From contig NZ_CP022579.1 in the NCBI RefSeq assembly GCF_008274805.1, positions 1,736,001-1,800,000 of the forward strand: a stretch of DNA of 64,000 nucleotides. The letters run 5' to 3'. A program made the position numbers and the translations under genes. Positions 1-64,000 of this stretch are shown here, one piece after another. Under the pieces are notes generated by a model. The model saw only the letters and a program-made list of their open reading frames with translations. It was not told where the DNA came from and made no database searches. Numbering within the stretch: position 1 is the stretch's first letter; the number at the start of each line of letters is the position of its first letter. The DNA is from Oryzomicrobium terrae (GTDB lineage: Bacteria > Pseudomonadota > Gammaproteobacteria > Burkholderiales > Rhodocyclaceae).

Positions 1-10524: not shown

Positions 10525-10854
10525 ATATTTGACGAAGCTGTAATCTACAAGCGAGGCGAGTATTGGCAGATGCGTATGTGGCTTGCTAAGGAAGGCAAGT
10601 ACGCTCGCTTCAATCTTAAAACGAGAAACAAAAGTGCGGCAATAGACAAAGCCAAGCTCCATTATCACGAGCTTAAGGCAAAGGAATTGGCTGGCAAAAC
10701 TTATTTTTCAATTACAACAAAGATTGGCGTTGAGAGATATTTAGAGCAACGACAGCTAGAAGTAGGGCAAGCGGCTGGCATTGTTGCTGGACGATATAGG
10801 ACGATTAAGACGCACTTAAAGTATGGACTACAGAAGAGAGATAGACGGACTTAG
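10525..10854 (+). pseudogene. Truncated tyrosine recombinase (phage-type integrase), N-terminal arm only
   Basis: An open frame gives AIFDEAVIYKRGEYWQ, then WLAKEGKYARFNLKTRNKSAAI and GVERYLEQRQLEVG. This is the DNA-binding arm and SAM-like start of a site-specific integrase. The frame runs into the acyltransferase gene and stops at 10854, so the catalytic domain (R-H-R-Y) is gone. AT content is far above that of the flanking chromosome. It is the integrase expected for an element inserted in guaA, now dead through both IS insertion and 3' deletion. Confidence 0.75.
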
Positions 10855-12688
10855 GGCGCTTGCTGTGCTGCCAGTGATACTTTTCCACGCTGGCTTTGAA
10901 GCGTTCGGCGGCGGCTTTGTAGGCGTAGATATATTTTTCGTAATCAGCGGTTACTTGATTACGACAATCATTCTTGCTGAGCTTGAGCAAGGAAAGTTCT
11001 CAATCGTCAATTTCTACGAGCGACGTGCTAGGCGAATTTTGCCAGCCTTGTTCTTAGTAATGCTTATTTGTATTCCGTTTGCTTGGTTCTGGCTGTTGCC
11101 AAGCGATATGAAGGACTTCTCGCAAAGCTTAGTTGCCGTCTCTGGCTTTGCTTCGAATATTTTGTTTTGGCGTGAGAGTGGCTATTTTGGTACGGCAGCA
11201 GAACTTAAGCCGCTGTTACATACGTGGAGCTTGGCAGTAGAAGAGCAGTACTATGTTATCTTCCCATTGTTTCTGATGCTGTTTTGGAAATTAGGTAAGC
11301 GTTGGATGCTTGTAACGCTTGGACTTGTATTCGTTGCTAGTCTTGTTCTAGCGCAGTGGGCTGCTTATGCTAAGCCAACCGCTGCCTTTTATCTATTGCC
11401 AACACGTGGCTGGGAATTGCTGATTGGTGCCTTTGCTGCCTTTTACTTGTCGCAAGCTAATCGTAAAGCCTTTGGAAAAGGCTTAAGTGAGTTTGGTGGT
11501 TGGTTAGGTGTTGCGCTGATTATTTACGCAATCTTCGCTTACAGTAATACTACGCCGTTCCCTGGCTTCTATACGCTTGTTCCTACACTAGGCACGGTGC
11601 TGATTATTTTGTTTGCTACACAGCAGACTACCGTTGGCAAGTTTGTAGGTAATAAGGCTTTTGTTGGTATTGGCTTGATAAGCTACAGCGCATATCTCTG
11701 GCATCAGCCTTTGTTCGCATTCGCAAAGCACAGCAGTTTGACTAAACCGAGTAGTTTGGTCTATGGTGTTCTTGCTGTACTAGCTATTGTTATTGCTTAC
11801 TTTACGTGGAAGTATGTGGAAGCGCCTTTCCGAGATAAAAGTAAATTAACAAGAAAGCAAGTTTTTAGCTTGTCCTTAATTTTCAGTTTCACTTTTGTGT
11901 CTGTCGGATTGTTAGGTTATTTAAATTCTGGGAATTTATGGCGATTCGACGATGGTGTCGTGAAGTACTTTGAGTTGAAAAACGATTCCGACATTTATGT
12001 ATGGGATCTAAAAAAAAGGCTCAGAAAGTCATCTTTTAATTCTGAAAAAATAAAAATTTTAGTTATTGGTGATAGTAACTCTGGTGACTTAATTAACGTT
12101 TTGAATTTTGTAAATCTTGATGAATACCTTTCCATTTCTTCGCTCACCATTTATGCTGGATGCGGAAATCTTTATCTAAATAGAAGTAAGTTCTCGCACT
12201 TCATTGCGGCGGATAGTTTAAAGGATTGCGCTGGTGTCGATGATTTGCTAGATGATGAAAATAAAGATTTAATTCGTCAGGCTGACAAAGTTATATTTGC
12301 CTCTAGTTGGAGTGATTGGGAGGTGGACTTGTTGGAAGAAAGCTATCAAAACTTAATTTCTGATTATGGCGATAAGTTTTGGTTTTTCGGAAACAAGCAT
12401 TTAGATTTTTCGCCAATTGATTTTATACGACTTAATGGAGGCGCAAGTTTTCCAAGCTCGGTATTGTTGAGTACGGATAAAGCTAAAATTAATGCAAAAT
12501 TAAGGGATTTATTAGGGGATCGATTTGTCGATCCGTACCTCTCATTTTGCGAGGATGAGGTTTGTAGGTTGTTGAGTGATAGCGGTGATTTGTTGCTCTA
12601 TGATGGTTTTCACTTGTCTAGAGAAGGGACGATTTATTTTTCTAGTAAGCTGAATAATTTCATTAGGTTGCTGAAGAATGAGCGCTGA
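10823..12688 (+). CDS. OafA/YrhL-type membrane acyltransferase with SGNH domain
   Basis: The 621-residue protein starts MDYRREIDGLRALAVLPVILFHAG, the canonical acyltransferase-3 start. The acyltransferase-3 membrane domain (about ten helices, residues 10-345) has the conserved R/K-E-IDGLRA and FYERRARRILPA motifs. A C-terminal periplasmic SGNH-hydrolase-like domain (about 400-615) contains GDSNSGDL and the DGFHLSREG block. Such enzymes O-acetylate surface polysaccharide (O-antigen, LPS). It is strongly AT-rich, especially the 3' half, and is the only intact cargo of the guaA island. The junction with the truncated integrase leaves no clear ribosome site, so expression is uncertain. Confidence 0.88.
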   Translation: MDYRREIDGLRALAVLPVILFHAGFEAFGGGFVGVDIFFVISGYLITTIILAELEQGKFSIVNFYERRARRILPALFLVMLICIPFAWFWLLPSDMKDFSQSLVAVSGFASNILFWRESGYFGTAAELKPLLHTWSLAVEEQYYVIFPLFLMLFWKLGKRWMLVTLGLVFVASLVLAQWAAYAKPTAAFYLLPTRGWELLIGAFAAFYLSQANRKAFGKGLSEFGGWLGVALIIYAIFAYSNTTPFPGFYTLVPTLGTVLIILFATQQTTVGKFVGNKAFVGIGLISYSAYLWHQPLFAFAKHSSLTKPSSLVYGVLAVLAIVIAYFTWKYVEAPFRDKSKLTRKQVFSLSLIFSFTFVSVGLLGYLNSGNLWRFDDGVVKYFELKNDSDIYVWDLKKRLRKSSFNSEKIKILVIGDSNSGDLINVLNFVNLDEYLSISSLTIYAGCGNLYLNRSKFSHFIAADSLKDCAGVDDLLDDENKDLIRQADKVIFASSWSDWEVDLLEESYQNLISDYGDKFWFFGNKHLDFSPIDFIRLNGGASFPSSVLLSTDKAKINAKLRDLLGDRFVDPYLSFCEDEVCRLLSDSGDLLLYDGFHLSREGTIYFSSKLNNFIRLLKNER

Positions 12689-12837
12689 CTTTATTATACA
12701 ATGTGCGAGTTTTCACCTTACAACAGCCATAGTTATTCTATGGTGTGTATCGGTGTGGCTTTTTCTAAGTCACACAGAACTTGCTCACTCACTTTGTGAG
12801 GCGTAAGTGATTGAAAAAAATAAAAATTACAATGCGT
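12689..12837. other. AT-rich right end of the island, no gene
   Basis: No coding frame is seen. The stretch holds small hairpins: CCATAG with CTATGG around 12729-12745, GTGTG with CACAC around 12750-12776, and CTCAC with GTGAG around 12788-12800. It ends in an A-rich run before attR. The hairpins lack T-tracts and cannot be called as terminators with certainty. Confidence 0.4.
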
Positions 12838-12855
12838 GACTATTGAGTTGGAGTG
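12838..12855 (+). repeat. attR: displaced guaA 3'-end copy
   Basis: GACTATTGAGTTGGAGTG matches the guaA terminus at 9620-9637 in 16 of 18 positions and in the same orientation. It marks the right edge of the island (about 3.2 kb). Base composition changes back towards the host beyond it, and a terminator expected for guaA lies about 40 bp further on. Confidence 0.65.
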
Positions 12856-12890
12856 GGCGCAGGAACGCTCAAACTTAATCGGTGTTTTCA

Positions 12891-12922
12891 AAAAACCCCT
12901 TGATTGTTCAAGGGCTTTTTTA
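12891..12922 (+). terminator. Probable original guaA terminator, displaced by the island
   Basis: CCCTTGA (12897-12903) pairs with TCAAGGG (12908-12914) around a 4-nt loop, with an A-run before and a T-run after. It is a good rho-independent terminator with no plus-strand host gene before it other than guaA. Confidence 0.8.
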
Positions 12923-13020
12923 TTGGGGTTTATTGGGAATAGGTAGGCCCATCTCTGTCAAAAGTGGAAGAGGAGGGGGCTTTCGAAAACGGCCGTCTGG
13001 AGATGGGTTTGGGGGCGAAT

Positions 13021-13674
13021 TTAACCTTTCCTATCCTCCTGGGCAGGAAGTCCCTTTCTCTGCCGCGAGACGGTTTTCCCCTGGCTGCGCTTGATACGGG
13101 CCAACCGGCGGCGGATTTCATCCGAATCCATCCAGACGTCGCTGCCGTGCTGGATACGGTCGATCTCCCCTTTGGTGAGGAATGGTGTGCAGATTCTGGT
13201 CATCACCTTTTGGAACCAACTGGCGATGGCCACTACTTGAGCCTGTTGCTCGTTGCCTTTGCCGGCAAAATTGCCGGAATAGGTGTGGAACATGAGTTGG
13301 CAGTTGTCATGGACGATCAGATCGTTCCCAGCGAGGAAGATCATCGCGGCCATCGAATAAGCGCGGGCTTCAAGCACCGTGATGATCTGGGCTTCGGAGG
13401 CTTGCATGTTATTAATGATCTGCAACCCGGTATCGAAATCCCCACCAGGGGAGTTGAGATGAAGGTAGATCAGGTCCGTGGGGCCGGCGCTACGCAAGGT
13501 GTAGAACAGCTCGGTGTAGTACTGGGGCTCCTGAATCTCGCCACAGACGTAGTATGAGATCTGTCGAACCGGAGCCTGCCGCTCATAACGCAGCAAGTTG
13601 GTGAAGGCCGTATTGTTGCTTCCGCCATTGTTAGGATCGTCGTCCAGCCCGCAAAGCAATTCTTGTGGTTTCAT
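13021..13674 (-). CDS. Orphan ClpP-like serine protease
   Basis: The 217-residue protein has the ClpP/crotonase-like fold signature: oxyanion strand LHLNSPGGDFDTG (about 71-83), nucleophile helix ARAYSMAAM with Ser near 106, and LMFHTYSG with the catalytic His near 126. The third residue is not obvious. It differs from the housekeeping ClpP in its N-terminus and its basic C-terminal tail (KRSQGKTVSRQRKG). No Clp ATPase or phage gene is adjacent. Related stand-alone ClpP-like proteins occur in phages and as accessory chromosomal genes. Being just outside a decayed island, it may be acquired. Confidence 0.75.
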   Translation of the reverse strand: MKPQELLCGLDDDPNNGGSNNTAFTNLLRYERQAPVRQISYYVCGEIQEPQYYTELFYTLRSAGPTDLIYLHLNSPGGDFDTGLQIINNMQASEAQIITVLEARAYSMAAMIFLAGNDLIVHDNCQLMFHTYSGNFAGKGNEQQAQVVAIASWFQKVMTRICTPFLTKGEIDRIQHGSDVWMDSDEIRRRLARIKRSQGKTVSRQRKGLPAQEDRKG

Positions 13675-13823
13675 GGTGCCTCCTGAGCGTGATCGCCTGT
13701 TTGTTCTGTTTAGTGTATCGACTATATGCGCCTTCGACGGTGAAGGAGACCATGGTCCGTTTTCTACACTGCAGGCGTAGTTTATTTTACATAATACAAA
13801 TTATCGGAAGTTACGGCGGCGAA

Positions 13824-13844
13824 GAAAAAGGCCCCCCAGGGCCT
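13824..13844 (-). terminator. Terminator of the small secreted-protein gene
   Basis: Read on the minus strand, AGGCCC and GGGCCT (13844-13829) form a short stem with a 4-nt loop followed by a T-run. It ends the transcript of the gene at 13882-14196. Confidence 0.65.
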
Positions 13845-13881
13845 GTCAGCCTAGTTCACGGCTGAAGCTTTCTTCCTGGTG

Positions 13882-14196
13882 CTACTTGTTCTTTCCTTCA
13901 GTGTTGGGATCGTCGCTTTTGTTGTTGGACGACGCTGGGGAGGATGAGCTTCCGCTGATTGCCTCACGGGTGGCTCGATAGCCTTTGCGTGCGCCATTGG
14001 CTACTGCATGCCCCACTGACTTAGCTGTTTCGACGGTGGCGTGGCCGATTTCTTTCCCGACTTCTACAGTCTTATCCGCAGCCTCTACTGCCGACTCCTT
14101 GATTTCGTGACACGCCTTGCCCAAATCGGCCATGGCCAAGGGGCTGGCCACCATCAAGGCTAGGCTCGTGCAAAGTACGATGCGGTTCTTGGTCAT
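13882..14196 (-). CDS. Small secreted alpha-helical protein, unknown function
   Basis: The 104-residue product has a clear Sec signal peptide (MTKNRIVLCTSLALMVASPLAMA, shown here in two parts: basic start MTKNR, then a hydrophobic core ending SPLAMA before D24). The mature part is an amphipathic helix rich in K/E/A with repeated VEVGKEIGHATVE-like segments, followed by a Ser/Asn-rich disordered tail. No family is recognised. It has its own terminator and lies alone between a ClpP-like and a CitE-like gene. Confidence 0.65.
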   Translation of the reverse strand: MTKNRIVLCTSLALMVASPLAMADLGKACHEIKESAVEAADKTVEVGKEIGHATVETAKSVGHAVANGARKGYRATREAISGSSSSPASSNNKSDDPNTEGKNK

Positions 14197-14321
14197 AGCG
14201 CGCTCCTTGCGTTCTCCTCTGTCGGGGGAAAATTGAATTGGACGTCAATGTTTACAGCCTAGTACGGCCGGAACGGAAGAATGTGCCGATTTGTAGCCTT
14301 GGCTACCAGGAAAGAAACAAA

Positions 14322-14357
14322 GTCAAAGGGACAAGCGTATGAAGCACCTTGTCCCTT
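14322..14357 (-). terminator. Terminator of the CitE-like gene
   Basis: AAGGGACAAG (14326-14335) pairs perfectly with CTTGTCCCTT (14348-14357). On the minus strand the hairpin is followed by a T-rich tract, as expected for the gene ending at 14388. Confidence 0.75.
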
Positions 14358-14387
14358 GAGTCCTTTGCAGATGGTGTATCGGAGAAT

Positions 14388-15260
14388 TTAGCCCATGGTG
14401 GCGATGGCGTCGGCAAGGGCGAGGATGCGCAGGGCCTCCTCGACATGGAGGTTCTCCACCAGTTTGCCATTCACCACCACCACCCCTTGTCCGGCGTCGC
14501 GGGCATCCTGCCAGGCGGCGATCAGTTGCCGCGCATCGGCTACTTCCTGCATATCGGGAGCGAACATGGCATTCGCGGCATCGATCTGCTTGGGATGGAT
14601 CAGCGTCTTGCCGTCGAACCCCATGTCACGCCCTTGCCGGCAGGCCTGCTGTAACCCGGCCTCATCGTTCAAGTCCAGGTAAACGCCGTCAAGGATGGTC
14701 AAGCCATAAGCCCGAGCGGCGAGAACGCCGAGCGACAGGGCGCCGATCATGCCGATACGGTCCGGTGTATGGCGTGCGCGTAACTCCTTGGCCAGGTCGG
14801 AGGTGCCGATCACGATGGCTTTGAGGCGCGGATGGGCGGCGGCGATGGCGTTGATCTCAAGAAAGGCCCGGGGGGTCTCGGCCATGATCCATACCGCCAG
14901 GTCCGCTGGTGCTCCGGCGGCATCCAGCGCGGCTACTGCGTCACGGACCTGATCCGGCCGTTCCACCTTGGGAAAAAGAACGGCATCCGCGCCGCAGTTC
15001 GCCACTGCGGTTACGTCGTCGCGCCCCCAGACGGTATCCAGCCCATTGACCCGCACGATCACCTCGCGAGGCCCGTAACCGCCTGCGCGAACGGCTGCTG
15101 CGACCTGCTCCCGGGCCAGTGCCTTGGCATCAGGGGCGACGGCATCCTCCAGGTCGAGAATCAGGCCGTCCGCCGCTAGGCTGCGCGCCTTCTCCAGGGC
15201 GCGGGCGTTGGCCCCCGGCATGTAAAGCACCGAACGGCGTGGACGAGGCTTACTGCTCAT
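14388..15260 (-). CDS. HpcH/HpaI aldolase family, CitE-like CoA-ester lyase
   Basis: The 290-residue TIM-barrel protein starts with the family signature RRSVLYMPGANARALEKA and has DGLILDLEDAVAP, with the Mg-binding Asp/Glu, and GFDGKTLIHPKQI near the C-terminus. Members cleave (S)-citramalyl-CoA, malyl-CoA or methylmalyl-CoA; bacteria with a lone CitE and no citrate-lyase alpha/gamma subunits usually have a citramalyl- or malyl-CoA lyase. No citrate-lyase partners are adjacent, so citrate lyase itself is unlikely. Single-gene transcription unit with its own terminator. Confidence 0.85.
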   Translation of the reverse strand: MSSKPRPRRSVLYMPGANARALEKARSLAADGLILDLEDAVAPDAKALAREQVAAAVRAGGYGPREVIVRVNGLDTVWGRDDVTAVANCGADAVLFPKVERPDQVRDAVAALDAAGAPADLAVWIMAETPRAFLEINAIAAAHPRLKAIVIGTSDLAKELRARHTPDRIGMIGALSLGVLAARAYGLTILDGVYLDLNDEAGLQQACRQGRDMGFDGKTLIHPKQIDAANAMFAPDMQEVADARQLIAAWQDARDAGQGVVVVNGKLVENLHVEEALRILALADAIATMG

Positions 15261-15527
15261 GTATGGCTCCTTGAGTGTTCTCGGTACGGCCGATCAGTTC
15301 GGCCTAGTCTATTAATTTTCTGCCAGCTTGATGCTGACGATGTCGATTAGGCATCTATCCCAGGTGACGGCTCCCCTGCCCTCGTGCGGGCCTGCTTCAT
15401 GCAGAACCCCGTAATCCGCGCGGCCGCCGCAGATGATAGTCGAACCCATCCAGGTTGAGGCGGCATCGTCGGCTGTACGGGAGCTGGCGCATGCCGGTCA
15501 TTCGGGTCTGGTTGCTCCGCAGCGCAA

Positions 15528-15542
15528 GGCTGGTGTCTTGCG
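15528..15542 (+). promoter_or_regulatory. Candidate sigma-54 promoter for the encapsulin operon (weak)
   Basis: GGCTGGTGTCTTGCG has the invariant GG and GC separated by 10 nt and a TTGC -12 element; the -24 element is degenerate (8 of 12 consensus positions overall). It is of interest because an SfnR-like sigma-54 activator is encoded directly downstream of the operon. Confidence 0.3.
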
Positions 15543-15688
15543 CCGGCTACGAGCGGGCGCACGGCGCCTCCCCCTCCCCTGCTCCCAGATCGATTCCTAT
15601 CGGCCGCGGATGCATCTGGATATCCCGATATAAGCAACAAAGATTTCCTTCGTTCGTGGCGAAAAACCCCGGCCGTAGATTGTCATTC

Positions 15689-15718
15689 GCCCGGTGCATG
15701 ACGGATCACGCACCGGGC
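15689..15718. other. Hairpin in the 5' leader of the rhodanese-encapsulin operon
   Basis: GCCCGGTGC pairs perfectly with GCACCGGGC around a 12-nt loop. It ends 27 bp before the rhodanese ATG, without a T-tract, so an operator or an RNA stability element is more likely than a terminator. Confidence 0.45.
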
Positions 15719-15745
15719 AGCCAGCCCCGTCCCAAGGAAATCGCC

Positions 15746-16258
15746 ATGACCGCTCCGACCCTCGCCGAAACTTCGCTCCCCAACACCGAGCTGCCCCCCC
15801 TTACTACCGAAGTCGCCCCGGCGCGTCTGCTCGACGAGGCCCGCGCCCGAGCCCGGACTAGCGGCCTGAATTACGCCGGCGGCCTTTATCCCCCCGAGGC
15901 CTGGCAACTGGTTGCCAGTGGAAAGGCGGTGCTGGTGGACGTGCGCACCGCGGAAGAACTGAAGTTTGTCGGCCGGGTGCCCGGCGCCTTGCATGTGGCC
16001 TGGCAGACCGGTCCGGCCATGATCAAGAACCCGCGCTTCCTGCGTGAGCTGGAAAACAAGGTCGGCAAGGACGACGTGGTGCTGTTTCTCTGCCGCAGCG
16101 GCAAGCGTTCCGCTGCGGCTGCCGAGGCCGCTACCGCCAAGGGGTTCAGCCAGGTTTTCAACATCCTCGAAGGCTTCGAGGGCGATCTGGACAACCAGCA
16201 GCAGCGCGGCGATTCCGGTGGATGGCGGCGCTGGGGCCTGCCCTGGGTGCAGGACTGA
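15746..16258 (+). CDS. Rhodanese-domain sulfurtransferase of the encapsulin operon
   Basis: The 170-residue single-domain rhodanese has the active-site loop FLCRSGKRSAAAAEA, with the persulfide-carrying Cys, and the VLVDVRTAEELKFVGRVPGA segment. It starts at ATG 15746 behind an AAGGA site and is the first gene of a four-gene operon (gap 3 nt to epsC). In known family 2A encapsulin loci a rhodanese commonly accompanies the desulfurase cargo and is thought to move sulfane sulfur. There is no signal peptide, so it is cytoplasmic. Confidence 0.9.
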   Translation: MTAPTLAETSLPNTELPPLTTEVAPARLLDEARARARTSGLNYAGGLYPPEAWQLVASGKAVLVDVRTAEELKFVGRVPGALHVAWQTGPAMIKNPRFLRELENKVGKDDVVLFLCRSGKRSAAAAEAATAKGFSQVFNILEGFEGDLDNQQQRGDSGGWRRWGLPWVQD

Positions 16259-16261
16259 GCC

Positions 16262-17224
16262 ATGGGCGACCTGAATCCGAATGGCCTGGGTACGGTCTCT
16301 CCCGAGCAGCACTGGAACCTGGACCACGTTGTTGCTGAACTGCGCCAGGCCCGCCTGCGCTGGCGCGGCGCCCACGGCCGGCTGCGCGAGTTACGCGCCC
16401 GGGAACTGCCTTCCCGGGAAGCCCTGGGTGAGATCGTCCAGGCCTTGTGCGGCGCCCTCTTCCCGATGCGCCTCGGTCCTCCGGACCTGCGCGACGAGAG
16501 CGAGGACTACTACGTTGGCCACACCCTGGACATCGCCCTCAACGCCCTGCTCGCCCAGGTGCGTCTGGAGCTGGCCTACCAGGCCCGCCAGCATGGCCGC
16601 GACAGCAGCCAGGCCGAGCACGACGCGGTGGATATCGTGCGCCGCTTCGCCGCAGCCCTGCCCGGTATTCGTGGCTTGCTCGACAGCGATGTGGTGGCTG
16701 CCTTCCAGGGCGACCCGGCGGCCCGCAGCGTTGACGAGGTGCTCCTCTGCTATCCGGGGGTGGTGGCGGTGACCCACTACCGCCTCGCCCACAGCCTCTA
16801 CAACCTGGGTGTGCCGCTGCTGGCGCGCATGGTGGCGGAAATCGCCCACGGCGAAACCGGTATCGACATTCACCCCGGCGCCCGGATTGGCTCCGGCTTC
16901 TTCATCGACCACGGCACAGGCGTGGTGATCGGCGAAACCGCCGTCATCGGTGCCCGGGTGCGCCTCTACCAGGCCGTCACCCTGGGGGCCAAGCGCTTCG
17001 AGGTGGACGAGAACAGCGACTGCGGCGCCCTGGCCAAGGGCCAGCCCCGCCACCCGATCGTCGAGGACGAGGTGGTGATCTACGCCGGCGCCACCATCCT
17101 CGGGCGCATCACCATCGGCCGCGGCTCGGTGATCGGTGGCAACGTCTGGCTGACCCGCAGCGTTCCCCCGGGCAGCAACATCACCCAAGCCAACCTGCTT
17201 CAGGAGAGTGCTCCCCAGCCATGA
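16262..17224 (+). CDS. epsC: Serine O-acetyltransferase EpsC
   Basis: The enzyme acetylates serine with acetyl-CoA to O-acetylserine, the carbon skeleton of cysteine. The 320-residue product is longer than CysE (about 270). An all-helical N-terminal part (about 1-185) is followed by a left-handed beta-helix of hexapeptide repeats (about 195-300) containing GIDIHPGARIGSGFFIDHG and the catalytic His residues. The EpsC subgroup is typical of encapsulin family 2A loci. It lies between the rhodanese and the shell gene and would supply substrate for cysteine, which the encapsulated desulfurase consumes. Confidence 0.92.
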   Translation: MGDLNPNGLGTVSPEQHWNLDHVVAELRQARLRWRGAHGRLRELRARELPSREALGEIVQALCGALFPMRLGPPDLRDESEDYYVGHTLDIALNALLAQVRLELAYQARQHGRDSSQAEHDAVDIVRRFAAALPGIRGLLDSDVVAAFQGDPAARSVDEVLLCYPGVVAVTHYRLAHSLYNLGVPLLARMVAEIAHGETGIDIHPGARIGSGFFIDHGTGVVIGETAVIGARVRLYQAVTLGAKRFEVDENSDCGALAKGQPRHPIVEDEVVIYAGATILGRITIGRGSVIGGNVWLTRSVPPGSNITQANLLQESAPQP

Positions 17225-17281
17225 ACCTTCCACTTCTGCTGTACCGCTGTAGTCCCTTTCAAACCTGCTCAGGAGTAATCA

Positions 17282-18214
17282 ATGGCTGAACACCAGGATG
17301 TGCGCCAGGCCCTCGGCGACAACGCCGCGCGCCAGCTCGCCAACGCCACCAAGACAGTTCCCCAGTACTCGATCATCACCCCCCGCTGGCTGGTGCACCT
17401 GCTGCAATGGCAGCCCGTGGAAGCTGGCATTTTCCGCCTCAACAAGGTCAAGAACGCTGCCCTGATCCGGGTAGCGTGCTCCAAGCGCGACGAGGCCGAA
17501 TTGCCCCAGACCTTCGTCGACTACGAGGATCAGCCCCGGGAATATTTCCTCAACGCCGTCACCACCATCCTCGATGTGCACACCCGGGTCTCGGACCTCT
17601 ACAGCAGCCCCCACGACCAGATCAAGGAGCAACTGCGCCTCACCATCGAGACCATCAAGGAGCGCCAGGAAAGCGAGCTGATCAACAACCCGGAGTACGG
17701 CCTGCTCGCCAATGTGGACCCGACCCAACGCATTTCCACCCTGACTGGCGCTCCGACCCCCGATGACCTGGACGAGCTGATCAGCAAGGTGTGGAAAGAG
17801 CCGGGCTTCTTCCTCGCCCACCCCTTGGCGATCGCCGCCTTCGGTCGGGAATGCACCCGTCGCGGTGTGCCCCCGCCCACGGTCAGCCTGTTCGGCTCCC
17901 AGTTCCTCACCTGGCGCGGCCTGCCCCTGATCCCCTCCGACAAGCTGCCCATCGACGAAGACGGCAAGACCCAGATCCTGCTGCTGCGCGTCGGCGACAA
18001 GCGCCAGGGCGTGGTCGGCCTGTACCAACCCGGCCTGGCCGGCGAACAGAGCCCAGGGCTGTCGGTGCGCTTCATGGGCATCAACCGTAACGCCATCGCC
18101 TCCTACCTGATTTCGCTGTATTGCTCGCTGGCGGTACTCACCGAAGACGCCCTGGCGGTTCTCGAAGACGTGGAGATCGGCAAGTACCATGACTACCCCG
18201 ACACCTACAAGTAA
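17282..18214 (+). CDS. srpI: Family 2A encapsulin shell protein (SrpI-like)
   Basis: The 310-residue protein belongs to the SrpI/MMP-I type of HK97-fold encapsulins. It has the extended N-terminal arm, and the E-loop and P-domain region including YEDQPREYFLNAVTTILDVHTRVSDLYSSP (split here: YEDQPREYFLNAV, then TRVSDLYSSPHDQI). The C-terminal part contains GLPLIPSDKLPI and the closing IGKYHDYPDTYK. Such proteins assemble into icosahedral shells enclosing a cysteine desulfurase; known members respond to sulfur limitation. The stop overlaps the start of the desulfurase gene by 26 nt, implying translational coupling of shell and cargo. The AGGAG site at 17271 is strong. Confidence 0.92.
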   Translation: MAEHQDVRQALGDNAARQLANATKTVPQYSIITPRWLVHLLQWQPVEAGIFRLNKVKNAALIRVACSKRDEAELPQTFVDYEDQPREYFLNAVTTILDVHTRVSDLYSSPHDQIKEQLRLTIETIKERQESELINNPEYGLLANVDPTQRISTLTGAPTPDDLDELISKVWKEPGFFLAHPLAIAAFGRECTRRGVPPPTVSLFGSQFLTWRGLPLIPSDKLPIDEDGKTQILLLRVGDKRQGVVGLYQPGLAGEQSPGLSVRFMGINRNAIASYLISLYCSLAVLTEDALAVLEDVEIGKYHDYPDTYK

Positions 18215-20036
18215 TGGCGTGACCGGGCTGGCGTCGTCGCCGCCGGGCCTGCCCGACGTGGATACCCTGGCCCGGCTGGCCGGCGAGTTCTTTGCCACCC
18301 TGCCTGGCGGGGGCGCCTCGCCGGCTTTTGCGCCGGCGCCAGCACGGGGCGTGGCCGAAGGGGGGGCACCGTCGCCAGCGTCTCCTGCCTTGGCCAACGA
18401 TCCGGTCGAGGCCGCGCCGTCGGCCGGTCGTGGCGCTGCCGGGCCGGCAGTACCGGAGGCCTATGCGGCAGCCTTGCCCACGGTGCCCCTGGCCGGAACA
18501 CCAGGGCCGGGCAGTCCCTACTACTTCCTCGGGGAATCGAGCGCCTACCGGGCCGAGTCACCGGTTCTACCCGACAGCGCCCTGCTGCCGGGCGGTTCGG
18601 TGTCGCCCCAGTCCTTCGGCTTACCTGGCCAGGACGAGCTGCGGGCCCTGCTCGCCGAGATCGGCGGCTCCTCCCGGGGTGAGGTCGCGCGTCAGGAGGC
18701 GTCGGCCCCTGGCTTCTACTTCCTCGACCAGAGCGGTGGTCCGCGCGGGCAACGCTATGCCGAGCCGCCGGAAGCGCCGTCCCAGCTACAGGTAGCCACG
18801 CCGCCCTTCGACATCAACGCCGTGCGCCGGGATTTCCCGATTCTCGCCGAGCGAGTCAATGGCCGCCCCCTGATCTGGCTCGACAATGCCGCCACGACGC
18901 AGAAGCCCCAGGCGGTGATCGACCGGCTGGCCTACTTCTACGCCCACGAAAACTCCAACATCCACCGGGCCGCCCACGAACTGGCCGCACGGGCCACCGA
19001 CGCCTACGAGGCGGCGCGGCACAAGGTGGCGCGCTTTCTCGGCGCCGGTTCGCCGGAGGAGATCGTGTTCGTGCGCGGCGCCACCGAGGCCATCAACCTG
19101 GTGGCCAAGACCTGGGGGGCGCAGAACATCGGGCCCGGCGACGAGATCGTCGTCTCCCTGCTCGAACACCACGCCAACATCGTGCCCTGGCAGCAGCTCG
19201 CTGCCGCCAGCGGGGCGAAGATCCGCGTGATTCCGGTAGACGACGACGGCCAGATCCTGCTCGACGAGTACCAGAAGCTGCTCAACAGCCGCACCAGGCT
19301 GGTGGCCATCACCCAGGTTTCCAACGCCCTGGGTACGGTGACGCCGGTCAAGCAGATCATCGACCTGGCTCACCGGGCCGGCGCCCGGGTGCTGGTGGAC
19401 GGGGCCCAGTCGGTGTCGCACCTGCGGGTCAACGTCCAGGCCCTGGATGCGGACTTCTTCGTCTTTTCCGGGCACAAGGTATTCGCCCCCACCGGCATCG
19501 GTGTGGTCTATGCCAAGAAAGAGTTGCTGGAGGCCATGCCCCCTTGGCAGGGGGGCGGCAACATGATCGCCGACGTCACTTTCGAGCGCACCCAGTACCA
19601 GCCGCCGCCCAACAAGTTCGAGGCCGGCACCGGCAACATCGCCGACGCGGTGGGGCTGGGCGCCGCCCTGGACTACGTGGAGCGGATCGGCCTGGAGAAC
19701 ATCGCCCACTACGAGCACCTGCTGCTCGACTACGCCACCCAGGGGCTGAAGACCGTCCCCGGGCTGCGCCTGGTGGGCACCGCCCGGGACAAGACCAGCG
19801 TGCTGTCCTTCGTTCTGGAGGGCTACCGTACCGAGGAAGTGGGCGCGGCCCTCAACCGGGATGGTATCGCCGTGCGCTCCGGCCACCACTGCGCCCAGCC
19901 GATCCTGCGCCGCTTCGGCCTGGAAGCAACGGTGCGCCCGTCCCTGGCCTTTTACAACACCTGCGAGGAGGTCGATACCCTGGTGGCCGTGCTGCACCGC
20001 TTGGCCCGGGGCAAGGGGAACACGGCGCTGCGCTAG
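18189..20036 (+). CDS. Cysteine desulfurase cargo with disordered N-terminal targeting region
   Basis: Residues about 207-615 are a SufS-type PLP enzyme that takes sulfur from cysteine, giving alanine and a protein persulfide. The PLP lysine is near 430 (SGHKVFAPTG) and the catalytic Cys near 568 (SGHHCAQPI). The first about 200 residues are Pro/Ala/Gly-rich and disordered, with three short conserved-looking islands: LARLAGEFFATLPG (27-40), GSPYYFLGE (108-116) and GFYFLDQ (175-181). Long extensions with such motifs are the cargo-loading domains of family 2A encapsulin desulfurases. The start at 18189 overlaps the shell gene. Confidence 0.93.
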   Translation: MTTPTPTSNGVTGLASSPPGLPDVDTLARLAGEFFATLPGGGASPAFAPAPARGVAEGGAPSPASPALANDPVEAAPSAGRGAAGPAVPEAYAAALPTVPLAGTPGPGSPYYFLGESSAYRAESPVLPDSALLPGGSVSPQSFGLPGQDELRALLAEIGGSSRGEVARQEASAPGFYFLDQSGGPRGQRYAEPPEAPSQLQVATPPFDINAVRRDFPILAERVNGRPLIWLDNAATTQKPQAVIDRLAYFYAHENSNIHRAAHELAARATDAYEAARHKVARFLGAGSPEEIVFVRGATEAINLVAKTWGAQNIGPGDEIVVSLLEHHANIVPWQQLAAASGAKIRVIPVDDDGQILLDEYQKLLNSRTRLVAITQVSNALGTVTPVKQIIDLAHRAGARVLVDGAQSVSHLRVNVQALDADFFVFSGHKVFAPTGIGVVYAKKELLEAMPPWQGGGNMIADVTFERTQYQPPPNKFEAGTGNIADAVGLGAALDYVERIGLENIAHYEHLLLDYATQGLKTVPGLRLVGTARDKTSVLSFVLEGYRTEEVGAALNRDGIAVRSGHHCAQPILRRFGLEATVRPSLAFYNTCEEVDTLVAVLHRLARGKGNTALR

Positions 20037-20054
20037 CCGCGCTGTGTCTGCCCG

Positions 20055-20096
20055 ATGGAAAAAGCCTCCGCCTGCAAAGGTGGAGGCTTTTTCCAT
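20055..20096. terminator. Strong bidirectional terminator after the encapsulin operon
   Basis: A 15-bp perfect stem (ATGGAAAAAGCCTCC with GGAGGCTTTTTCCAT) closes the operon on the plus strand. It lies just beyond the end of the convergent regulator gene (20178) on the minus strand. Confidence 0.9.
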
Positions 20097-20177
20097 GGTG
20101 GGAAATTGGGGGGGATGCCGCAACGCCGAACTGCAGCGCCGGCCATGCTGGGCACAACCGGCCGGGCCTGCTGTCGG

Positions 20178-21266
<1,089 letters not shown>

Positions 21267-21594
21267 TGTTGTGTGTCGTTGGGGAGCGCCTTGGCGCTGA
21301 AGGACGTCAATCTAGGCCGCATTGCAGCAGTCAGAAACGAACGATTTGTTATTTGCTTCTTTCCTTTCGGCAGGATCGAGGTCTGCATGGATAAAGGCTC
21401 TTCGGGCAGTTGGAAGATTTTCGGCGCAACCCCATGAATTCACGTTTTATTCCCGATGCAAATGAATAAATAGGAAATCCATCGTAGGGGGCGCCGTCCC
21501 GGCTGGCTAGCATCGGATGCTTTCGCTGGCTGCCCTGTGGGGCCCGCCGGCGCCGTTTACCCGGTCTGCCGACCATCCGCCGAGGACTATCGCC
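21267..21594. promoter_or_regulatory. Divergent promoter region between the SfnR-like gene and the transaminase gene
   Basis: No gene is seen in about 330 bp. A perfect 7-bp inverted repeat with an 11-nt centre (TTTATTC at 21446-21452, GAATAAA at 21464-21470) lies in the only AT-rich part and is a candidate operator. I did not find a good GG-N10-GC sigma-54 signature towards the transaminase. Confidence 0.35.
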
Positions 21595-22938
21595 ATGGGT
21601 CGTTCCGAATCCCTGCCTTCCGCCGTTGCCGAGGCGGTGCATCCCGATGCTCCGTTCTGGCTGCCGTTCACCCCCAATCGGGAATTCAAGACTGGCGGCG
21701 CCCGCCTCGCTGCCCGGGCCGAGGGGATCTATTACTGGGACGACCAGGGGCGCCGCATCATTGACGCCTCCTCCGGCCTGTTCTGTGTTGCCGCCGGCCA
21801 CGGCCGCCGCGAGATTGCCGAGGCGGTGGGCCGCCAGGTCGCCGAGTTGGATTACCTCCCGCCCTTCCTGCGCGCCCATGGCAAGGCATTCGAATTGGCG
21901 CGGCGCATCGCCGAACTGACGCCCGGTGATCTGAATCGCATCTTCTTCACGAACTCTGGATCCGAAGCTGTTGATTCAGCTATGAAAATAGCCTTGGCGT
22001 ATCACCGCGCCCGAGGCCAGGGGCAACGCCAGATCTTCATCTCCCGGGAACGGGCCTACCACGGCGTCAATTTCGGCGGCATCGCCCTTTCGGGCATGGC
22101 CAACAACCGCCGCCATTTCGGCATCGGCCTGGCCCCGGTGGCCCACCTGCGCCACCACCATCTTCAGGAAAACGCCTTCACCCGGGGTCAGGGCGCCCAG
22201 GGTGCCGAGCTGGCCGATGACCTGCTGCGCCTGATCAACCTGCACGGGGCGGAGAACATCGCCGCCGTGTTCGTCGAGCCGGTGGCCGGCTCCACCGGGG
22301 TGCTGGTGCCGCCGCGGGGCTACCTGCAACGCCTCCGGGAAATTTGCGACCAGCACCAGCTGTTGCTGGTGTTCGACGAGGTGATCAGTGGTTTCGGCCG
22401 CCTGGGCGACAACTTCGGCGCCCAGACCTTCGGCGTTACCCCGGACATCATGACCCTGGCCAAGGCGCTCACCAACGGCACCGTGCCGATGGGGGCGGTG
22501 GCCGCCTCCCAGCGCATCTACGACGGCATCGTCGCCGCTGCAGGAGAGCAGTCCATCGAGTTCTTCCACGGCTATACCTACTCGGCCCACCCCCTGGCCT
22601 GCGCCGCCGGCCTGGCAGTCCTGGACATCTATCGGGACGAAGGCCTGTTCGAACGGGCCCAGAAGCTGTCGCCCTACTTCCTCGACATGGTGTTTTCCCT
22701 GCGCGACCTGCCTATCGTCACCGACATTCGCGGCATCGGCTTCCTGGCCGGCTTCGACGTGGCCGCGGACGGGGCCCCCGGGGTGCGGGGCCACGAGCTG
22801 CAAAAACGCCTGTGGGATGCCGGCTTGCACCTCAAGACCACTGGCGACGCGGCCATCCTGGCGCCGGCTTACATTGCTGAAAAAGCCCACATCGACGAGA
22901 TCGGCGACACCCTGCGCCGGGTGCTGAAGAGCTTCTGA
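21595..22938 (+). CDS. Class III omega-amino acid:pyruvate aminotransferase
   Basis: The 447-residue PLP enzyme of the omega-amino acid--pyruvate (beta-alanine) transaminase type has FTNSGSEAVDSAMKIAL, the VFDEVISGFGRLG block with the PLP-contacting Asp, and MTLAKALTNG with the Schiff-base Lys. These enzymes transfer amino groups from beta-alanine, taurine-like or other omega-amines to pyruvate. ATG 21595 fits the family; an in-frame upstream ATG at 21517 adds 26 unlikely residues. It heads a three-gene run with an amidohydrolase and a COG0523 GTPase. Given the sulfur context, a taurine/hypotaurine-like amine is a possible substrate, but this is speculation. Confidence 0.88.
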   Translation: MGRSESLPSAVAEAVHPDAPFWLPFTPNREFKTGGARLAARAEGIYYWDDQGRRIIDASSGLFCVAAGHGRREIAEAVGRQVAELDYLPPFLRAHGKAFELARRIAELTPGDLNRIFFTNSGSEAVDSAMKIALAYHRARGQGQRQIFISRERAYHGVNFGGIALSGMANNRRHFGIGLAPVAHLRHHHLQENAFTRGQGAQGAELADDLLRLINLHGAENIAAVFVEPVAGSTGVLVPPRGYLQRLREICDQHQLLLVFDEVISGFGRLGDNFGAQTFGVTPDIMTLAKALTNGTVPMGAVAASQRIYDGIVAAAGEQSIEFFHGYTYSAHPLACAAGLAVLDIYRDEGLFERAQKLSPYFLDMVFSLRDLPIVTDIRGIGFLAGFDVAADGAPGVRGHELQKRLWDAGLHLKTTGDAAILAPAYIAEKAHIDEIGDTLRRVLKSF

Positions 22939-23015
22939 TCCCGCCCTCCCGTTTGTTTCATCCATGGGGCTGCGCCGCCGCGGGCCAGCCCTTTTTCTGC
23001 TTGCAGCTTTCTGTC

Positions 23016-24695
23016 ATGACCTCCCCTCTCCTTTTCGCCAGCCCCGGGCGCCCGCCCGGCGAGATCGTGGTCTTTCGCGCCCGCCGCATCCTCACCATGA
23101 ACCCCGCCCAGCCCGAGGCCACCCACGTGGCGGTGCAAGACGGCCGCATCCTGGCTGTGGGCGATGGGGAGACTGCCGCTGCCTGGGGACCGGCGCGGCT
23201 GGACGAACGCTTTGCCGATCAGGTGCTGCTGCCCGGTTTCGTCGAGGGGCACAGCCACCTGATGGAGGGGGGCGTGTGGGACTTCGTCTATTGCGGCTAC
23301 CATGACCGGCGCGACCCCGGCGGCCGGCTGTGGCCGGGGCTGAAGAGCTTTGCCGCGGTGGTGGAGCGGTTGCGCCAGGCCCAGGCCGACCAGGCCGATC
23401 CCCAGGCGCCTCTGCTCGGCTGGGGGTTCGACCCGATCCATTTCGGCACGGCACGGATGACCGTGGCCGAACTCGACCAGGTGTCCCGGGAACGGCCGGT
23501 GGCGGTGATGCACGCCAACTTCCACCTGCTCAACGCCAACCGCGCCATGCTGGCGCGGGCCGGTATCGACCGGCACTGCGAAGCCGAGGGCGTCGCCCGG
23601 GACGCAACCGGCGAGCCCACCGGCGAGCTGCAGGAAACGGCCATGTTTCCGGTCTTTCGTGCCATCGACAACGCTTTCTACGAAGCCGGCCAGACCGTGC
23701 GCGGCGCCTGGAATTTCGCCCGGGCGGCACTTCAGGGCGGAGTCACCACCGCCACGGACCTGGTCAGCGACCTGGCGCCGGAGACCCTCGACCGCCTCCA
23801 CGCCATTACCGCCGACCCGGCCTATCCGGTGCGCCTGGTGCCGGCCTTTTTGCCCCTGCGCGCCCCGGGCGTGGACGGGGTGGCCCGGGTGCTCGACGCC
23901 CGGCGACGCAATACCGCCAAGTTTCTCGCCGGCCCGGTCAAGGTCGTGGTGGATGGCTCGATCCAGGGCTTCACCGGCCGCCTCAAGTGGCCGGGCTACT
24001 ACAACGGCCGGGAAAACGGCCTGTGGCTGGTGCCGCCGTCCCAGTTGCGCGAGCAGCTGGAGCCCTACCACCGGGCCGGCCTAACCCTGCACCTGCACGT
24101 GAACGGCGACGAGGCTTCGGAACTGGCCATCGAGGCCCTGGAGGAACTGCTGGCCGCCCATCCGCGCCCGGACCATCGCCATACCCTGCAGCACTGCCAG
24201 ATGGCCGACGCCGCCCAGTTCCGCCGCATGAAGGCCCTGGGCCTGTGCGCCAACCTGTTCGCCAACCACCTCTACTACTGGGGTGATGCCCATTTCGAGC
24301 AGACCCTGGGCCCGGACCGGACCCGCCGTCTCGACGCCTGCGGCACCGCCCTGCGCGAAGGTGTGCCCTTCTCGATCCACTCCGATGCGCCGATTACACC
24401 CCTGGCTCCCCTCTTTTCCGCCTGGTGCGCGGTGAACCGCATCAGCCACGGCGGCCGGCTGCTCGGCCCGGATGAGCGCATTCCGGTGACCGCGGCCCTG
24501 CGTGCCATCACCCTGGGGGCCGCCTACACCCTCAAGCTCGACCACCTGGTGGGTAGCATCGAGGTGGGCAAATGGGCCGATTTCGCCGTGCTCGACGACG
24601 ACCCCCTGACGGTGGCCCCGCACCGCCTGAAGGATGTGCCGGTGTGGGGCACGGTGCTGGCCGGCCAGCCCTTCCCCGCCCCCCGGCCGGCGTGA
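23016..24695 (+). CDS. YtcJ-like metal-dependent amidohydrolase
   Basis: The 559-residue amidohydrolase-superfamily enzyme has the metal site GFVEGHSHL, a C-terminal histidine set (LHLHVNGDEA, HTLQHCQ) and Asp in IHSDAPITPLAP. The final SIEVGKWADFAVLD beta-strand closure is typical. Substrates of YtcJ proteins are poorly defined (N-substituted amides, formamides). Start at ATG 23016; 77 bp follow the transaminase gene. The last codons overlap the GTG start of the COG0523 GTPase, suggesting that the GTPase may metallate this enzyme. Confidence 0.85.
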   Translation: MTSPLLFASPGRPPGEIVVFRARRILTMNPAQPEATHVAVQDGRILAVGDGETAAAWGPARLDERFADQVLLPGFVEGHSHLMEGGVWDFVYCGYHDRRDPGGRLWPGLKSFAAVVERLRQAQADQADPQAPLLGWGFDPIHFGTARMTVAELDQVSRERPVAVMHANFHLLNANRAMLARAGIDRHCEAEGVARDATGEPTGELQETAMFPVFRAIDNAFYEAGQTVRGAWNFARAALQGGVTTATDLVSDLAPETLDRLHAITADPAYPVRLVPAFLPLRAPGVDGVARVLDARRRNTAKFLAGPVKVVVDGSIQGFTGRLKWPGYYNGRENGLWLVPPSQLREQLEPYHRAGLTLHLHVNGDEASELAIEALEELLAAHPRPDHRHTLQHCQMADAAQFRRMKALGLCANLFANHLYYWGDAHFEQTLGPDRTRRLDACGTALREGVPFSIHSDAPITPLAPLFSAWCAVNRISHGGRLLGPDERIPVTAALRAITLGAAYTLKLDHLVGSIEVGKWADFAVLDDDPLTVAPHRLKDVPVWGTVLAGQPFPAPRPA

Positions 24696-25783
24696 GGCGC
24701 GGCGCCGTGCTCTTCACGGCAGCGCCCCTTGGCGCTCCGCCCGCCCTTCCGCCCGGCGTATCGGGCCAGGCGCCGATCCCCCTTACCGTCATCGGCGGTT
24801 TTCTCGGCGCCGGCAAGACCTCCCTGATCAACCACCTGCTGGCGGCGCCCGGCGGCGAACCCCTGACCGTGCTGGTCAACGATTTCGGCGCCCTGGAAAT
24901 CGATGCCGCCCTGATCCGCGCCCGCAGCGGCGACACCCTCAGCCTGGCCAACGGCTGCATCTGCTGCTCCATGGGCGGCGACCTGGTCCAGGCCCTGCTC
25001 GCCCTGGAACGGCGCCCCGAGGCCCCACGCCGTTTGGTGGTCGAAACCAGCGGCGTGGCCGATCCGGGCAAGGTGGCCCAGATCGGCCTGCTGGCGGCCG
25101 GCTACCGGCTCGATGCGGTGGTGGTGGTGGTGGATGCCGGGGCCTTTCCCGCCCTGCTGGCGGATCCGCGGCTGGGTGACACGGTGGCCCGCCAGGTGAA
25201 GCGAGCCGATCTGCTGGTGGTGAACAAGGCCGACACCATCGGCCTGACCGAACAGCGGGCCCTGGAGAAAATCCTGGAGAGCCTGGCGCCGACCGCCCCC
25301 CGGCTGCTGACCCGGGAAGGGCGGGTTCCCGCCCAGGTCCTGCTGGGCGAGGCGACGCCCCCGGTGGGGGCTGACGATGCCAACGCGCCAACTGCGCCGC
25401 CCAGGCCCCGCTCCGGCCCGCCAGGGGGAGCGGGTAACCCTGGAAGGCAGCGAGTGTTGGCGCAGCCCCCCTCCCCCCGTCCTGAGCCAGCCTACTTCAC
25501 CCTGTCCTGGACGTATCTCCAGCCCCTGCGCCCCGACCGGGCGCGGGAACTGCTCGACCGGGCCCTGCCTGCCCGCCTGCTGCGCGGTAAGGCGCTACTG
25601 AACCTGTACGGCGATGACCGGCCCTGGCTGTGGCAGCGCGCCGGGGGACGCAGCCGCTGGGAGCGCCTGGAAGCTTCCCCTCCCGGGTTGGCCCCCGGCG
25701 AGTCCCGGGTGGTGCTGATCAGCCTGGCGTCCGCTGCGGACGAGGCGGAGGCTAAGTCCCTGCTCAGGCGCCTAGGCACCTGA
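24692..25783 (+). CDS. COG0523 (CobW/ZNG-type) GTPase metallochaperone
   Basis: The 363-residue G3E GTPase has Walker A GGFLGAGKTSLI, the metal-binding CxCC motif in NGCICCSMGGDL, switch ETSG and NKAD. The C-terminal domain is shortened and preceded by a Pro/Gly-rich insertion (about 230-265). I choose GTG 24692, which overlaps the stop of the amidohydrolase (GTGA). Family members deliver Zn or Co to client enzymes. Although named CobW, it is 30 kb from the cobalamin operon and lacks the subunit context of CobW, so a role in metallating the adjacent amidohydrolase is more likely. Confidence 0.8.
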   Translation: MRRGAVLFTAAPLGAPPALPPGVSGQAPIPLTVIGGFLGAGKTSLINHLLAAPGGEPLTVLVNDFGALEIDAALIRARSGDTLSLANGCICCSMGGDLVQALLALERRPEAPRRLVVETSGVADPGKVAQIGLLAAGYRLDAVVVVVDAGAFPALLADPRLGDTVARQVKRADLLVVNKADTIGLTEQRALEKILESLAPTAPRLLTREGRVPAQVLLGEATPPVGADDANAPTAPPRPRSGPPGGAGNPGRQRVLAQPPSPRPEPAYFTLSWTYLQPLRPDRARELLDRALPARLLRGKALLNLYGDDRPWLWQRAGGRSRWERLEASPPGLAPGESRVVLISLASAADEAEAKSLLRRLGT

Positions 25784-25801
25784 GCGATCCGCCATCCCGG
25801 C

Positions 25802-26674
25802 TCAAGCCGCGGCGAGGAAGGCGTGCAGCCGGGCGTTGGTTTCCTCCGGCTGCTCCAGCATGATCTGGTGGCCGCAGCGGGGCACGACGTGCAGTTCGGC
25901 CCGGGGCAGCCGGGTGGCCAGGTCGGCGGCGATGGCGGCCGGGGTCAGGCCGTCGCTGTCCCCGGCCAGCAACAGTACCGGCAGATCCAGTTGCGGTAGG
26001 ACCTGGGGAGCGATCGGCGCGGCACCGGCGAGCAGGGACTTGAATACGTGCAGCGAATTGCGCCGGGCCACCGCCTCCTCGTGGGCGACCAGGGCCCGGT
26101 CCGCGTCCGGATGCCAGGCCCGGCGGCGAAAGCCCCGGGCCAGCAGGGGGCGCAGCAGCTCCAGCAGACCCGTCGGCAGCCAGGCCAGCGGACCCCGGGC
26201 CAGTTTTTCCGAGGCCGGCGGCGTTCCCAGCAGCGCCACCCGGTCGATGTCACCCAGGCGCCCGTCCCGATGCAGCGCCAGCAGCACCGCCAGGGTCAGC
26301 CGGGCGCCATAGGAGTGGGCCACCAGGACGTTGCGGGCGCTGCCGAAGGTGCTCACCAGCTGCCGGTAATCCTCGGCCAGCGCGTCGCTGGCATAGGCTT
26401 CCCGTTGCCGGGGCTGGGGGCTCTGGCCGTGGCCGAGGAAGTCCCAGGCCACCACCCGGTAGCCCGCCGCCACCAGGGCCTGCCACTGGTGGCGCCACTG
26501 GTGCTTGTTGCCGCCGGCGCCATGGCAGAGGAACACCGTGGTGTCGGCCCGGGCGCCTCCTTCGTGGCGGCGCAGGTGAACGAAGCGGCCGGGACGGATC
26601 TCTTCCAGTTCGCCGGGGCCGATGCCCCATGCGTCGACGGAAAGATGGGAAGTGCGTTGCGGGTCATGGCTCAT
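25802..26674 (-). CDS. Alpha/beta-fold hydrolase
   Basis: The 290-residue hydrolase has the oxyanion segment LCHGAGGNKHQW, the nucleophile elbow VAHSYGARL, an acid residue in LAGDSDGLTP and the catalytic His in PRCGHQIMLEQP. It is the last gene of the minus-strand transporter operon, 43 bp after the ATPase. It probably acts in the cytoplasm on the imported compound (ester or thioester); the substrate is unknown. Confidence 0.85.
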   Translation of the reverse strand: MSHDPQRTSHLSVDAWGIGPGELEEIRPGRFVHLRRHEGGARADTTVFLCHGAGGNKHQWRHQWQALVAAGYRVVAWDFLGHGQSPQPRQREAYASDALAEDYRQLVSTFGSARNVLVAHSYGARLTLAVLLALHRDGRLGDIDRVALLGTPPASEKLARGPLAWLPTGLLELLRPLLARGFRRRAWHPDADRALVAHEEAVARRNSLHVFKSLLAGAAPIAPQVLPQLDLPVLLLAGDSDGLTPAAIAADLATRLPRAELHVVPRCGHQIMLEQPEETNARLHAFLAAA

Positions 26675-26717
26675 GACGTAACTCCGAAAACATGGAGATC
26701 AAGGCTGGGCGCGCCTT

Positions 26718-28355
26718 TCAGGCCACCTGCCGGTCGGATGCCGGCGCTAGGCTTGCCAGGGCGCGGGTCAGGTCCGGGGTGGCGGCGAGCAGGGCCTGGG
26801 TGTAGGGGTGACGGGGGGTGGCGAAGACCTGGGCGGTGGCGCCGCTTTCGACGATGCGCCCTTGCTGCATCACGTACACCCGGTCCGTGCTGGCCCGGAT
26901 CACCCCCAAGTCGTGGGAGACGAACAGGATGGCGACCCGCAGCCGCCGGCCGATGTCGGCCAGCAGGTCGAGGATCTGGGCGCGCACCGTCACGTCCAGG
27001 GCCGAAACCGCTTCGTCGAGGACGATCACGTCCGGTTCCACTGCCAGGGCCCGTGCGATGGCGATGCGTTGGCGCTGGCCGCCGGAAAACTGGTGCGGCA
27101 GCCGGTCGGCATCGGCCGGCTGCAGGCCCACCTGAGCCAGGGCGGCTTCCACCCGGCGGCGGCGCTCATCCGCAGGCAGGGGGGCGTCGAGCAGATGCAA
27201 GGGTTCGGCCACCAGCCGCTCCACGGTCCAGCCCGGGTTGAAGCTGCCGTAGGGGTCCTGGAACACCACCTGGATGCGCCGCCGCAGCGCCCGCAGGGCA
27301 GCGCCCCGAGCGGTGGAAAAGGTTTCGCCGTGCAGCCGCACCTCGCCGCCCTGGGGGGCTTCCAGGGCGAGGACGGTGCGCAGCAGGGTGGATTTGCCGC
27401 AGCCGGACTCCCCCACCAGGCCGACGCTCTCGCCTCGACGCACTTCCAGGGACACACGGTCCACCGCGCGGAAAGCGTCGGGGCGGCGCCAGAAGCGCAG
27501 GCTGCGCCGGGGGCGGGCATAGTCGCGCACCACCTGGCGCACCTCCAGTACTGGGACGCTGCCCTCCTCCACCGCCGGCGCCCGGGTCGGGGCGTAGGCG
27601 GCATTGGCCAGCAGGGCCTGGGTGTAGGGATGGCGGGGTTGGCCCAGCACCTGGCCGGTCGGCCCGGATTCGACGATTCGCCCGGCCTGCATCACCGCCA
27701 CCCGGTCGGTGGTTTCGCCCACCACGGCCAGATCGTGGCTGACCAGGATCAGGCCGCAGCCGTCTTCCCGCACCAGCCGGCGCAGCAGATCAAGGATCTG
27801 GGCCTGGGTGGTGACATCCAGGGCGGTGGTTGGCTCGTCGGCGATGATCAGCCGGGGGGCCAGGGCCACGGCGATGGCGATCGCCACCCGCTGGCGCTGC
27901 CCACCCGAGAGCGCATGGGGGTAGCGCGCCAAGGAAGCCCGGTCGCCGGGCAGGCCGACCCGCTCCAGGGTGTCCCGGGCCACCCGCCAGGCTTCGGCGG
28001 CGCTGACGCGGCGGTGCAGGCGCACCGTTTCCGCCACCTGCTCGCCAATGCTCATCAGCGGGTTGAGGGCGGTCATCGGTTCCTGAAAGACGATGCCGAC
28101 GTCCCGGCCGCGGATGCGGTTGAGTTCTACCTCGCGCCGGGCGGTCAGATCGTCGCCACCGAGCAGGATGCGTCCCTGCCGCGTCGCGCCTGCCGGCAGC
28201 AGGCCGAGCACGGCCAGGGCGGTGAGGGACTTGCCCGAGCCGGATTCTCCCACCAGGCCGAGGATTTCCCCGGCAGCCAGGGTCAGGTTCACGTCGTGGA
28301 GCAGCGGGCAGCCGTCCACCGCGATGTCGAGGTGTTCGATGGCGAGCAGGCTCAT
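26718..28355 (-). CDS. Peptide-type ABC transporter, fused double ATPase (DppD-DppF-like)
   Basis: The 545-residue protein contains two complete ABC ATPase domains of the oligopeptide/nickel family. Half 1 (about 1-255) has [16 protein letters not shown] and DEPTTALD. Half 2 (about 275-535) has [16 protein letters not shown] and DEAVSALD, each followed by the oligopeptide-family C-terminal extension (HPYTQALL). ATG 28355 overlaps the stop of the permease gene (ATGA); the longer open frame upstream is a shadow of the permease gene. It energises uptake by the permeases encoded immediately upstream. Confidence 0.93.
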
Positions 28356-29254
28356 GGCTGGATCTCCGGGGCGTGCGCCGGGGCCAGGCGGCGGCGCGGA
28401 TCGAGGCGCTGGTGCAAACCATCGCCGAGCAGGTTGAGGCCGAGTACCGTGGTGGCGATGGCCAGCCCGGGGAACAGGGCCAGGGTGGGCGCCAGGGCGG
28501 TCAGGGTCTGGGCCTCGGCTAGCAGGCGGCCCCAGCTGGCGGTGGGGGGCTGGCTGCCCAGGCCCACATAGGAAAGCCCGGCTTCGGCGATGATGCCCAG
28601 GGAGAACTGGATGGTGGCCTGCACCACCAGCACCCCACGCAGGTTGGGCAGCAGGTGTTCCAGGGAAATGCGCAGCCGGCCCTTGCCCGCAGTGCGTGCC
28701 GCCAGCACGTATTCCCGGTGCCACAGGGACAGGGCCGCGCCCCGGGTGATGCGGGCGAACACGGGTACGTTGAAGAGGCCGATGGCGATCACCGCGTTGA
28801 CCGCTCCGGGGCCGAACACGGCGGTCATCAGAATCGCCAGGAGCAGCACCGGGAAGGCAAAGAGCAGGTCGTTGGCGCGCATCAGCAGCTCATCCACCCC
28901 GCCCCCCCGGGCCGCGGCCCACAGCCCCAGGGGCGTGCCCAGGCTGAGGCCGATGGCCACCGCCAGCAGGGCCACTCCCAGGGAGGTGCGGGCACCGGCC
29001 ATGAGCAGGGAGAGCACGTCCCGGCCCAGGGCGTCGGTACCCAGCCAGTGCCGGGCCGAGGGGGGCTGGAGGCGCTCGGGAATGGCCATGGCGGCCGGAT
29101 CGAAGGGCGTCCACAACAGCGACAGGAGCGCCGTGGCGAGAAAGGCCAGGGTCAGGGCCGCGCCGACGGCCAGGGTCGGCGGCCAGGGGGGGCAATGCCT
29201 CCGATGGCGGCCCGGGCGCGGCACGGCCCGGGAAAGAATGGCGGTGAGGCTCAC
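28352..29254 (-). CDS. Peptide-type ABC permease (DppC-like)
   Basis: The 300-residue inner-membrane permease has five to six helices and the DppC signatures HWLGTDALGRDVLSLLMAGA and the cytoplasmic EAA loop (YVLAARTAGKGRLRISLEHLLPN, given here as YVLAARTAGKG then LEHLLPN). GTG 29254 overlaps the stop of the substrate-binding/permease fusion (GTGA). It pairs with the DppB-like half of that fusion. Confidence 0.9.
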   Translation of the reverse strand: MSLTAILSRAVPRPGRHRRHCPPWPPTLAVGAALTLAFLATALLSLLWTPFDPAAMAIPERLQPPSARHWLGTDALGRDVLSLLMAGARTSLGVALLAVAIGLSLGTPLGLWAAARGGGVDELLMRANDLLFAFPVLLLAILMTAVFGPGAVNAVIAIGLFNVPVFARITRGAALSLWHREYVLAARTAGKGRLRISLEHLLPNLRGVLVVQATIQFSLGIIAEAGLSYVGLGSQPPTASWGRLLAEAQTLTALAPTLALFPGLAIATTVLGLNLLGDGLHQRLDPRRRLAPAHAPEIQP

Positions 29255-31863
29255 GACGGGCGCCTTTCCTTGAGACGGGGATCGACGGCCACGTAGGCCA
29301 GGTCGACGACGAAGGTGACCAGGGCCACGGCGAACACCAGCAGGATCACCACGTTCTGCACCACGATCAGGTCGCGCTGGGCGATGGCCTGGAAGACCAG
29401 GCGGCCAAGGCCGGGGAGGAAGAAGACGTTCTCGATGATGACCCCGCCGGCGAGCAGGAAGGCGAACTGCATGCCGAGGATGGTCAGTACCGGGATCAGG
29501 GCGTTGGGCAGGGCGTGCCGCCACAGGGCGCGGAAGGCGCTCAGGCCCTTGGCCCGGGCGGTGCGCAGGTAATCCTCATGGAGGGTTTCCACCAGGGCGG
29601 CGCGTAGTACCCGGGCCAGGATCGCCGCCTGGGGCACGGCCAGGGCCACCGCCGGCAGGGTCAGGGATTTGAGCCCGGGCCAGAGCCCCGCGTCCCAGCC
29701 GGCAAAGCCCCCGGCAGACACCCAGCGCAGGTCGATGGCAAACACCAGCACCAGCAGGATGCCCAGCCAAAAGTTGGGCACCGCCACCCCCAGCTGGGCC
29801 AGGCCGGACAGCCAGGCGTCCCCTGCCCTGCCCCGCCAAGTGGCGGCCCCCAGCCCGAGCGGCAGGGCCGCCAGGGTGGCCAGGATCAGGGCGTAGGCGG
29901 CGAGCGGCAGCGAGACCTGAAGACGCTCGGCAATCAGCTCGCTCACCGGTACCCGGTAGGTGTAGCTCTGGCCGAAGTCGCCCCGGGCCAAGGCCGCCAG
30001 CCAGTCCAGATAGCGCTGCCAGGGGGCGGCATCGAGGCCGAGTTGATGGCGCAGGGCCGCCACCGCCTCGGGGGGCGCGTCCAGGCCGAGCATGTAGCGG
30101 GCCGGGTCGCCGGGGACGATCTGCAGCACGGCGAACACCACCAGGGTCGCCGCCAGCAGGGTGCCGGCCAGGGACGCCAGGCGTCCCGCCAGGTAGGCCG
30201 GACCGAAGCGGTGCAGTATGAAACCGAGCAAGGTCGCCAGGGCCAATCCGCCGACGGCGGCCGTCCAGGGCCAGGGAATGGCCGGACCGTGGCCCGCCGC
30301 GGCGCTGACGCCTCCGGGTTCGTCGAAATAGGCGTCGGCGACGATGGTGCCGTCCACCAGCCCGCCCACGTGCAGCCCTTTGAAGCGCCCGTCCCATACC
30401 CCCAGCTTGGGGTACTGGAAGAGGAAGCCGTTGACCGCGTCGTCGCTCAGGCGGCGCTGGATGTCGTGCAGCAGCGCGGTGCGCCGAGCCGGTTCGGTGG
30501 TGTCGTCCAGGGCGGCGAGCAGAGCCTTGTAGCCGGGTTGGGCGTAGCCGAAGTAGTAATCGTCCCGGCCGTAGATGTCGTAATCCACCGGCTCGGCGTG
30601 GACGACCAGGGTCAGGTCGAACTCGCGCCGGGTGAATACCTGGTCCAGCCACTGGGCCCATTCCAGGTTGCGGATGGCTACCCGGATGCCGGCCTGGGCC
30701 AGCTGGGCGGCGAGGATTTCCCCGCCGCGCCGGGCATAGGGCGGTGGCGGCAGGGCCAGGGTGACGTCGATCCCTTGTGGGTAGCCGGCTTCAGCCAGCA
30801 GCGCTTTGGCTCGGGCCGGGTCGTGGGGATAGCGCCCGGTCAGGTCGAGGGCTGCCGGATGGCGCGGTGGGAAATGGCTCCCGATGGGCAAGCCGTAGCC
30901 GAACATGGCGCCGTCGATCAGCGCCTGGCGGTCGATGGCATGGGCGATGGCGCGGCGCACCCGCAGGTCGTCGAAGGGGGCCTTGCGGTTGTTGATGGCA
31001 AGCAGGGTCTCACCCTCGGTGGAGCCGACGAAGACGGCAAAGCGCTTGTCGGCCTGGAATTGGGGGATGTTCTCCGGCGATGGGTAGTTGGGAAAGGCAT
31101 CCACGTCGCCGGCCATCAGGGCGGCAAAGGCGGCACTGGGCTCGGCGATGAACTTGAAAGTGGCCCGGGCCAGCCGGGGGGCGCTGCCCCAGTAGACCGG
31201 GTTGCGTTCCAGGACGATGGCGTCGCCGCGCCGCCAGGCGGCGAAGCGGAACGGACCGGTGCCCACCGGCACCGCTGCGTTGCCCTTGGCCGAGGCCGGC
31301 GCCACCATCACCAGGGCGGCCCAGCCCAGGGTCTGCAGCAGGCTGCCGCTGCGCCGGGACAGGTCGATGCGCAGGGTCTGGGCATCCTCCGCCACCACCG
31401 CCTGGATTGCCGCCAGCTTGGCTTTCTGCGGATTGCCCGAATCCGGTGCCCGGGCCCGCTCCAGGGCGAAGCGGGCCACGCTGGCGTCGAAGGCCGTGCC
31501 GTCGTGGAAGCGCACGCCGGGACGCAGGTGGAAGCGGTAGGTCCGCCCGTCCGGCGAAATCTCCCAGGAGGTGGCCAGCTGGGGTTGGGGATCGCCGTTG
31601 GCGTCGAGGCGCACCAGGCCTTCGAAAACGTTGCCATACACCACTTCGCTGATCGGCGCCGCCGCCAGGGCGGTGGGGTCGAGAATCGGCGGTTCGAGTT
31701 GGATGGCGATGGTGGCCTGGTCCCGGGCCTGGGCCGGTGTTGCCAAGCTCAGGCCGAGGCAGGCCGCCAGGAGCAGGCCCAGGGCAAGGGATATGCTGAC
31801 GCCGGCGCTGGCCAGGCGGCCGGTCAGCCCGACCCCCAGCCGTTGAAAGAGCTGGTTAATCAC
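29251..31863 (-). CDS. Fused ABC substrate-binding protein and DppB-like permease
   Basis: A single frame of 870 codons. The N-terminal signal/anchor (hydrophobic about 22-42, TPAQAR) is followed by a family 5 solute-binding domain (about 48-515; QATIAIQLEPPILDP, RVRRAIAHAIDRQALIDGAM). A hydrophobic helix follows (about 533-553), then a DppB-type permease (about 560-870; PGDPARYMLGLDAP, the EAA loop around DYLRTARAKGLSAFRAL, and LAGGVIIENVFFLPGLG). GTG 31863 overlaps the TPR gene stop; further upstream frame is a shadow. The extra helix gives the right topology: periplasmic domain, return to the cytoplasm, then an N-in permease. Confidence 0.88.
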   Translation of the reverse strand: MINQLFQRLGVGLTGRLASAGVSISLALGLLLAACLGLSLATPAQARDQATIAIQLEPPILDPTALAAAPISEVVYGNVFEGLVRLDANGDPQPQLATSWEISPDGRTYRFHLRPGVRFHDGTAFDASVARFALERARAPDSGNPQKAKLAAIQAVVAEDAQTLRIDLSRRSGSLLQTLGWAALVMVAPASAKGNAAVPVGTGPFRFAAWRRGDAIVLERNPVYWGSAPRLARATFKFIAEPSAAFAALMAGDVDAFPNYPSPENIPQFQADKRFAVFVGSTEGETLLAINNRKAPFDDLRVRRAIAHAIDRQALIDGAMFGYGLPIGSHFPPRHPAALDLTGRYPHDPARAKALLAEAGYPQGIDVTLALPPPPYARRGGEILAAQLAQAGIRVAIRNLEWAQWLDQVFTRREFDLTLVVHAEPVDYDIYGRDDYYFGYAQPGYKALLAALDDTTEPARRTALLHDIQRRLSDDAVNGFLFQYPKLGVWDGRFKGLHVGGLVDGTIVADAYFDEPGGVSAAAGHGPAIPWPWTAAVGGLALATLLGFILHRFGPAYLAGRLASLAGTLLAATLVVFAVLQIVPGDPARYMLGLDAPPEAVAALRHQLGLDAAPWQRYLDWLAALARGDFGQSYTYRVPVSELIAERLQVSLPLAAYALILATLAALPLGLGAATWRGRAGDAWLSGLAQLGVAVPNFWLGILLVLVFAIDLRWVSAGGFAGWDAGLWPGLKSLTLPAVALAVPQAAILARVLRAALVETLHEDYLRTARAKGLSAFRALWRHALPNALIPVLTILGMQFAFLLAGGVIIENVFFLPGLGRLVFQAIAQRDLIVVQNVVILLVFAVALVTFVVDLAYVAVDPRLKERRPS

Positions 31864-33275
31864 GCCGACACGGCCCCTGCGCGGTGGGCGCTCCCGGGGG
31901 CGGCGCCAACCCGGGCCAGGATCTGCTGCAGCCGTTCGGCGGCCCCGGCCGCCTCGGCAGGCAGACCCAGCTGGGTGTAGATCCGGGCCAGGGCGCGGTT
32001 CACCGGCACGCTGGCCGGGTCGCCGTTGCGTCGCACTTCGAGCCACTGCTGGGCGAGCACCCAGCGGCCGGCCCGGTGGGCGGCGTCGAGCAGCACCTGC
32101 TCGAACAGGTCGCGCTGGGCATGGCTGCCGCCGATCACCACCAGGCGCGGTACGGCCAGGGCGAGGTGGCGCACTGCCTCCTCGTGGTCGCCCCGGGCGT
32201 AGGCCAGCAACCCACGGCCGGCCGGCAGGGCCACGTCGCGCCAGGTTTCTCGGCTGTGCTCGGGGGCTTCCTCGGCCTGACGGGCGAAAGCGACCAGCAG
32301 GGTGTCGGCTTCCGGCCGGCCGGCCCGGGCCAGGCCGTAGAGGTAGAGCAGGCTGAGGAACGGCTGCACCGTATCGTTCTGGCGGACCGCCAGGTGGTCC
32401 GCCAGGTCGCCCCAGCGTTCGCCCACGTCCACGCCGGCCAGTTCCAGCCGGGTGAGCAGCTGTACGGCGCCGATCTGATCCTGGGAATAGGCCTTGGCAA
32501 TGCCCCAGACGTGGCGGTCGTAGATGTCCAGCACCTGCTGGTTGCGCCCCCGGCTCAGGTAGAACACGGCCAGGTGCCACCAGTTGTGGGTGTACATGAA
32601 GGAATTGAGCCCCTGCCAGGTGTCGCTGACGCTTTCCAGGAAGACGGCGCCCTCCTCTACCTGGCCCCGGGTCAGCAGCACGTGGGCCAGGGCGTGCTGG
32701 GCCCAGGGTTCCTTGCGTTGCAGCCCAATGGCGCGGCGGGCGGCCCCTTCGGCCTGGTCGAGCAGGTGGCACTGCTCGTAGGCGAAGGCAGCCAAGCCGT
32801 GGGCGTGGGGCACGTCGGCGTTGTGTGGCAGGACCTTGGCGGCGACCCGCAGCATCTCGGGTGAATTGCCCCGGTTGAATTCCAGGTACTGATGCAGCTT
32901 GGCGATGGCCAGGTCCCGCGGGTATTCGTCGCTCAGCTGGTCGCTCAGGCGCAGGGTCTTGGGCAGGTCGTCCTCTACCCAGGCACGCAGCACGGCGATG
33001 TTGAGCTGTTCTCGGCGGGTCGCCCGGCCGGCCTGACGCTCGGCCCGATCCAGGTAGGCGGCAGCCCGGGCCGGGGCCTCGGGGGCTTCGAGGAACATCC
33101 AGAGAAAGCCGGCGTAGGCATTGGCCAGGGGGTTGTCCGGATCGGCATCGGCCGCGGCGGCGATGTTTTCCGCCCGGGTTTCGTAGCCGAGAAAGCCGCC
33201 GACGAAGTCGTCGATGGCCGCCCGGGTGGCCTCGTTGTCACTGGTGACCGTGTTGCCCAAGTAGTCCTGTGCCAT
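31860..33275 (-). CDS. TTC38-like tetratricopeptide-repeat protein
   Basis: The 471-residue helical protein begins MAQDYLGNTVTSDNEA and contains TPR-like helix pairs throughout. Motifs resembling the TTC38 family include PHAHGLAAFAYEQCHLLDQAE, LNSFMYTHNWWHLAVFYLSRG and WGIAKAYSQDQIGAVQLLTRLE (the longer two given only in part: NSFMYTHNWWHL; SQDQIGAVQLLTRLE). There is no signal peptide, so it is cytoplasmic. Such genes often sit with uptake or catabolic clusters, but their job is unknown. It is translationally coupled (GTGA) to the transporter fusion. Confidence 0.8.
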   Translation of the reverse strand: MAQDYLGNTVTSDNEATRAAIDDFVGGFLGYETRAENIAAAADADPDNPLANAYAGFLWMFLEAPEAPARAAAYLDRAERQAGRATRREQLNIAVLRAWVEDDLPKTLRLSDQLSDEYPRDLAIAKLHQYLEFNRGNSPEMLRVAAKVLPHNADVPHAHGLAAFAYEQCHLLDQAEGAARRAIGLQRKEPWAQHALAHVLLTRGQVEEGAVFLESVSDTWQGLNSFMYTHNWWHLAVFYLSRGRNQQVLDIYDRHVWGIAKAYSQDQIGAVQLLTRLELAGVDVGERWGDLADHLAVRQNDTVQPFLSLLYLYGLARAGRPEADTLLVAFARQAEEAPEHSRETWRDVALPAGRGLLAYARGDHEEAVRHLALAVPRLVVIGGSHAQRDLFEQVLLDAAHRAGRWVLAQQWLEVRRNGDPASVPVNRALARIYTQLGLPAEAAGAAERLQQILARVGAAPGSAHRAGAVSA

Positions 33276-33340
33276 GCCTGTTCTCCCTGAAAATCGTTAG
33301 CCGGCACGGTTTGATGGTTGCGGCGCCGGATCGGTGTGGT

Positions 33341-33381
33341 GTTTTTCCTGGCCGTTCGCCTGGGGAGCGGCCAGGAAAAAC
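33341..33381. other. 14-bp perfect hairpin between the receptor and TPR genes
   Basis: GTTTTTCCTGGCCG pairs with CGGCCAGGAAAAAC around a 13-nt loop. In neither direction is it followed by a T-tract, so an intra-operon processing or mRNA-stability element is more likely than termination. It would separate highly expressed tonB/receptor mRNA from the ABC genes. Confidence 0.5.
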
Positions 33382-33464
33382 GACCCGGCCGGGCCGGAAG
33401 CGCGTTCCCCACCCCGGCAGGGGCAAGGCGCCGCGCTTCCGATCCGCCGGATCGGGGGGCGATG

Positions 33465-35678
33465 TTAGTAGGCGAAGCTCAGCTGGACGCCGTAGGTGGC
33501 GGGCTGGCCAGCCTGGGCGACGTTATTGCCGGGCAGGAAGAAGTTGCGGGTCTGGTCGTACTTCTCGTTGAGGATGTTCCGGCCGTAGAGGGCCACGGAC
33601 CAGTTTTCCTTCTTCGAGTTGGGCGACAGCACCACCCGGGCGTTGACCAGCCAGTAGCTCTTGATGTCGTAGGTCTTGCCCAGCCAGGAGTTGTACTTGT
33701 CCCGGAAGCTATAGTCGGTTTCGGCACGGACCTTGTAAGTGCCGGCGTTCCAGGCGTAGGAGAGCAGGCCGCCGTAGCTCAGCTTGGGAAAGTTCAGGTC
33801 CTTGCCGGCGTAATCGACATAGACCGGGGCGCCGGCAGAGGTAGAGGCCGCCACGTCGAGGCCGCGGAAGTCCTTGAACTTGCCTTCCTTGTAGCCCAGG
33901 TACTGGCTCACCTTCAGGCCGGACAGGGGCTCCCAGAGCAGCTCCAGTTCCCCACCCCAGATTTCCGACTTGGGCGCGTTGACGATGCGGCCGATGGGGC
34001 CGTAGGTCGGGTCCCACACCGCCGACAACACCTGCTGCTTGCGGTAGTCGTAGTAGAAGGCGGCACCGTTCAGGCGCAGAGTGCGGGTCAGGTCGCTCTT
34101 GAAGCCGCCCTCATAGGCCCACAGCCCCTCGGGCTTGAACGGCTCCAGCTGCAGCACGTTGGTGGTGTTGTAGGCGGTGAAGCCGCCGGACTTCACGCCC
34201 CGGCTGACACTGGTGTACAGCAAGGTACTGGGCTGCAGCTGGTACTCCAGCCCCAGCTTGCCGGTCACTTCGCTGAGCGAGGTGGACTTGCTGGTGGTGG
34301 GAATGAAGCTGATGCCGGTGGTGGTGCCGGTGGAGTAGTTGCGCAGCTGCCGGTCTTCACTCTCGTGGCGCAGACCGCCCACGACCTTCAGGCGGTCGGT
34401 GAGCTTGTAATCCGTCTGGCCGAACAGGGCTATGGTTTCCGCCTTTTGCGAGTAGCTGGTCTTGACGATGGGCAGGCCCAGGGAGTTGGAGAAATCGGAA
34501 AGGAAGTTCTCCTTCAGGTTCTCCTTGGCGTAATAGACCCCGGTCACCCAGTTCCACGGGCCGCTGCCGGTAGAGGCCAGGCGCACTTCCTGGGAGAAAA
34601 CGTCGGCGTTGCTGCCGAAGAATTCATCCGAATCACGAGCGGCGGTGCCGTCCCAGTCGTTCAGTTCGCGGCGGCGGAACTTCTCGTAGGCGCTGATACT
34701 GGTCAGCTGGGCACCGCCCAGGTCCAGGTTGGCCACCAGGGAATAGCCCTCGCTCTTGTTGTCCCGGGACGGCTTGGCATTGGTACCAAAGCCGGTGGCC
34801 TGGGTGAAGGCCGGGCTGAAGCCCCAGCCGGTGCTGGAACGGTTGGTGTCGCGGGCCGTCGCGGTGCCTGGGCCGGTCTTCGGCGTGAACAGGTAGAGCC
34901 CCTGGTTTTCCGACTTGTCCTGACCGGTATGAGCGGAAAAGCGCAGGTTGAAGCGGTCGGTGACATCCCATTCGAGCTGACCACGCAGGGCGTACTGGTC
35001 CTTGTCGCCCAGGCTTTCACCGGTCACCCGGTTGTGCTGCCAGCCGCCACCCTGGGCCAAGGCACCGGACAGCCGGCCGCGCACGTTGTCGGCCAGGGAG
35101 CCCGAGACGTAGCCCTGGGCATTGAGGGCGTTGTAGGCACCGTAATCGATGGTGGCGCCGGTGGAAAACTCCCGGGTCGGCCGGTTGGTGACGAAGTTCA
35201 CCGCCCCGCCGGTGGTGTTGCGCCCGTACAGGGTACCCTGGGGGCCGCGCAGCACCTCGACCCGGCTCAGGTCGAAGAGCAGGCCCTGGGTCATGATCGG
35301 TAGCGAATAGGCCACCTCGTCCACATAGACGCCGACGGTGGGCGAGTTGTTGGCCGCGTAGTCCTGGAAGCCGACGCCGCGGATGCGGTACTGGGGCTGG
35401 CCGCTGCCGAAGGCGGGCTCGATTTCCAGGCTGGGCACTTCGCTTTGCAGTTGATTGACCGTGGTGATGCCCCGTTCGCTGACCTCCTTGCCGGTCAGTA
35501 CGGTGAGGGCGGTGCCCACGTCCTGGGCCGCCTCCGAGCGTTTTTGGGCGGTGACCACCACCTTTTCCAGTTGGGCCGGTTCGCTGGCGTTGGCCGCGCC
35601 CGCGGTCTGGGCCTGGACGCCGGGGACGGCGACCACACCGACGACGCCGAGAGAGGCACCGAGCAGGATTCGCTTCAT
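33465..35678 (-). CDS. TonB-dependent outer-membrane receptor
   Basis: The 737-residue receptor starts MKRILLGASLGVVGVVAV with a signal peptide ending GVQAQ. The plug domain (about 35-150) has LEKVVVTAQKRSEAAQDVG near the TonB-interacting segment and the RIRGVGFQDYAANNSP block. The 22-strand barrel ends in the aromatic motif VQLSFAY. The plug resembles receptors for organic substrates rather than classical siderophore receptors. Coupled with its own tonB-exbBD and a peptide-type ABC importer in one operon, it is the outer-membrane step of a dedicated uptake route. The open frame extends 44 codons upstream, but the signal peptide fixes the start. Confidence 0.92.
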   Translation of the reverse strand: MKRILLGASLGVVGVVAVPGVQAQTAGAANASEPAQLEKVVVTAQKRSEAAQDVGTALTVLTGKEVSERGITTVNQLQSEVPSLEIEPAFGSGQPQYRIRGVGFQDYAANNSPTVGVYVDEVAYSLPIMTQGLLFDLSRVEVLRGPQGTLYGRNTTGGAVNFVTNRPTREFSTGATIDYGAYNALNAQGYVSGSLADNVRGRLSGALAQGGGWQHNRVTGESLGDKDQYALRGQLEWDVTDRFNLRFSAHTGQDKSENQGLYLFTPKTGPGTATARDTNRSSTGWGFSPAFTQATGFGTNAKPSRDNKSEGYSLVANLDLGGAQLTSISAYEKFRRRELNDWDGTAARDSDEFFGSNADVFSQEVRLASTGSGPWNWVTGVYYAKENLKENFLSDFSNSLGLPIVKTSYSQKAETIALFGQTDYKLTDRLKVVGGLRHESEDRQLRNYSTGTTTGISFIPTTSKSTSLSEVTGKLGLEYQLQPSTLLYTSVSRGVKSGGFTAYNTTNVLQLEPFKPEGLWAYEGGFKSDLTRTLRLNGAAFYYDYRKQQVLSAVWDPTYGPIGRIVNAPKSEIWGGELELLWEPLSGLKVSQYLGYKEGKFKDFRGLDVAASTSAGAPVYVDYAGKDLNFPKLSYGGLLSYAWNAGTYKVRAETDYSFRDKYNSWLGKTYDIKSYWLVNARVVLSPNSKKENWSVALYGRNILNEKYDQTRNFFLPGNNVAQAGQPATYGVQLSFAY

Positions 35679-35806
35679 TCTTGGTTTTCCTAGTGATTGG
35701 CGAAAAAAGACAACAGGGAACCCGCCGCCGGTGCTCCCCCTGGAGACGCCGGCGGTGGTAAGAGAAATCGGGAAAAGGCCGAGGGCGGGCATGCGCCGCC
35801 CCGGCT

Positions 35807-36214
35807 TCAATGCGGCGCCGTCAGTACCGACAACCGGCTGATTCCGGCTCGTTCGATGGCTGCCATGACCTTGGCCACCATCCCGTAGGGCACGGCTTCG
35901 TCGGCCTGGAGGTTGAGGGTCAGGTCGGCATCGTTGGCCTTGTGGGCCTTGAGCTCGGCTTCCACCGTCTCCAGGGGCAGGCGCTGCTTGTCGACGAAGA
36001 CGCTGCCGCCCTCGTCGATGCTCACGGTGAGCGCCTTCTTCTGGGCCGGCGGGGCCGTGGCGGCGGTCTTGGGCAGATTCACCTTGACCGCGTTGGTGAG
36101 CAGGGGCGCGGTAACGATGAAGGCCACCAGGAGCACCAGCATCACGTCCACCAGGGGGGTGATGTTGATTTCGCTAAGGACGTCGTCGTCCTCGCCATGG
36201 GTTGCGAAGGCCAT
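35807..36214 (-). CDS. exbD: ExbD biopolymer transport protein
   Basis: The 135-residue protein has one transmembrane helix with the conserved channel Asp (SEINITPLVDVMLVLLVAFI) and a periplasmic C-terminal domain. With ExbB it forms the proton-driven motor for TonB. Its ATG overlaps the exbB stop by one base (TAATG). Confidence 0.95.
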   Translation of the reverse strand: MAFATHGEDDDVLSEINITPLVDVMLVLLVAFIVTAPLLTNAVKVNLPKTAATAPPAQKKALTVSIDEGGSVFVDKQRLPLETVEAELKAHKANDADLTLNLQADEAVPYGMVAKVMAAIERAGISRLSVLTAPH

Positions 36215-36933
36215 TACGCAAACCTTTCCTGGGCGGCGAATGGAGCCGAACCGGCCGTGGTGCGGGCCACCGCGGCGGGTACGCCGATGCGGAAGTCGTT
36301 CTTCTGCGCCAGGTTGATGAAGTCGTGGGCGAAGTCGTCCAGGTCCGCCGCCACCAGCTTCAGCCGGCGCAGGAAAAAGTTGTATCCGAGCACCGCCGGC
36401 ACGGCCACGGCGATACCGATGCCGGTGGCGATGAGGGCCTCGCCGATCGGGCCGGCCACCACGTCAAGGCTGGCGGAACCGGCCTTACTGATGTCGGTGA
36501 GGGCGTGCATGATTCCCCATACGGTGCCGAACAGACCGACGAAGGGCGAGGTGCTGCCGATGCTGGCGAGTACCGCCAGGCCGCTTTCCAGGCCGCGCCG
36601 CTCGCGCTGGATCTGCTTGCGCAGGTAGCGTTCGAGCAGTTCGCGGCGGTCGCCGCTGTGGCTCAGGTCGTGGGCGCCGCTATCGGCCTCGTGCAGGGCG
36701 GTGAAGGCAGTCTCGGCCAGGCGGGCGGTGGGGCCGGCCTGATCTTCGAGGGCTGCGGCGGATTGCAGGTTCGGCGCTTGCCAGAAAGCCCGGCCGTAGC
36801 GCCGGTTCTGCCCGGCGACGCGCCAGTGCTGCAGGCCCTTGATCAGGATCAGGGTCCAGGTGGCGACGGAAAACCCCACCAGGGTCCACAGGGTGCCATC
36901 GACGATGGCGGTGGAGGAAACGGCATCAAGCAT
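36214..36933 (-). CDS. exbB: ExbB/TolQ-family proton channel
   Basis: The 239-residue protein has three helices (about 8-32, 120-150, 165-195) and the MotA/TolQ/ExbB signature (TSPFVGLFGTVWGIMHAL; GEALIATGIGIAVAVPAVLGYN). It powers TonB in the inner membrane. Located 12 bp after tonB in the same operon. Confidence 0.95.
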   Translation of the reverse strand: MLDAVSSTAIVDGTLWTLVGFSVATWTLILIKGLQHWRVAGQNRRYGRAFWQAPNLQSAAALEDQAGPTARLAETAFTALHEADSGAHDLSHSGDRRELLERYLRKQIQRERRGLESGLAVLASIGSTSPFVGLFGTVWGIMHALTDISKAGSASLDVVAGPIGEALIATGIGIAVAVPAVLGYNFFLRRLKLVAADLDDFAHDFINLAQKNDFRIGVPAAVARTTAGSAPFAAQERFA

Positions 36934-36945
36934 GTCGGAACAACC

Positions 36946-37740
36946 TCATTGGGAAAGGGAGAATTCGATGGGCACGTTGGCCCAGCCTTCGATGGCGGTC
37001 TTGCCCCGCTTGGCAGGGGCGAAGGTCCAGCCTTTCACCGCCACCAGGGCGGCCTCGTCGAGCAGGCGGCGGCCGCTCGACTTCTGTATTTCGACGCTGT
37101 CGGGGCGGCCGCTGGCCAAGACGTGGACGCGCAGCAGCACCTTGCCTTCCCAACCCTGGCGCTGAGCGAAGGCCGGGTATTCGGGAGCTGGATTGCGCAG
37201 GTAGGCGGCGCTGGCCGAGGGTTCGGTCACCACCTCCTCCACTGGGCCGGGAGTCGGCGCGGCGGCCACCGGAGGCGATGGGTTGGCGGCCGACAGGGCA
37301 GGCGCTGCCGGCGACGGGGTGGGTGACGCGCTTTCTGCAATCTGACGGAGGGGCGGGTTCGGCACCGGCGTCTTGGTTGGAGCCGGCGAGGTCGGTACCA
37401 CGGTCTTGCGCACCGGCTCGGGGGGCGCCATGGTTTCCACAACGGGACGGGACAACTCCACCACCATGGGTGGGGTCTGGGGCGGAACTACGATTGGGGC
37501 GTCGTCGGGCGCCTGGCCGTGCAGGTAGAAAAACAGGCTGCCGTGCAGGGCCAGGGAGAGGCCGCCGAGGAGCAGGTGATCCCGGAGACGCAGGCCGCCG
37601 TGCGGCGTATTGGCCAGGGAACCTGGACTTGGTCCGGCAGACGGCGGCTTTGCTGCTGAAGCGGACCGCGCCAGGTCGAGGGTTGGCAGGCTGGCCCAGG
37701 GAGCGGTTAAAACGGTTGAAACACTCACGGAATTCCCCAC
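36946..37740 (-). CDS. tonB: TonB energy transducer
   Basis: The 264-residue protein has a cytoplasmic N-terminus of about 50 residues, a helix at about 56-74 with the H/SxxxH motif (LALHGSLFFYLH), a Pro/Ala-rich periplasmic linker, and the C-terminal TonB domain (NPAPEYPAFAQRQGWEGKVLLRV, quoted here as PAPEYPAFAQRQGWEG then KVLLRVHV). It is the first gene of the uptake operon. A near-consensus sigma-54 promoter lies 85 bp upstream. The N-terminal extension before the helix is longer than usual, so an internal start is possible. Confidence 0.92.
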   Translation of the reverse strand: MGNSVSVSTVLTAPWASLPTLDLARSASAAKPPSAGPSPGSLANTPHGGLRLRDHLLLGGLSLALHGSLFFYLHGQAPDDAPIVVPPQTPPMVVELSRPVVETMAPPEPVRKTVVPTSPAPTKTPVPNPPLRQIAESASPTPSPAAPALSAANPSPPVAAAPTPGPVEEVVTEPSASAAYLRNPAPEYPAFAQRQGWEGKVLLRVHVLASGRPDSVEIQKSSGRRLLDEAALVAVKGWTFAPAKRGKTAIEGWANVPIEFSLSQ

Positions 37741-37824
37741 GAAGGACTTGTGATCGTTGTCCGCCGCCGTGTTCCCCGGGGGATGGGTTAATCCCGCGGA
37801 GCCAGGGGCGAACGATCCTTCTTG

Positions 37825-37840
37825 AGCAGGGGCCGTGCCA
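37825..37840 (-). promoter_or_regulatory. Sigma-54 (-24/-12) promoter of the tonB-ABC operon
   Basis: Read on the minus strand the site is TGGCACGGCCCCTGCT. The -24 element TGGCACG is a perfect match to consensus, spacing from GG to GC is the required 10 nt, and the -12 element CTGCT matches TTGCW in 4 of 5 positions. Transcription would start near 37813, about 70 bp before the tonB ATG. Confidence 0.75.
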
Positions 37841-37965
37841 GGTTTTTAACGTCTTTTAAAACAATGGGTTGGCTTTTTGGCTGGGGCTTTTTTTCAGCCT
37901 GACTGGGCGAAACGACACAGTTGCTTGTGCGCGGCCGAGCTGGGGTGTGTGCTGTGCAACAACGC

Positions 37966-37983
37966 GGGCGGTCGCGACCGCCC
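37966..37983. promoter_or_regulatory. 18-bp perfect palindrome, candidate upstream activator site
   Basis: GGGCGGTCGCGACCGCCC is fully self-complementary, flanked by CAACA at 37957-37961 and TGTTG at 37984-37988 as an outer imperfect dyad. It lies about 130-145 bp upstream of the sigma-54 promoter, a typical enhancer distance, but it could also be a terminator-like structure for the ankyrin gene ending at 38103. Confidence 0.4.
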
Positions 37984-38102
37984 TGTTGTCTCGTATGGAG
38001 GGAATGCTTCGTAAGACATCAGGGCGTTCGTGCCCTGCTCGGAGCCCAAAGACCCTGGTCCCAGGGAGTGGACTTTTACGATGCAGGAGCCTGGGGCGCG
38101 CT

Positions 38103-38786
38103 TTAGTGTTTGTGTTGGCGCCCGGCCTGGTCGATCAGGTCGGCGATATCGGTGTTCTTGGCGCGCAAGGCCCAGTCCTTGGCGCTCAGGCCGGCGTCGT
38201 TGCGCAAGGTGGTGTCGGCCTTGTATTCGAGCAGGAGCTTGACCAGACCCAGGTGGCCGTTGCGGGCCGCCAGCATCAGCGGAGTGGTGCCGTTGTCCAG
38301 GGCCACGTTGACGTCGGCGCCCTGGTCGAGCAGGTAGTCGGCCACTTCTTCCCTGCCCTGGAAAGCGGCATAGCCGAGGGGGGTCCAGCCCTTGGCCCGA
38401 TTGATGTCCACGCCGGCCAGCACCAGTTGCTTCACCACGGCGAGATGGCCGTGGTAGGCCGCCAGCAGTAGGGCATCTTCGCCGTAACGATTGGCAATGG
38501 CCGGGTTGGCGCGGGCCTTGAGCAACAGGGCGACGAGTTCGCTATTGCCCTGGCGGGCAGCCAGGGCCAGCAGGGTGTTGCCATTGGCGTCGCTGCTGTC
38601 GACCTCGACACCGCGGCGCAGCAGATCGATCAGATCGCTCTTGTCCCCCAGGGTCGCCGCCTTGATGGCATCGTCCAAGGCCTCGGCCATGGCCGGGAGA
38701 GGAAGCGCCGCACTGGCGGCGAGGCACAGGGCCAGGAAGGGCGCCCATAAGGTGCGGCGGGTGCGGAGAAGCGAGGATGGGGCCAT
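38103..38786 (-). CDS. Periplasmic ankyrin-repeat protein
   Basis: The 227-residue product has a signal peptide (about 1-34, ending LPAMA) and five to six ankyrin repeats (about 40-220) with the usual GNTLLALAARQGN, GWTPLGYAAFQGR and GTTPLMLAARNGH cores. It serves as a protein-binding scaffold in the envelope; partner unknown. It is the last gene of the mltG-tmk-holB-pilZ-tatD unit, 16 bp after tatD. Confidence 0.85.
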   Translation of the reverse strand: MAPSSLLRTRRTLWAPFLALCLAASAALPLPAMAEALDDAIKAATLGDKSDLIDLLRRGVEVDSSDANGNTLLALAARQGNSELVALLLKARANPAIANRYGEDALLLAAYHGHLAVVKQLVLAGVDINRAKGWTPLGYAAFQGREEVADYLLDQGADVNVALDNGTTPLMLAARNGHLGLVKLLLEYKADTTLRNDAGLSAKDWALRAKNTDIADLIDQAGRQHKH

Positions 38787-38802
38787 GGTTGTCTCGGTAC
38801 GC

Positions 38803-39597
38803 TCAGGCCGCCAAGGCGGCCCGGGTCTGGGGGAACAGGTTGAGGAAGTTCGCGGTGGTGGCCTGGGCCACCTCTTCCACTGTCAGGCCGCGCAGGGTGG
38901 CAATTTCGTTGGCCACGTAGCGTACGTAGGCGGGTTGGTTGAGCTTGCCACGGTAGGGTACCGGCGCCAGGTAGGGAGAATCGGTTTCCACCAGGATGCG
39001 ATCGAGGGGCGCCCGGGTGGCGACCTCCTTGACCGTCTGGGCGTTCTTGAAGGTGACGATGCCCGAGAACGACAGGTGGAAGCCCAGTTCCAGCGCTTGG
39101 TCGGCCACCGCCCAGGTCTCGGTGAAGCAATGCATGATCCCGCCAACCCGGTCGGCCCCCTCTTCCTTCAGCACCCGCAGGGTGTCCTCGGCCGAATCCC
39201 GGGTGTGGATCACCAGGGGCTTGCCCACGGCCAGGGCGGCGCGGATATGACGGCGGAAGCGCTCCCGCTGCCATTCCGGCTTTTCCTTCTGCCAGTAGTA
39301 GTCCAGACCGGTTTCGCCAATGGCGATCACCTTGGGATGGTCGGCGAGACGGATCAGGGTCGCTTCGTCCGGGTCGCTGCACTCGCTGTATTCGGGGTGC
39401 ACGCCGACGCTGGCAAAGATGTGCGGGTGGGCTTCGGCAATGGCCAGCACCCGGGGGAAGTCTTCCATGTTGACGCCGATGGCCATGGCGCCGACCACGC
39501 CGTTGGCCGCCATGGCTTCCAGAACCTGGGGCATCTGGACCGCCAGATCGTCAAAATCCAGGTGGCAATGGGAATCGATGAGGCGCAGGGCAGACAT
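38803..39597 (-). CDS. tatD: TatD-family metal-dependent deoxyribonuclease
   Basis: The 264-residue hydrolase starts MSALRLIDSHCHLDF at 39597. The HxH metal motif (DSHCHLDF), IGETGLDYYW, the HTRDS and MHCFTET segments and the DSPYLAPVPYRGK motif are all present, as in YcfH/TatD proteins. In the cytoplasm these act as 3'-5' DNases or D-aminoacyl-tRNA-like hydrolases; the exact role of the YcfH branch is unsettled. An alternative ATG lies at 39621. The order tmk-holB-pilZ-tatD is conserved in proteobacteria. Confidence 0.93.
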   Translation of the reverse strand: MSALRLIDSHCHLDFDDLAVQMPQVLEAMAANGVVGAMAIGVNMEDFPRVLAIAEAHPHIFASVGVHPEYSECSDPDEATLIRLADHPKVIAIGETGLDYYWQKEKPEWQRERFRRHIRAALAVGKPLVIHTRDSAEDTLRVLKEEGADRVGGIMHCFTETWAVADQALELGFHLSFSGIVTFKNAQTVKEVATRAPLDRILVETDSPYLAPVPYRGKLNQPAYVRYVANEIATLRGLTVEEVAQATTANFLNLFPQTRAALAA

Positions 39598-39682
39598 GGA
39601 CGCAGGGGTTTCGACAGGCATGAAAAACAACCGCAGGCGCCGCCTGAGGCCGCGACAGCAATAGAGGGTCAGTGCAGAGGGA

Positions 39683-40060
39683 TTAAAGCGTGTGGGTGGG
39701 CCGGCTGGATTGCAGCACGCCGCCGAGCAGGGCTTCGATCTTGCGGCGGGCTTCCTTGCCGCTTTCGTCGTCGTTGAAATGCACGCCAATGCCCTGGGCC
39801 TTGCCGTTCTGGGCGCCGGCAGGTGTCATCCACACTACGCTGCCGGCAATCGGCAGCTTGGTCGGGTCTTCCATCAGCGACAGCAGCATGAAGACCTCGT
39901 CGCCCAAGTGGTAGCTCCGGTTGGTGGGGATGAAGATCCCGCCGTTCTTGAGGTGGGGCATGTAGGCGGCATAAAGGGCCGACTTGGAGTTGATATTCAG
40001 GGACAGCACGCTCGGCCGGGGGGCGAAGCCGCCGGAAGCGGTGAGTTTGCTATCGGACAT
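39683..40060 (-). CDS. pilZ: Type IV pilus PilZ-domain protein
   Basis: The 125-residue PilZ protein has LSLNINSKSALYAAYMPHL, the GGIFIPT stretch, YHLGDEVFMLLSL and QGIGVHF. The canonical c-di-GMP-binding RxxxR motif is absent, as in PilZ proper, which acts with PilB/FimX in type IV pilus biogenesis. An AAGGATG ribosome site precedes the ATG. It follows holB by 25 bp. Confidence 0.9.
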   Translation of the reverse strand: MSDSKLTASGGFAPRPSVLSLNINSKSALYAAYMPHLKNGGIFIPTNRSYHLGDEVFMLLSLMEDPTKLPIAGSVVWMTPAGAQNGKAQGIGVHFNDDESGKEARRKIEALLGGVLQSSRPTHTL

Positions 40061-40085
40061 TCCACATCCTTATGACAGGGCCGGA

Positions 40086-41207
40086 TCAGGACAGACGGCG
40101 GGGCCGCCCCTGGAAGATGGCAGCATAGCCGGAAAACAGCTCTTCAAGAAACAGCCGGGTGTTCAATGGGTGCTCTGAAAGTGCTTTATATTTTGCCAAC
40201 AATCTATTGAATTTAAATAACTCTTCTGTGTCTGCCTGCTCGCTCAACTGGCGCAAGGCGGTGGTTTCGCCAAGAAAGTAGCGCACCGGCGTTCCAGCGC
40301 TACACAGGGTCAGGTCCACCAGCCACTTCTGCCACCAGATGACCAGCAGCTTGAGTCCCCCGGGACCGCCTCGCCCCCCCTCTTCCTTATCGGCCTTGAG
40401 GGTCTTGTCGAGGGCGGCGGCCGCGCTGAGAGGGTTCATTTTGCTGCCCTGGATCAGTTGCGCGTTCAGGTCGGCGAGCAGGGTCAGGCTGCGGCTCTTG
40501 GTGACTTTACCACCGCGGCCTTCTTCGCCGGGGGCCGCCAGGTCGGCGGCCAGCAGAGGCGCTCCGCCTGCCAGGGCCAGCCAGCGGGCGGCATCCTCGT
40601 CGCTCAGGCCCGGGACTGCCCCTTCGAGCCAGCGCACTCCAGTCTGCCGCTCGGGGGTGGCCACCGCCACCGCCTGGCAGCGACTGCGGATGGTGGGCAG
40701 GAGCCGGTCCGGCTCATGGCTGACGAGCAGGAAATGGGTCGCCGCCAGGGGCTCTTCCAGGGTTTTCAGCAGAGCGTTGGCGGTGTTGCGGTTCATCGCC
40801 TCGGCCGGGCAGACGATTACCACGCGCAACCCCTGGCGGTGGGTGCCGACGTGGAGAAAATCGTCCAGGCCTCGCACTTGGTCGATGGTGATCTGTTGGC
40901 TCGGCTTCTTGCTACCGCTGGCGGCAGCAGAACCCTCCCCTTCCCCGTCGTCCTCGGCCAGGGCGGCGGGCTGGAGCAGGCGGAAATCCGGGTGGTTGCC
41001 CTGAGCCAGCCAGTGGCAGGCCGGGCAATCGCCGCAGGCCTGGCCGTCAGGCTGGGGCCGATCGCACAGCAGCGAAGCGGCAAAGGCCCGAGCCAGTTCC
41101 AGCTTGCCCAGGCCCTGCTGGCCGTGCAACAACAGGGCGTGGGGCAGCTGGCTGCGCCGTGCCTGGAGTTTCTCCCAGAGGGGCTGATGAAGTGAAAGTA
41201 CGCTCAT
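40086..41207 (-). CDS. holB: DNA polymerase III delta' subunit
   Basis: The 373-residue AAA+ clamp-loader subunit has [20 protein letters not shown] (a degenerate Walker A as in delta'), four zinc-binding Cys in [17 protein letters not shown], and [29 protein letters not shown] (sensor and SRC motif; quoted here as [13 protein letters not shown] and LLPTIRSRC). It opens and loads the sliding clamp. Its ATG overlaps the tmk stop (ATGA). Confidence 0.94.
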
Positions 41208-41848
41208 TTACAGAACGTTACGATAATTTCTTCAAGCGATTGGCGAATTTCTTCCGGCGTCCGATCCGATTGCAGGGTGCGAATGCGGCCATGGGATTTG
41301 GCGGCCCGGTCCAGGTAGGCGAAGCGCACCCGCTCGTGGAATTCGGCCTGCTCACGCTCGAAACGGTCCAGGTTGCGCTCGGCGATGATGCGCTGGCGCG
41401 CCACTTCCAGGGGCAGGTCGAAGAGCAGGGTCAGATCGGGCTGCAGGTGGCCGTGGGTCCAGGTTTCCAGGATCTGCAGCTTTTCCCGGGAAATTCCCCG
41501 GCCGCCGCCCTGGTAGGCGAAGGTGGCGTCGGTGAAACGGTCCGAGACCACCCAGGCGCCCCGGGCCAGGGCCGGCTCGATCACCTCGGCCAGATGCTCG
41601 CGACGGGCGGCAAACACCAGCAGGGCCTCGGTTTCCAGGTGCATCGGCTCGTTGAGGATCAGGGTGCGCAGTTTTTCGCCCAGCGGGGTGCCACCGGGCT
41701 CCCGGGTGGACACCACCTCCTTGCCCTGGCTGCGCAGCCAGTGGCACAGCCAGTCGATATGGGTGCTCTTGCCGGCGCCGTCGATGCCTTCGAAGGTGAT
41801 GAACTTGCCGTGGCTGGCGGAGCCTTGGGATGAGGACTGGAAGGTCAT
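41204..41848 (-). CDS. tmk: Thymidylate kinase
   Basis: The 214-residue kinase phosphorylates dTMP to dTDP. P-loop [15 protein letters not shown], the [14 protein letters not shown] dTMP-binding motif, [17 protein letters not shown] and the LID region are present. ATG 41848 overlaps the mltG stop (ATGA); the longer upstream frame is a shadow of mltG. A short Ser/Gln-rich extension precedes the usual start. Confidence 0.96.
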
Positions 41849-42957
41849 TGCGGGGCCCGTTTGAGGATGTAGCGGTTCACGGCCTGGTTGTGTTCGTCCA
41901 GGGTGGCGGAAAACTGGCTGGAGCCGTCGCCTCGAGCGACGAAGTACAGCGCCTCGCTGGCGGCCGGATGCAGGGCGGCGCGCAGGGCGGCCGTGCCAGG
42001 CAAGGCGATCGGCGTCGGGGTCAGGCCGGGGCGAGTGTACGTGTTGTAGGGGGTGTCGGTCAGCAGGTCGCGGCGGCGGATGTTGCCTTCGAAGGCACTG
42101 CCCATGCCGTAGATCACGCTGGGATCGGTCTGCAGCAGCATGCCGCGGCGTAGGCGGTTGACGAATACCGCCGCCACCATGGGCCGGTCCTCGGCCCGGC
42201 CGGTTTCCTTCTCGACAATCGAGGCCATGATCAGGGCCTCGTAGGGGCTGCGGTAAGGCAATCCGGCATCGCGCAGCGGCCACTCCTGGGCCAGGCGGGT
42301 CTGCATCGCCTTGTAGGCGCGGCGCAGCAGCTCGATGTCACTGGAGCGCTTGTCGAACAGATAGGTGTCGGGCAGGAACAGCCCTTCCGGGTGGGATTCG
42401 GGGATTTCCAGGCGGCGCAGCAGGTCAGCATCGCTCAAGCCGGCGGTGTCGTGGCGCAGGTCCGGGTGGGCGTCGAGCTTGTCGCGCAGCTGGCGGAAGG
42501 TCCAGCCCTCGATCACCGCCAACTCGCCCTGGCTGGTGTCGCCCCGGGTCAGCTTGGCGAGAAGCGCCCACAGGGTCACCCCCTCGTGCACCTCGTAGCT
42601 GCCGGCCTTGATCATGGACGCCGAGCGGGTCACCCGGCCGAGCATTTCCAGGGCCAGTGGCGGCACCTTGACCCCGGCCTCGTTGACCTGTCGGGCCACG
42701 CTCTTCAGGCTGCTGCCCCGCTCGATGTGGAAATCCAGGGGCGAGCTGGCCAGGGGAATAGGCATCCACGCCACGGCCGCGGCGGCCAGGCCGGCCACGG
42801 CCGCGACCAGGACAATCAGCTTGAACAGCAGGCGCAGGGGCGAAAAGGCAGCACTGCGCCCGGAAGTGCGCGAGGGGCGCCGCCGCGGAGAGCGGGGCGC
42901 ACGGGGAGCGGGCGTCTTGCGCGAGGGCGCGGTGGAGGCAGGCGTTCGGGGAGGCAT
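41845..42957 (-). CDS. mltG: Endolytic murein transglycosylase MltG
   Basis: The 370-residue inner-membrane lytic transglycosylase cleaves nascent glycan strands. A basic, disordered cytoplasmic leader (about 1-40, longer than in E. coli) precedes one membrane helix (about 44-66). A LysM-like segment follows, then the YceG catalytic domain with ASIVEKETG (catalytic Glu) and DPSVIYGMG. First gene of the conserved mltG-tmk-holB unit; divergent from ygfZ. Confidence 0.94.
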
Positions 42958-43142
42958 AGAAAATCGGGAACCCGCACCAATAAAGGGAGTCGGCTCAACG
43001 GCGCGGGATGGGGTGCCTATAATACCGCGTCTTGCGGGCTATCCTGAGCCGCCTTGGTTGCCTTGGCCTCTTCCCGCGACCCTGTTGTACCCGACCGATT
43101 CCAATACGATCCCGATTCACCTCCTCCCCCGGAGAACCTTCG

Positions 43143-44201
43143 ATGAGTGCAGAGACCCCCGCCGCCAGTCCCGTCCAGCAATTTCTGACCCGCCTCGATG
43201 GCGCCCAGGCCCAGCGCGACGGCCGGTTGGTCCTCGATTTCGGCGATGCGCGCGGTGAAGCCGAGGCGGTGGCCGATGCGGGCGCTACCGTTGTCGCTCC
43301 CCTCACCCACCTGGCCGTGCTCGATGCCGCCGGCGACGATGCCGCCGCCTTCCTGCACAACCAGATGACCAACGACATCAACCACCTGGCGCCCGACCAA
43401 TGGCTGCGCGCCGCCTGGTGCTCGGCCAAGGGGCGCATGTACACCAGCTTCGTGATCTGGCGCGGCGCCGATGCCGGCACCTACCGGCTGCGTTTTGCTG
43501 CAGACCAGATGGCCTTCATCAAGAAACGCCTGGCCATGTTCGTGCTGCGTTCCAAGGTCACCCTGGCCGACCGCAGCGACGACGTCGTGCTGTTCGGTCT
43601 GGCTGGCGCCCGTGCCGCCGACCTGGTGGGCGGCCTGGGGCTGGCCGTGCCGGACGTGGGCAAAACCGCCAGCGGCCCCCGCGGCGAGGTGCTGCGCCTG
43701 GACGAGCAACGCTTCGAACTGGCCGTGCCGGCGGACCAGGCCGAGGCCCTGTGGGCCCAGGTGGCCGCCACCGCCCGCCCGGTAGGGGCCCAGGCCTGGC
43801 ACCTGCTCGACGTGCGCGCCGGCCTGCTCCACCTGTCCGCCGCCACCCAGGAAGCCTTCGTGCCGCAAATGGCCAATTTCGACCGCGTCGGCGGCGTTTC
43901 CTTCCACAAGGGCTGCTACCCGGGCCAGGAGATCGTCGCTCGTACCCAGTACCTGGGCAAGGTCAAGCGCCACATGTACCAGGGCGAACTGGCCGCCTTC
44001 GCGGCGCCGGGCACCGAGCTGTTCTCCAGCGCCACGCCGGACCTGGCCTGCGGCCAGATCGTCCTGGCGGCGCCTTCGCCCCGGGGCGGTTTCGAAGTGC
44101 TGGCGGTGATCCAGGAAAACGCTCTGGCCGCCCCGGTGACCACCGCCGGCGAAGCGCCCCAGACTCTGGAAAATCTCCGTCTGCCGGCCTACATGGCCTG
44201 A
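43143..44201 (+). CDS. ygfZ: YgfZ-type folate-binding Fe-S cluster protein
   Basis: The 352-residue aminomethyltransferase-fold protein has HLAVLDAAGDDAAAFLHNQMTNDI (quoted in part: AAAFLHNQMTNDI) and the family-defining KGCYPGQEIVAR motif with its essential Cys. YgfZ/IbaG-pathway proteins use tetrahydrofolate to support maturation or repair of certain Fe-S enzymes. ATG 43143 lies behind a GGAG site; the frame is open upstream without similarity. NRDE gene follows after 16 bp. Confidence 0.93.
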   Translation: MSAETPAASPVQQFLTRLDGAQAQRDGRLVLDFGDARGEAEAVADAGATVVAPLTHLAVLDAAGDDAAAFLHNQMTNDINHLAPDQWLRAAWCSAKGRMYTSFVIWRGADAGTYRLRFAADQMAFIKKRLAMFVLRSKVTLADRSDDVVLFGLAGARAADLVGGLGLAVPDVGKTASGPRGEVLRLDEQRFELAVPADQAEALWAQVAATARPVGAQAWHLLDVRAGLLHLSAATQEAFVPQMANFDRVGGVSFHKGCYPGQEIVARTQYLGKVKRHMYQGELAAFAAPGTELFSSATPDLACGQIVLAAPSPRGGFEVLAVIQENALAAPVTTAGEAPQTLENLRLPAYMA

Positions 44202-44217
44202 CCCGGGGCGGCTCGCC

Positions 44218-44997
44218 ATGTGCCTGATCGTCGTCGCTTGGAAGGTCCATCCCGACTACCCCCTGGCGGTCGCCGCCAACCGGGACGAGTGGTATGCCCG
44301 GCCCACGGCGGCGGCGGCGCCCTGGGCCGAGCGGCCGGATATCCTCGGCGGCCGTGACCTGGAGGCCGGTGGCACTTGGCTGGGGATCACCCGCGGCGGC
44401 CGTTTCGCCGCGGTGACCAATGTGCGCGAAGGGCGCAACGCGGCCTCGGGCGTCCATTCCCGGGGACAGTTGACCGCCGCCTTTCTCGCCGGCACGGCTT
44501 CCCCCTGCGCCTACCTGGCCGGGGTGGCTGCCGCGCCGGCGGAGGATTACGCCGGCTTCAACCTGCTGGTGGGCGACGGCGACACCCTGGCCTATTACTC
44601 CAACCGGGGCGATGGGGCCCCCCGGGAGTTGCCACCGGGCATCTACGGCGTATCCAACCACCTGCTCGACACGCCCTGGCCCAAGCTCACCAGCGCCAAG
44701 GCCGCATTCACCCGGGCGCTGGAACACCTGCCCGATCCTTCGCCCTGTTTCGCCCTGCTCGGCGACGACGAGATCGTCGCCGATGCCCACCTGCCCGATA
44801 CCGGGGTGGGCCTGGAATGGGAGCGGCGGCTGTCGGCCATTTTTGTCCGGGGCAACGGGGTCGCCTACGGCACCCGGGCCTCCACCGTGGTGCTGCATCG
44901 CCACGACGGAGCCATCGCCCTGCACGAGCAGGGCTACGGCCCGGCCGGGCCCGAGGGGGCGCCGGTCAGCCTGGCGGTGGCCGCTCCGTCCGCCTGA
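44218..44997 (+). CDS. NRDE family (TANGO2-like) protein
   Basis: The 259-residue protein starts MCLIVVAWKVHPDYPLAVAANRDEW, holding the N-terminal Cys and the NRDE motif that define the family; GGTWLGITRGGRFAAVTNVR follows. TANGO2-like proteins have been linked to haem trafficking in eukaryotes; the bacterial role is unknown. An N-terminal Cys immediately after Met suggests an Ntn-hydrolase-like active residue. Co-oriented with ygfZ. Confidence 0.88.
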   Translation: MCLIVVAWKVHPDYPLAVAANRDEWYARPTAAAAPWAERPDILGGRDLEAGGTWLGITRGGRFAAVTNVREGRNAASGVHSRGQLTAAFLAGTASPCAYLAGVAAAPAEDYAGFNLLVGDGDTLAYYSNRGDGAPRELPPGIYGVSNHLLDTPWPKLTSAKAAFTRALEHLPDPSPCFALLGDDEIVADAHLPDTGVGLEWERRLSAIFVRGNGVAYGTRASTVVLHRHDGAIALHEQGYGPAGPEGAPVSLAVAAPSA

Positions 44998-45030
44998 TCG
45001 GCCCTGCCCTTTCACTTTCGACGCGCGTTC

Positions 45031-46182
45031 ATGATCCTTCGCCCCAACGCTGTTCCGGCCTGCTCCCTGGCGGGTTTCGCCCTGGCCCTGGGCATGGTCG
45101 CCCTGGTTCCGGCGGCCCAGGCGGTTGCGCCGGTGGATAGCATCGCCACGTTGCGCACCCGCTATGCGGGCACCCTGCCCTGCGCCGATTGCGCCGGCAT
45201 CCGCATGGACCTGACCCTGATCGACGAGGCCGAAACCGGCAAGCCCCGGGAATTCCGCCTCAAGGAAACCTACCTGGGCGCCCGGGACGGCGAGCGGAGC
45301 TTCACCTCCCACGGCAGCTACAGCATCGTCCGGGAGGCTCAGCGGACCACGCTGTGGCTTACCCCACAGGTACGGGATCTGTCCCAGGCCCGGGAGAGCC
45401 GGCGCGGCTTCGTTTTCGATGGCATCGGCGGCAATGGTGGCAATGGTGGCAAGGCCAGCCTGACCCTGCTCGACCGTGCCGGAAAGCGCATCGTCTCATC
45501 CCTCAACTACCGGCTGGACCGTCTTCCGCCGCGCAGCGTGGTCCTCCCCCGGCACGGTGAAATCCCCCTGCCGGTACGTTTCGACGGCGACGATGCGGAC
45601 GGCACCGGCGGCAACGACCTGGCCCTGGATCTGCGCGAAGACGGCACTTTCGTCTTTCGCGTCGCCACCGGGGGCGGGACGCCGGCCTATACCGATTTCG
45701 GCACGTTCCGCTTCAATGCCGCCGGCACCCGCCTGGTGCTGACCGGCGGCGCCGAGGCCCCCCACCGCTTCGGCGTGGTCGACAGCCGCACCCTGCTGCG
45801 CCTCGACAACCGGGGCCGGGTGGAGCGTCCGACCCGGGATCTGCGTACGGTGGACTACGCCGAGGTGGAAGATGCGCTGCACCTGGTTGGCCAGTTCACC
45901 TCTCTGGCCGATGCGCCCCGCTTCAGCGAATGTGCCAGCGGCCGCAGCTGGCCGGTGGCCATGAGCGGGGATTATCCGGCCTTGGAAAAGGCCTACACGG
46001 CCCGCCGCGCCCAGCTCAAGCTCAAGCCTGGCACGGCCCTGCAAGCGACGGTACTGGCGCGCCTGGTGTCCCGGCCGGGAATGGAAGACGGTCAGCCGGA
46101 CCAGGCGACCCTGGTGGTGGAAAAGTTCGAGCGCCTCGACGGCCTCCACCCCTGCCCGGTCAAGGGGCGCCATAGGCATTGA
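45031..46182 (+). CDS. NlpE-like envelope protein
   Basis: The 383-residue exported protein has a signal peptide (about 1-31, ending PAAQA) with no lipobox Cys, unlike NlpE of E. coli. The NlpE N-domain signature YAGTLPCADCAGIRMDLTL lies near 48-66. A second beta-rich half (about 190-370) resembles a duplicated NlpE/META-like unit with its own Cys pair (FSECASG ... GLHPCPVKG). There is a short GGNGGNGG repeat near 133. Likely an envelope-stress or metal-related protein; periplasmic rather than lipidated. Confidence 0.7.
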   Translation: MILRPNAVPACSLAGFALALGMVALVPAAQAVAPVDSIATLRTRYAGTLPCADCAGIRMDLTLIDEAETGKPREFRLKETYLGARDGERSFTSHGSYSIVREAQRTTLWLTPQVRDLSQARESRRGFVFDGIGGNGGNGGKASLTLLDRAGKRIVSSLNYRLDRLPPRSVVLPRHGEIPLPVRFDGDDADGTGGNDLALDLREDGTFVFRVATGGGTPAYTDFGTFRFNAAGTRLVLTGGAEAPHRFGVVDSRTLLRLDNRGRVERPTRDLRTVDYAEVEDALHLVGQFTSLADAPRFSECASGRSWPVAMSGDYPALEKAYTARRAQLKLKPGTALQATVLARLVSRPGMEDGQPDQATLVVEKFERLDGLHPCPVKGRHRH

Positions 46183-46264
46183 GTAGCCATTGGCCGCTGG
46201 CCGGGCATTCGTTGATTCATCCCTCGGAAAGGCGCGCCAATGCTTGCTCTCAGCGCAGCATGGC

Positions 46265-46339
46265 TGGAGCGCAAGGTAGGACGCGGGGTTTCGGCATGAC
46301 CCCGTGGAGAACCAATAGGGGCGCGGGGTTCCACGGGGT
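46265..46339. repeat. Dispersed 29-nt repeat cluster B
   Basis: Units start at 46265 and 46305 (40-nt spacing), each beginning TGGAG and containing (G/A)CGCGGGGTT. The second unit sits in a 13-bp imperfect hairpin: ACCCCGTGGAGAACC (46300-46314) pairs with GGTTCCACGGGGT (46327-46339) with one bulged base. The whole lies in the 266-bp non-coding gap between two convergent genes. Confidence 0.6.
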
Positions 46340-46448
46340 GGGTGTCATCCGTCCGTATTTTCAGCCCGGTGGTTCGTCGCGTGGTCAGCCGTACTGATGA
46401 GCCGAACAAGAACGGCGCAGGCGGCGTCAGGCGCCGCATCGGTGCGTG

Positions 46449-48246
<1,798 letters not shown>

Positions 48247-48267
48247 GGCGGCACATGGTAGAATAGC

Positions 48268-48279
48268 GATAACGTTATC
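48268..48279. promoter_or_regulatory. GATAACGTTATC palindrome, copy 2 (promoter)
   Basis: Identical to the copy at 47881 and followed by TTAAATC. It lies between the start of the minus-strand basic protein (48246) and the plus-strand GNAT gene (48351), where it could control both. The central CG is typical of many dimeric repressor operators. Confidence 0.5.
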
Positions 48280-48350
48280 TTAAATCGTGCCCACAGGGAG
48301 CGCCAGGGAGGGCATCGAGTCCGCGCCTTGCCCTGCTCCCGGACGTTCCC

Positions 48351-48914
48351 ATGACTTCTCCCCTGCCCCATTCCAGCCACGAGGTCGTCATTCGCCTGAT
48401 GACGGCCGACGACCTGCCGGCGGTGCTGGCCATCCAGGCCCGTTGTTACCACGCCGACCTGCATGAATCCGCCGCCACCTTCGCGGCCAAGTTGCGCCAC
48501 AGCGGCGACACCTGCTGGGTGGCCTGTGATGGCACCAACCGCCAGCTCGCCTACCTGTTCGCCCAGCCAGCGGCCTACCTGCACCCGCCGCGCCTGGACA
48601 GCGCTCTCGACGGCGACCCTACTGCTGCCCGGAAAGCCAATACTGGCGCGGACCTTGTCCTGCACTTGCACGACCTGGCAGTGGATCGCGCCGCCCGGGG
48701 TATGGCCCTGGGCGACCGGCTAGTGACCCGCGCCTTCGCCGCCGCGCGGGAGGCCGGCTTGACACGGCTTTCCCTGGTGGCGGTGCAACAGTCCGGGGCG
48801 TTCTGGGGGCGCTTTGGTTTTGCGGCGCCGGATCATCCCCTGCCTCAAGGTTTTACCGAGGAATTGGCAAGTTATGGCGGCGATGCCTGCTATCTGGTGG
48901 CGCCGGCTATCTGA
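48351..48914 (+). CDS. GNAT-family N-acetyltransferase
   Basis: The 187-residue protein has the GNAT fold: VVIRLMTADDLPAVLAIQARCY at the N-terminus (quoted in part: MTADDLPAVLAIQARCY), the acetyl-CoA loop VDRAARGMALGDRLVTRAF and the final FWGRFGFAAPD. The substrate is unknown. Codons for residues about 94-102 (KANTGADLV) coincide with a 20-nt block identical to an intergenic repeat unit at 4386-4405, suggesting that this loop was altered by a repeat. Confidence 0.82.
   Translation: MTSPLPHSSHEVVIRLMTADDLPAVLAIQARCYHADLHESAATFAAKLRHSGDTCWVACDGTNRQLAYLFAQPAAYLHPPRLDSALDGDPTAARKANTGADLVLHLHDLAVDRAARGMALGDRLVTRAFAAAREAGLTRLSLVAVQQSGAFWGRFGFAAPDHPLPQGFTEELASYGGDACYLVAPAI
48637..48656 (+). repeat. 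20-nt copy of the dispersed repeat inside the GNAT gene
   Basis: CCAATACTGGCGCGGACCTT is identical to 4386-4405 in repeat cluster A. It is in frame and adds codons (AAT, ACT, CTT) that are rarer in this gene than their GC-ending synonyms. Confidence 0.55.
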
Positions 48915-49006
48915 TCTTTAATCTTGGGCGAAGGTCCATTCATCCCTGGATGACCTCTTACCCGCGATAGCGCCTGCTTCATGCAACGCATCATGGCTGC
49001 TATGAA

Positions 49007-49062
49007 GGATCAATATTTAATGCCCTTGTATTGGATACAATGTCATGAATATTCTTTGATCC
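49007..49062. promoter_or_regulatory. Nested inverted repeats upstream of the autotransporter gene
   Basis: An inner dyad TTGTAT-TGG-ATACAA (49026-49040) is enclosed by an outer dyad GGATCA (49007-49012) and TGATCC (49057-49062) on almost the same centre. The inner site resembles operators of GntR- or MarR-family repressors. The ATACAAT here could also serve as a -10 element. It ends about 30 bp before the gene start. Confidence 0.4.
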
Positions 49063-49092
49063 TAAAAATCTACACTTCAAGCTAAATCAGCC

Positions 49093-51897
49093 ATGATAGG
49101 TTCTCCCCGCCGTAGCTTTCCTCTGTCCCGCTTCACTCACCGTGCCGCAGCTACTTCGCTCATGTGCGGGGCCTCTATTGCTGCAGCCACACCTGTGCCG
49201 CTGATCGGTTGCAGCACCTCCGGCAACGTGGCTGCGTTGCAATGCGGGCCGACCGACATCCAGATGCAGGGCAACGCCGGCAACTCCTCGCTGACAGTGA
49301 CCGACGTGACGGCCCGCTCGGTTGCGGTACTGAGCAATCCTTCTGCATCGGGTCCCTTTACCCAGACCCTGACCATCACCGGCACCACGGTGCTGAACCG
49401 TAGCGACTACCCCGCGGTGTACATGTACTCCAGCCAGTCTGGATGGAACGCCAACCTGCTGATCGGCTCCGGTGTGACGATCACCTCGGCGGGCCCCTTC
49501 GGTGCCGTCTGGCTGCGCTCGGAAAGCACCGACACGAGCACCCGCAACGACATCCACGTGGACAGCGCTGCCACCGTCACCAGCTTTGGTGCCAATTCCG
49601 ATGGCATTACCGCAACGTCCAATAATGGCGCCGTATCGGTGATCAACCGCGGCACCGTATCTTCGGCCGGCGGTCGTGGTCTCTATGCCGATGGCGGTTC
49701 GGCCAGCCTCACGCCGGTCGAGGTGAGCATCACTAACCTGGGTGCCGTCAACGCCTATCAGGCTGGTGCTCGGGCCATTGACTATCGGGGAACTGCGCGT
49801 ATCGACAACCAAGGTACCGTGCGATCCACCACCCGTCAGGGCTTGATCGCCTGGTCTGCCAGCGGGGGCGCGGAAATTACCAACAGTGGCACCGTGGTCG
49901 CCGACCACTATGACGCGGTGGTGGCGGCGGGCACGGGAGGGGACGTGGCAGTGATGAACAGCGGCAGCATCACGGCCAACCGCAACATGAACTTGGCCCA
50001 GGTCAGCCCGGACTTCCACGGTATTAGTGCCTACTCCGACGGCACTGGCACGGTCAGCGTGACCAACACGGCCAGCGGAACTATCAGTGCACGTTACGAC
50101 GCGGGTATGGCCGCTGCCAGTGCCCAAGGCGCGATCAGCATGGTCAATGCCGGTCGCATCACCGCCCTCACCGGCCTGCTCGCCGAATCGAACAGTGGGC
50201 GGGTGGACATCACCAACAGCGGTTCCATCACCACCAGCGGTATCGGTATTCAGGTGAGCAGCGCCAGCGCTGGCAGCGTGGTAAACACCGGCACCGTGGC
50301 CAGCGCTAACACCGCAGTACTGGTTGCCTATGGCGTGGCGCTGGATGTAAGCAACCGTGCGGGAGGGACGATGCTGGGCAACCTGGCCTTGGGCAACCTG
50401 GCCAACCTGAACAACGCAGGCATGCTGTACCTGAAGCAGAACGTAGATGCAGCCAATCCCGTTGCAACCGGCTCGGCAGTGGCGAGCAGCGTGGGGGGGA
50501 CTTTTACTCAGGCCTCGACCGGCCTGCTCGGGATAGCCGTCTCCAGCAACAACAGTTACAGCACCCTGGCCGTCGGCGGTGCCGCCAACCTGGGGGGTAC
50601 CATCGCTGTCGACGTCAAGCCTGCCTACAGCGGCGCCCAAGTGAGCAACGTAATCACCGCCAACGGGGGGGTGACCGACAACGGTCTGCGCGTAACCGAC
50701 AACTCCCTACGCTATGCCTTTTCCGCGTTGTTCCGTAGCAATGGGGTGGACCTGGTGGCAAGCGACACGGGGATGACTTCGATCAGTAGCGCCGTCTCTG
50801 CGCAGTCACCCGGTGCGCAGGGTGCCGCTCAGGTCTGGGACCGATTGTTGGTCAATGGCACAAGTTCGCCCGAACTGTCCCGGGTGTTGAATAACATCCT
50901 CAGCAGCACCAGCGCGGGGGAAGTGACGGCCAAAGTCCAGCAAACTCTTCCCCTCCTGACAGGTAATACATTGAATTTGGCCAACAATACCCTCGGCAGC
51001 GTCAACGCAGCGGTTCAGTCACGGGTGGATGCGGTGCGGGGTATCGCCTCGGGAGACGCCCCGGGCGCTGACCGTCATTTCTGGCTTACCCCCTTCGCCA
51101 CCCATTCACGTCAAGACAACGATGGCGGTGTGGCGGGTTACAGCAGCAACACGAGCGGGTTCGCCCTGGGTGCCGACAGCGCCATCGGTGCAAACACCGA
51201 CCTGGGATTGGGCTTCGCCTATGCCAAGACGGATGTTTCCAGCAATGCTTCCAGCGTAAGCCAAAGTGCCAACATCGATCTCTTTCAGCTCATGCTTTAT
51301 GGGCGCCACAATCTGGGCGCCGATACCGACCTCCTGTTCCAGGTTGATGCGGGTCGGCTGCGCAATGAAGGGATTCGAAAGATCGATCTCGCTGGCTTGA
51401 AGGCAACGTCGCGCTACGACAGCAATACGGCACACGCGGGTATCGGGCTGGACCGACGTGTCCTCCTTGGCGCAAACACCACATTCACGCCCTCGATCCG
51501 GCTCGATTACACGTGGGTGGAAGATCCGTCGTACCGCGAAAAAGGGGCCGGTGGCCTCAATCTGCAAGTGCGGGGGCGAAGCACCGATGCCTTCGTGCTC
51601 GGCATCGATGGCAAGGTCGCTCACAAGATCAGCGATCGATTCACGGCGACTGCGAACTTGGGCGTGGGATACGATTTCTTCAATCGTGATGCCTCAATCA
51701 CCGCCGCCTATGCCGGCGCTCCGGATGCTGCCTTCGTAACCCACGGAATACGCCCATCGGCATGGTTGCAACGGGGGGGGGCCGGGCTGCGCTACACCAC
51801 GGGGAATGGTTCGGAAATTGTTGCCCGCTATGATGTCTCGCACCGCCAAAACTTTCTCAGCCAGACGGCTTCCGTGCGGCTGCATTGGTGGTTCTAA
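49093..51897 (+). CDS. Type V autotransporter with beta-helix passenger
   Basis: The 934-residue protein has an N-terminal export signal (about 1-33). A passenger (about 45-560) is built of short repeats with TNSG/NxGT turns (ITNSGTV, MNSGSIT, VNTGTV) predicted to form a right-handed beta-helix. A linker follows, then a C-terminal autotransporter barrel (about 655-934; FWLTPFATHSRQDND, GFALGADSAIGANTDLGLGF) ending in the aromatic residues HWWF. It is a surface-exposed or released passenger, probably an adhesin; no protease or lipase catalytic motif is visible. Single gene with its own operator-like region and terminator. Confidence 0.88.
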   Translation: MIGSPRRSFPLSRFTHRAAATSLMCGASIAAATPVPLIGCSTSGNVAALQCGPTDIQMQGNAGNSSLTVTDVTARSVAVLSNPSASGPFTQTLTITGTTVLNRSDYPAVYMYSSQSGWNANLLIGSGVTITSAGPFGAVWLRSESTDTSTRNDIHVDSAATVTSFGANSDGITATSNNGAVSVINRGTVSSAGGRGLYADGGSASLTPVEVSITNLGAVNAYQAGARAIDYRGTARIDNQGTVRSTTRQGLIAWSASGGAEITNSGTVVADHYDAVVAAGTGGDVAVMNSGSITANRNMNLAQVSPDFHGISAYSDGTGTVSVTNTASGTISARYDAGMAAASAQGAISMVNAGRITALTGLLAESNSGRVDITNSGSITTSGIGIQVSSASAGSVVNTGTVASANTAVLVAYGVALDVSNRAGGTMLGNLALGNLANLNNAGMLYLKQNVDAANPVATGSAVASSVGGTFTQASTGLLGIAVSSNNSYSTLAVGGAANLGGTIAVDVKPAYSGAQVSNVITANGGVTDNGLRVTDNSLRYAFSALFRSNGVDLVASDTGMTSISSAVSAQSPGAQGAAQVWDRLLVNGTSSPELSRVLNNILSSTSAGEVTAKVQQTLPLLTGNTLNLANNTLGSVNAAVQSRVDAVRGIASGDAPGADRHFWLTPFATHSRQDNDGGVAGYSSNTSGFALGADSAIGANTDLGLGFAYAKTDVSSNASSVSQSANIDLFQLMLYGRHNLGADTDLLFQVDAGRLRNEGIRKIDLAGLKATSRYDSNTAHAGIGLDRRVLLGANTTFTPSIRLDYTWVEDPSYREKGAGGLNLQVRGRSTDAFVLGIDGKVAHKISDRFTATANLGVGYDFFNRDASITAAYAGAPDAAFVTHGIRPSAWLQRGGAGLRYTTGNGSEIVARYDVSHRQNFLSQTASVRLHWWF

Positions 51898-52055
51898 GGG
51901 GCTTTAAACAGTAGGCCTCTCTCCTCCGGGGAAATTAGGCCACGCATCGTGGCCGCCGTAACACTACGTTGTCTCGTGAACGGCACATTGCAACCCAATC
52001 AGCTGTGATGTGACAACGACTGTTCTGGCCAATAGACTGTTTTCATCACCAAACC

Positions 52056-52093
52056 AAAGACGAAAAGGCTCCCTCAGGAGCCTTTTCGTCTTT
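52056..52093. terminator. Bidirectional terminator after the autotransporter gene
   Basis: A 17-bp perfect stem (AAAGACGAAAAGGCTCC with GGAGCCTTTTCGTCTTT) and a 4-nt loop. It lies between the convergent autotransporter and phosphatase genes and serves both. Confidence 0.9.
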
Positions 52094-52143
52094 TGATGCA
52101 GAAAATTCTGCGACGCTATTTTTCAAGCCACAGGAAAACTGCC

Positions 52144-54105
52144 TTACACCCCCACCACCTTCCCATCCTTGCGCGAGATGGCGATGGTGGCCGAGCGAGG
52201 CCGGCCGCCGGTGACGTCGCCGAACTGGTTGGCCGGCCAGGCGGAGATGGCCGTGGGGTTGGCCGGGTCGCTGCGCTCCAGGGGGTTTTCGCCCGGGTGC
52301 TGGATGTTGATGAACAGAGTGCTGCCGTCCGGGGTGCGGGTGATGCCGGTGATCTCACAACCCTTGGGGCCGGTGAGGAAGCGTTTGATCTGGCCGGTTT
52401 CCACGTCGGCGCAGAGCATCTGGTTGTTGCCCAGGTTGGCGTAATCGCCCTGGTTGAGCACCGAGGTGGATACGTCGGTCTGGATCCACAGCCGGCCTTC
52501 CGGGTCGAACCACAGGCCGTCCGGGCTACCAAAGGCGTCGCCCTTGATGTTGCCGCGCTTGGCCGGGTCCGGGTTGGCCGGATCGCCGGCCAGGGCGAAG
52601 ATGTCCCAGCCAAAGCTCTCCCCTGCCGCACCGCCTTCGTCGCGCCAGCGGATGATGTGGCCGTAGACGTTGTCCGTCCGGGGATTGGCCTTGTCCGTGG
52701 CCGCTGCGTCGGCCGCGCCGCGCTTGGTGTTGTTGGTCAGGGAGCAATACACCTCGCCGGTGACCGGATGGACGGCGATCCACTCGGGCCGGTCCATCTT
52801 GGTGGCGCCCACCGCATCGGCGGCGAGGCGGGTCTTGACCAGGACCTCGGCCTGGTCGGCGAAGCCGTTGTCGCTGGTCAGACCCGGGCGGCCGTGCACC
52901 AGTGGCAGCCAGCGGCCCTTGCCGTCCTCGCCGAAGCGGGCCACGTAGAGAGTACCCCGGTCGAGCAGGTCCGCGTTGGCGCCGGGGCGGGCCGGATCGT
53001 AGCGGTCCTTGGAGACGTACTTGTAGAGGTACTCGAAGCGCTCGTCGTCGCCCATGTAGACCACCACTCGGCCGTCCTTGGCCAGGGTCACGGTGGCGCC
53101 CTCGTGCTTGATGCGCCCCAGAGCGGTGCGTTTGACCGGGGGCTTCATCGGGTTCCACGGGTCGATCTCCACCACCCAGCCGAAGCGGTTGGCTTCGTTG
53201 GGGTGCTGGTTCAGGTCGAAGCGGGCATCGAACTCGTTCCAGCGGTAGATGCTGCCGCCCTTCTTGATGCCGTAGCGCTTTTCCAGGGCACCGGCGCCGT
53301 TGGTCGGCTTGGCCGAGCCTTCGAAGTAGTTGTTGAAGTTCTCTTCACAGGTCAGGTAGGTGCCCCAGGGGGTGACGCCCATAGCGCAGTTGTTGAAGGT
53401 GCCGAAGGCCAGGTGCCCCTTGGGGTCGGCGGCGGTCTTGACCCAGTCGGAGCCGGCCACCGGGCCGGACAGCCAGATCGGCGTCGCGGCGGTGACGCGA
53501 CGGGCGTATTTGGAGGGGCGCACCACCTCCCAACGGTTGCCCTGCTTGCGCACTTCCACCACCGAAACGCCGTGAGCAGCCTGGGATTTGGCTACCTTGG
53601 CGGCACTCCAGCCGCTCATGCCGCCCGGATGGAGCAGGCCGTCATCCACGTATTCGTGGTTCAGCACCAGCAGGCCCCGGTCGGAGACGGGCTTGCCGTC
53701 CTTGACGAAGGGAAAGAAGTGCATGCCGTCGTGGTGCATGCCGGCCTGGAGGGCCTGGTCTTCGGCGCTGTTGGAAGCGTCAGGCTTGAAGGCCGGGCCA
53801 TCGGAAATCGGATCGCCCCAGGCATACAGCACCTGCACCTGGTAGTCATTGGGTACCTGTACCAAGTCCTTTTGGGAGACGCCGACGGGGAGGAAGCCAA
53901 TGGTCGGGCCGGCCTTGCCGCGCATCACCCGCCCGGCGCTGGCCGCCGCCTGGGCCGCCAGGGTAGGCAGGGAAACGCCCATGCCGGCCAGGGCGGTGGC
54001 GGAAATGCCACCGAGCAGGAAGTGGCGGCGCGAGGCCTGGACGAACTTGCTGAGGATGGGGTTGGGGCTGTCGTTGCTGATGCAATCGTTATCGAAGAAT
54101 TTCAT
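52144..54105 (-). CDS. phoX: PhoX-family (DUF839) alkaline phosphatase
   Basis: The 653-residue periplasmic protein starts MKFFDNDCISND with a twin-arginine signal (SRRHFLLGGISATAL, about 25-39). The beta-propeller PhoX fold includes the metal-ligand block GTYLTCEENFNNYF, with the Cys typical of the iron/calcium cofactor site, and LNHEYVDD, HPVTGEVYCSLTNN and DGLWFDPEGRLWIQTD. PhoX releases phosphate from organic phosphomonoesters. ATG 54105 fits the Tat leader; a longer frame to 54138 is possible. Single gene, divergent from the cobalamin riboswitch; PhoX does not need B12, so the adjacency is probably incidental. Confidence 0.9.
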   Translation of the reverse strand: MKFFDNDCISNDSPNPILSKFVQASRRHFLLGGISATALAGMGVSLPTLAAQAAASAGRVMRGKAGPTIGFLPVGVSQKDLVQVPNDYQVQVLYAWGDPISDGPAFKPDASNSAEDQALQAGMHHDGMHFFPFVKDGKPVSDRGLLVLNHEYVDDGLLHPGGMSGWSAAKVAKSQAAHGVSVVEVRKQGNRWEVVRPSKYARRVTAATPIWLSGPVAGSDWVKTAADPKGHLAFGTFNNCAMGVTPWGTYLTCEENFNNYFEGSAKPTNGAGALEKRYGIKKGGSIYRWNEFDARFDLNQHPNEANRFGWVVEIDPWNPMKPPVKRTALGRIKHEGATVTLAKDGRVVVYMGDDERFEYLYKYVSKDRYDPARPGANADLLDRGTLYVARFGEDGKGRWLPLVHGRPGLTSDNGFADQAEVLVKTRLAADAVGATKMDRPEWIAVHPVTGEVYCSLTNNTKRGAADAAATDKANPRTDNVYGHIIRWRDEGGAAGESFGWDIFALAGDPANPDPAKRGNIKGDAFGSPDGLWFDPEGRLWIQTDVSTSVLNQGDYANLGNNQMLCADVETGQIKRFLTGPKGCEITGITRTPDGSTLFINIQHPGENPLERSDPANPTAISAWPANQFGDVTGGRPRSATIAISRKDGKVVGV

Positions 54106-54249
54106 GGTGCGGAATGTTTTCGGCTGGGGACGCGGCATTCTCGCAGCGGGCTATGACTGATTCATGACAGCGGCGAAACTGCGCGCCGATGCCGCATTCG
54201 GTCGCCTGTGCGGTTGTTCCCGGGGCGCATCTCGGTTAGCATAAAAAAG

Positions 54250-54436
54250 GATTTAGGTGCTTGCCATGCCTCCTGCATGGCGAGTGAAACGGGAAGTCCG
54301 GTGACGTCGATACCCTCGACCATTCCGGCGCAGCCCCCGCTGCTGTAAGCCTGACGACTCCGCTCTACGCCACTGTGCCCTGCGCATGGGAAGGCCGACG
54401 GACGAGGATGAAGGTGAGCCAGAAGACCGGCCTGAA
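54250..54436 (+). promoter_or_regulatory. Cobalamin (B12) riboswitch
   Basis: The leader before cbiM contains the class I cobalamin aptamer blocks in order: AGGTGCTTGCC start of P2/P3, GAAACGGGAAGTCCGGTG, the conserved CCCCGCTGCTGTAAGC junction, the B12-box-like GCCACTG and GCATGGGAAGG, and AGCCAGAAGACCGGCC closing the fold. Binding of adenosylcobalamin would reduce expression of the cobalt-import and corrin genes. The GTG start of cbiM is about 150 nt further, leaving room for an expression platform. Confidence 0.93.
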
Positions 54437-54587
54437 TCGCATACGAGTAGCACCATTCCCCGGGGTGATGGGAAGGGTTCTGGTGATTCGCCGCGCGCAA
54501 CTTCCCTCCTCTGCGGCCGTCTTCCGATCCTGATTCACATTCCCTGGCGGTGCCCCCTATTTACCCTTGTTGCCTGGGGAAATATCC

Positions 54588-55265
54588 GTGCACATCATGG
54601 AAGGCTTTCTGCCCATCGAACATGCCGTGGGCTGGAGCATTGCGTCCGCCCCCTTCGTGGCTTGGGGTATCCGCTCCGTCAACCGCCGCATCCGCGAAAA
54701 TCCCGAACAGCGCATGCTGCTGGGGGTGGCCGCCGCCTTCACCTTCGTGCTCTCGGCCCTCAAGCTGCCTTCCGTCACCGGCAGCTGTTCCCACCCCACC
54801 GGCACGGGCCTGGGCGCCGTGCTCTTCGGCCCCGCTGCCATGGCCCCCATCGGCGCCGTGGTGCTGCTCTTCCAGGCCCTGTTGCTGGCCCACGGCGGTC
54901 TAACCACCCTGGGCGCCAATCTCTTTTCCATGGCCATCGTCGGCCCCTTCGCCGCCTACGGTATCTTCCAGCTGGCGCGGCGCCTCAAGGCCTCCTTTGC
55001 TGTCAGCATCTTCCTCGCCGCCAGCCTGGCCGACCTGCTCACCTATGTGACCACCTCGGTACAGCTGGCCTGGGCCTTCCCCGACCCCGTGGGCGGTTTC
55101 ACCGTTTCCTTCCTCAAGTTCGCCGGCATCTTCGCCATCACCCAGATTCCCCTGGCCATCAGCGAAGGCCTGCTCACCGTGGTGATTTTCAACGCCCTGG
55201 CCCGCTTCAACCCTCAGGAACTGCGCGACATGCAGGTTCTGGGCAAGCCGGAGGCCCAGGCATGA
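54588..55265 (+). CDS. cbiM: Cobalt ECF transporter component CbiM
   Basis: The 225-residue membrane protein begins [17 protein letters not shown]; the N-terminal V/M-H-I-M with the metal-binding His is the hallmark of CbiM. I choose GTG 54588 with GGGGA 7 nt upstream because the mature N-terminal HIM is essential for Co binding; an ATG at 54597 would remove it. Six to seven helices. It binds Co(II) as the substrate-specific unit of the CbiMNQO importer. Confidence 0.94.
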
Positions 55266-55663
55266 AGGGGCGCCAGAACCTCCTGCTGCTGCTCGCCGTA
55301 GTGCTGCTGGCTGCTTTACCCCTGTGGCTGGTGGAAAAGCCGGCGCCGGATGCGCTGGATGCGGAGGGCAAGCCGGTGGAGATCTTCGGCGGTGCCGACG
55401 GCAAGGCCCAGGAGCTCATCGGCAAAATCAACCCGGACTACCAGCCCTGGTTCCAGCCCCTGCTGGAACCGGCCAGCAACGAAATCGCCTCCCTGCTCTT
55501 CGCCCTCCAGGCGGCCCTGGGCGCCGGCTTCATCGGCTACTACCTGGGCAGCGCCGTGACCCGGGAAAAGCTGAAGCGGGAGCAGGAGAAGCAAGTGGAC
55601 AAGGCTCGCCAAGCCTCCGCCAGCGAAGACAACAATCGCGGCAAGGACGCCCATGCTGGTTGA
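55262..55663 (+). CDS. cbiN: Cobalt transport protein CbiN
   Basis: The 133-residue protein has two helices (about 7-24 and 80-100) flanking a periplasmic loop with [24 protein letters not shown], quoted as [15 protein letters not shown] and NPDYQPWF, as in CbiN. Its charged C-terminal tail ([15 protein letters not shown]) is longer than usual. CbiN triggers metal loading of CbiM. ATG overlaps the cbiM stop (ATGA). Confidence 0.92.
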
Positions 55664-56411
55664 GCAGTCGGCCTACGCCAACCGCTGGCGCGGGGTCTGC
55701 CCCGGCGCCAAGGGCCTCTTCGCCCTGGGCGGGCTCACGGCTGCCTTCATCGCTGCGACTCGGCTGGAAGCAGGCTTGCTGATTACCACCCTGCTGGTGG
55801 GCGTCACCCTCATTGGCGCCCGGGTGCCGGCGGGCCTCTATCTGCGGGTGGCCGCCCCCGCCCTTTTCTTCCTCGCCATCAGCGCCTTCTCCCTGGCCCT
55901 TTCGGTGGATCGGGGCGCGGTGGATGGCCTCGGCGTGCACACCACCAGCATCGGCCTGCAACAGGTGAGTCAGGTGCTCAGCCGCTCCCTCGGCGGCCTC
56001 GCCGCCCTGCTCTTCCTGGTGCTCACCACCCCCCTCACCGACCTCATTGCCCTGCTGCGCCGCCTGCGCACCCCCGAGGTGCTGCTGGACATCATGGTGC
56101 TGTGCTACCGCAGCCTCTTCGTCTTCTCCGGTGCCGTGCAGGACATGCGCACGGCCCAGGCTGCCCGTCTTGGCTACGCCAACTCCCGTCTGACCCTGCG
56201 CTCCCTGGGGGAGCTCATCGCCAATCTCACCCTGCAGATCTGGGAACGCTCCCAGGCCCTGCACCAGGCCGCCCTGGCCCGCAACAACGACGGGCCGCTG
56301 CGCTTCCTCGCCACGCCCCACGCCCATGGCCGCCGCGACAGTCTGGTGGCCGCCCTGGCCGCCGCCGGCCTCATCGCCCTGGCCTGGGCCGGCCGCGGGG
56401 TGACGCCATGA
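55653..56411 (+). CDS. cbiQ: Cobalt ECF transporter transmembrane protein CbiQ
   Basis: The 252-residue T-component has five to six helices, and the CbiQ-family cytoplasmic coupling motifs are recognisable (DIMVLCYRSLFVF, QAARLGY). It couples CbiM to the ATPase. Overlaps cbiN by 11 nt and cbiO by 4 nt. Confidence 0.93.
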   Translation: MLVEQSAYANRWRGVCPGAKGLFALGGLTAAFIAATRLEAGLLITTLLVGVTLIGARVPAGLYLRVAAPALFFLAISAFSLALSVDRGAVDGLGVHTTSIGLQQVSQVLSRSLGGLAALLFLVLTTPLTDLIALLRRLRTPEVLLDIMVLCYRSLFVFSGAVQDMRTAQAARLGYANSRLTLRSLGELIANLTLQIWERSQALHQAALARNNDGPLRFLATPHAHGRRDSLVAALAAAGLIALAWAGRGVTP

Positions 56412-57256
56412 GTCCCATGAACCCTCTGCTGCTGGAACTGGACCAGGTGGCCTTCCGCTACCCGGACGGCAGCGTGGGCCTGGACGGCTGTTCCCTGGCC
56501 ATCGCCCGGGGCAGCCGCAACGCCCTCATCGGCGCCAACGGCTCGGGCAAGACCACCCTCTTTCAGCACTGCAACGCCCTGCTGCGGCCCGCCGCCGGCC
56601 AGTTGCGCTATGGCGGCACGTCCCTCGATTACAGCCGGACCGGCCTGCGTAGCCTGCGCAGCAAGGTGGGCATGGTCTTCCAGAACCCGGACCGGCAGCT
56701 CTTCTCCGCCAGCGTGCGGGAGGACGTCTCCTTCGGTCCCCTCAACCTGGGTCTGGATGACGCCACCGTGGCCGCCCGGGTGGAAGCCGCCCTGCAGGCC
56801 GTGGGCATGGAGGACCTGGCCCACAAGCCGGTGCAGAACCTGAGTTTCGGCCAGAAGAAGCGGGTCTGCATCGCCGGCGTGCTGGCCATGGAGCCAGAAC
56901 TTCTGGTGCTGGACGAACCCATGGCCGGCCTGGACCCCTTCATGCAGGAAGAGCTGCTGACCGTGCTGGAAAAGCTGCACGGCCGGGGCATGACCATCCT
57001 GCTGGCCACCCACGACATCCACTTCGCCTACCGCTGGGCCGACCGCATCCACCTCATGGCCGCCGGCCGCTGCACTGCCAGTTTCGACGCCCCGGCCCTG
57101 GCCACCCACGAAGCCGAACTGGCGGCGGTGGGCCTGCGCCTGCCTTCGGTGATCGGCCTGGAAAAGCTGCTGCGGCAGCGCGGCCTGCTCGACGGCGACA
57201 CCCCCATCCACAGCTGCAGCGCCCTGCTGGCCCAGCTGCAACAGCACGATTGCTGA
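56408..57256 (+). CDS. cbiO: Cobalt ECF transporter ATPase CbiO
   Basis: The 282-residue ABC ATPase has Walker A GANGSGKTTLF, Q-loop FQNPDRQLFS (typical of ECF ATPases), signature LSFGQKKR, Walker B LLVLDEPMAGLD and the H-switch ATHD. ATG 56408 overlaps the cbiQ stop. It drives Co(II) import with CbiMNQ. Confidence 0.94.
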   Translation: MSPMNPLLLELDQVAFRYPDGSVGLDGCSLAIARGSRNALIGANGSGKTTLFQHCNALLRPAAGQLRYGGTSLDYSRTGLRSLRSKVGMVFQNPDRQLFSASVREDVSFGPLNLGLDDATVAARVEAALQAVGMEDLAHKPVQNLSFGQKKRVCIAGVLAMEPELLVLDEPMAGLDPFMQEELLTVLEKLHGRGMTILLATHDIHFAYRWADRIHLMAAGRCTASFDAPALATHEAELAAVGLRLPSVIGLEKLLRQRGLLDGDTPIHSCSALLAQLQQHDC

Positions 57257-57269
57257 GAAGGAAAATTCC

Positions 57270-58073
57270 ATGACCCCAGCCACCCTCGGCAAGATCTGGT
57301 TCGTCGGCGCCGGCCCCGGCGATCCCGACCTCATCACCGTCAAGGGCCGCCGCCTGCTGGAACAGGCCGGCGCCATTCTCTTCGCCGGTTCCCTGGTGGA
57401 CCAGGCCGCCACCCTCTACGCCCCGGAAGGCTGCGACATCCGCGACTCCAAGGACATGACCCTGGAGGAAATGACCGCCTGGCTGCTCGACGCCGCCCGC
57501 CGCCATGAAACCGTGATCCGCCTGCAGACCGGCGACCCGGGCCTCTACGGCGCCCTGGTGGAAATGACCCGGCCCCTGGATGCGGCCGGCGTGAGCTGGG
57601 CCGTGGTCCCCGGCGTCTCCTCCGCTCTGGCCTCCGCCGCCGCCGCGGGCGAGACCCTGACCCTGCCGGAAGTGACACAAACGGTGATCCTCACCCGGGT
57701 GGCCGGCCGCACCCCCATGCCCCCGGGCGAGGAGCTGGAGGCCCTGGCGGCCCACCGCTCGACCCTGTGCATCTTCCTTTCCATCACCCTGCTGCACGAG
57801 GTGCAGCGCGCCCTGCTGGCCGCCGGCTGGCCCGAGGATGCGCCCATCCTGGTGGTGCAGAAGGCCTCCTGGCCCGGCCAGGAAAAGATCGTGCGCGGCA
57901 CCATCGCCGACATCAAGAAGAAGTGCCAGGCGGAGAAGATCGCCGCCCAGACCATGATCATCGCCAGCCCGGCCCTCGGTGCCCGGGACTGGGAAGACAT
58001 CGCCCGCTCCAAGCTCTACGACCCCAGCTTCACCCACCGCTTCCGCAAGGCCAGCGTGGGCGAGGCCTCCTGA
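57270..58073 (+). CDS. cbiF: Cobalt-precorrin-4 C11-methyltransferase
   Basis: The 267-residue SAM-dependent tetrapyrrole methylase (CbiF/CobM) has VGAGPGDPDLITVKG at the N-terminus, RLQTGDPGLYGALVEM and VVPGVSSALASAAAAGE. It methylates C11 of (cobalt-)precorrin-4. Because the operon also encodes CbiX, CbiD and CbiG, the cobalt-early (anaerobic) naming is appropriate. GAAGGA site precedes the ATG. Confidence 0.92.
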   Translation: MTPATLGKIWFVGAGPGDPDLITVKGRRLLEQAGAILFAGSLVDQAATLYAPEGCDIRDSKDMTLEEMTAWLLDAARRHETVIRLQTGDPGLYGALVEMTRPLDAAGVSWAVVPGVSSALASAAAAGETLTLPEVTQTVILTRVAGRTPMPPGEELEALAAHRSTLCIFLSITLLHEVQRALLAAGWPEDAPILVVQKASWPGQEKIVRGTIADIKKKCQAEKIAAQTMIIASPALGARDWEDIARSKLYDPSFTHRFRKASVGEAS

Positions 58074-58082
58074 GGAAGCACC

Positions 58083-59048
58083 ATGATCAGTGCCAACGAC
58101 ACCACCCTGCTCCTGGTCGGCCACGGTTCCCGCAACCGGGACGGCAACAAGGAAATCCTCCATTTCGCCGCCCAGTGGCGGGAGCGCCACCCCGGCTGGC
58201 GCATCGAGGTGTGCTTCATCGAGCACGCCGAGGTGCTGCTGGACGAGGGCCTTGATCGCGCGGCCCGTAGCGGATCGAAGCGCGTGGTGGTCATTCCCTT
58301 CATTCTCAACGCCGCCGGCCACGTCAAGATGGAGCTGCCCCACGCCGTGGAGGAAGCCAGGGAACGTCACCCCGGTGTGGAATTCCAGGTGGTGCGCCAC
58401 CTGGGCATGGGCCGGGAGATTTTCGCGGTGCTGCAGGGCCAGCTGGACACGCTGATGAAACAGCTGGACATGCCCGACCCCAGCACCACCGGCGTCATCC
58501 TGCTGGGTCGCGGCTCCTCCGACGCCGGCGCCAACGGCGAGCTGGCCAAGATGGCCCGCTGGATCTTCGAGGACAACGACCACGAGCTGGTGGACATCGC
58601 CTTCACCGGCGTCACCTGGCCCCGCCTGGAAACGGCGGTGCAGCGCCAGGTCAAGCTGGGCATGACCCAGGTGGCCATCGTTCCGGTCTATCTCTTCACC
58701 GGTGTGCTCATGGAGCGCATCAAGGCCCAGGCCGAGCGCCTGCAGCGCCAGTATCCACAGGTGGCTTTCGCCCTGGGCACCCACTTCGGTTTCGACAAGG
58801 GCATCTTCGACCTGCTCGACGCCAAGGTGGGCGGCGATGAACTGCCCGAAGGCAGCCTGCTCGAATGCGACGGCTGCAAATACCGCCTGGCCGCCGAGGA
58901 CGAGCACCTGCACGACCACAGCCACACCGCCATTCATCACGATCATGCCCATGAACACGTCCATGGAGGTTGCGGCCACAGCCATGCTGGCTCCCATGGT
59001 CATTGCCACGGACACGCTCACCGCCACGACCATCACGCCCACGCCTAA
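58083..59048 (+). CDS. cbiX: Sirohydrochlorin cobaltochelatase CbiX, His-rich tail
   Basis: The 321-residue two-domain (long) CbiX inserts Co(II) into sirohydrochlorin. Domain 1 starts LLLVGHGSRNRDGN, domain 2 GVILLGRGSSDAGANGELAKM; metal-binding His residues are in both. A Cys pair (ECDGCKY) follows, then a tail of about 40 residues, residues 277-321, with about 20 histidines (HDHSHTAIHHDHAH). The tail probably stores or hands over cobalt. It follows cbiF by 9 bp. Confidence 0.94.
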   Translation: MISANDTTLLLVGHGSRNRDGNKEILHFAAQWRERHPGWRIEVCFIEHAEVLLDEGLDRAARSGSKRVVVIPFILNAAGHVKMELPHAVEEARERHPGVEFQVVRHLGMGREIFAVLQGQLDTLMKQLDMPDPSTTGVILLGRGSSDAGANGELAKMARWIFEDNDHELVDIAFTGVTWPRLETAVQRQVKLGMTQVAIVPVYLFTGVLMERIKAQAERLQRQYPQVAFALGTHFGFDKGIFDLLDAKVGGDELPEGSLLECDGCKYRLAAEDEHLHDHSHTAIHHDHAHEHVHGGCGHSHAGSHGHCHGHAHRHDHHAHA

Positions 59049-59051
59049 GCC

Positions 59052-59732
59052 ATGAACCAGAACACCAACGTCGTCACCGAACAGCTCACCGCCGCCGGCC
59101 GTGCCATCGAGCACGATTCCTTCGCCATCATCGACGCCGAAGCCGGCCCCCATCGCTACGCCGAGGACCAGTGGCCGGTAGTGCGGCGCATGATCCACGC
59201 CAACGCCGACTTCGAATTCAACGGCCTCACCGACTTCCACCCGGCAGCGGTGGAGGCGGGTCTGGCCGCCATCCTCAAGGGCGGTACGCCAATCGTGGCG
59301 GACGTGGAAATGATCTGCGTCGGCCTCTCGGCGACTCGCCTCAAGCACTTCGGCATTACCACCCACCAGTTCATCTCCGACGCCGACGTCATCGCCCAGG
59401 CCCAGGCCGAGGACACCACCCGGGCCGTGCAGGCCATGCGCAAGGCCCACCGCCAGGGCCTGCTCGACGGCGCCATCGTCGGCATCGGCAACGCCCCCAC
59501 GGCCCTCATCGAAGTGGTGCGCCTGATCAAGGAAGAAGGCGCCCGTCCCGCCCTGGTCATCGGCATGCCCGTGGGTTTCGTCTCGGCCGCCGAATCCAAG
59601 GACCTGATGGCCGAGGTTGCGGACGTGCCCTGGATCGTCATCCGTGGCCGCAAGGGCGGCTCCACCCTGGTGGTTGCGGCCATCCACGCCCTCCTCGGCA
59701 TCGCCGAAGCCCGTCAGCGCAATGCCGCCTGA
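59052..59732 (+). CDS. cbiC: Cobalt-precorrin-8 methylmutase
   Basis: The 226-residue CbiC/CobH moves the methyl group from C11 to C12, giving cobyrinate. The catalytic His lies in LTDFHPAAVEAG, and IVADVEMICVG, GNAPTALIEV and GMPVGFVSAAESK are all conserved. Starts 3 bp after cbiX. Confidence 0.95.
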   Translation: MNQNTNVVTEQLTAAGRAIEHDSFAIIDAEAGPHRYAEDQWPVVRRMIHANADFEFNGLTDFHPAAVEAGLAAILKGGTPIVADVEMICVGLSATRLKHFGITTHQFISDADVIAQAQAEDTTRAVQAMRKAHRQGLLDGAIVGIGNAPTALIEVVRLIKEEGARPALVIGMPVGFVSAAESKDLMAEVADVPWIVIRGRKGGSTLVVAAIHALLGIAEARQRNAA

Positions 59733-60927
59733 AGCCAGCAACAGCGCCTCGGTAGAAGCGGTGGAAAACGTAACGGCAACGCCGGCTGAAAAGGTCCGCA
59801 AGGGTACGGCCAGGCGGGACCGGGGCAACCGCAGCGGCTTCACCACCGGCGCCAATTCGGCGGCGGCGGCGGTGGCTGCCACCCTGGGCCTTGTCCAGGG
59901 CCAGGTCCCGGCCCGTATCTTCTGTCGCCTGCCCCACGGCCAGGAAACTCCCTTCGACATCAACGACGGCCGCGTCGAGGGTGACGGCGTGCCGCTACGC
60001 GCCCACGCCGTGAGCATCAAGGATGCGGGCGACGATCCGGACGCCACCCACGGCGCCCACATGACCGCCGACGTGGTGCGCATTCCCGGTGGCGGCGGCC
60101 AGGTCATCCTCAAGGGCGGCGCCGGCGTCGGCATCGTCACCAAGGAAGGCCTGGGCCTGGAAGTGGGCGGCCCGGCCATCAACCCGGTGCCCCGGCGCAA
60201 CATCAGCGACAACGTGGCCCGGGCCGGCGCACCGATCCTGGAAGTGGGCGACAGCCTGGAAGTGACCATCTCCGTGCCCGGCGGCGAGGAGATGGCGAAG
60301 AAGACGCTGAACGCCCGCCTCGGCATCCTGGGCGGCATCTCCATCCTCGGCACTACCGGCATCGTTCGGCCCTATTCCACCGCTGCCTTCCGCGCCAGCG
60401 TGGTCCAGGCCATCGACGTGGCGGCGCGCCAGGGCCAGACCAGCGTGGTGTTCACCACCGGCGGGCGCACCGAGAAGTTCGCCATGCGCCAGCTGCCTCA
60501 GCTGGAGGAATCCTGCTTCGTGCAGATGGGGGATTTCGTCAAGGCCGCCTTCCAGACCGCCATCAAGCGCCAGATGCAGCACGTCTATATCGGCGCCATG
60601 GTGGGCAAGCTGACCAAGATGGGCCAGGGCCTGGCCGTGACCCACGCCTGGAAGGAAGCGGTGGACCGGGACCTGCTGGCCGATTGCGCCACCGAGGTGG
60701 GAGCGCCCCCCGACCTGGTGGAGGAAATCCGCAATGCCGAAACCGCCCGCTTCGCCGCCGAGCGCCTGGCCCTGCTGGGTCTCACCGTGCCCTTCCACCG
60801 CGCCCTGGCCATCCGCGCCATGAAGAGCCTGCGGGCCTGCCACCCCGGCCCCTACCAACTCACCGTGCTGGTCTGCGATTTCGACGGCCAGCTGATCGTC
60901 CGCGTCGAAGAGAGCGAAATTGTCTGA
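59722..60927 (+). CDS. cbiD: Cobalt-precorrin-5B C1-methyltransferase CbiD
   Basis: The 401-residue CbiD has the conserved RSGFTTGANSAAAAVAA near 38-54, KGGAGVGIVTKEGLGLEVGG with GPAINPVPR, and GTTGIVRPYS. It is diagnostic of the cobalt-early route. ATG 59722 overlaps cbiC by 11 nt; a Thr/Ala-rich N-terminal extension of about 30 residues is unusual but in frame. Confidence 0.94.
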   Translation: MPPEASNSASVEAVENVTATPAEKVRKGTARRDRGNRSGFTTGANSAAAAVAATLGLVQGQVPARIFCRLPHGQETPFDINDGRVEGDGVPLRAHAVSIKDAGDDPDATHGAHMTADVVRIPGGGGQVILKGGAGVGIVTKEGLGLEVGGPAINPVPRRNISDNVARAGAPILEVGDSLEVTISVPGGEEMAKKTLNARLGILGGISILGTTGIVRPYSTAAFRASVVQAIDVAARQGQTSVVFTTGGRTEKFAMRQLPQLEESCFVQMGDFVKAAFQTAIKRQMQHVYIGAMVGKLTKMGQGLAVTHAWKEAVDRDLLADCATEVGAPPDLVEEIRNAETARFAAERLALLGLTVPFHRALAIRAMKSLRACHPGPYQLTVLVCDFDGQLIVRVEESEIV

Positions 60928-62212
60928 GGAATCTGCCATCACTCCACACTGCACCGTTCTCGGCATCCTGGACGACGGCTGGGCCGGCCTGAACGACGCC
61001 GCCCGCCACTGCCTGCAGTCCGCCGGCCTCATCGTCGGCGCCGGCCGCACCCTGGCACTGGTGCAGCCCCATCTGACCGCCGGCGTGAGCCTGAAAGACA
61101 TGGACGGCAAGCTGGGCCAGGTGCCCGGCTGGATTAAGGCCGCCGCAGCCGACGGCCTGCACACCGTCGTGCTGGCCACCGGCGATCCCCTCTGCCACGG
61201 CATGGCCAGCTATCTGGTGGGCAAGCTGGGAGCCGACGCGGTCACCGTGCTGCCCGCCCCCTCCACCCTGCAACTGGCCTTCGCCCGCTTCCAGCGGCCC
61301 TGGCAGGACTACCGCATCTCCACCTGCCACACCGCCGACGCCGGCGAATGGCAGTTCGGCACCACCCCGGACAACGGCCTCTACAAGCTGATCCGGGCCA
61401 TCGCCGAATACCCCAAGGTGGCCGCCTTCACCGGCCCGGACAACAACCCGGCCCGCCTGGCCCGGGCGCTGCTGGCCGCGGGCTATGGCGATGAAGTGTG
61501 CCTCTCGGTGGCCGCCAAGCTGGCCCTGCCGGACGAGCAGCTGTTCCCTGACCTTCCCCTGGCACAGGCTGCGGCCATGAGCTTCCCCGATCCCAATGTG
61601 GTCCTGGTGGAGCGCAGCGTGGCCGACCCACGCGCCATCTTCGGCTTCGACGACCTGGACTTCGTGCAGCGCCAGCCGGAGAAAGGCCTCATCACCAAGC
61701 TGGAAGCCCGGGCTTTATCCCTGGCCAAGCTGGGCCTCAAGCCCGACAGCGTGCTGTGGGACATCGGCGCCGGTTCCGGCTCCGTGGGCCTGGAAGCCAG
61801 CCGCCTGTGCCGTCACGGCCACGTCTATGCCATCGAAAAGAACGAGGGCGACGCGGCCAACGCCCGGGAAAACGCTCTGCGTTTCCAGGCCACCAACTAC
61901 ACCCTGCGCCACGGCAAGGCCCCGGAAGGGCTGGAGACCTGGCCCGACCCGGATGCGGTATTCGTTGGCGGCTCCGGCGGCGAACTGGCGGCCTTGATCG
62001 AGCTGATCCTTACCCGCTTGAAGCCCAATGGCCGCCTGGTGATGAACTTCGTCACCCTGGAAAACCTGGCCACGGCCACCACCGCCCTTGCTGCTTCCGG
62101 TGCCAATTGGGACGTTACCCAGCTCCAGGCCAGCCGCAGCCAGCCCATCCTCAACATGCACCGCATGGCGGCGCAAAACCCGATCTGGATTGTTTCCGCA
62201 AAGAAGAACTAA
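60920..62212 (+). CDS. cbiET: Fused precorrin-6Y C5,15-methyltransferase/decarboxylase (CbiE-CbiT)
   Basis: The 430-residue bifunctional protein. Residues about 10-225 form a tetrapyrrole methylase (CbiE; VLATGDPLCHGMASYLVG, FTGPDNNPARLARAL). Residues about 240-430 form a Rossmann SAM domain (CbiT; VLWDIGAGSGSVGLEASRL, VFVGGSGGELAAL). It methylates C5 and C15 and decarboxylates the C12 acetate. The fusion equals CobL of the aerobic pathway. Starts within cbiD (8-nt overlap). Confidence 0.94.
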   Translation: MSEESAITPHCTVLGILDDGWAGLNDAARHCLQSAGLIVGAGRTLALVQPHLTAGVSLKDMDGKLGQVPGWIKAAAADGLHTVVLATGDPLCHGMASYLVGKLGADAVTVLPAPSTLQLAFARFQRPWQDYRISTCHTADAGEWQFGTTPDNGLYKLIRAIAEYPKVAAFTGPDNNPARLARALLAAGYGDEVCLSVAAKLALPDEQLFPDLPLAQAAAMSFPDPNVVLVERSVADPRAIFGFDDLDFVQRQPEKGLITKLEARALSLAKLGLKPDSVLWDIGAGSGSVGLEASRLCRHGHVYAIEKNEGDAANARENALRFQATNYTLRHGKAPEGLETWPDPDAVFVGGSGGELAALIELILTRLKPNGRLVMNFVTLENLATATTALAASGANWDVTQLQASRSQPILNMHRMAAQNPIWIVSAKKN

Positions 62213-62215
62213 GCG

Positions 62216-63001
62216 ATGACTGAGAAAAAATACGGCCGCCTCATCGGCGCCTCCCTGGGTCCCGGCGACCCCGAACTGATCACCCGCCGCGCCTGGGCCG
62301 TGCTCAACGGCGACGCCCGCTGGCTCTATCCGGTGAAGAAGGCCGAAGAAAGCTCCTACGCCCTCTCCATCGTCACCCGGGGTGGCCTCAACGTGCCCGC
62401 TGACGCGGTGGAGCTGGTGTTCCCCATGACCCGGGACGCGGAAATTCTGGCCAAGGCCTGGGCCCGGGCTGCCGCCCGCACCGTGGAACTGCTGGCCGAA
62501 GGCCGGGACCTGGTGTTCCTGGTGGAAGGCGACGCCTCCACCTTCGCCACCTTCGGCCACCTGGCCCGGGTGGTACGGGAGCTGGTGCCTGAAGTGGAAG
62601 TGGAAACCATCCCCGGCGTCTCTTCCTTTGCTGCCGCAGCCGCCACCACCGGCACCACCCTGGCCGAGGAAGACGAAACCCTGGCGGTGATCCCCGCCGC
62701 CTACGGCGTGGATGTCATCGACCACCTGCTGGACGAATTCGACACCCTGGTGCTGCTCAAGGTGAAGCCCCTGGTGGATGAGGTGCTGGAACTGCTGGAA
62801 CGGCGCGAGCTGCTCACCACCAGCTGCTTCATCGAGAAGGTCGGCTCCCCCGACGAGCGCATCGTGCGCGACGTGGCCTCCCTCAAGGGCGAGAAGGTGA
62901 ACTACCTCTCCCTGATGCTGGTGCAGAACCCCAAGCGCCAGCGCGGCGAACTGCGCCGGGGCTGCCGCAAGCGCAAGGCCGAGGCCGCCGTAACGGCCTG
63001 A
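62216..63001 (+). CDS. cbiL: Cobalt-precorrin-2 C20-methyltransferase
   Basis: The 261-residue SAM methylase CbiL/CobI has GRLIGASLGPGDPELITRRA, FLVEGDASTFATFGHL and [24 protein letters not shown] (quoted as TIPGVSSFAAAAATTG). It acts early in the pathway on (cobalt-)precorrin-2. Starts 3 bp after cbiET. The Lys/Arg-rich C-terminus (GCRKRKAEAAV) is unusual. Confidence 0.93.
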   Translation: MTEKKYGRLIGASLGPGDPELITRRAWAVLNGDARWLYPVKKAEESSYALSIVTRGGLNVPADAVELVFPMTRDAEILAKAWARAAARTVELLAEGRDLVFLVEGDASTFATFGHLARVVRELVPEVEVETIPGVSSFAAAAATTGTTLAEEDETLAVIPAAYGVDVIDHLLDEFDTLVLLKVKPLVDEVLELLERRELLTTSCFIEKVGSPDERIVRDVASLKGEKVNYLSLMLVQNPKRQRGELRRGCRKRKAEAAVTA

Positions 63002-63310
63002 CCCCTTATTCGACGCCCGGTGAATCCCCGCCGCCGCAACGCAGAGAACCAGGAGGGCGGCCCCCGCGAAACGCTTCTGGCAGCGACATCAGCACCGAGT
63101 CCACGTTGAAAGTAGTCAGCCCATCCCGTGAAAGTCCGCGACTGGCGCGGGATTCCAGAGTGATGCTCTGAAGATCAGCGCCAGTTGTGGCTTTCCGAGG
63201 CATACCTATGGAGATCGAGGATTGGCGCGGAGTTTCGCGTGGTACCCCCAAAAAAGCCTTATTCCCATTGCCGGCGTCGTACGTGTGTTGCCCTCATAAC
63301 TAACTTAAAA
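63002..63310. other. Non-coding gap in the cbi operon between cbiL and cbiG
   Basis: An uncommon 309-bp break in an otherwise tightly overlapped operon. It holds copies of the dispersed 29-nt repeat (63129-63237). A short minus-strand frame here has no protein-like features. No terminator with a T-tract was found; the A-run and weak stem near 63240-63256 would not stop transcription strongly. Confidence 0.55.
63129..63237. repeat. Dispersed 29-nt repeat cluster C
   Basis: Units start at 63129 and 63209 (80-nt, i.e. twice 40). The second begins TGGAGATCGAG and ends GGCGCGGAGTTTCG, matching the unit at 4420 in 24 of 29 positions. A minus-strand relative (ACTGGCGCTGATCTT) lies between them, around 63166-63186. 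Confidence 0.6.
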
Positions 63311-64000
63311 ATGACTATTGCCCTCCCCTTCCCCAACGAGAGAATCGCCGTCGTCTCCATCACCCGCCACGGCATTGCCCTGGCGGGCAAGGTGGTGGCG
63401 GCCCTGCCTGGCGCCCGCCTGTTCGCCCCGGAGAAATTCCGGGCCGAGGCGGAAGCTGCCGCTCCTGGCGCAGCAGCCACCTACACCGGCAAGACCGGCG
63501 ACCAGATTCCTGCCCTCTTCGCCAACTTCGACGGCATCGTCGCCATCGTCTCCCTGGGCGCCCTGGTGCGCCTCATCGCCCCCCACCTCAAGGACAAGGA
63601 ACAGGACCCGGGGGTAGTGGTGATCGACGAGGCCGGACGCTTCGCCATCCCCATGCTCTCCGGCCACCTGGGCGGCGCCAACGCCCTGGCCGGTAGCTTG
63701 GCCCAAGCCCTGGGCGCCACCCCGGTGCTCACCACCGCCTCCGATTCCCGCCAGACCCTGGGCGTGGACCTCTTGGGCCGGGAACTGGGCTGGATCTTCG
63801 AGGCCACCCACGACGAGGTGGTGAAAGCCAGCGCCGCCGTGGTGAACGACGAGCCGGTGGCCCTGGTGCAGGAAGCCGGCAGCCCGGACTGGTGGCCGCG
63901 CCACGCCAACGGCCGCAGCGGCCCGGTGCCCGCCAACATCAAGCAGTTCAGCCGCCTGGAAGAGGTGGACCTGGACAGCGTCGCCGCCGTGCTGTGGATC
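63311..64000 (+). CDS. cbiG: Cobalt-precorrin-5A hydrolase CbiG (partial, runs off the window)
   Basis: The 230 codons present cover the N-terminal and central CbiG domains: IAVVSITRHGIALAGKV, FDGIVAIVSLGALVRLIAPHLKDKEQDPGVVVIDE (quoted as VAIVSLGALVRLIAP and DPGVVVIDE), and GHLGGANALAGSLAQALGATPV. CbiG opens the delta-lactone of cobalt-precorrin-5A and releases acetaldehyde, which confirms the cobalt-early pathway. The C-terminal domain lies beyond the window. Confidence 0.95.
   Translation, partial: MTIALPFPNERIAVVSITRHGIALAGKVVAALPGARLFAPEKFRAEAEAAAPGAAATYTGKTGDQIPALFANFDGIVAIVSLGALVRLIAPHLKDKEQDPGVVVIDEAGRFAIPMLSGHLGGANALAGSLAQALGATPVLTTASDSRQTLGVDLLGRELGWIFEATHDEVVKASAAVVNDEPVALVQEAGSPDWWPRHANGRSGPVPANIKQFSRLEEVDLDSVAAVLWI

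Follow-up and report, generated by a model that had tools for sequence, protein, structure and literature searches.

When would a bacterium enclose in a protein shell an enzyme that strips sulfur from cysteine, and what would such a compartment be for? The question is raised by positions 15746-20036 of the window (the whole 64,000-nucleotide stretch analysed), where open reading frames and profile scores identify a rhodanese, an EpsC-type serine acetyltransferase, a family 2A encapsulin shell and a cysteine-desulfurase cargo. The role of these compartments matters: in Synechococcus, knock-outs had no growth phenotype, whether sulfur was supplied or not, in the part of PMC8049743 that we draw on. 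A first-pass annotation had proposed a complete four-gene family 2A operon here. Every coordinate checked out when re-read from the sequence, profile scores above cut-off and solved homologues bore out the identity as a desulfurase encapsulin, and the comparison with SrpI loci that it suggested showed that the Synechococcus type locus contains this gene set too. The operon is a canonical family 2A encapsulin, with a gene set already published. What is new here is a conserved putative promoter that the operon has in common with sulfate- and sulfonate-uptake genes. Such a sequence-defined promoter says when proteobacteria likely use the compartment and points to a likely regulator; it also sharpens a paradox, as a device that strips cysteine of its sulfur would be built while sulfur is short.

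We compared the window with 80 loci of relatives (81 with the window; neighbour clustering omitted the seven of the 80 shorter than 9000 bases). The order rhodanese-acetyltransferase-shell-cargo was found in 61 of the 80, and a rhodanese gene in 74, the remaining six loci ending at a contig edge upstream of the shell or acetyltransferase gene. Acetyltransferases and rhodaneses are given as the most frequent partners of family 2A encapsulins in the excerpt of PMC8346489 used here. Downstream of the operon, an inverted repeat with 14-base arms (20056..20095, no strand assigned), read by eye between convergent genes, is probably a bidirectional terminator. The gene that converges on the operon, on the minus strand, encodes an SfnR-like regulator and was absent from the first-pass annotation.

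The shell protein (310 aa, 17282..18214, plus strand) scored 550.8 bits against the family 2A model NF041162 (NCBIfam; cut-off 380) and 364.2 bits against PF19307. It also passed the family 2B model NF041163 (439 against a cut-off of 400), yet below its NF041162 score, the best stretch spanning 209-449 of 450; and its 310 residues, with PF19307 as the sole domain matched, contain no inserted cyclic-nucleotide-binding domain. The protein is colinear with the solved shells 8t6r (2-310) and 6x8m (9-305). Since an AlphaFold2 model of the shell was uninformative (mean pLDDT 33.3, from a shallow and uniform alignment of 25 sequences, in which the rest had 83-97% identity with that of the window), the predicted HK97 fold rests on this strong homology to solved family 2A shells. 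Among 199 genomes drawn from the family, 47 contain the shell; a family 1 encapsulin (PF04454) had no match in this genome.

Upstream of the shell lie the two partner genes. The rhodanese (170 aa, 15746..16258, plus strand; PF00581, 57.9 bits) has the active loop CRSGKRS, and a CxSGxRS loop was found in 67 of the 68 extracted rhodaneses, including that of the window. Its start is an internal ATG of a longer open reading frame that opens at 15455. The acetyltransferase (320 aa, 16262..17224, plus strand) is of the EpsC type: it scored 157.7 bits against NF041874 (cut-off 150) and fell under the cut-off of the cysE model TIGR01172, a canonical cysE being located elsewhere in the genome (G000:C1:1544906). 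Strings of the DIHP, DH(G/A)TG..GET and RHP types were present in all 67 acetyltransferases extracted. These sets of 68 and 67 were kept from 75 and 72 matches, window included, after sequences with unclear starts were dropped. As a sign of a cysteine synthase complex, a C-terminal isoleucine was discarded: it occurred in 3/71 acetyltransferases, with no clear tie to a neighbouring cysK (9/71), and the protein of the window ends in QP. The first-pass annotation had the acetyltransferase supplying cysteine precursor and the rhodanese handling released sulfur, both at the shell. Precursor supply and sulfur acceptance by these partners is an idea already found in the available section of PMC8346489; the placement at the shell did not fare as well, docking-type motifs of either kind being found in 0/68 rhodaneses and 0/67 acetyltransferases.

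The best explanation overall, which we hold to be highly probable, is that this family 2A operon specifies a starvation-induced sulfur buffer under a CysB-family activator, with an N-terminally docked cargo. Under sulfate scarcity, the operon would be switched on by a LysR activator of the CysB family, bound at 15627-15656. The acetyltransferase would provide O-acetylserine, to be converted to cysteine via a cysteine synthase; the enclosed desulfurase would remove sulfur from cysteine, the shell would retain that sulfur in sulfane or elemental form, and the rhodanese, itself not enclosed, would take up the stored sulfur and pass it on. With sulfur stored in the shell and collected by the rhodanese, the compartment would thus act as the proposed buffer. 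The storage idea itself rests on Benisch 2024, who reportedly describes sulfur storage. A somewhat unlikely alternative is that the compartment is a channel and not a store, its shell letting only the partner rhodanese get the sulfur, for cofactor synthesis. Such a role was put forward in PMC8346489 (in the section cited above) and would suit both the rhodanese gene in 74/80 loci and the active loop intact in 67/68; later work, however, is cited as sulfur storage in the excerpt of PMC12407261 at hand.

The cargo (615 aa, 18189..20036, plus strand) is a SufS-type cysteine desulfurase with an N-terminal extension of about 206 residues, and scored 920.5 bits against the NCBIfam model NF041166 (cut-off 800). 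Its class V aminotransferase/desulfurase domain (residues 229-598, 18873..19982, plus strand; PF00266, 492.5 bits) carries SGHK and RSGHHCAQP, the latter containing Cys568. K430 and C568 were unchanged in 27 cargos; going by SufS, we take them to be the PLP lysine and the catalytic cysteine, respectively. Because the genome encodes three further strong PF00266 proteins (163-296 bits), the encapsulated desulfurase is probably additional to the housekeeping enzymes. The shell and cargo genes overlap by 26 nt (18189..18214, plus strand), as had been noted, the cargo ATG lying within the His-Asp codons (CAT GAC) of the shell. A 26-nt overlap was counted in 73 of 79 cargos, a number biased toward 26 by our picking the in-frame start nearest to that overlap. 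The His codon, at a fixed position where start choice is not needed, is CAT in 75 of 76, and the cargo start codon within the shell gene is under codon-level constraint. Translation of shell and cargo would be coupled, the cargo initiating inside the shell gene.

How would the desulfurase be held inside the shell? The cargo N-terminus had been described as disordered over about 200 residues with a helix-like peptide and two aromatic motifs, and both descriptions agree with what we found. With low pLDDT as a proxy for disorder, the structure prediction gave values below 50 at residues 1-19, 41-147 and 159-202, and a helix at 24-36; the peptide LARLAGEFFATLPG (residues 27-40, 18267..18308, plus strand) lies in this predicted helix, and the motifs YYFLGE (residues 111-116, 18519..18536, plus strand) and FYFLDQ (residues 176-181, 18714..18731, plus strand), both taken up by our [YF][YF]F census, are exactly at their reported positions. 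A second predicted helix, DELRALLAEIGG (residues 148-159, 18630..18665, plus strand), follows an SFGLPG string and was absent from the first-pass annotation; an SFGLPG-like string was present in 39/75 cargo N-termini. The extension in the window holds motifs of the LARLANEFFS and SPYYFL types, as defined in the part of PMC8049743 used.

The census covered the 75 of the 81 loci that have a cargo longer than 500 aa. LAxEFFxxLP was found in 73/75 N-termini and at least two [YF][YF]F peptides in 69/75, with patterns that had been broadened after a stricter first pass (helix motif 25/62, at least two aromatic motifs 34/62). The earlier suggestion of multivalent docking finds support at the level of pattern: most of the relatives examined have the same arrangement of three peptides, which are candidate docking sites. 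We propose that helix 27-40 and the aromatic peptides 111-116 and 176-181 would together hold the disordered N-terminus inside the shell, and docking looks multivalent across the relatives. Could the two aromatic peptides be low-complexity accidents of a disordered linker, the helix alone doing the docking? We think this quite unlikely. Six of the 75 N-termini do have a single aromatic peptide, and a Synechococcus CyD fragment with a YYFL-type motif (residues 155-183) was by itself insufficient for loading, in the text of PMC8049743 at our disposal. However, shuffled N-termini contained at least two such peptides in at most 1/75 in any of 300 shuffles, against the 69/75 observed, and Synechococcus CyD shows, by eye, two L-QL-Q-VLQD repeats and one FYF, as if the modules were exchangeable. 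Residues 1-100 of that CyD were poorer at loading cargo than the full 225 (same source, same portion), and the published loading data fit graded docking. If the multivalent reading is right, three separable peptides would hold the cargo and their kinds could be exchanged between lineages; a three-peptide pattern, made up differently in a cyanobacterium, would be a cargo-loading rule testable peptide by peptide.

We then come to the promoter, positions 15627-15681, a conserved element absent from the first-pass annotation. Upstream regions were obtained from 75 of the 81 loci and thinned by similarity to 60 for motif finding. De novo search on these 60 gave a motif with a log-likelihood of 517, compared with 100-114 in five dinucleotide-preserving shuffled sets (40 random starts for the real set, 25 for the shuffled ones). 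The composite conserved across relatives consists of a box, ATAAG...TTTTTATTCGTTY, then 20 nt, then TANNNT. In the window, the activator-type box GATATAAGCAACAAAGATTTCCTTCGTTCG (15627..15656, plus strand) scored 30.1 bits in the scan and 25.8 when held out, and the predicted -10 element TAGATT (15676..15681, plus strand) lies exactly 20 nt past the end of the box (...CGTTC). This spacing, spotted by eye first and counted afterwards, was exact in 48 of 55 sites, other offsets having a mean of 0.45 each. Held-out upstream regions exceeded the 95th percentile of shuffles in 55/60 cases, a cross-validation not fully blind because the matrix seed was the full-set consensus; the other five held-out regions had no recognisable box. 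One could object that the box, being AT-rich, is a mere UP-element or generic strong promoter rather than a sulfur-specific site, and on E. coli promoters a column-reversed matrix indeed reached an AUC of 0.82 and column-permuted matrices a mean of 0.735. This reading is very improbable: the dinucleotide-preserving shuffles do not reproduce the box, and scores of at least 15 bits were found upstream of 9/15 sulfate-binding-protein genes and 8/15 SfnR-like genes, versus 4.4% of 905 background genes.

Indeed, the operon-trained motif gave median scores of 21.5 bits upstream of sulfate-binding-protein genes (n=15) and 23.1 bits upstream of SfnR-like genes (n=15), as compared with -1.3 bits for the 905 other genes in the relatives' loci, some of which are false open reading frames because the locus gene calls are crude. 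Two uptake genes in the genome of the window are preceded by the box, one for a sulfate-binding protein (36.3 bits) and the other SsuA-like (19.3 bits), with the 20-nt TANNNT spacing kept at both; the spacing survey took in sites of at least 10 bits (n=25). The composite thus stands ahead of genes of three kinds, those for sulfate-binding proteins, those of the sulfonate type and those for SfnR-like regulators, as members of a shared-site regulon would have it. The genome's second sulfate-binding-protein gene and three of the SsuA-type loci analysed outside the ssu cluster (L136, L140-L142) had no site of at least 12 bits. Searched genome-wide, a simple box pattern showed no excess (24 matches against 29 for a reversed control); two of its 23 matches outside the operon directly precede the sulfate-binding-protein and SsuA-like genes.

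The genome encodes CysB (G000:C1:2074263; NF009326, 448.3 bits, cut-off 436), whose usual co-inducer is O-acetylserine or its isomer, and also a CysB-family protein at G000:C1:1241963. E. coli CysB promoters were recognised weakly by our matrix (AUC 0.886, 8 versus 62 genes, against the 0.82 of the column-reversed matrix); 1% of 200 column-permuted matrices matched the real one, the top-scoring gene was casA, which we do not take to be CysB-controlled, and TANNNT at exactly 20 nt occurred in 0/8. For this reason the CysB role is drawn from regulon membership, and it is in this sense that we infer a CysB-type sulfate-starvation control of the operon. As the promoter is shared with sulfate- and sulfonate-uptake genes, the operon is predicted to be on when sulfur is scarce; the link to sulfur stress made in the first-pass annotation is strengthened accordingly by predicted promoter evidence. 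A search of the open-licence literature found no paper on an encapsulin with CysB or with SfnR, which is weak evidence of novelty.

The convergent gene (20178..21266, minus strand) encodes a sigma-54 activator of 362 aa with no N-terminal sensory domain, its PF00158, lid and HTH_8 regions covering residues 29-347; no SfnR model was among the matches listed (25 of 30 NCBIfam), and we call the protein SfnR-like by resemblance. A weaker copy of the box lies upstream of the gene (21334..21363, minus strand; 7.5 bits with local composition, 13.5 with window composition), with TAGATT 20 nt on at 21314-21309, the exact spacing. That this regulator, and not a CysB-type factor, drives the operon is very unlikely: it lies 2 kb from the shell in the window, 7 of the 47 genomes with a shell (4 genera) have such a gene no more than 5 kb away from it, and 14/80 relatives' loci have one at 50% identity or more, but the operon has the conserved TANNNT -10 instead, the locus of the closest relative (L031) lacks such a regulator, and the same box, scoring at least 20 bits, precedes 8/15 of the regulator genes, the window's copy scoring lower. 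Direct sigma-54 control by this gene was likewise set aside, as -24/-12 sites (TGGCAC-N5-TTGC type) were not enriched upstream of the operon in a scan run with no positive control (10/75, or 13.3%, against a 13.2% background at a loose cut; none at a strict cut and none in the window). Because some regulator genes bear the same box, membership of one regulon is the better reading of the linkage.

All together, we lean toward the view that the sulfate-starvation regulon of beta- and gammaproteobacteria has the desulfurase encapsulin as an integral output, with one rigid promoter, a scarcity buffer and three exchangeable docking peptides. If so, a LysR/CysB box, 20 nt and TANNNT would together drive the operon of shell and cargo, the SfnR-like regulator and the uptake of both sulfate and sulfonate, and the compartment would buffer scavenged sulfur while sulfur is scarce instead of being a luxury store that fills in plenty.

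Four known systems can be set beside the locus. With SrpI of Synechococcus elongatus PCC 7942 (6x8m, 6x8t) the shell shares 76% identity, 95% of the query being aligned, and the CyD cargo there likewise has a disordered N-terminus with motifs of the same two kinds, as given in the portion of PMC8049743 used throughout. The Synechococcus cluster (cysK-epsC-srpI-cyd-rhodanese) also has epsC upstream and a rhodanese gene; unlike ours, it is led by cysK, a short rhodanese (116 aa) is encoded downstream, the shell and cargo genes do not overlap, and CyD has, by eye, a single FYF peptide alongside its two helix-type repeats. For the Acinetobacter-type shell, identity is 82.3% with A. baumannii records over 310 residues; the colinear 8t6r, its chain named 'Major membrane protein I', is presumably from Acinetobacter. 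The five Acinetobacter loci of our set differ in having a divergent acetyltransferase gene, followed by rhodanese, shell and cargo. The E. coli CysB/Cbl regulon resembles ours in that cysD, sbp and cysK have their best box some 90 bp ahead of the start codon, and CysB is also encoded in the genome of the window, whereas its eight promoters lack the exact spacing and are weakly recognised. Finally, SfnR regulators serve dimethyl-sulfone use in Pseudomonas, and the SfnR-like protein, named by resemblance, is like them in being a sigma-54 activator with no sensory domain, tied to sulfur genes.

The window (G000:C1:1736001-1800000) belongs to a single-contig genome of 3.53 Mb. The first-pass annotation had placed a complete family 2A encapsulin operon at 15746-20036, and re-reading the coordinates confirmed its four genes exactly: a rhodanese (15746-16258), a serine acetyltransferase (16262-17224), the shell (17282-18214) and the cargo desulfurase (18189-20036), separated by 3 nt and 57 nt at the first two junctions and overlapping by 26 nt at the third, as it had stated. 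Pfam and NCBIfam named all four products (Rhodanese, EpsC-type acetyltransferase, family 2A shell, family 2A cargo desulfurase), the acetyltransferase scoring above the EpsC cut-off and below the cysE cut-off of NCBIfam. Solved family 2A shells (8t6r, 6x8m) matched the shell nearly end to end, and solved desulfurases matched the cargo domain. Sequence and gene order are established. The operon is real and was read correctly; its kind was already known, and its interest lies in the promoter and docking pattern.

The order rhodanese, acetyltransferase, shell, cargo was found in 61 of the 80 relatives fetched with the shell; seven others had no acetyltransferase, five had a divergent one, and the remaining seven showed fewer genes, all cut by a contig end. 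In a sample of 199 genomes from this family, 47 encode the shell. By shell, the nearest named relative is an Oryzomicrobium MAG (locus L031, 97% identical). A contig filed as Verrucomicrobiaceae (L051) carries a shell with 87% identity to that of the window, which would reflect transfer or misbinning. The acetyltransferase is absent from the Zoogloea-type loci L045-L048, L052, L053 and L063, which keep rhodanese, shell and cargo. A cysteine-synthase-like gene occurs close to the acetyltransferase in 9/71 loci (L072, L090, L092, L095, L096, L105, L107, L108, L109), in eight of them between rhodanese and acetyltransferase; no such gene was noted in the window's operon.

The regions preceding the rhodanese genes (75 including the window's, 60 once near-copies were taken out) yielded a single strong motif, tnATAagcAtntnAaTTTTTATTCGTTt. 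Its log-likelihood (28-base model, 60 regions) was 517, versus 100-114 in five dinucleotide-preserving shuffle sets, and in ten-fold cross-validation 55/60 held-out regions scored above the 95th percentile of shuffles and 52/60 above the 99th; the window's own box (15627-15656), held out, scored 25.8. Outside the motif, 48 of 55 sites have a TANNNT hexamer that begins exactly 20 nt past the box, whereas other offsets have a mean count of 0.45; in the window this predicted -10 element is TAGATT (15676-15681). The spacing was spotted by eye before it was counted. The promoter shown here by sequence is a rigid one, its activator-type box ending close to the expected -35 position.

A codon-level constraint is apparent in the shell/cargo overlap, where the cargo start codon sits within shell His-Asp codons. 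Among 81 shells, 76 have this His, and it is CAT in 75 of them, compared to 42% (176/418) at the remaining His codons of the same genes; in shell genes above 60% G+C the counts were 52/52 versus 94/290. This codon constraint indicates that the cargo start is under selection, as probably is translational coupling of shell and cargo.

The matrix trained on the encapsulin operon was then run on other genes of the same loci. Two groups were set apart from a background of 905 genes (median -1.3 bits, 95th percentile 14.4): sulfate-binding-protein genes (n = 15; median 21.5 bits, nine reaching at least 15) and SfnR-like genes (n = 15, two being more distant activators; median 23.1 bits). Eight SfnR-like genes reached at least 20 bits, seven of them Zoogloea-type. 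Three ssuE-like genes, all from one genus, Aquitalea, scored 24.9-26.9 bits, and the shell genes themselves showed a mild signal (median 5.9; 8/70 at 15 bits or more). Genes inside such operons (ssuC, tauD, cysK) were not above background, and the ssuA, cysT, ssuD and cysB groups gave no clear signal (P 0.047-0.84); the names ssuE, ssuC, ssuD, tauD, cysT and cysK, where clusters were not library-scanned, are presumptive, given by eye. Twenty-five held-out sites scored 10 bits or more; TANNNT stood at exactly 20 nt in 17 of them and at 19 or 21 in six, and two were without it, one of these being cut short. The box also occurs at neighbour genes with no obvious sulfur role, candidate new regulon members: 23.8 bits in one of four in cluster 41 (L032, L090, L092, L095), 19.5 bits in two of three in cluster 72 (L095, L109), and a median of 18.9 bits in four of cluster 44.

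Within the window's genome, sites of 36.3 and 19.3 bits, both with the 20-nt spacing, lie ~70 bp upstream of a sulfate-binding-protein gene and an SsuA-like gene, respectively; a 20.6-bit site ~0.3 kb upstream of an ssuE-ssuA-ssuD-like cluster is without this spacing. No site of at least 12 bits was found at the second sulfate-binding-protein gene or at three further SsuA-type loci. A plain pattern search of this genome gave no overall excess (24 matches versus 29 in the control), thus single matches without context mean little.

Which protein binds the box? We infer that CysB is the likeliest candidate regulator; the genome encodes it (448.3 bits, cut-off 436) and also a second CysB-family protein. 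In a check on E. coli K-12, recognition was weak: eight genes taken to be CysB-controlled ranked over 62 neighbours with an AUC of 0.886, versus 0.82 for the reversed matrix and a mean of 0.735 for column-permuted matrices, 1% of which equalled the real one; casA ranked top, tauA and tcyP low. AT-richness accounts for much of this ranking.

Direct control by the convergent sigma-54 activator (20178-21266, minus strand; no sensory domain in a domain search) would be another reading. Its product is putatively of the SfnR kind. Of the 47 genomes with a shell, 18 have SfnR-like copies, which form a separate class (at least 341 bits vs at most 280), and in seven of the 47, from four genera, the gene lies within 5 kb of the shell; it is missing from the locus of the closest relative. 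A scan upstream of the operon found no -24/-12 site, and the activator gene carries a weaker box of its own (21334-21363; 7.5 bits vs local composition) with the exact 20-nt spacing. The linkage is thus better accounted for if operon and activator gene belong to one regulon than if the activator drives the operon directly. An inverted repeat noted by eye between the two convergent genes (20056-20095, 14-base arms, A- and T-rich edges) is a probable two-way terminator.

Other features lie near the operon. A low-G+C stretch (10570-12688, ORFs of 41-43% G+C), likely a recent acquisition, holds an acyltransferase-3/SGNH gene (10823-12688; PF01757, PF19040). A ClpP-like protease (13021-13674, minus strand) resembles phage head-maturation proteases in a match below cut-off, and L031 carries a 90% identical copy near its operon.

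The cargo N-terminal tail was compared in the window and 74 relatives (n = 75). LAxEFFxxLP was present in 73/75 (300 shuffles: mean 0.16, maximum 2), and at least two [YF][YF]F peptides in 69/75 (shuffle maximum 1), the last two separated by a median of 62 residues and the last one lying a median of 31 residues ahead of the RRDFP-type sequence that opens the desulfurase domain. In the window, AlphaFold2 modelled the tail mostly at pLDDT <50, with helices at 24-36 and 148-159. Docking-type peptides were found in none of the 68 rhodaneses or 67 acetyltransferases extracted. These conserved peptides suggest that the cargo may dock through its tail.

Most likely, the operon would act as a sulfur buffer switched on by starvation; storage, and the roles of acetyltransferase and rhodanese, we infer or draw from the papers named here. 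Nichols et al. 2021 (PMC8049743) describe a cargo whose N-terminus is disordered, carries the motifs LARLANEFFS and AASPYYFLDG and is required for loading; they also describe induction by sulfur starvation. A survey (PMC8346489) reports 1281 family 2A desulfurase operons, in which serine acetyltransferases and rhodaneses are enriched above all other partners. Read by eye, the Synechococcus cargo CyD contains two repeats of the helix type but a single FYF peptide, and the same gene set is known from the Synechococcus plasmid type locus, in the arrangement cysK-epsC-srpI-cyd-rhodanese.
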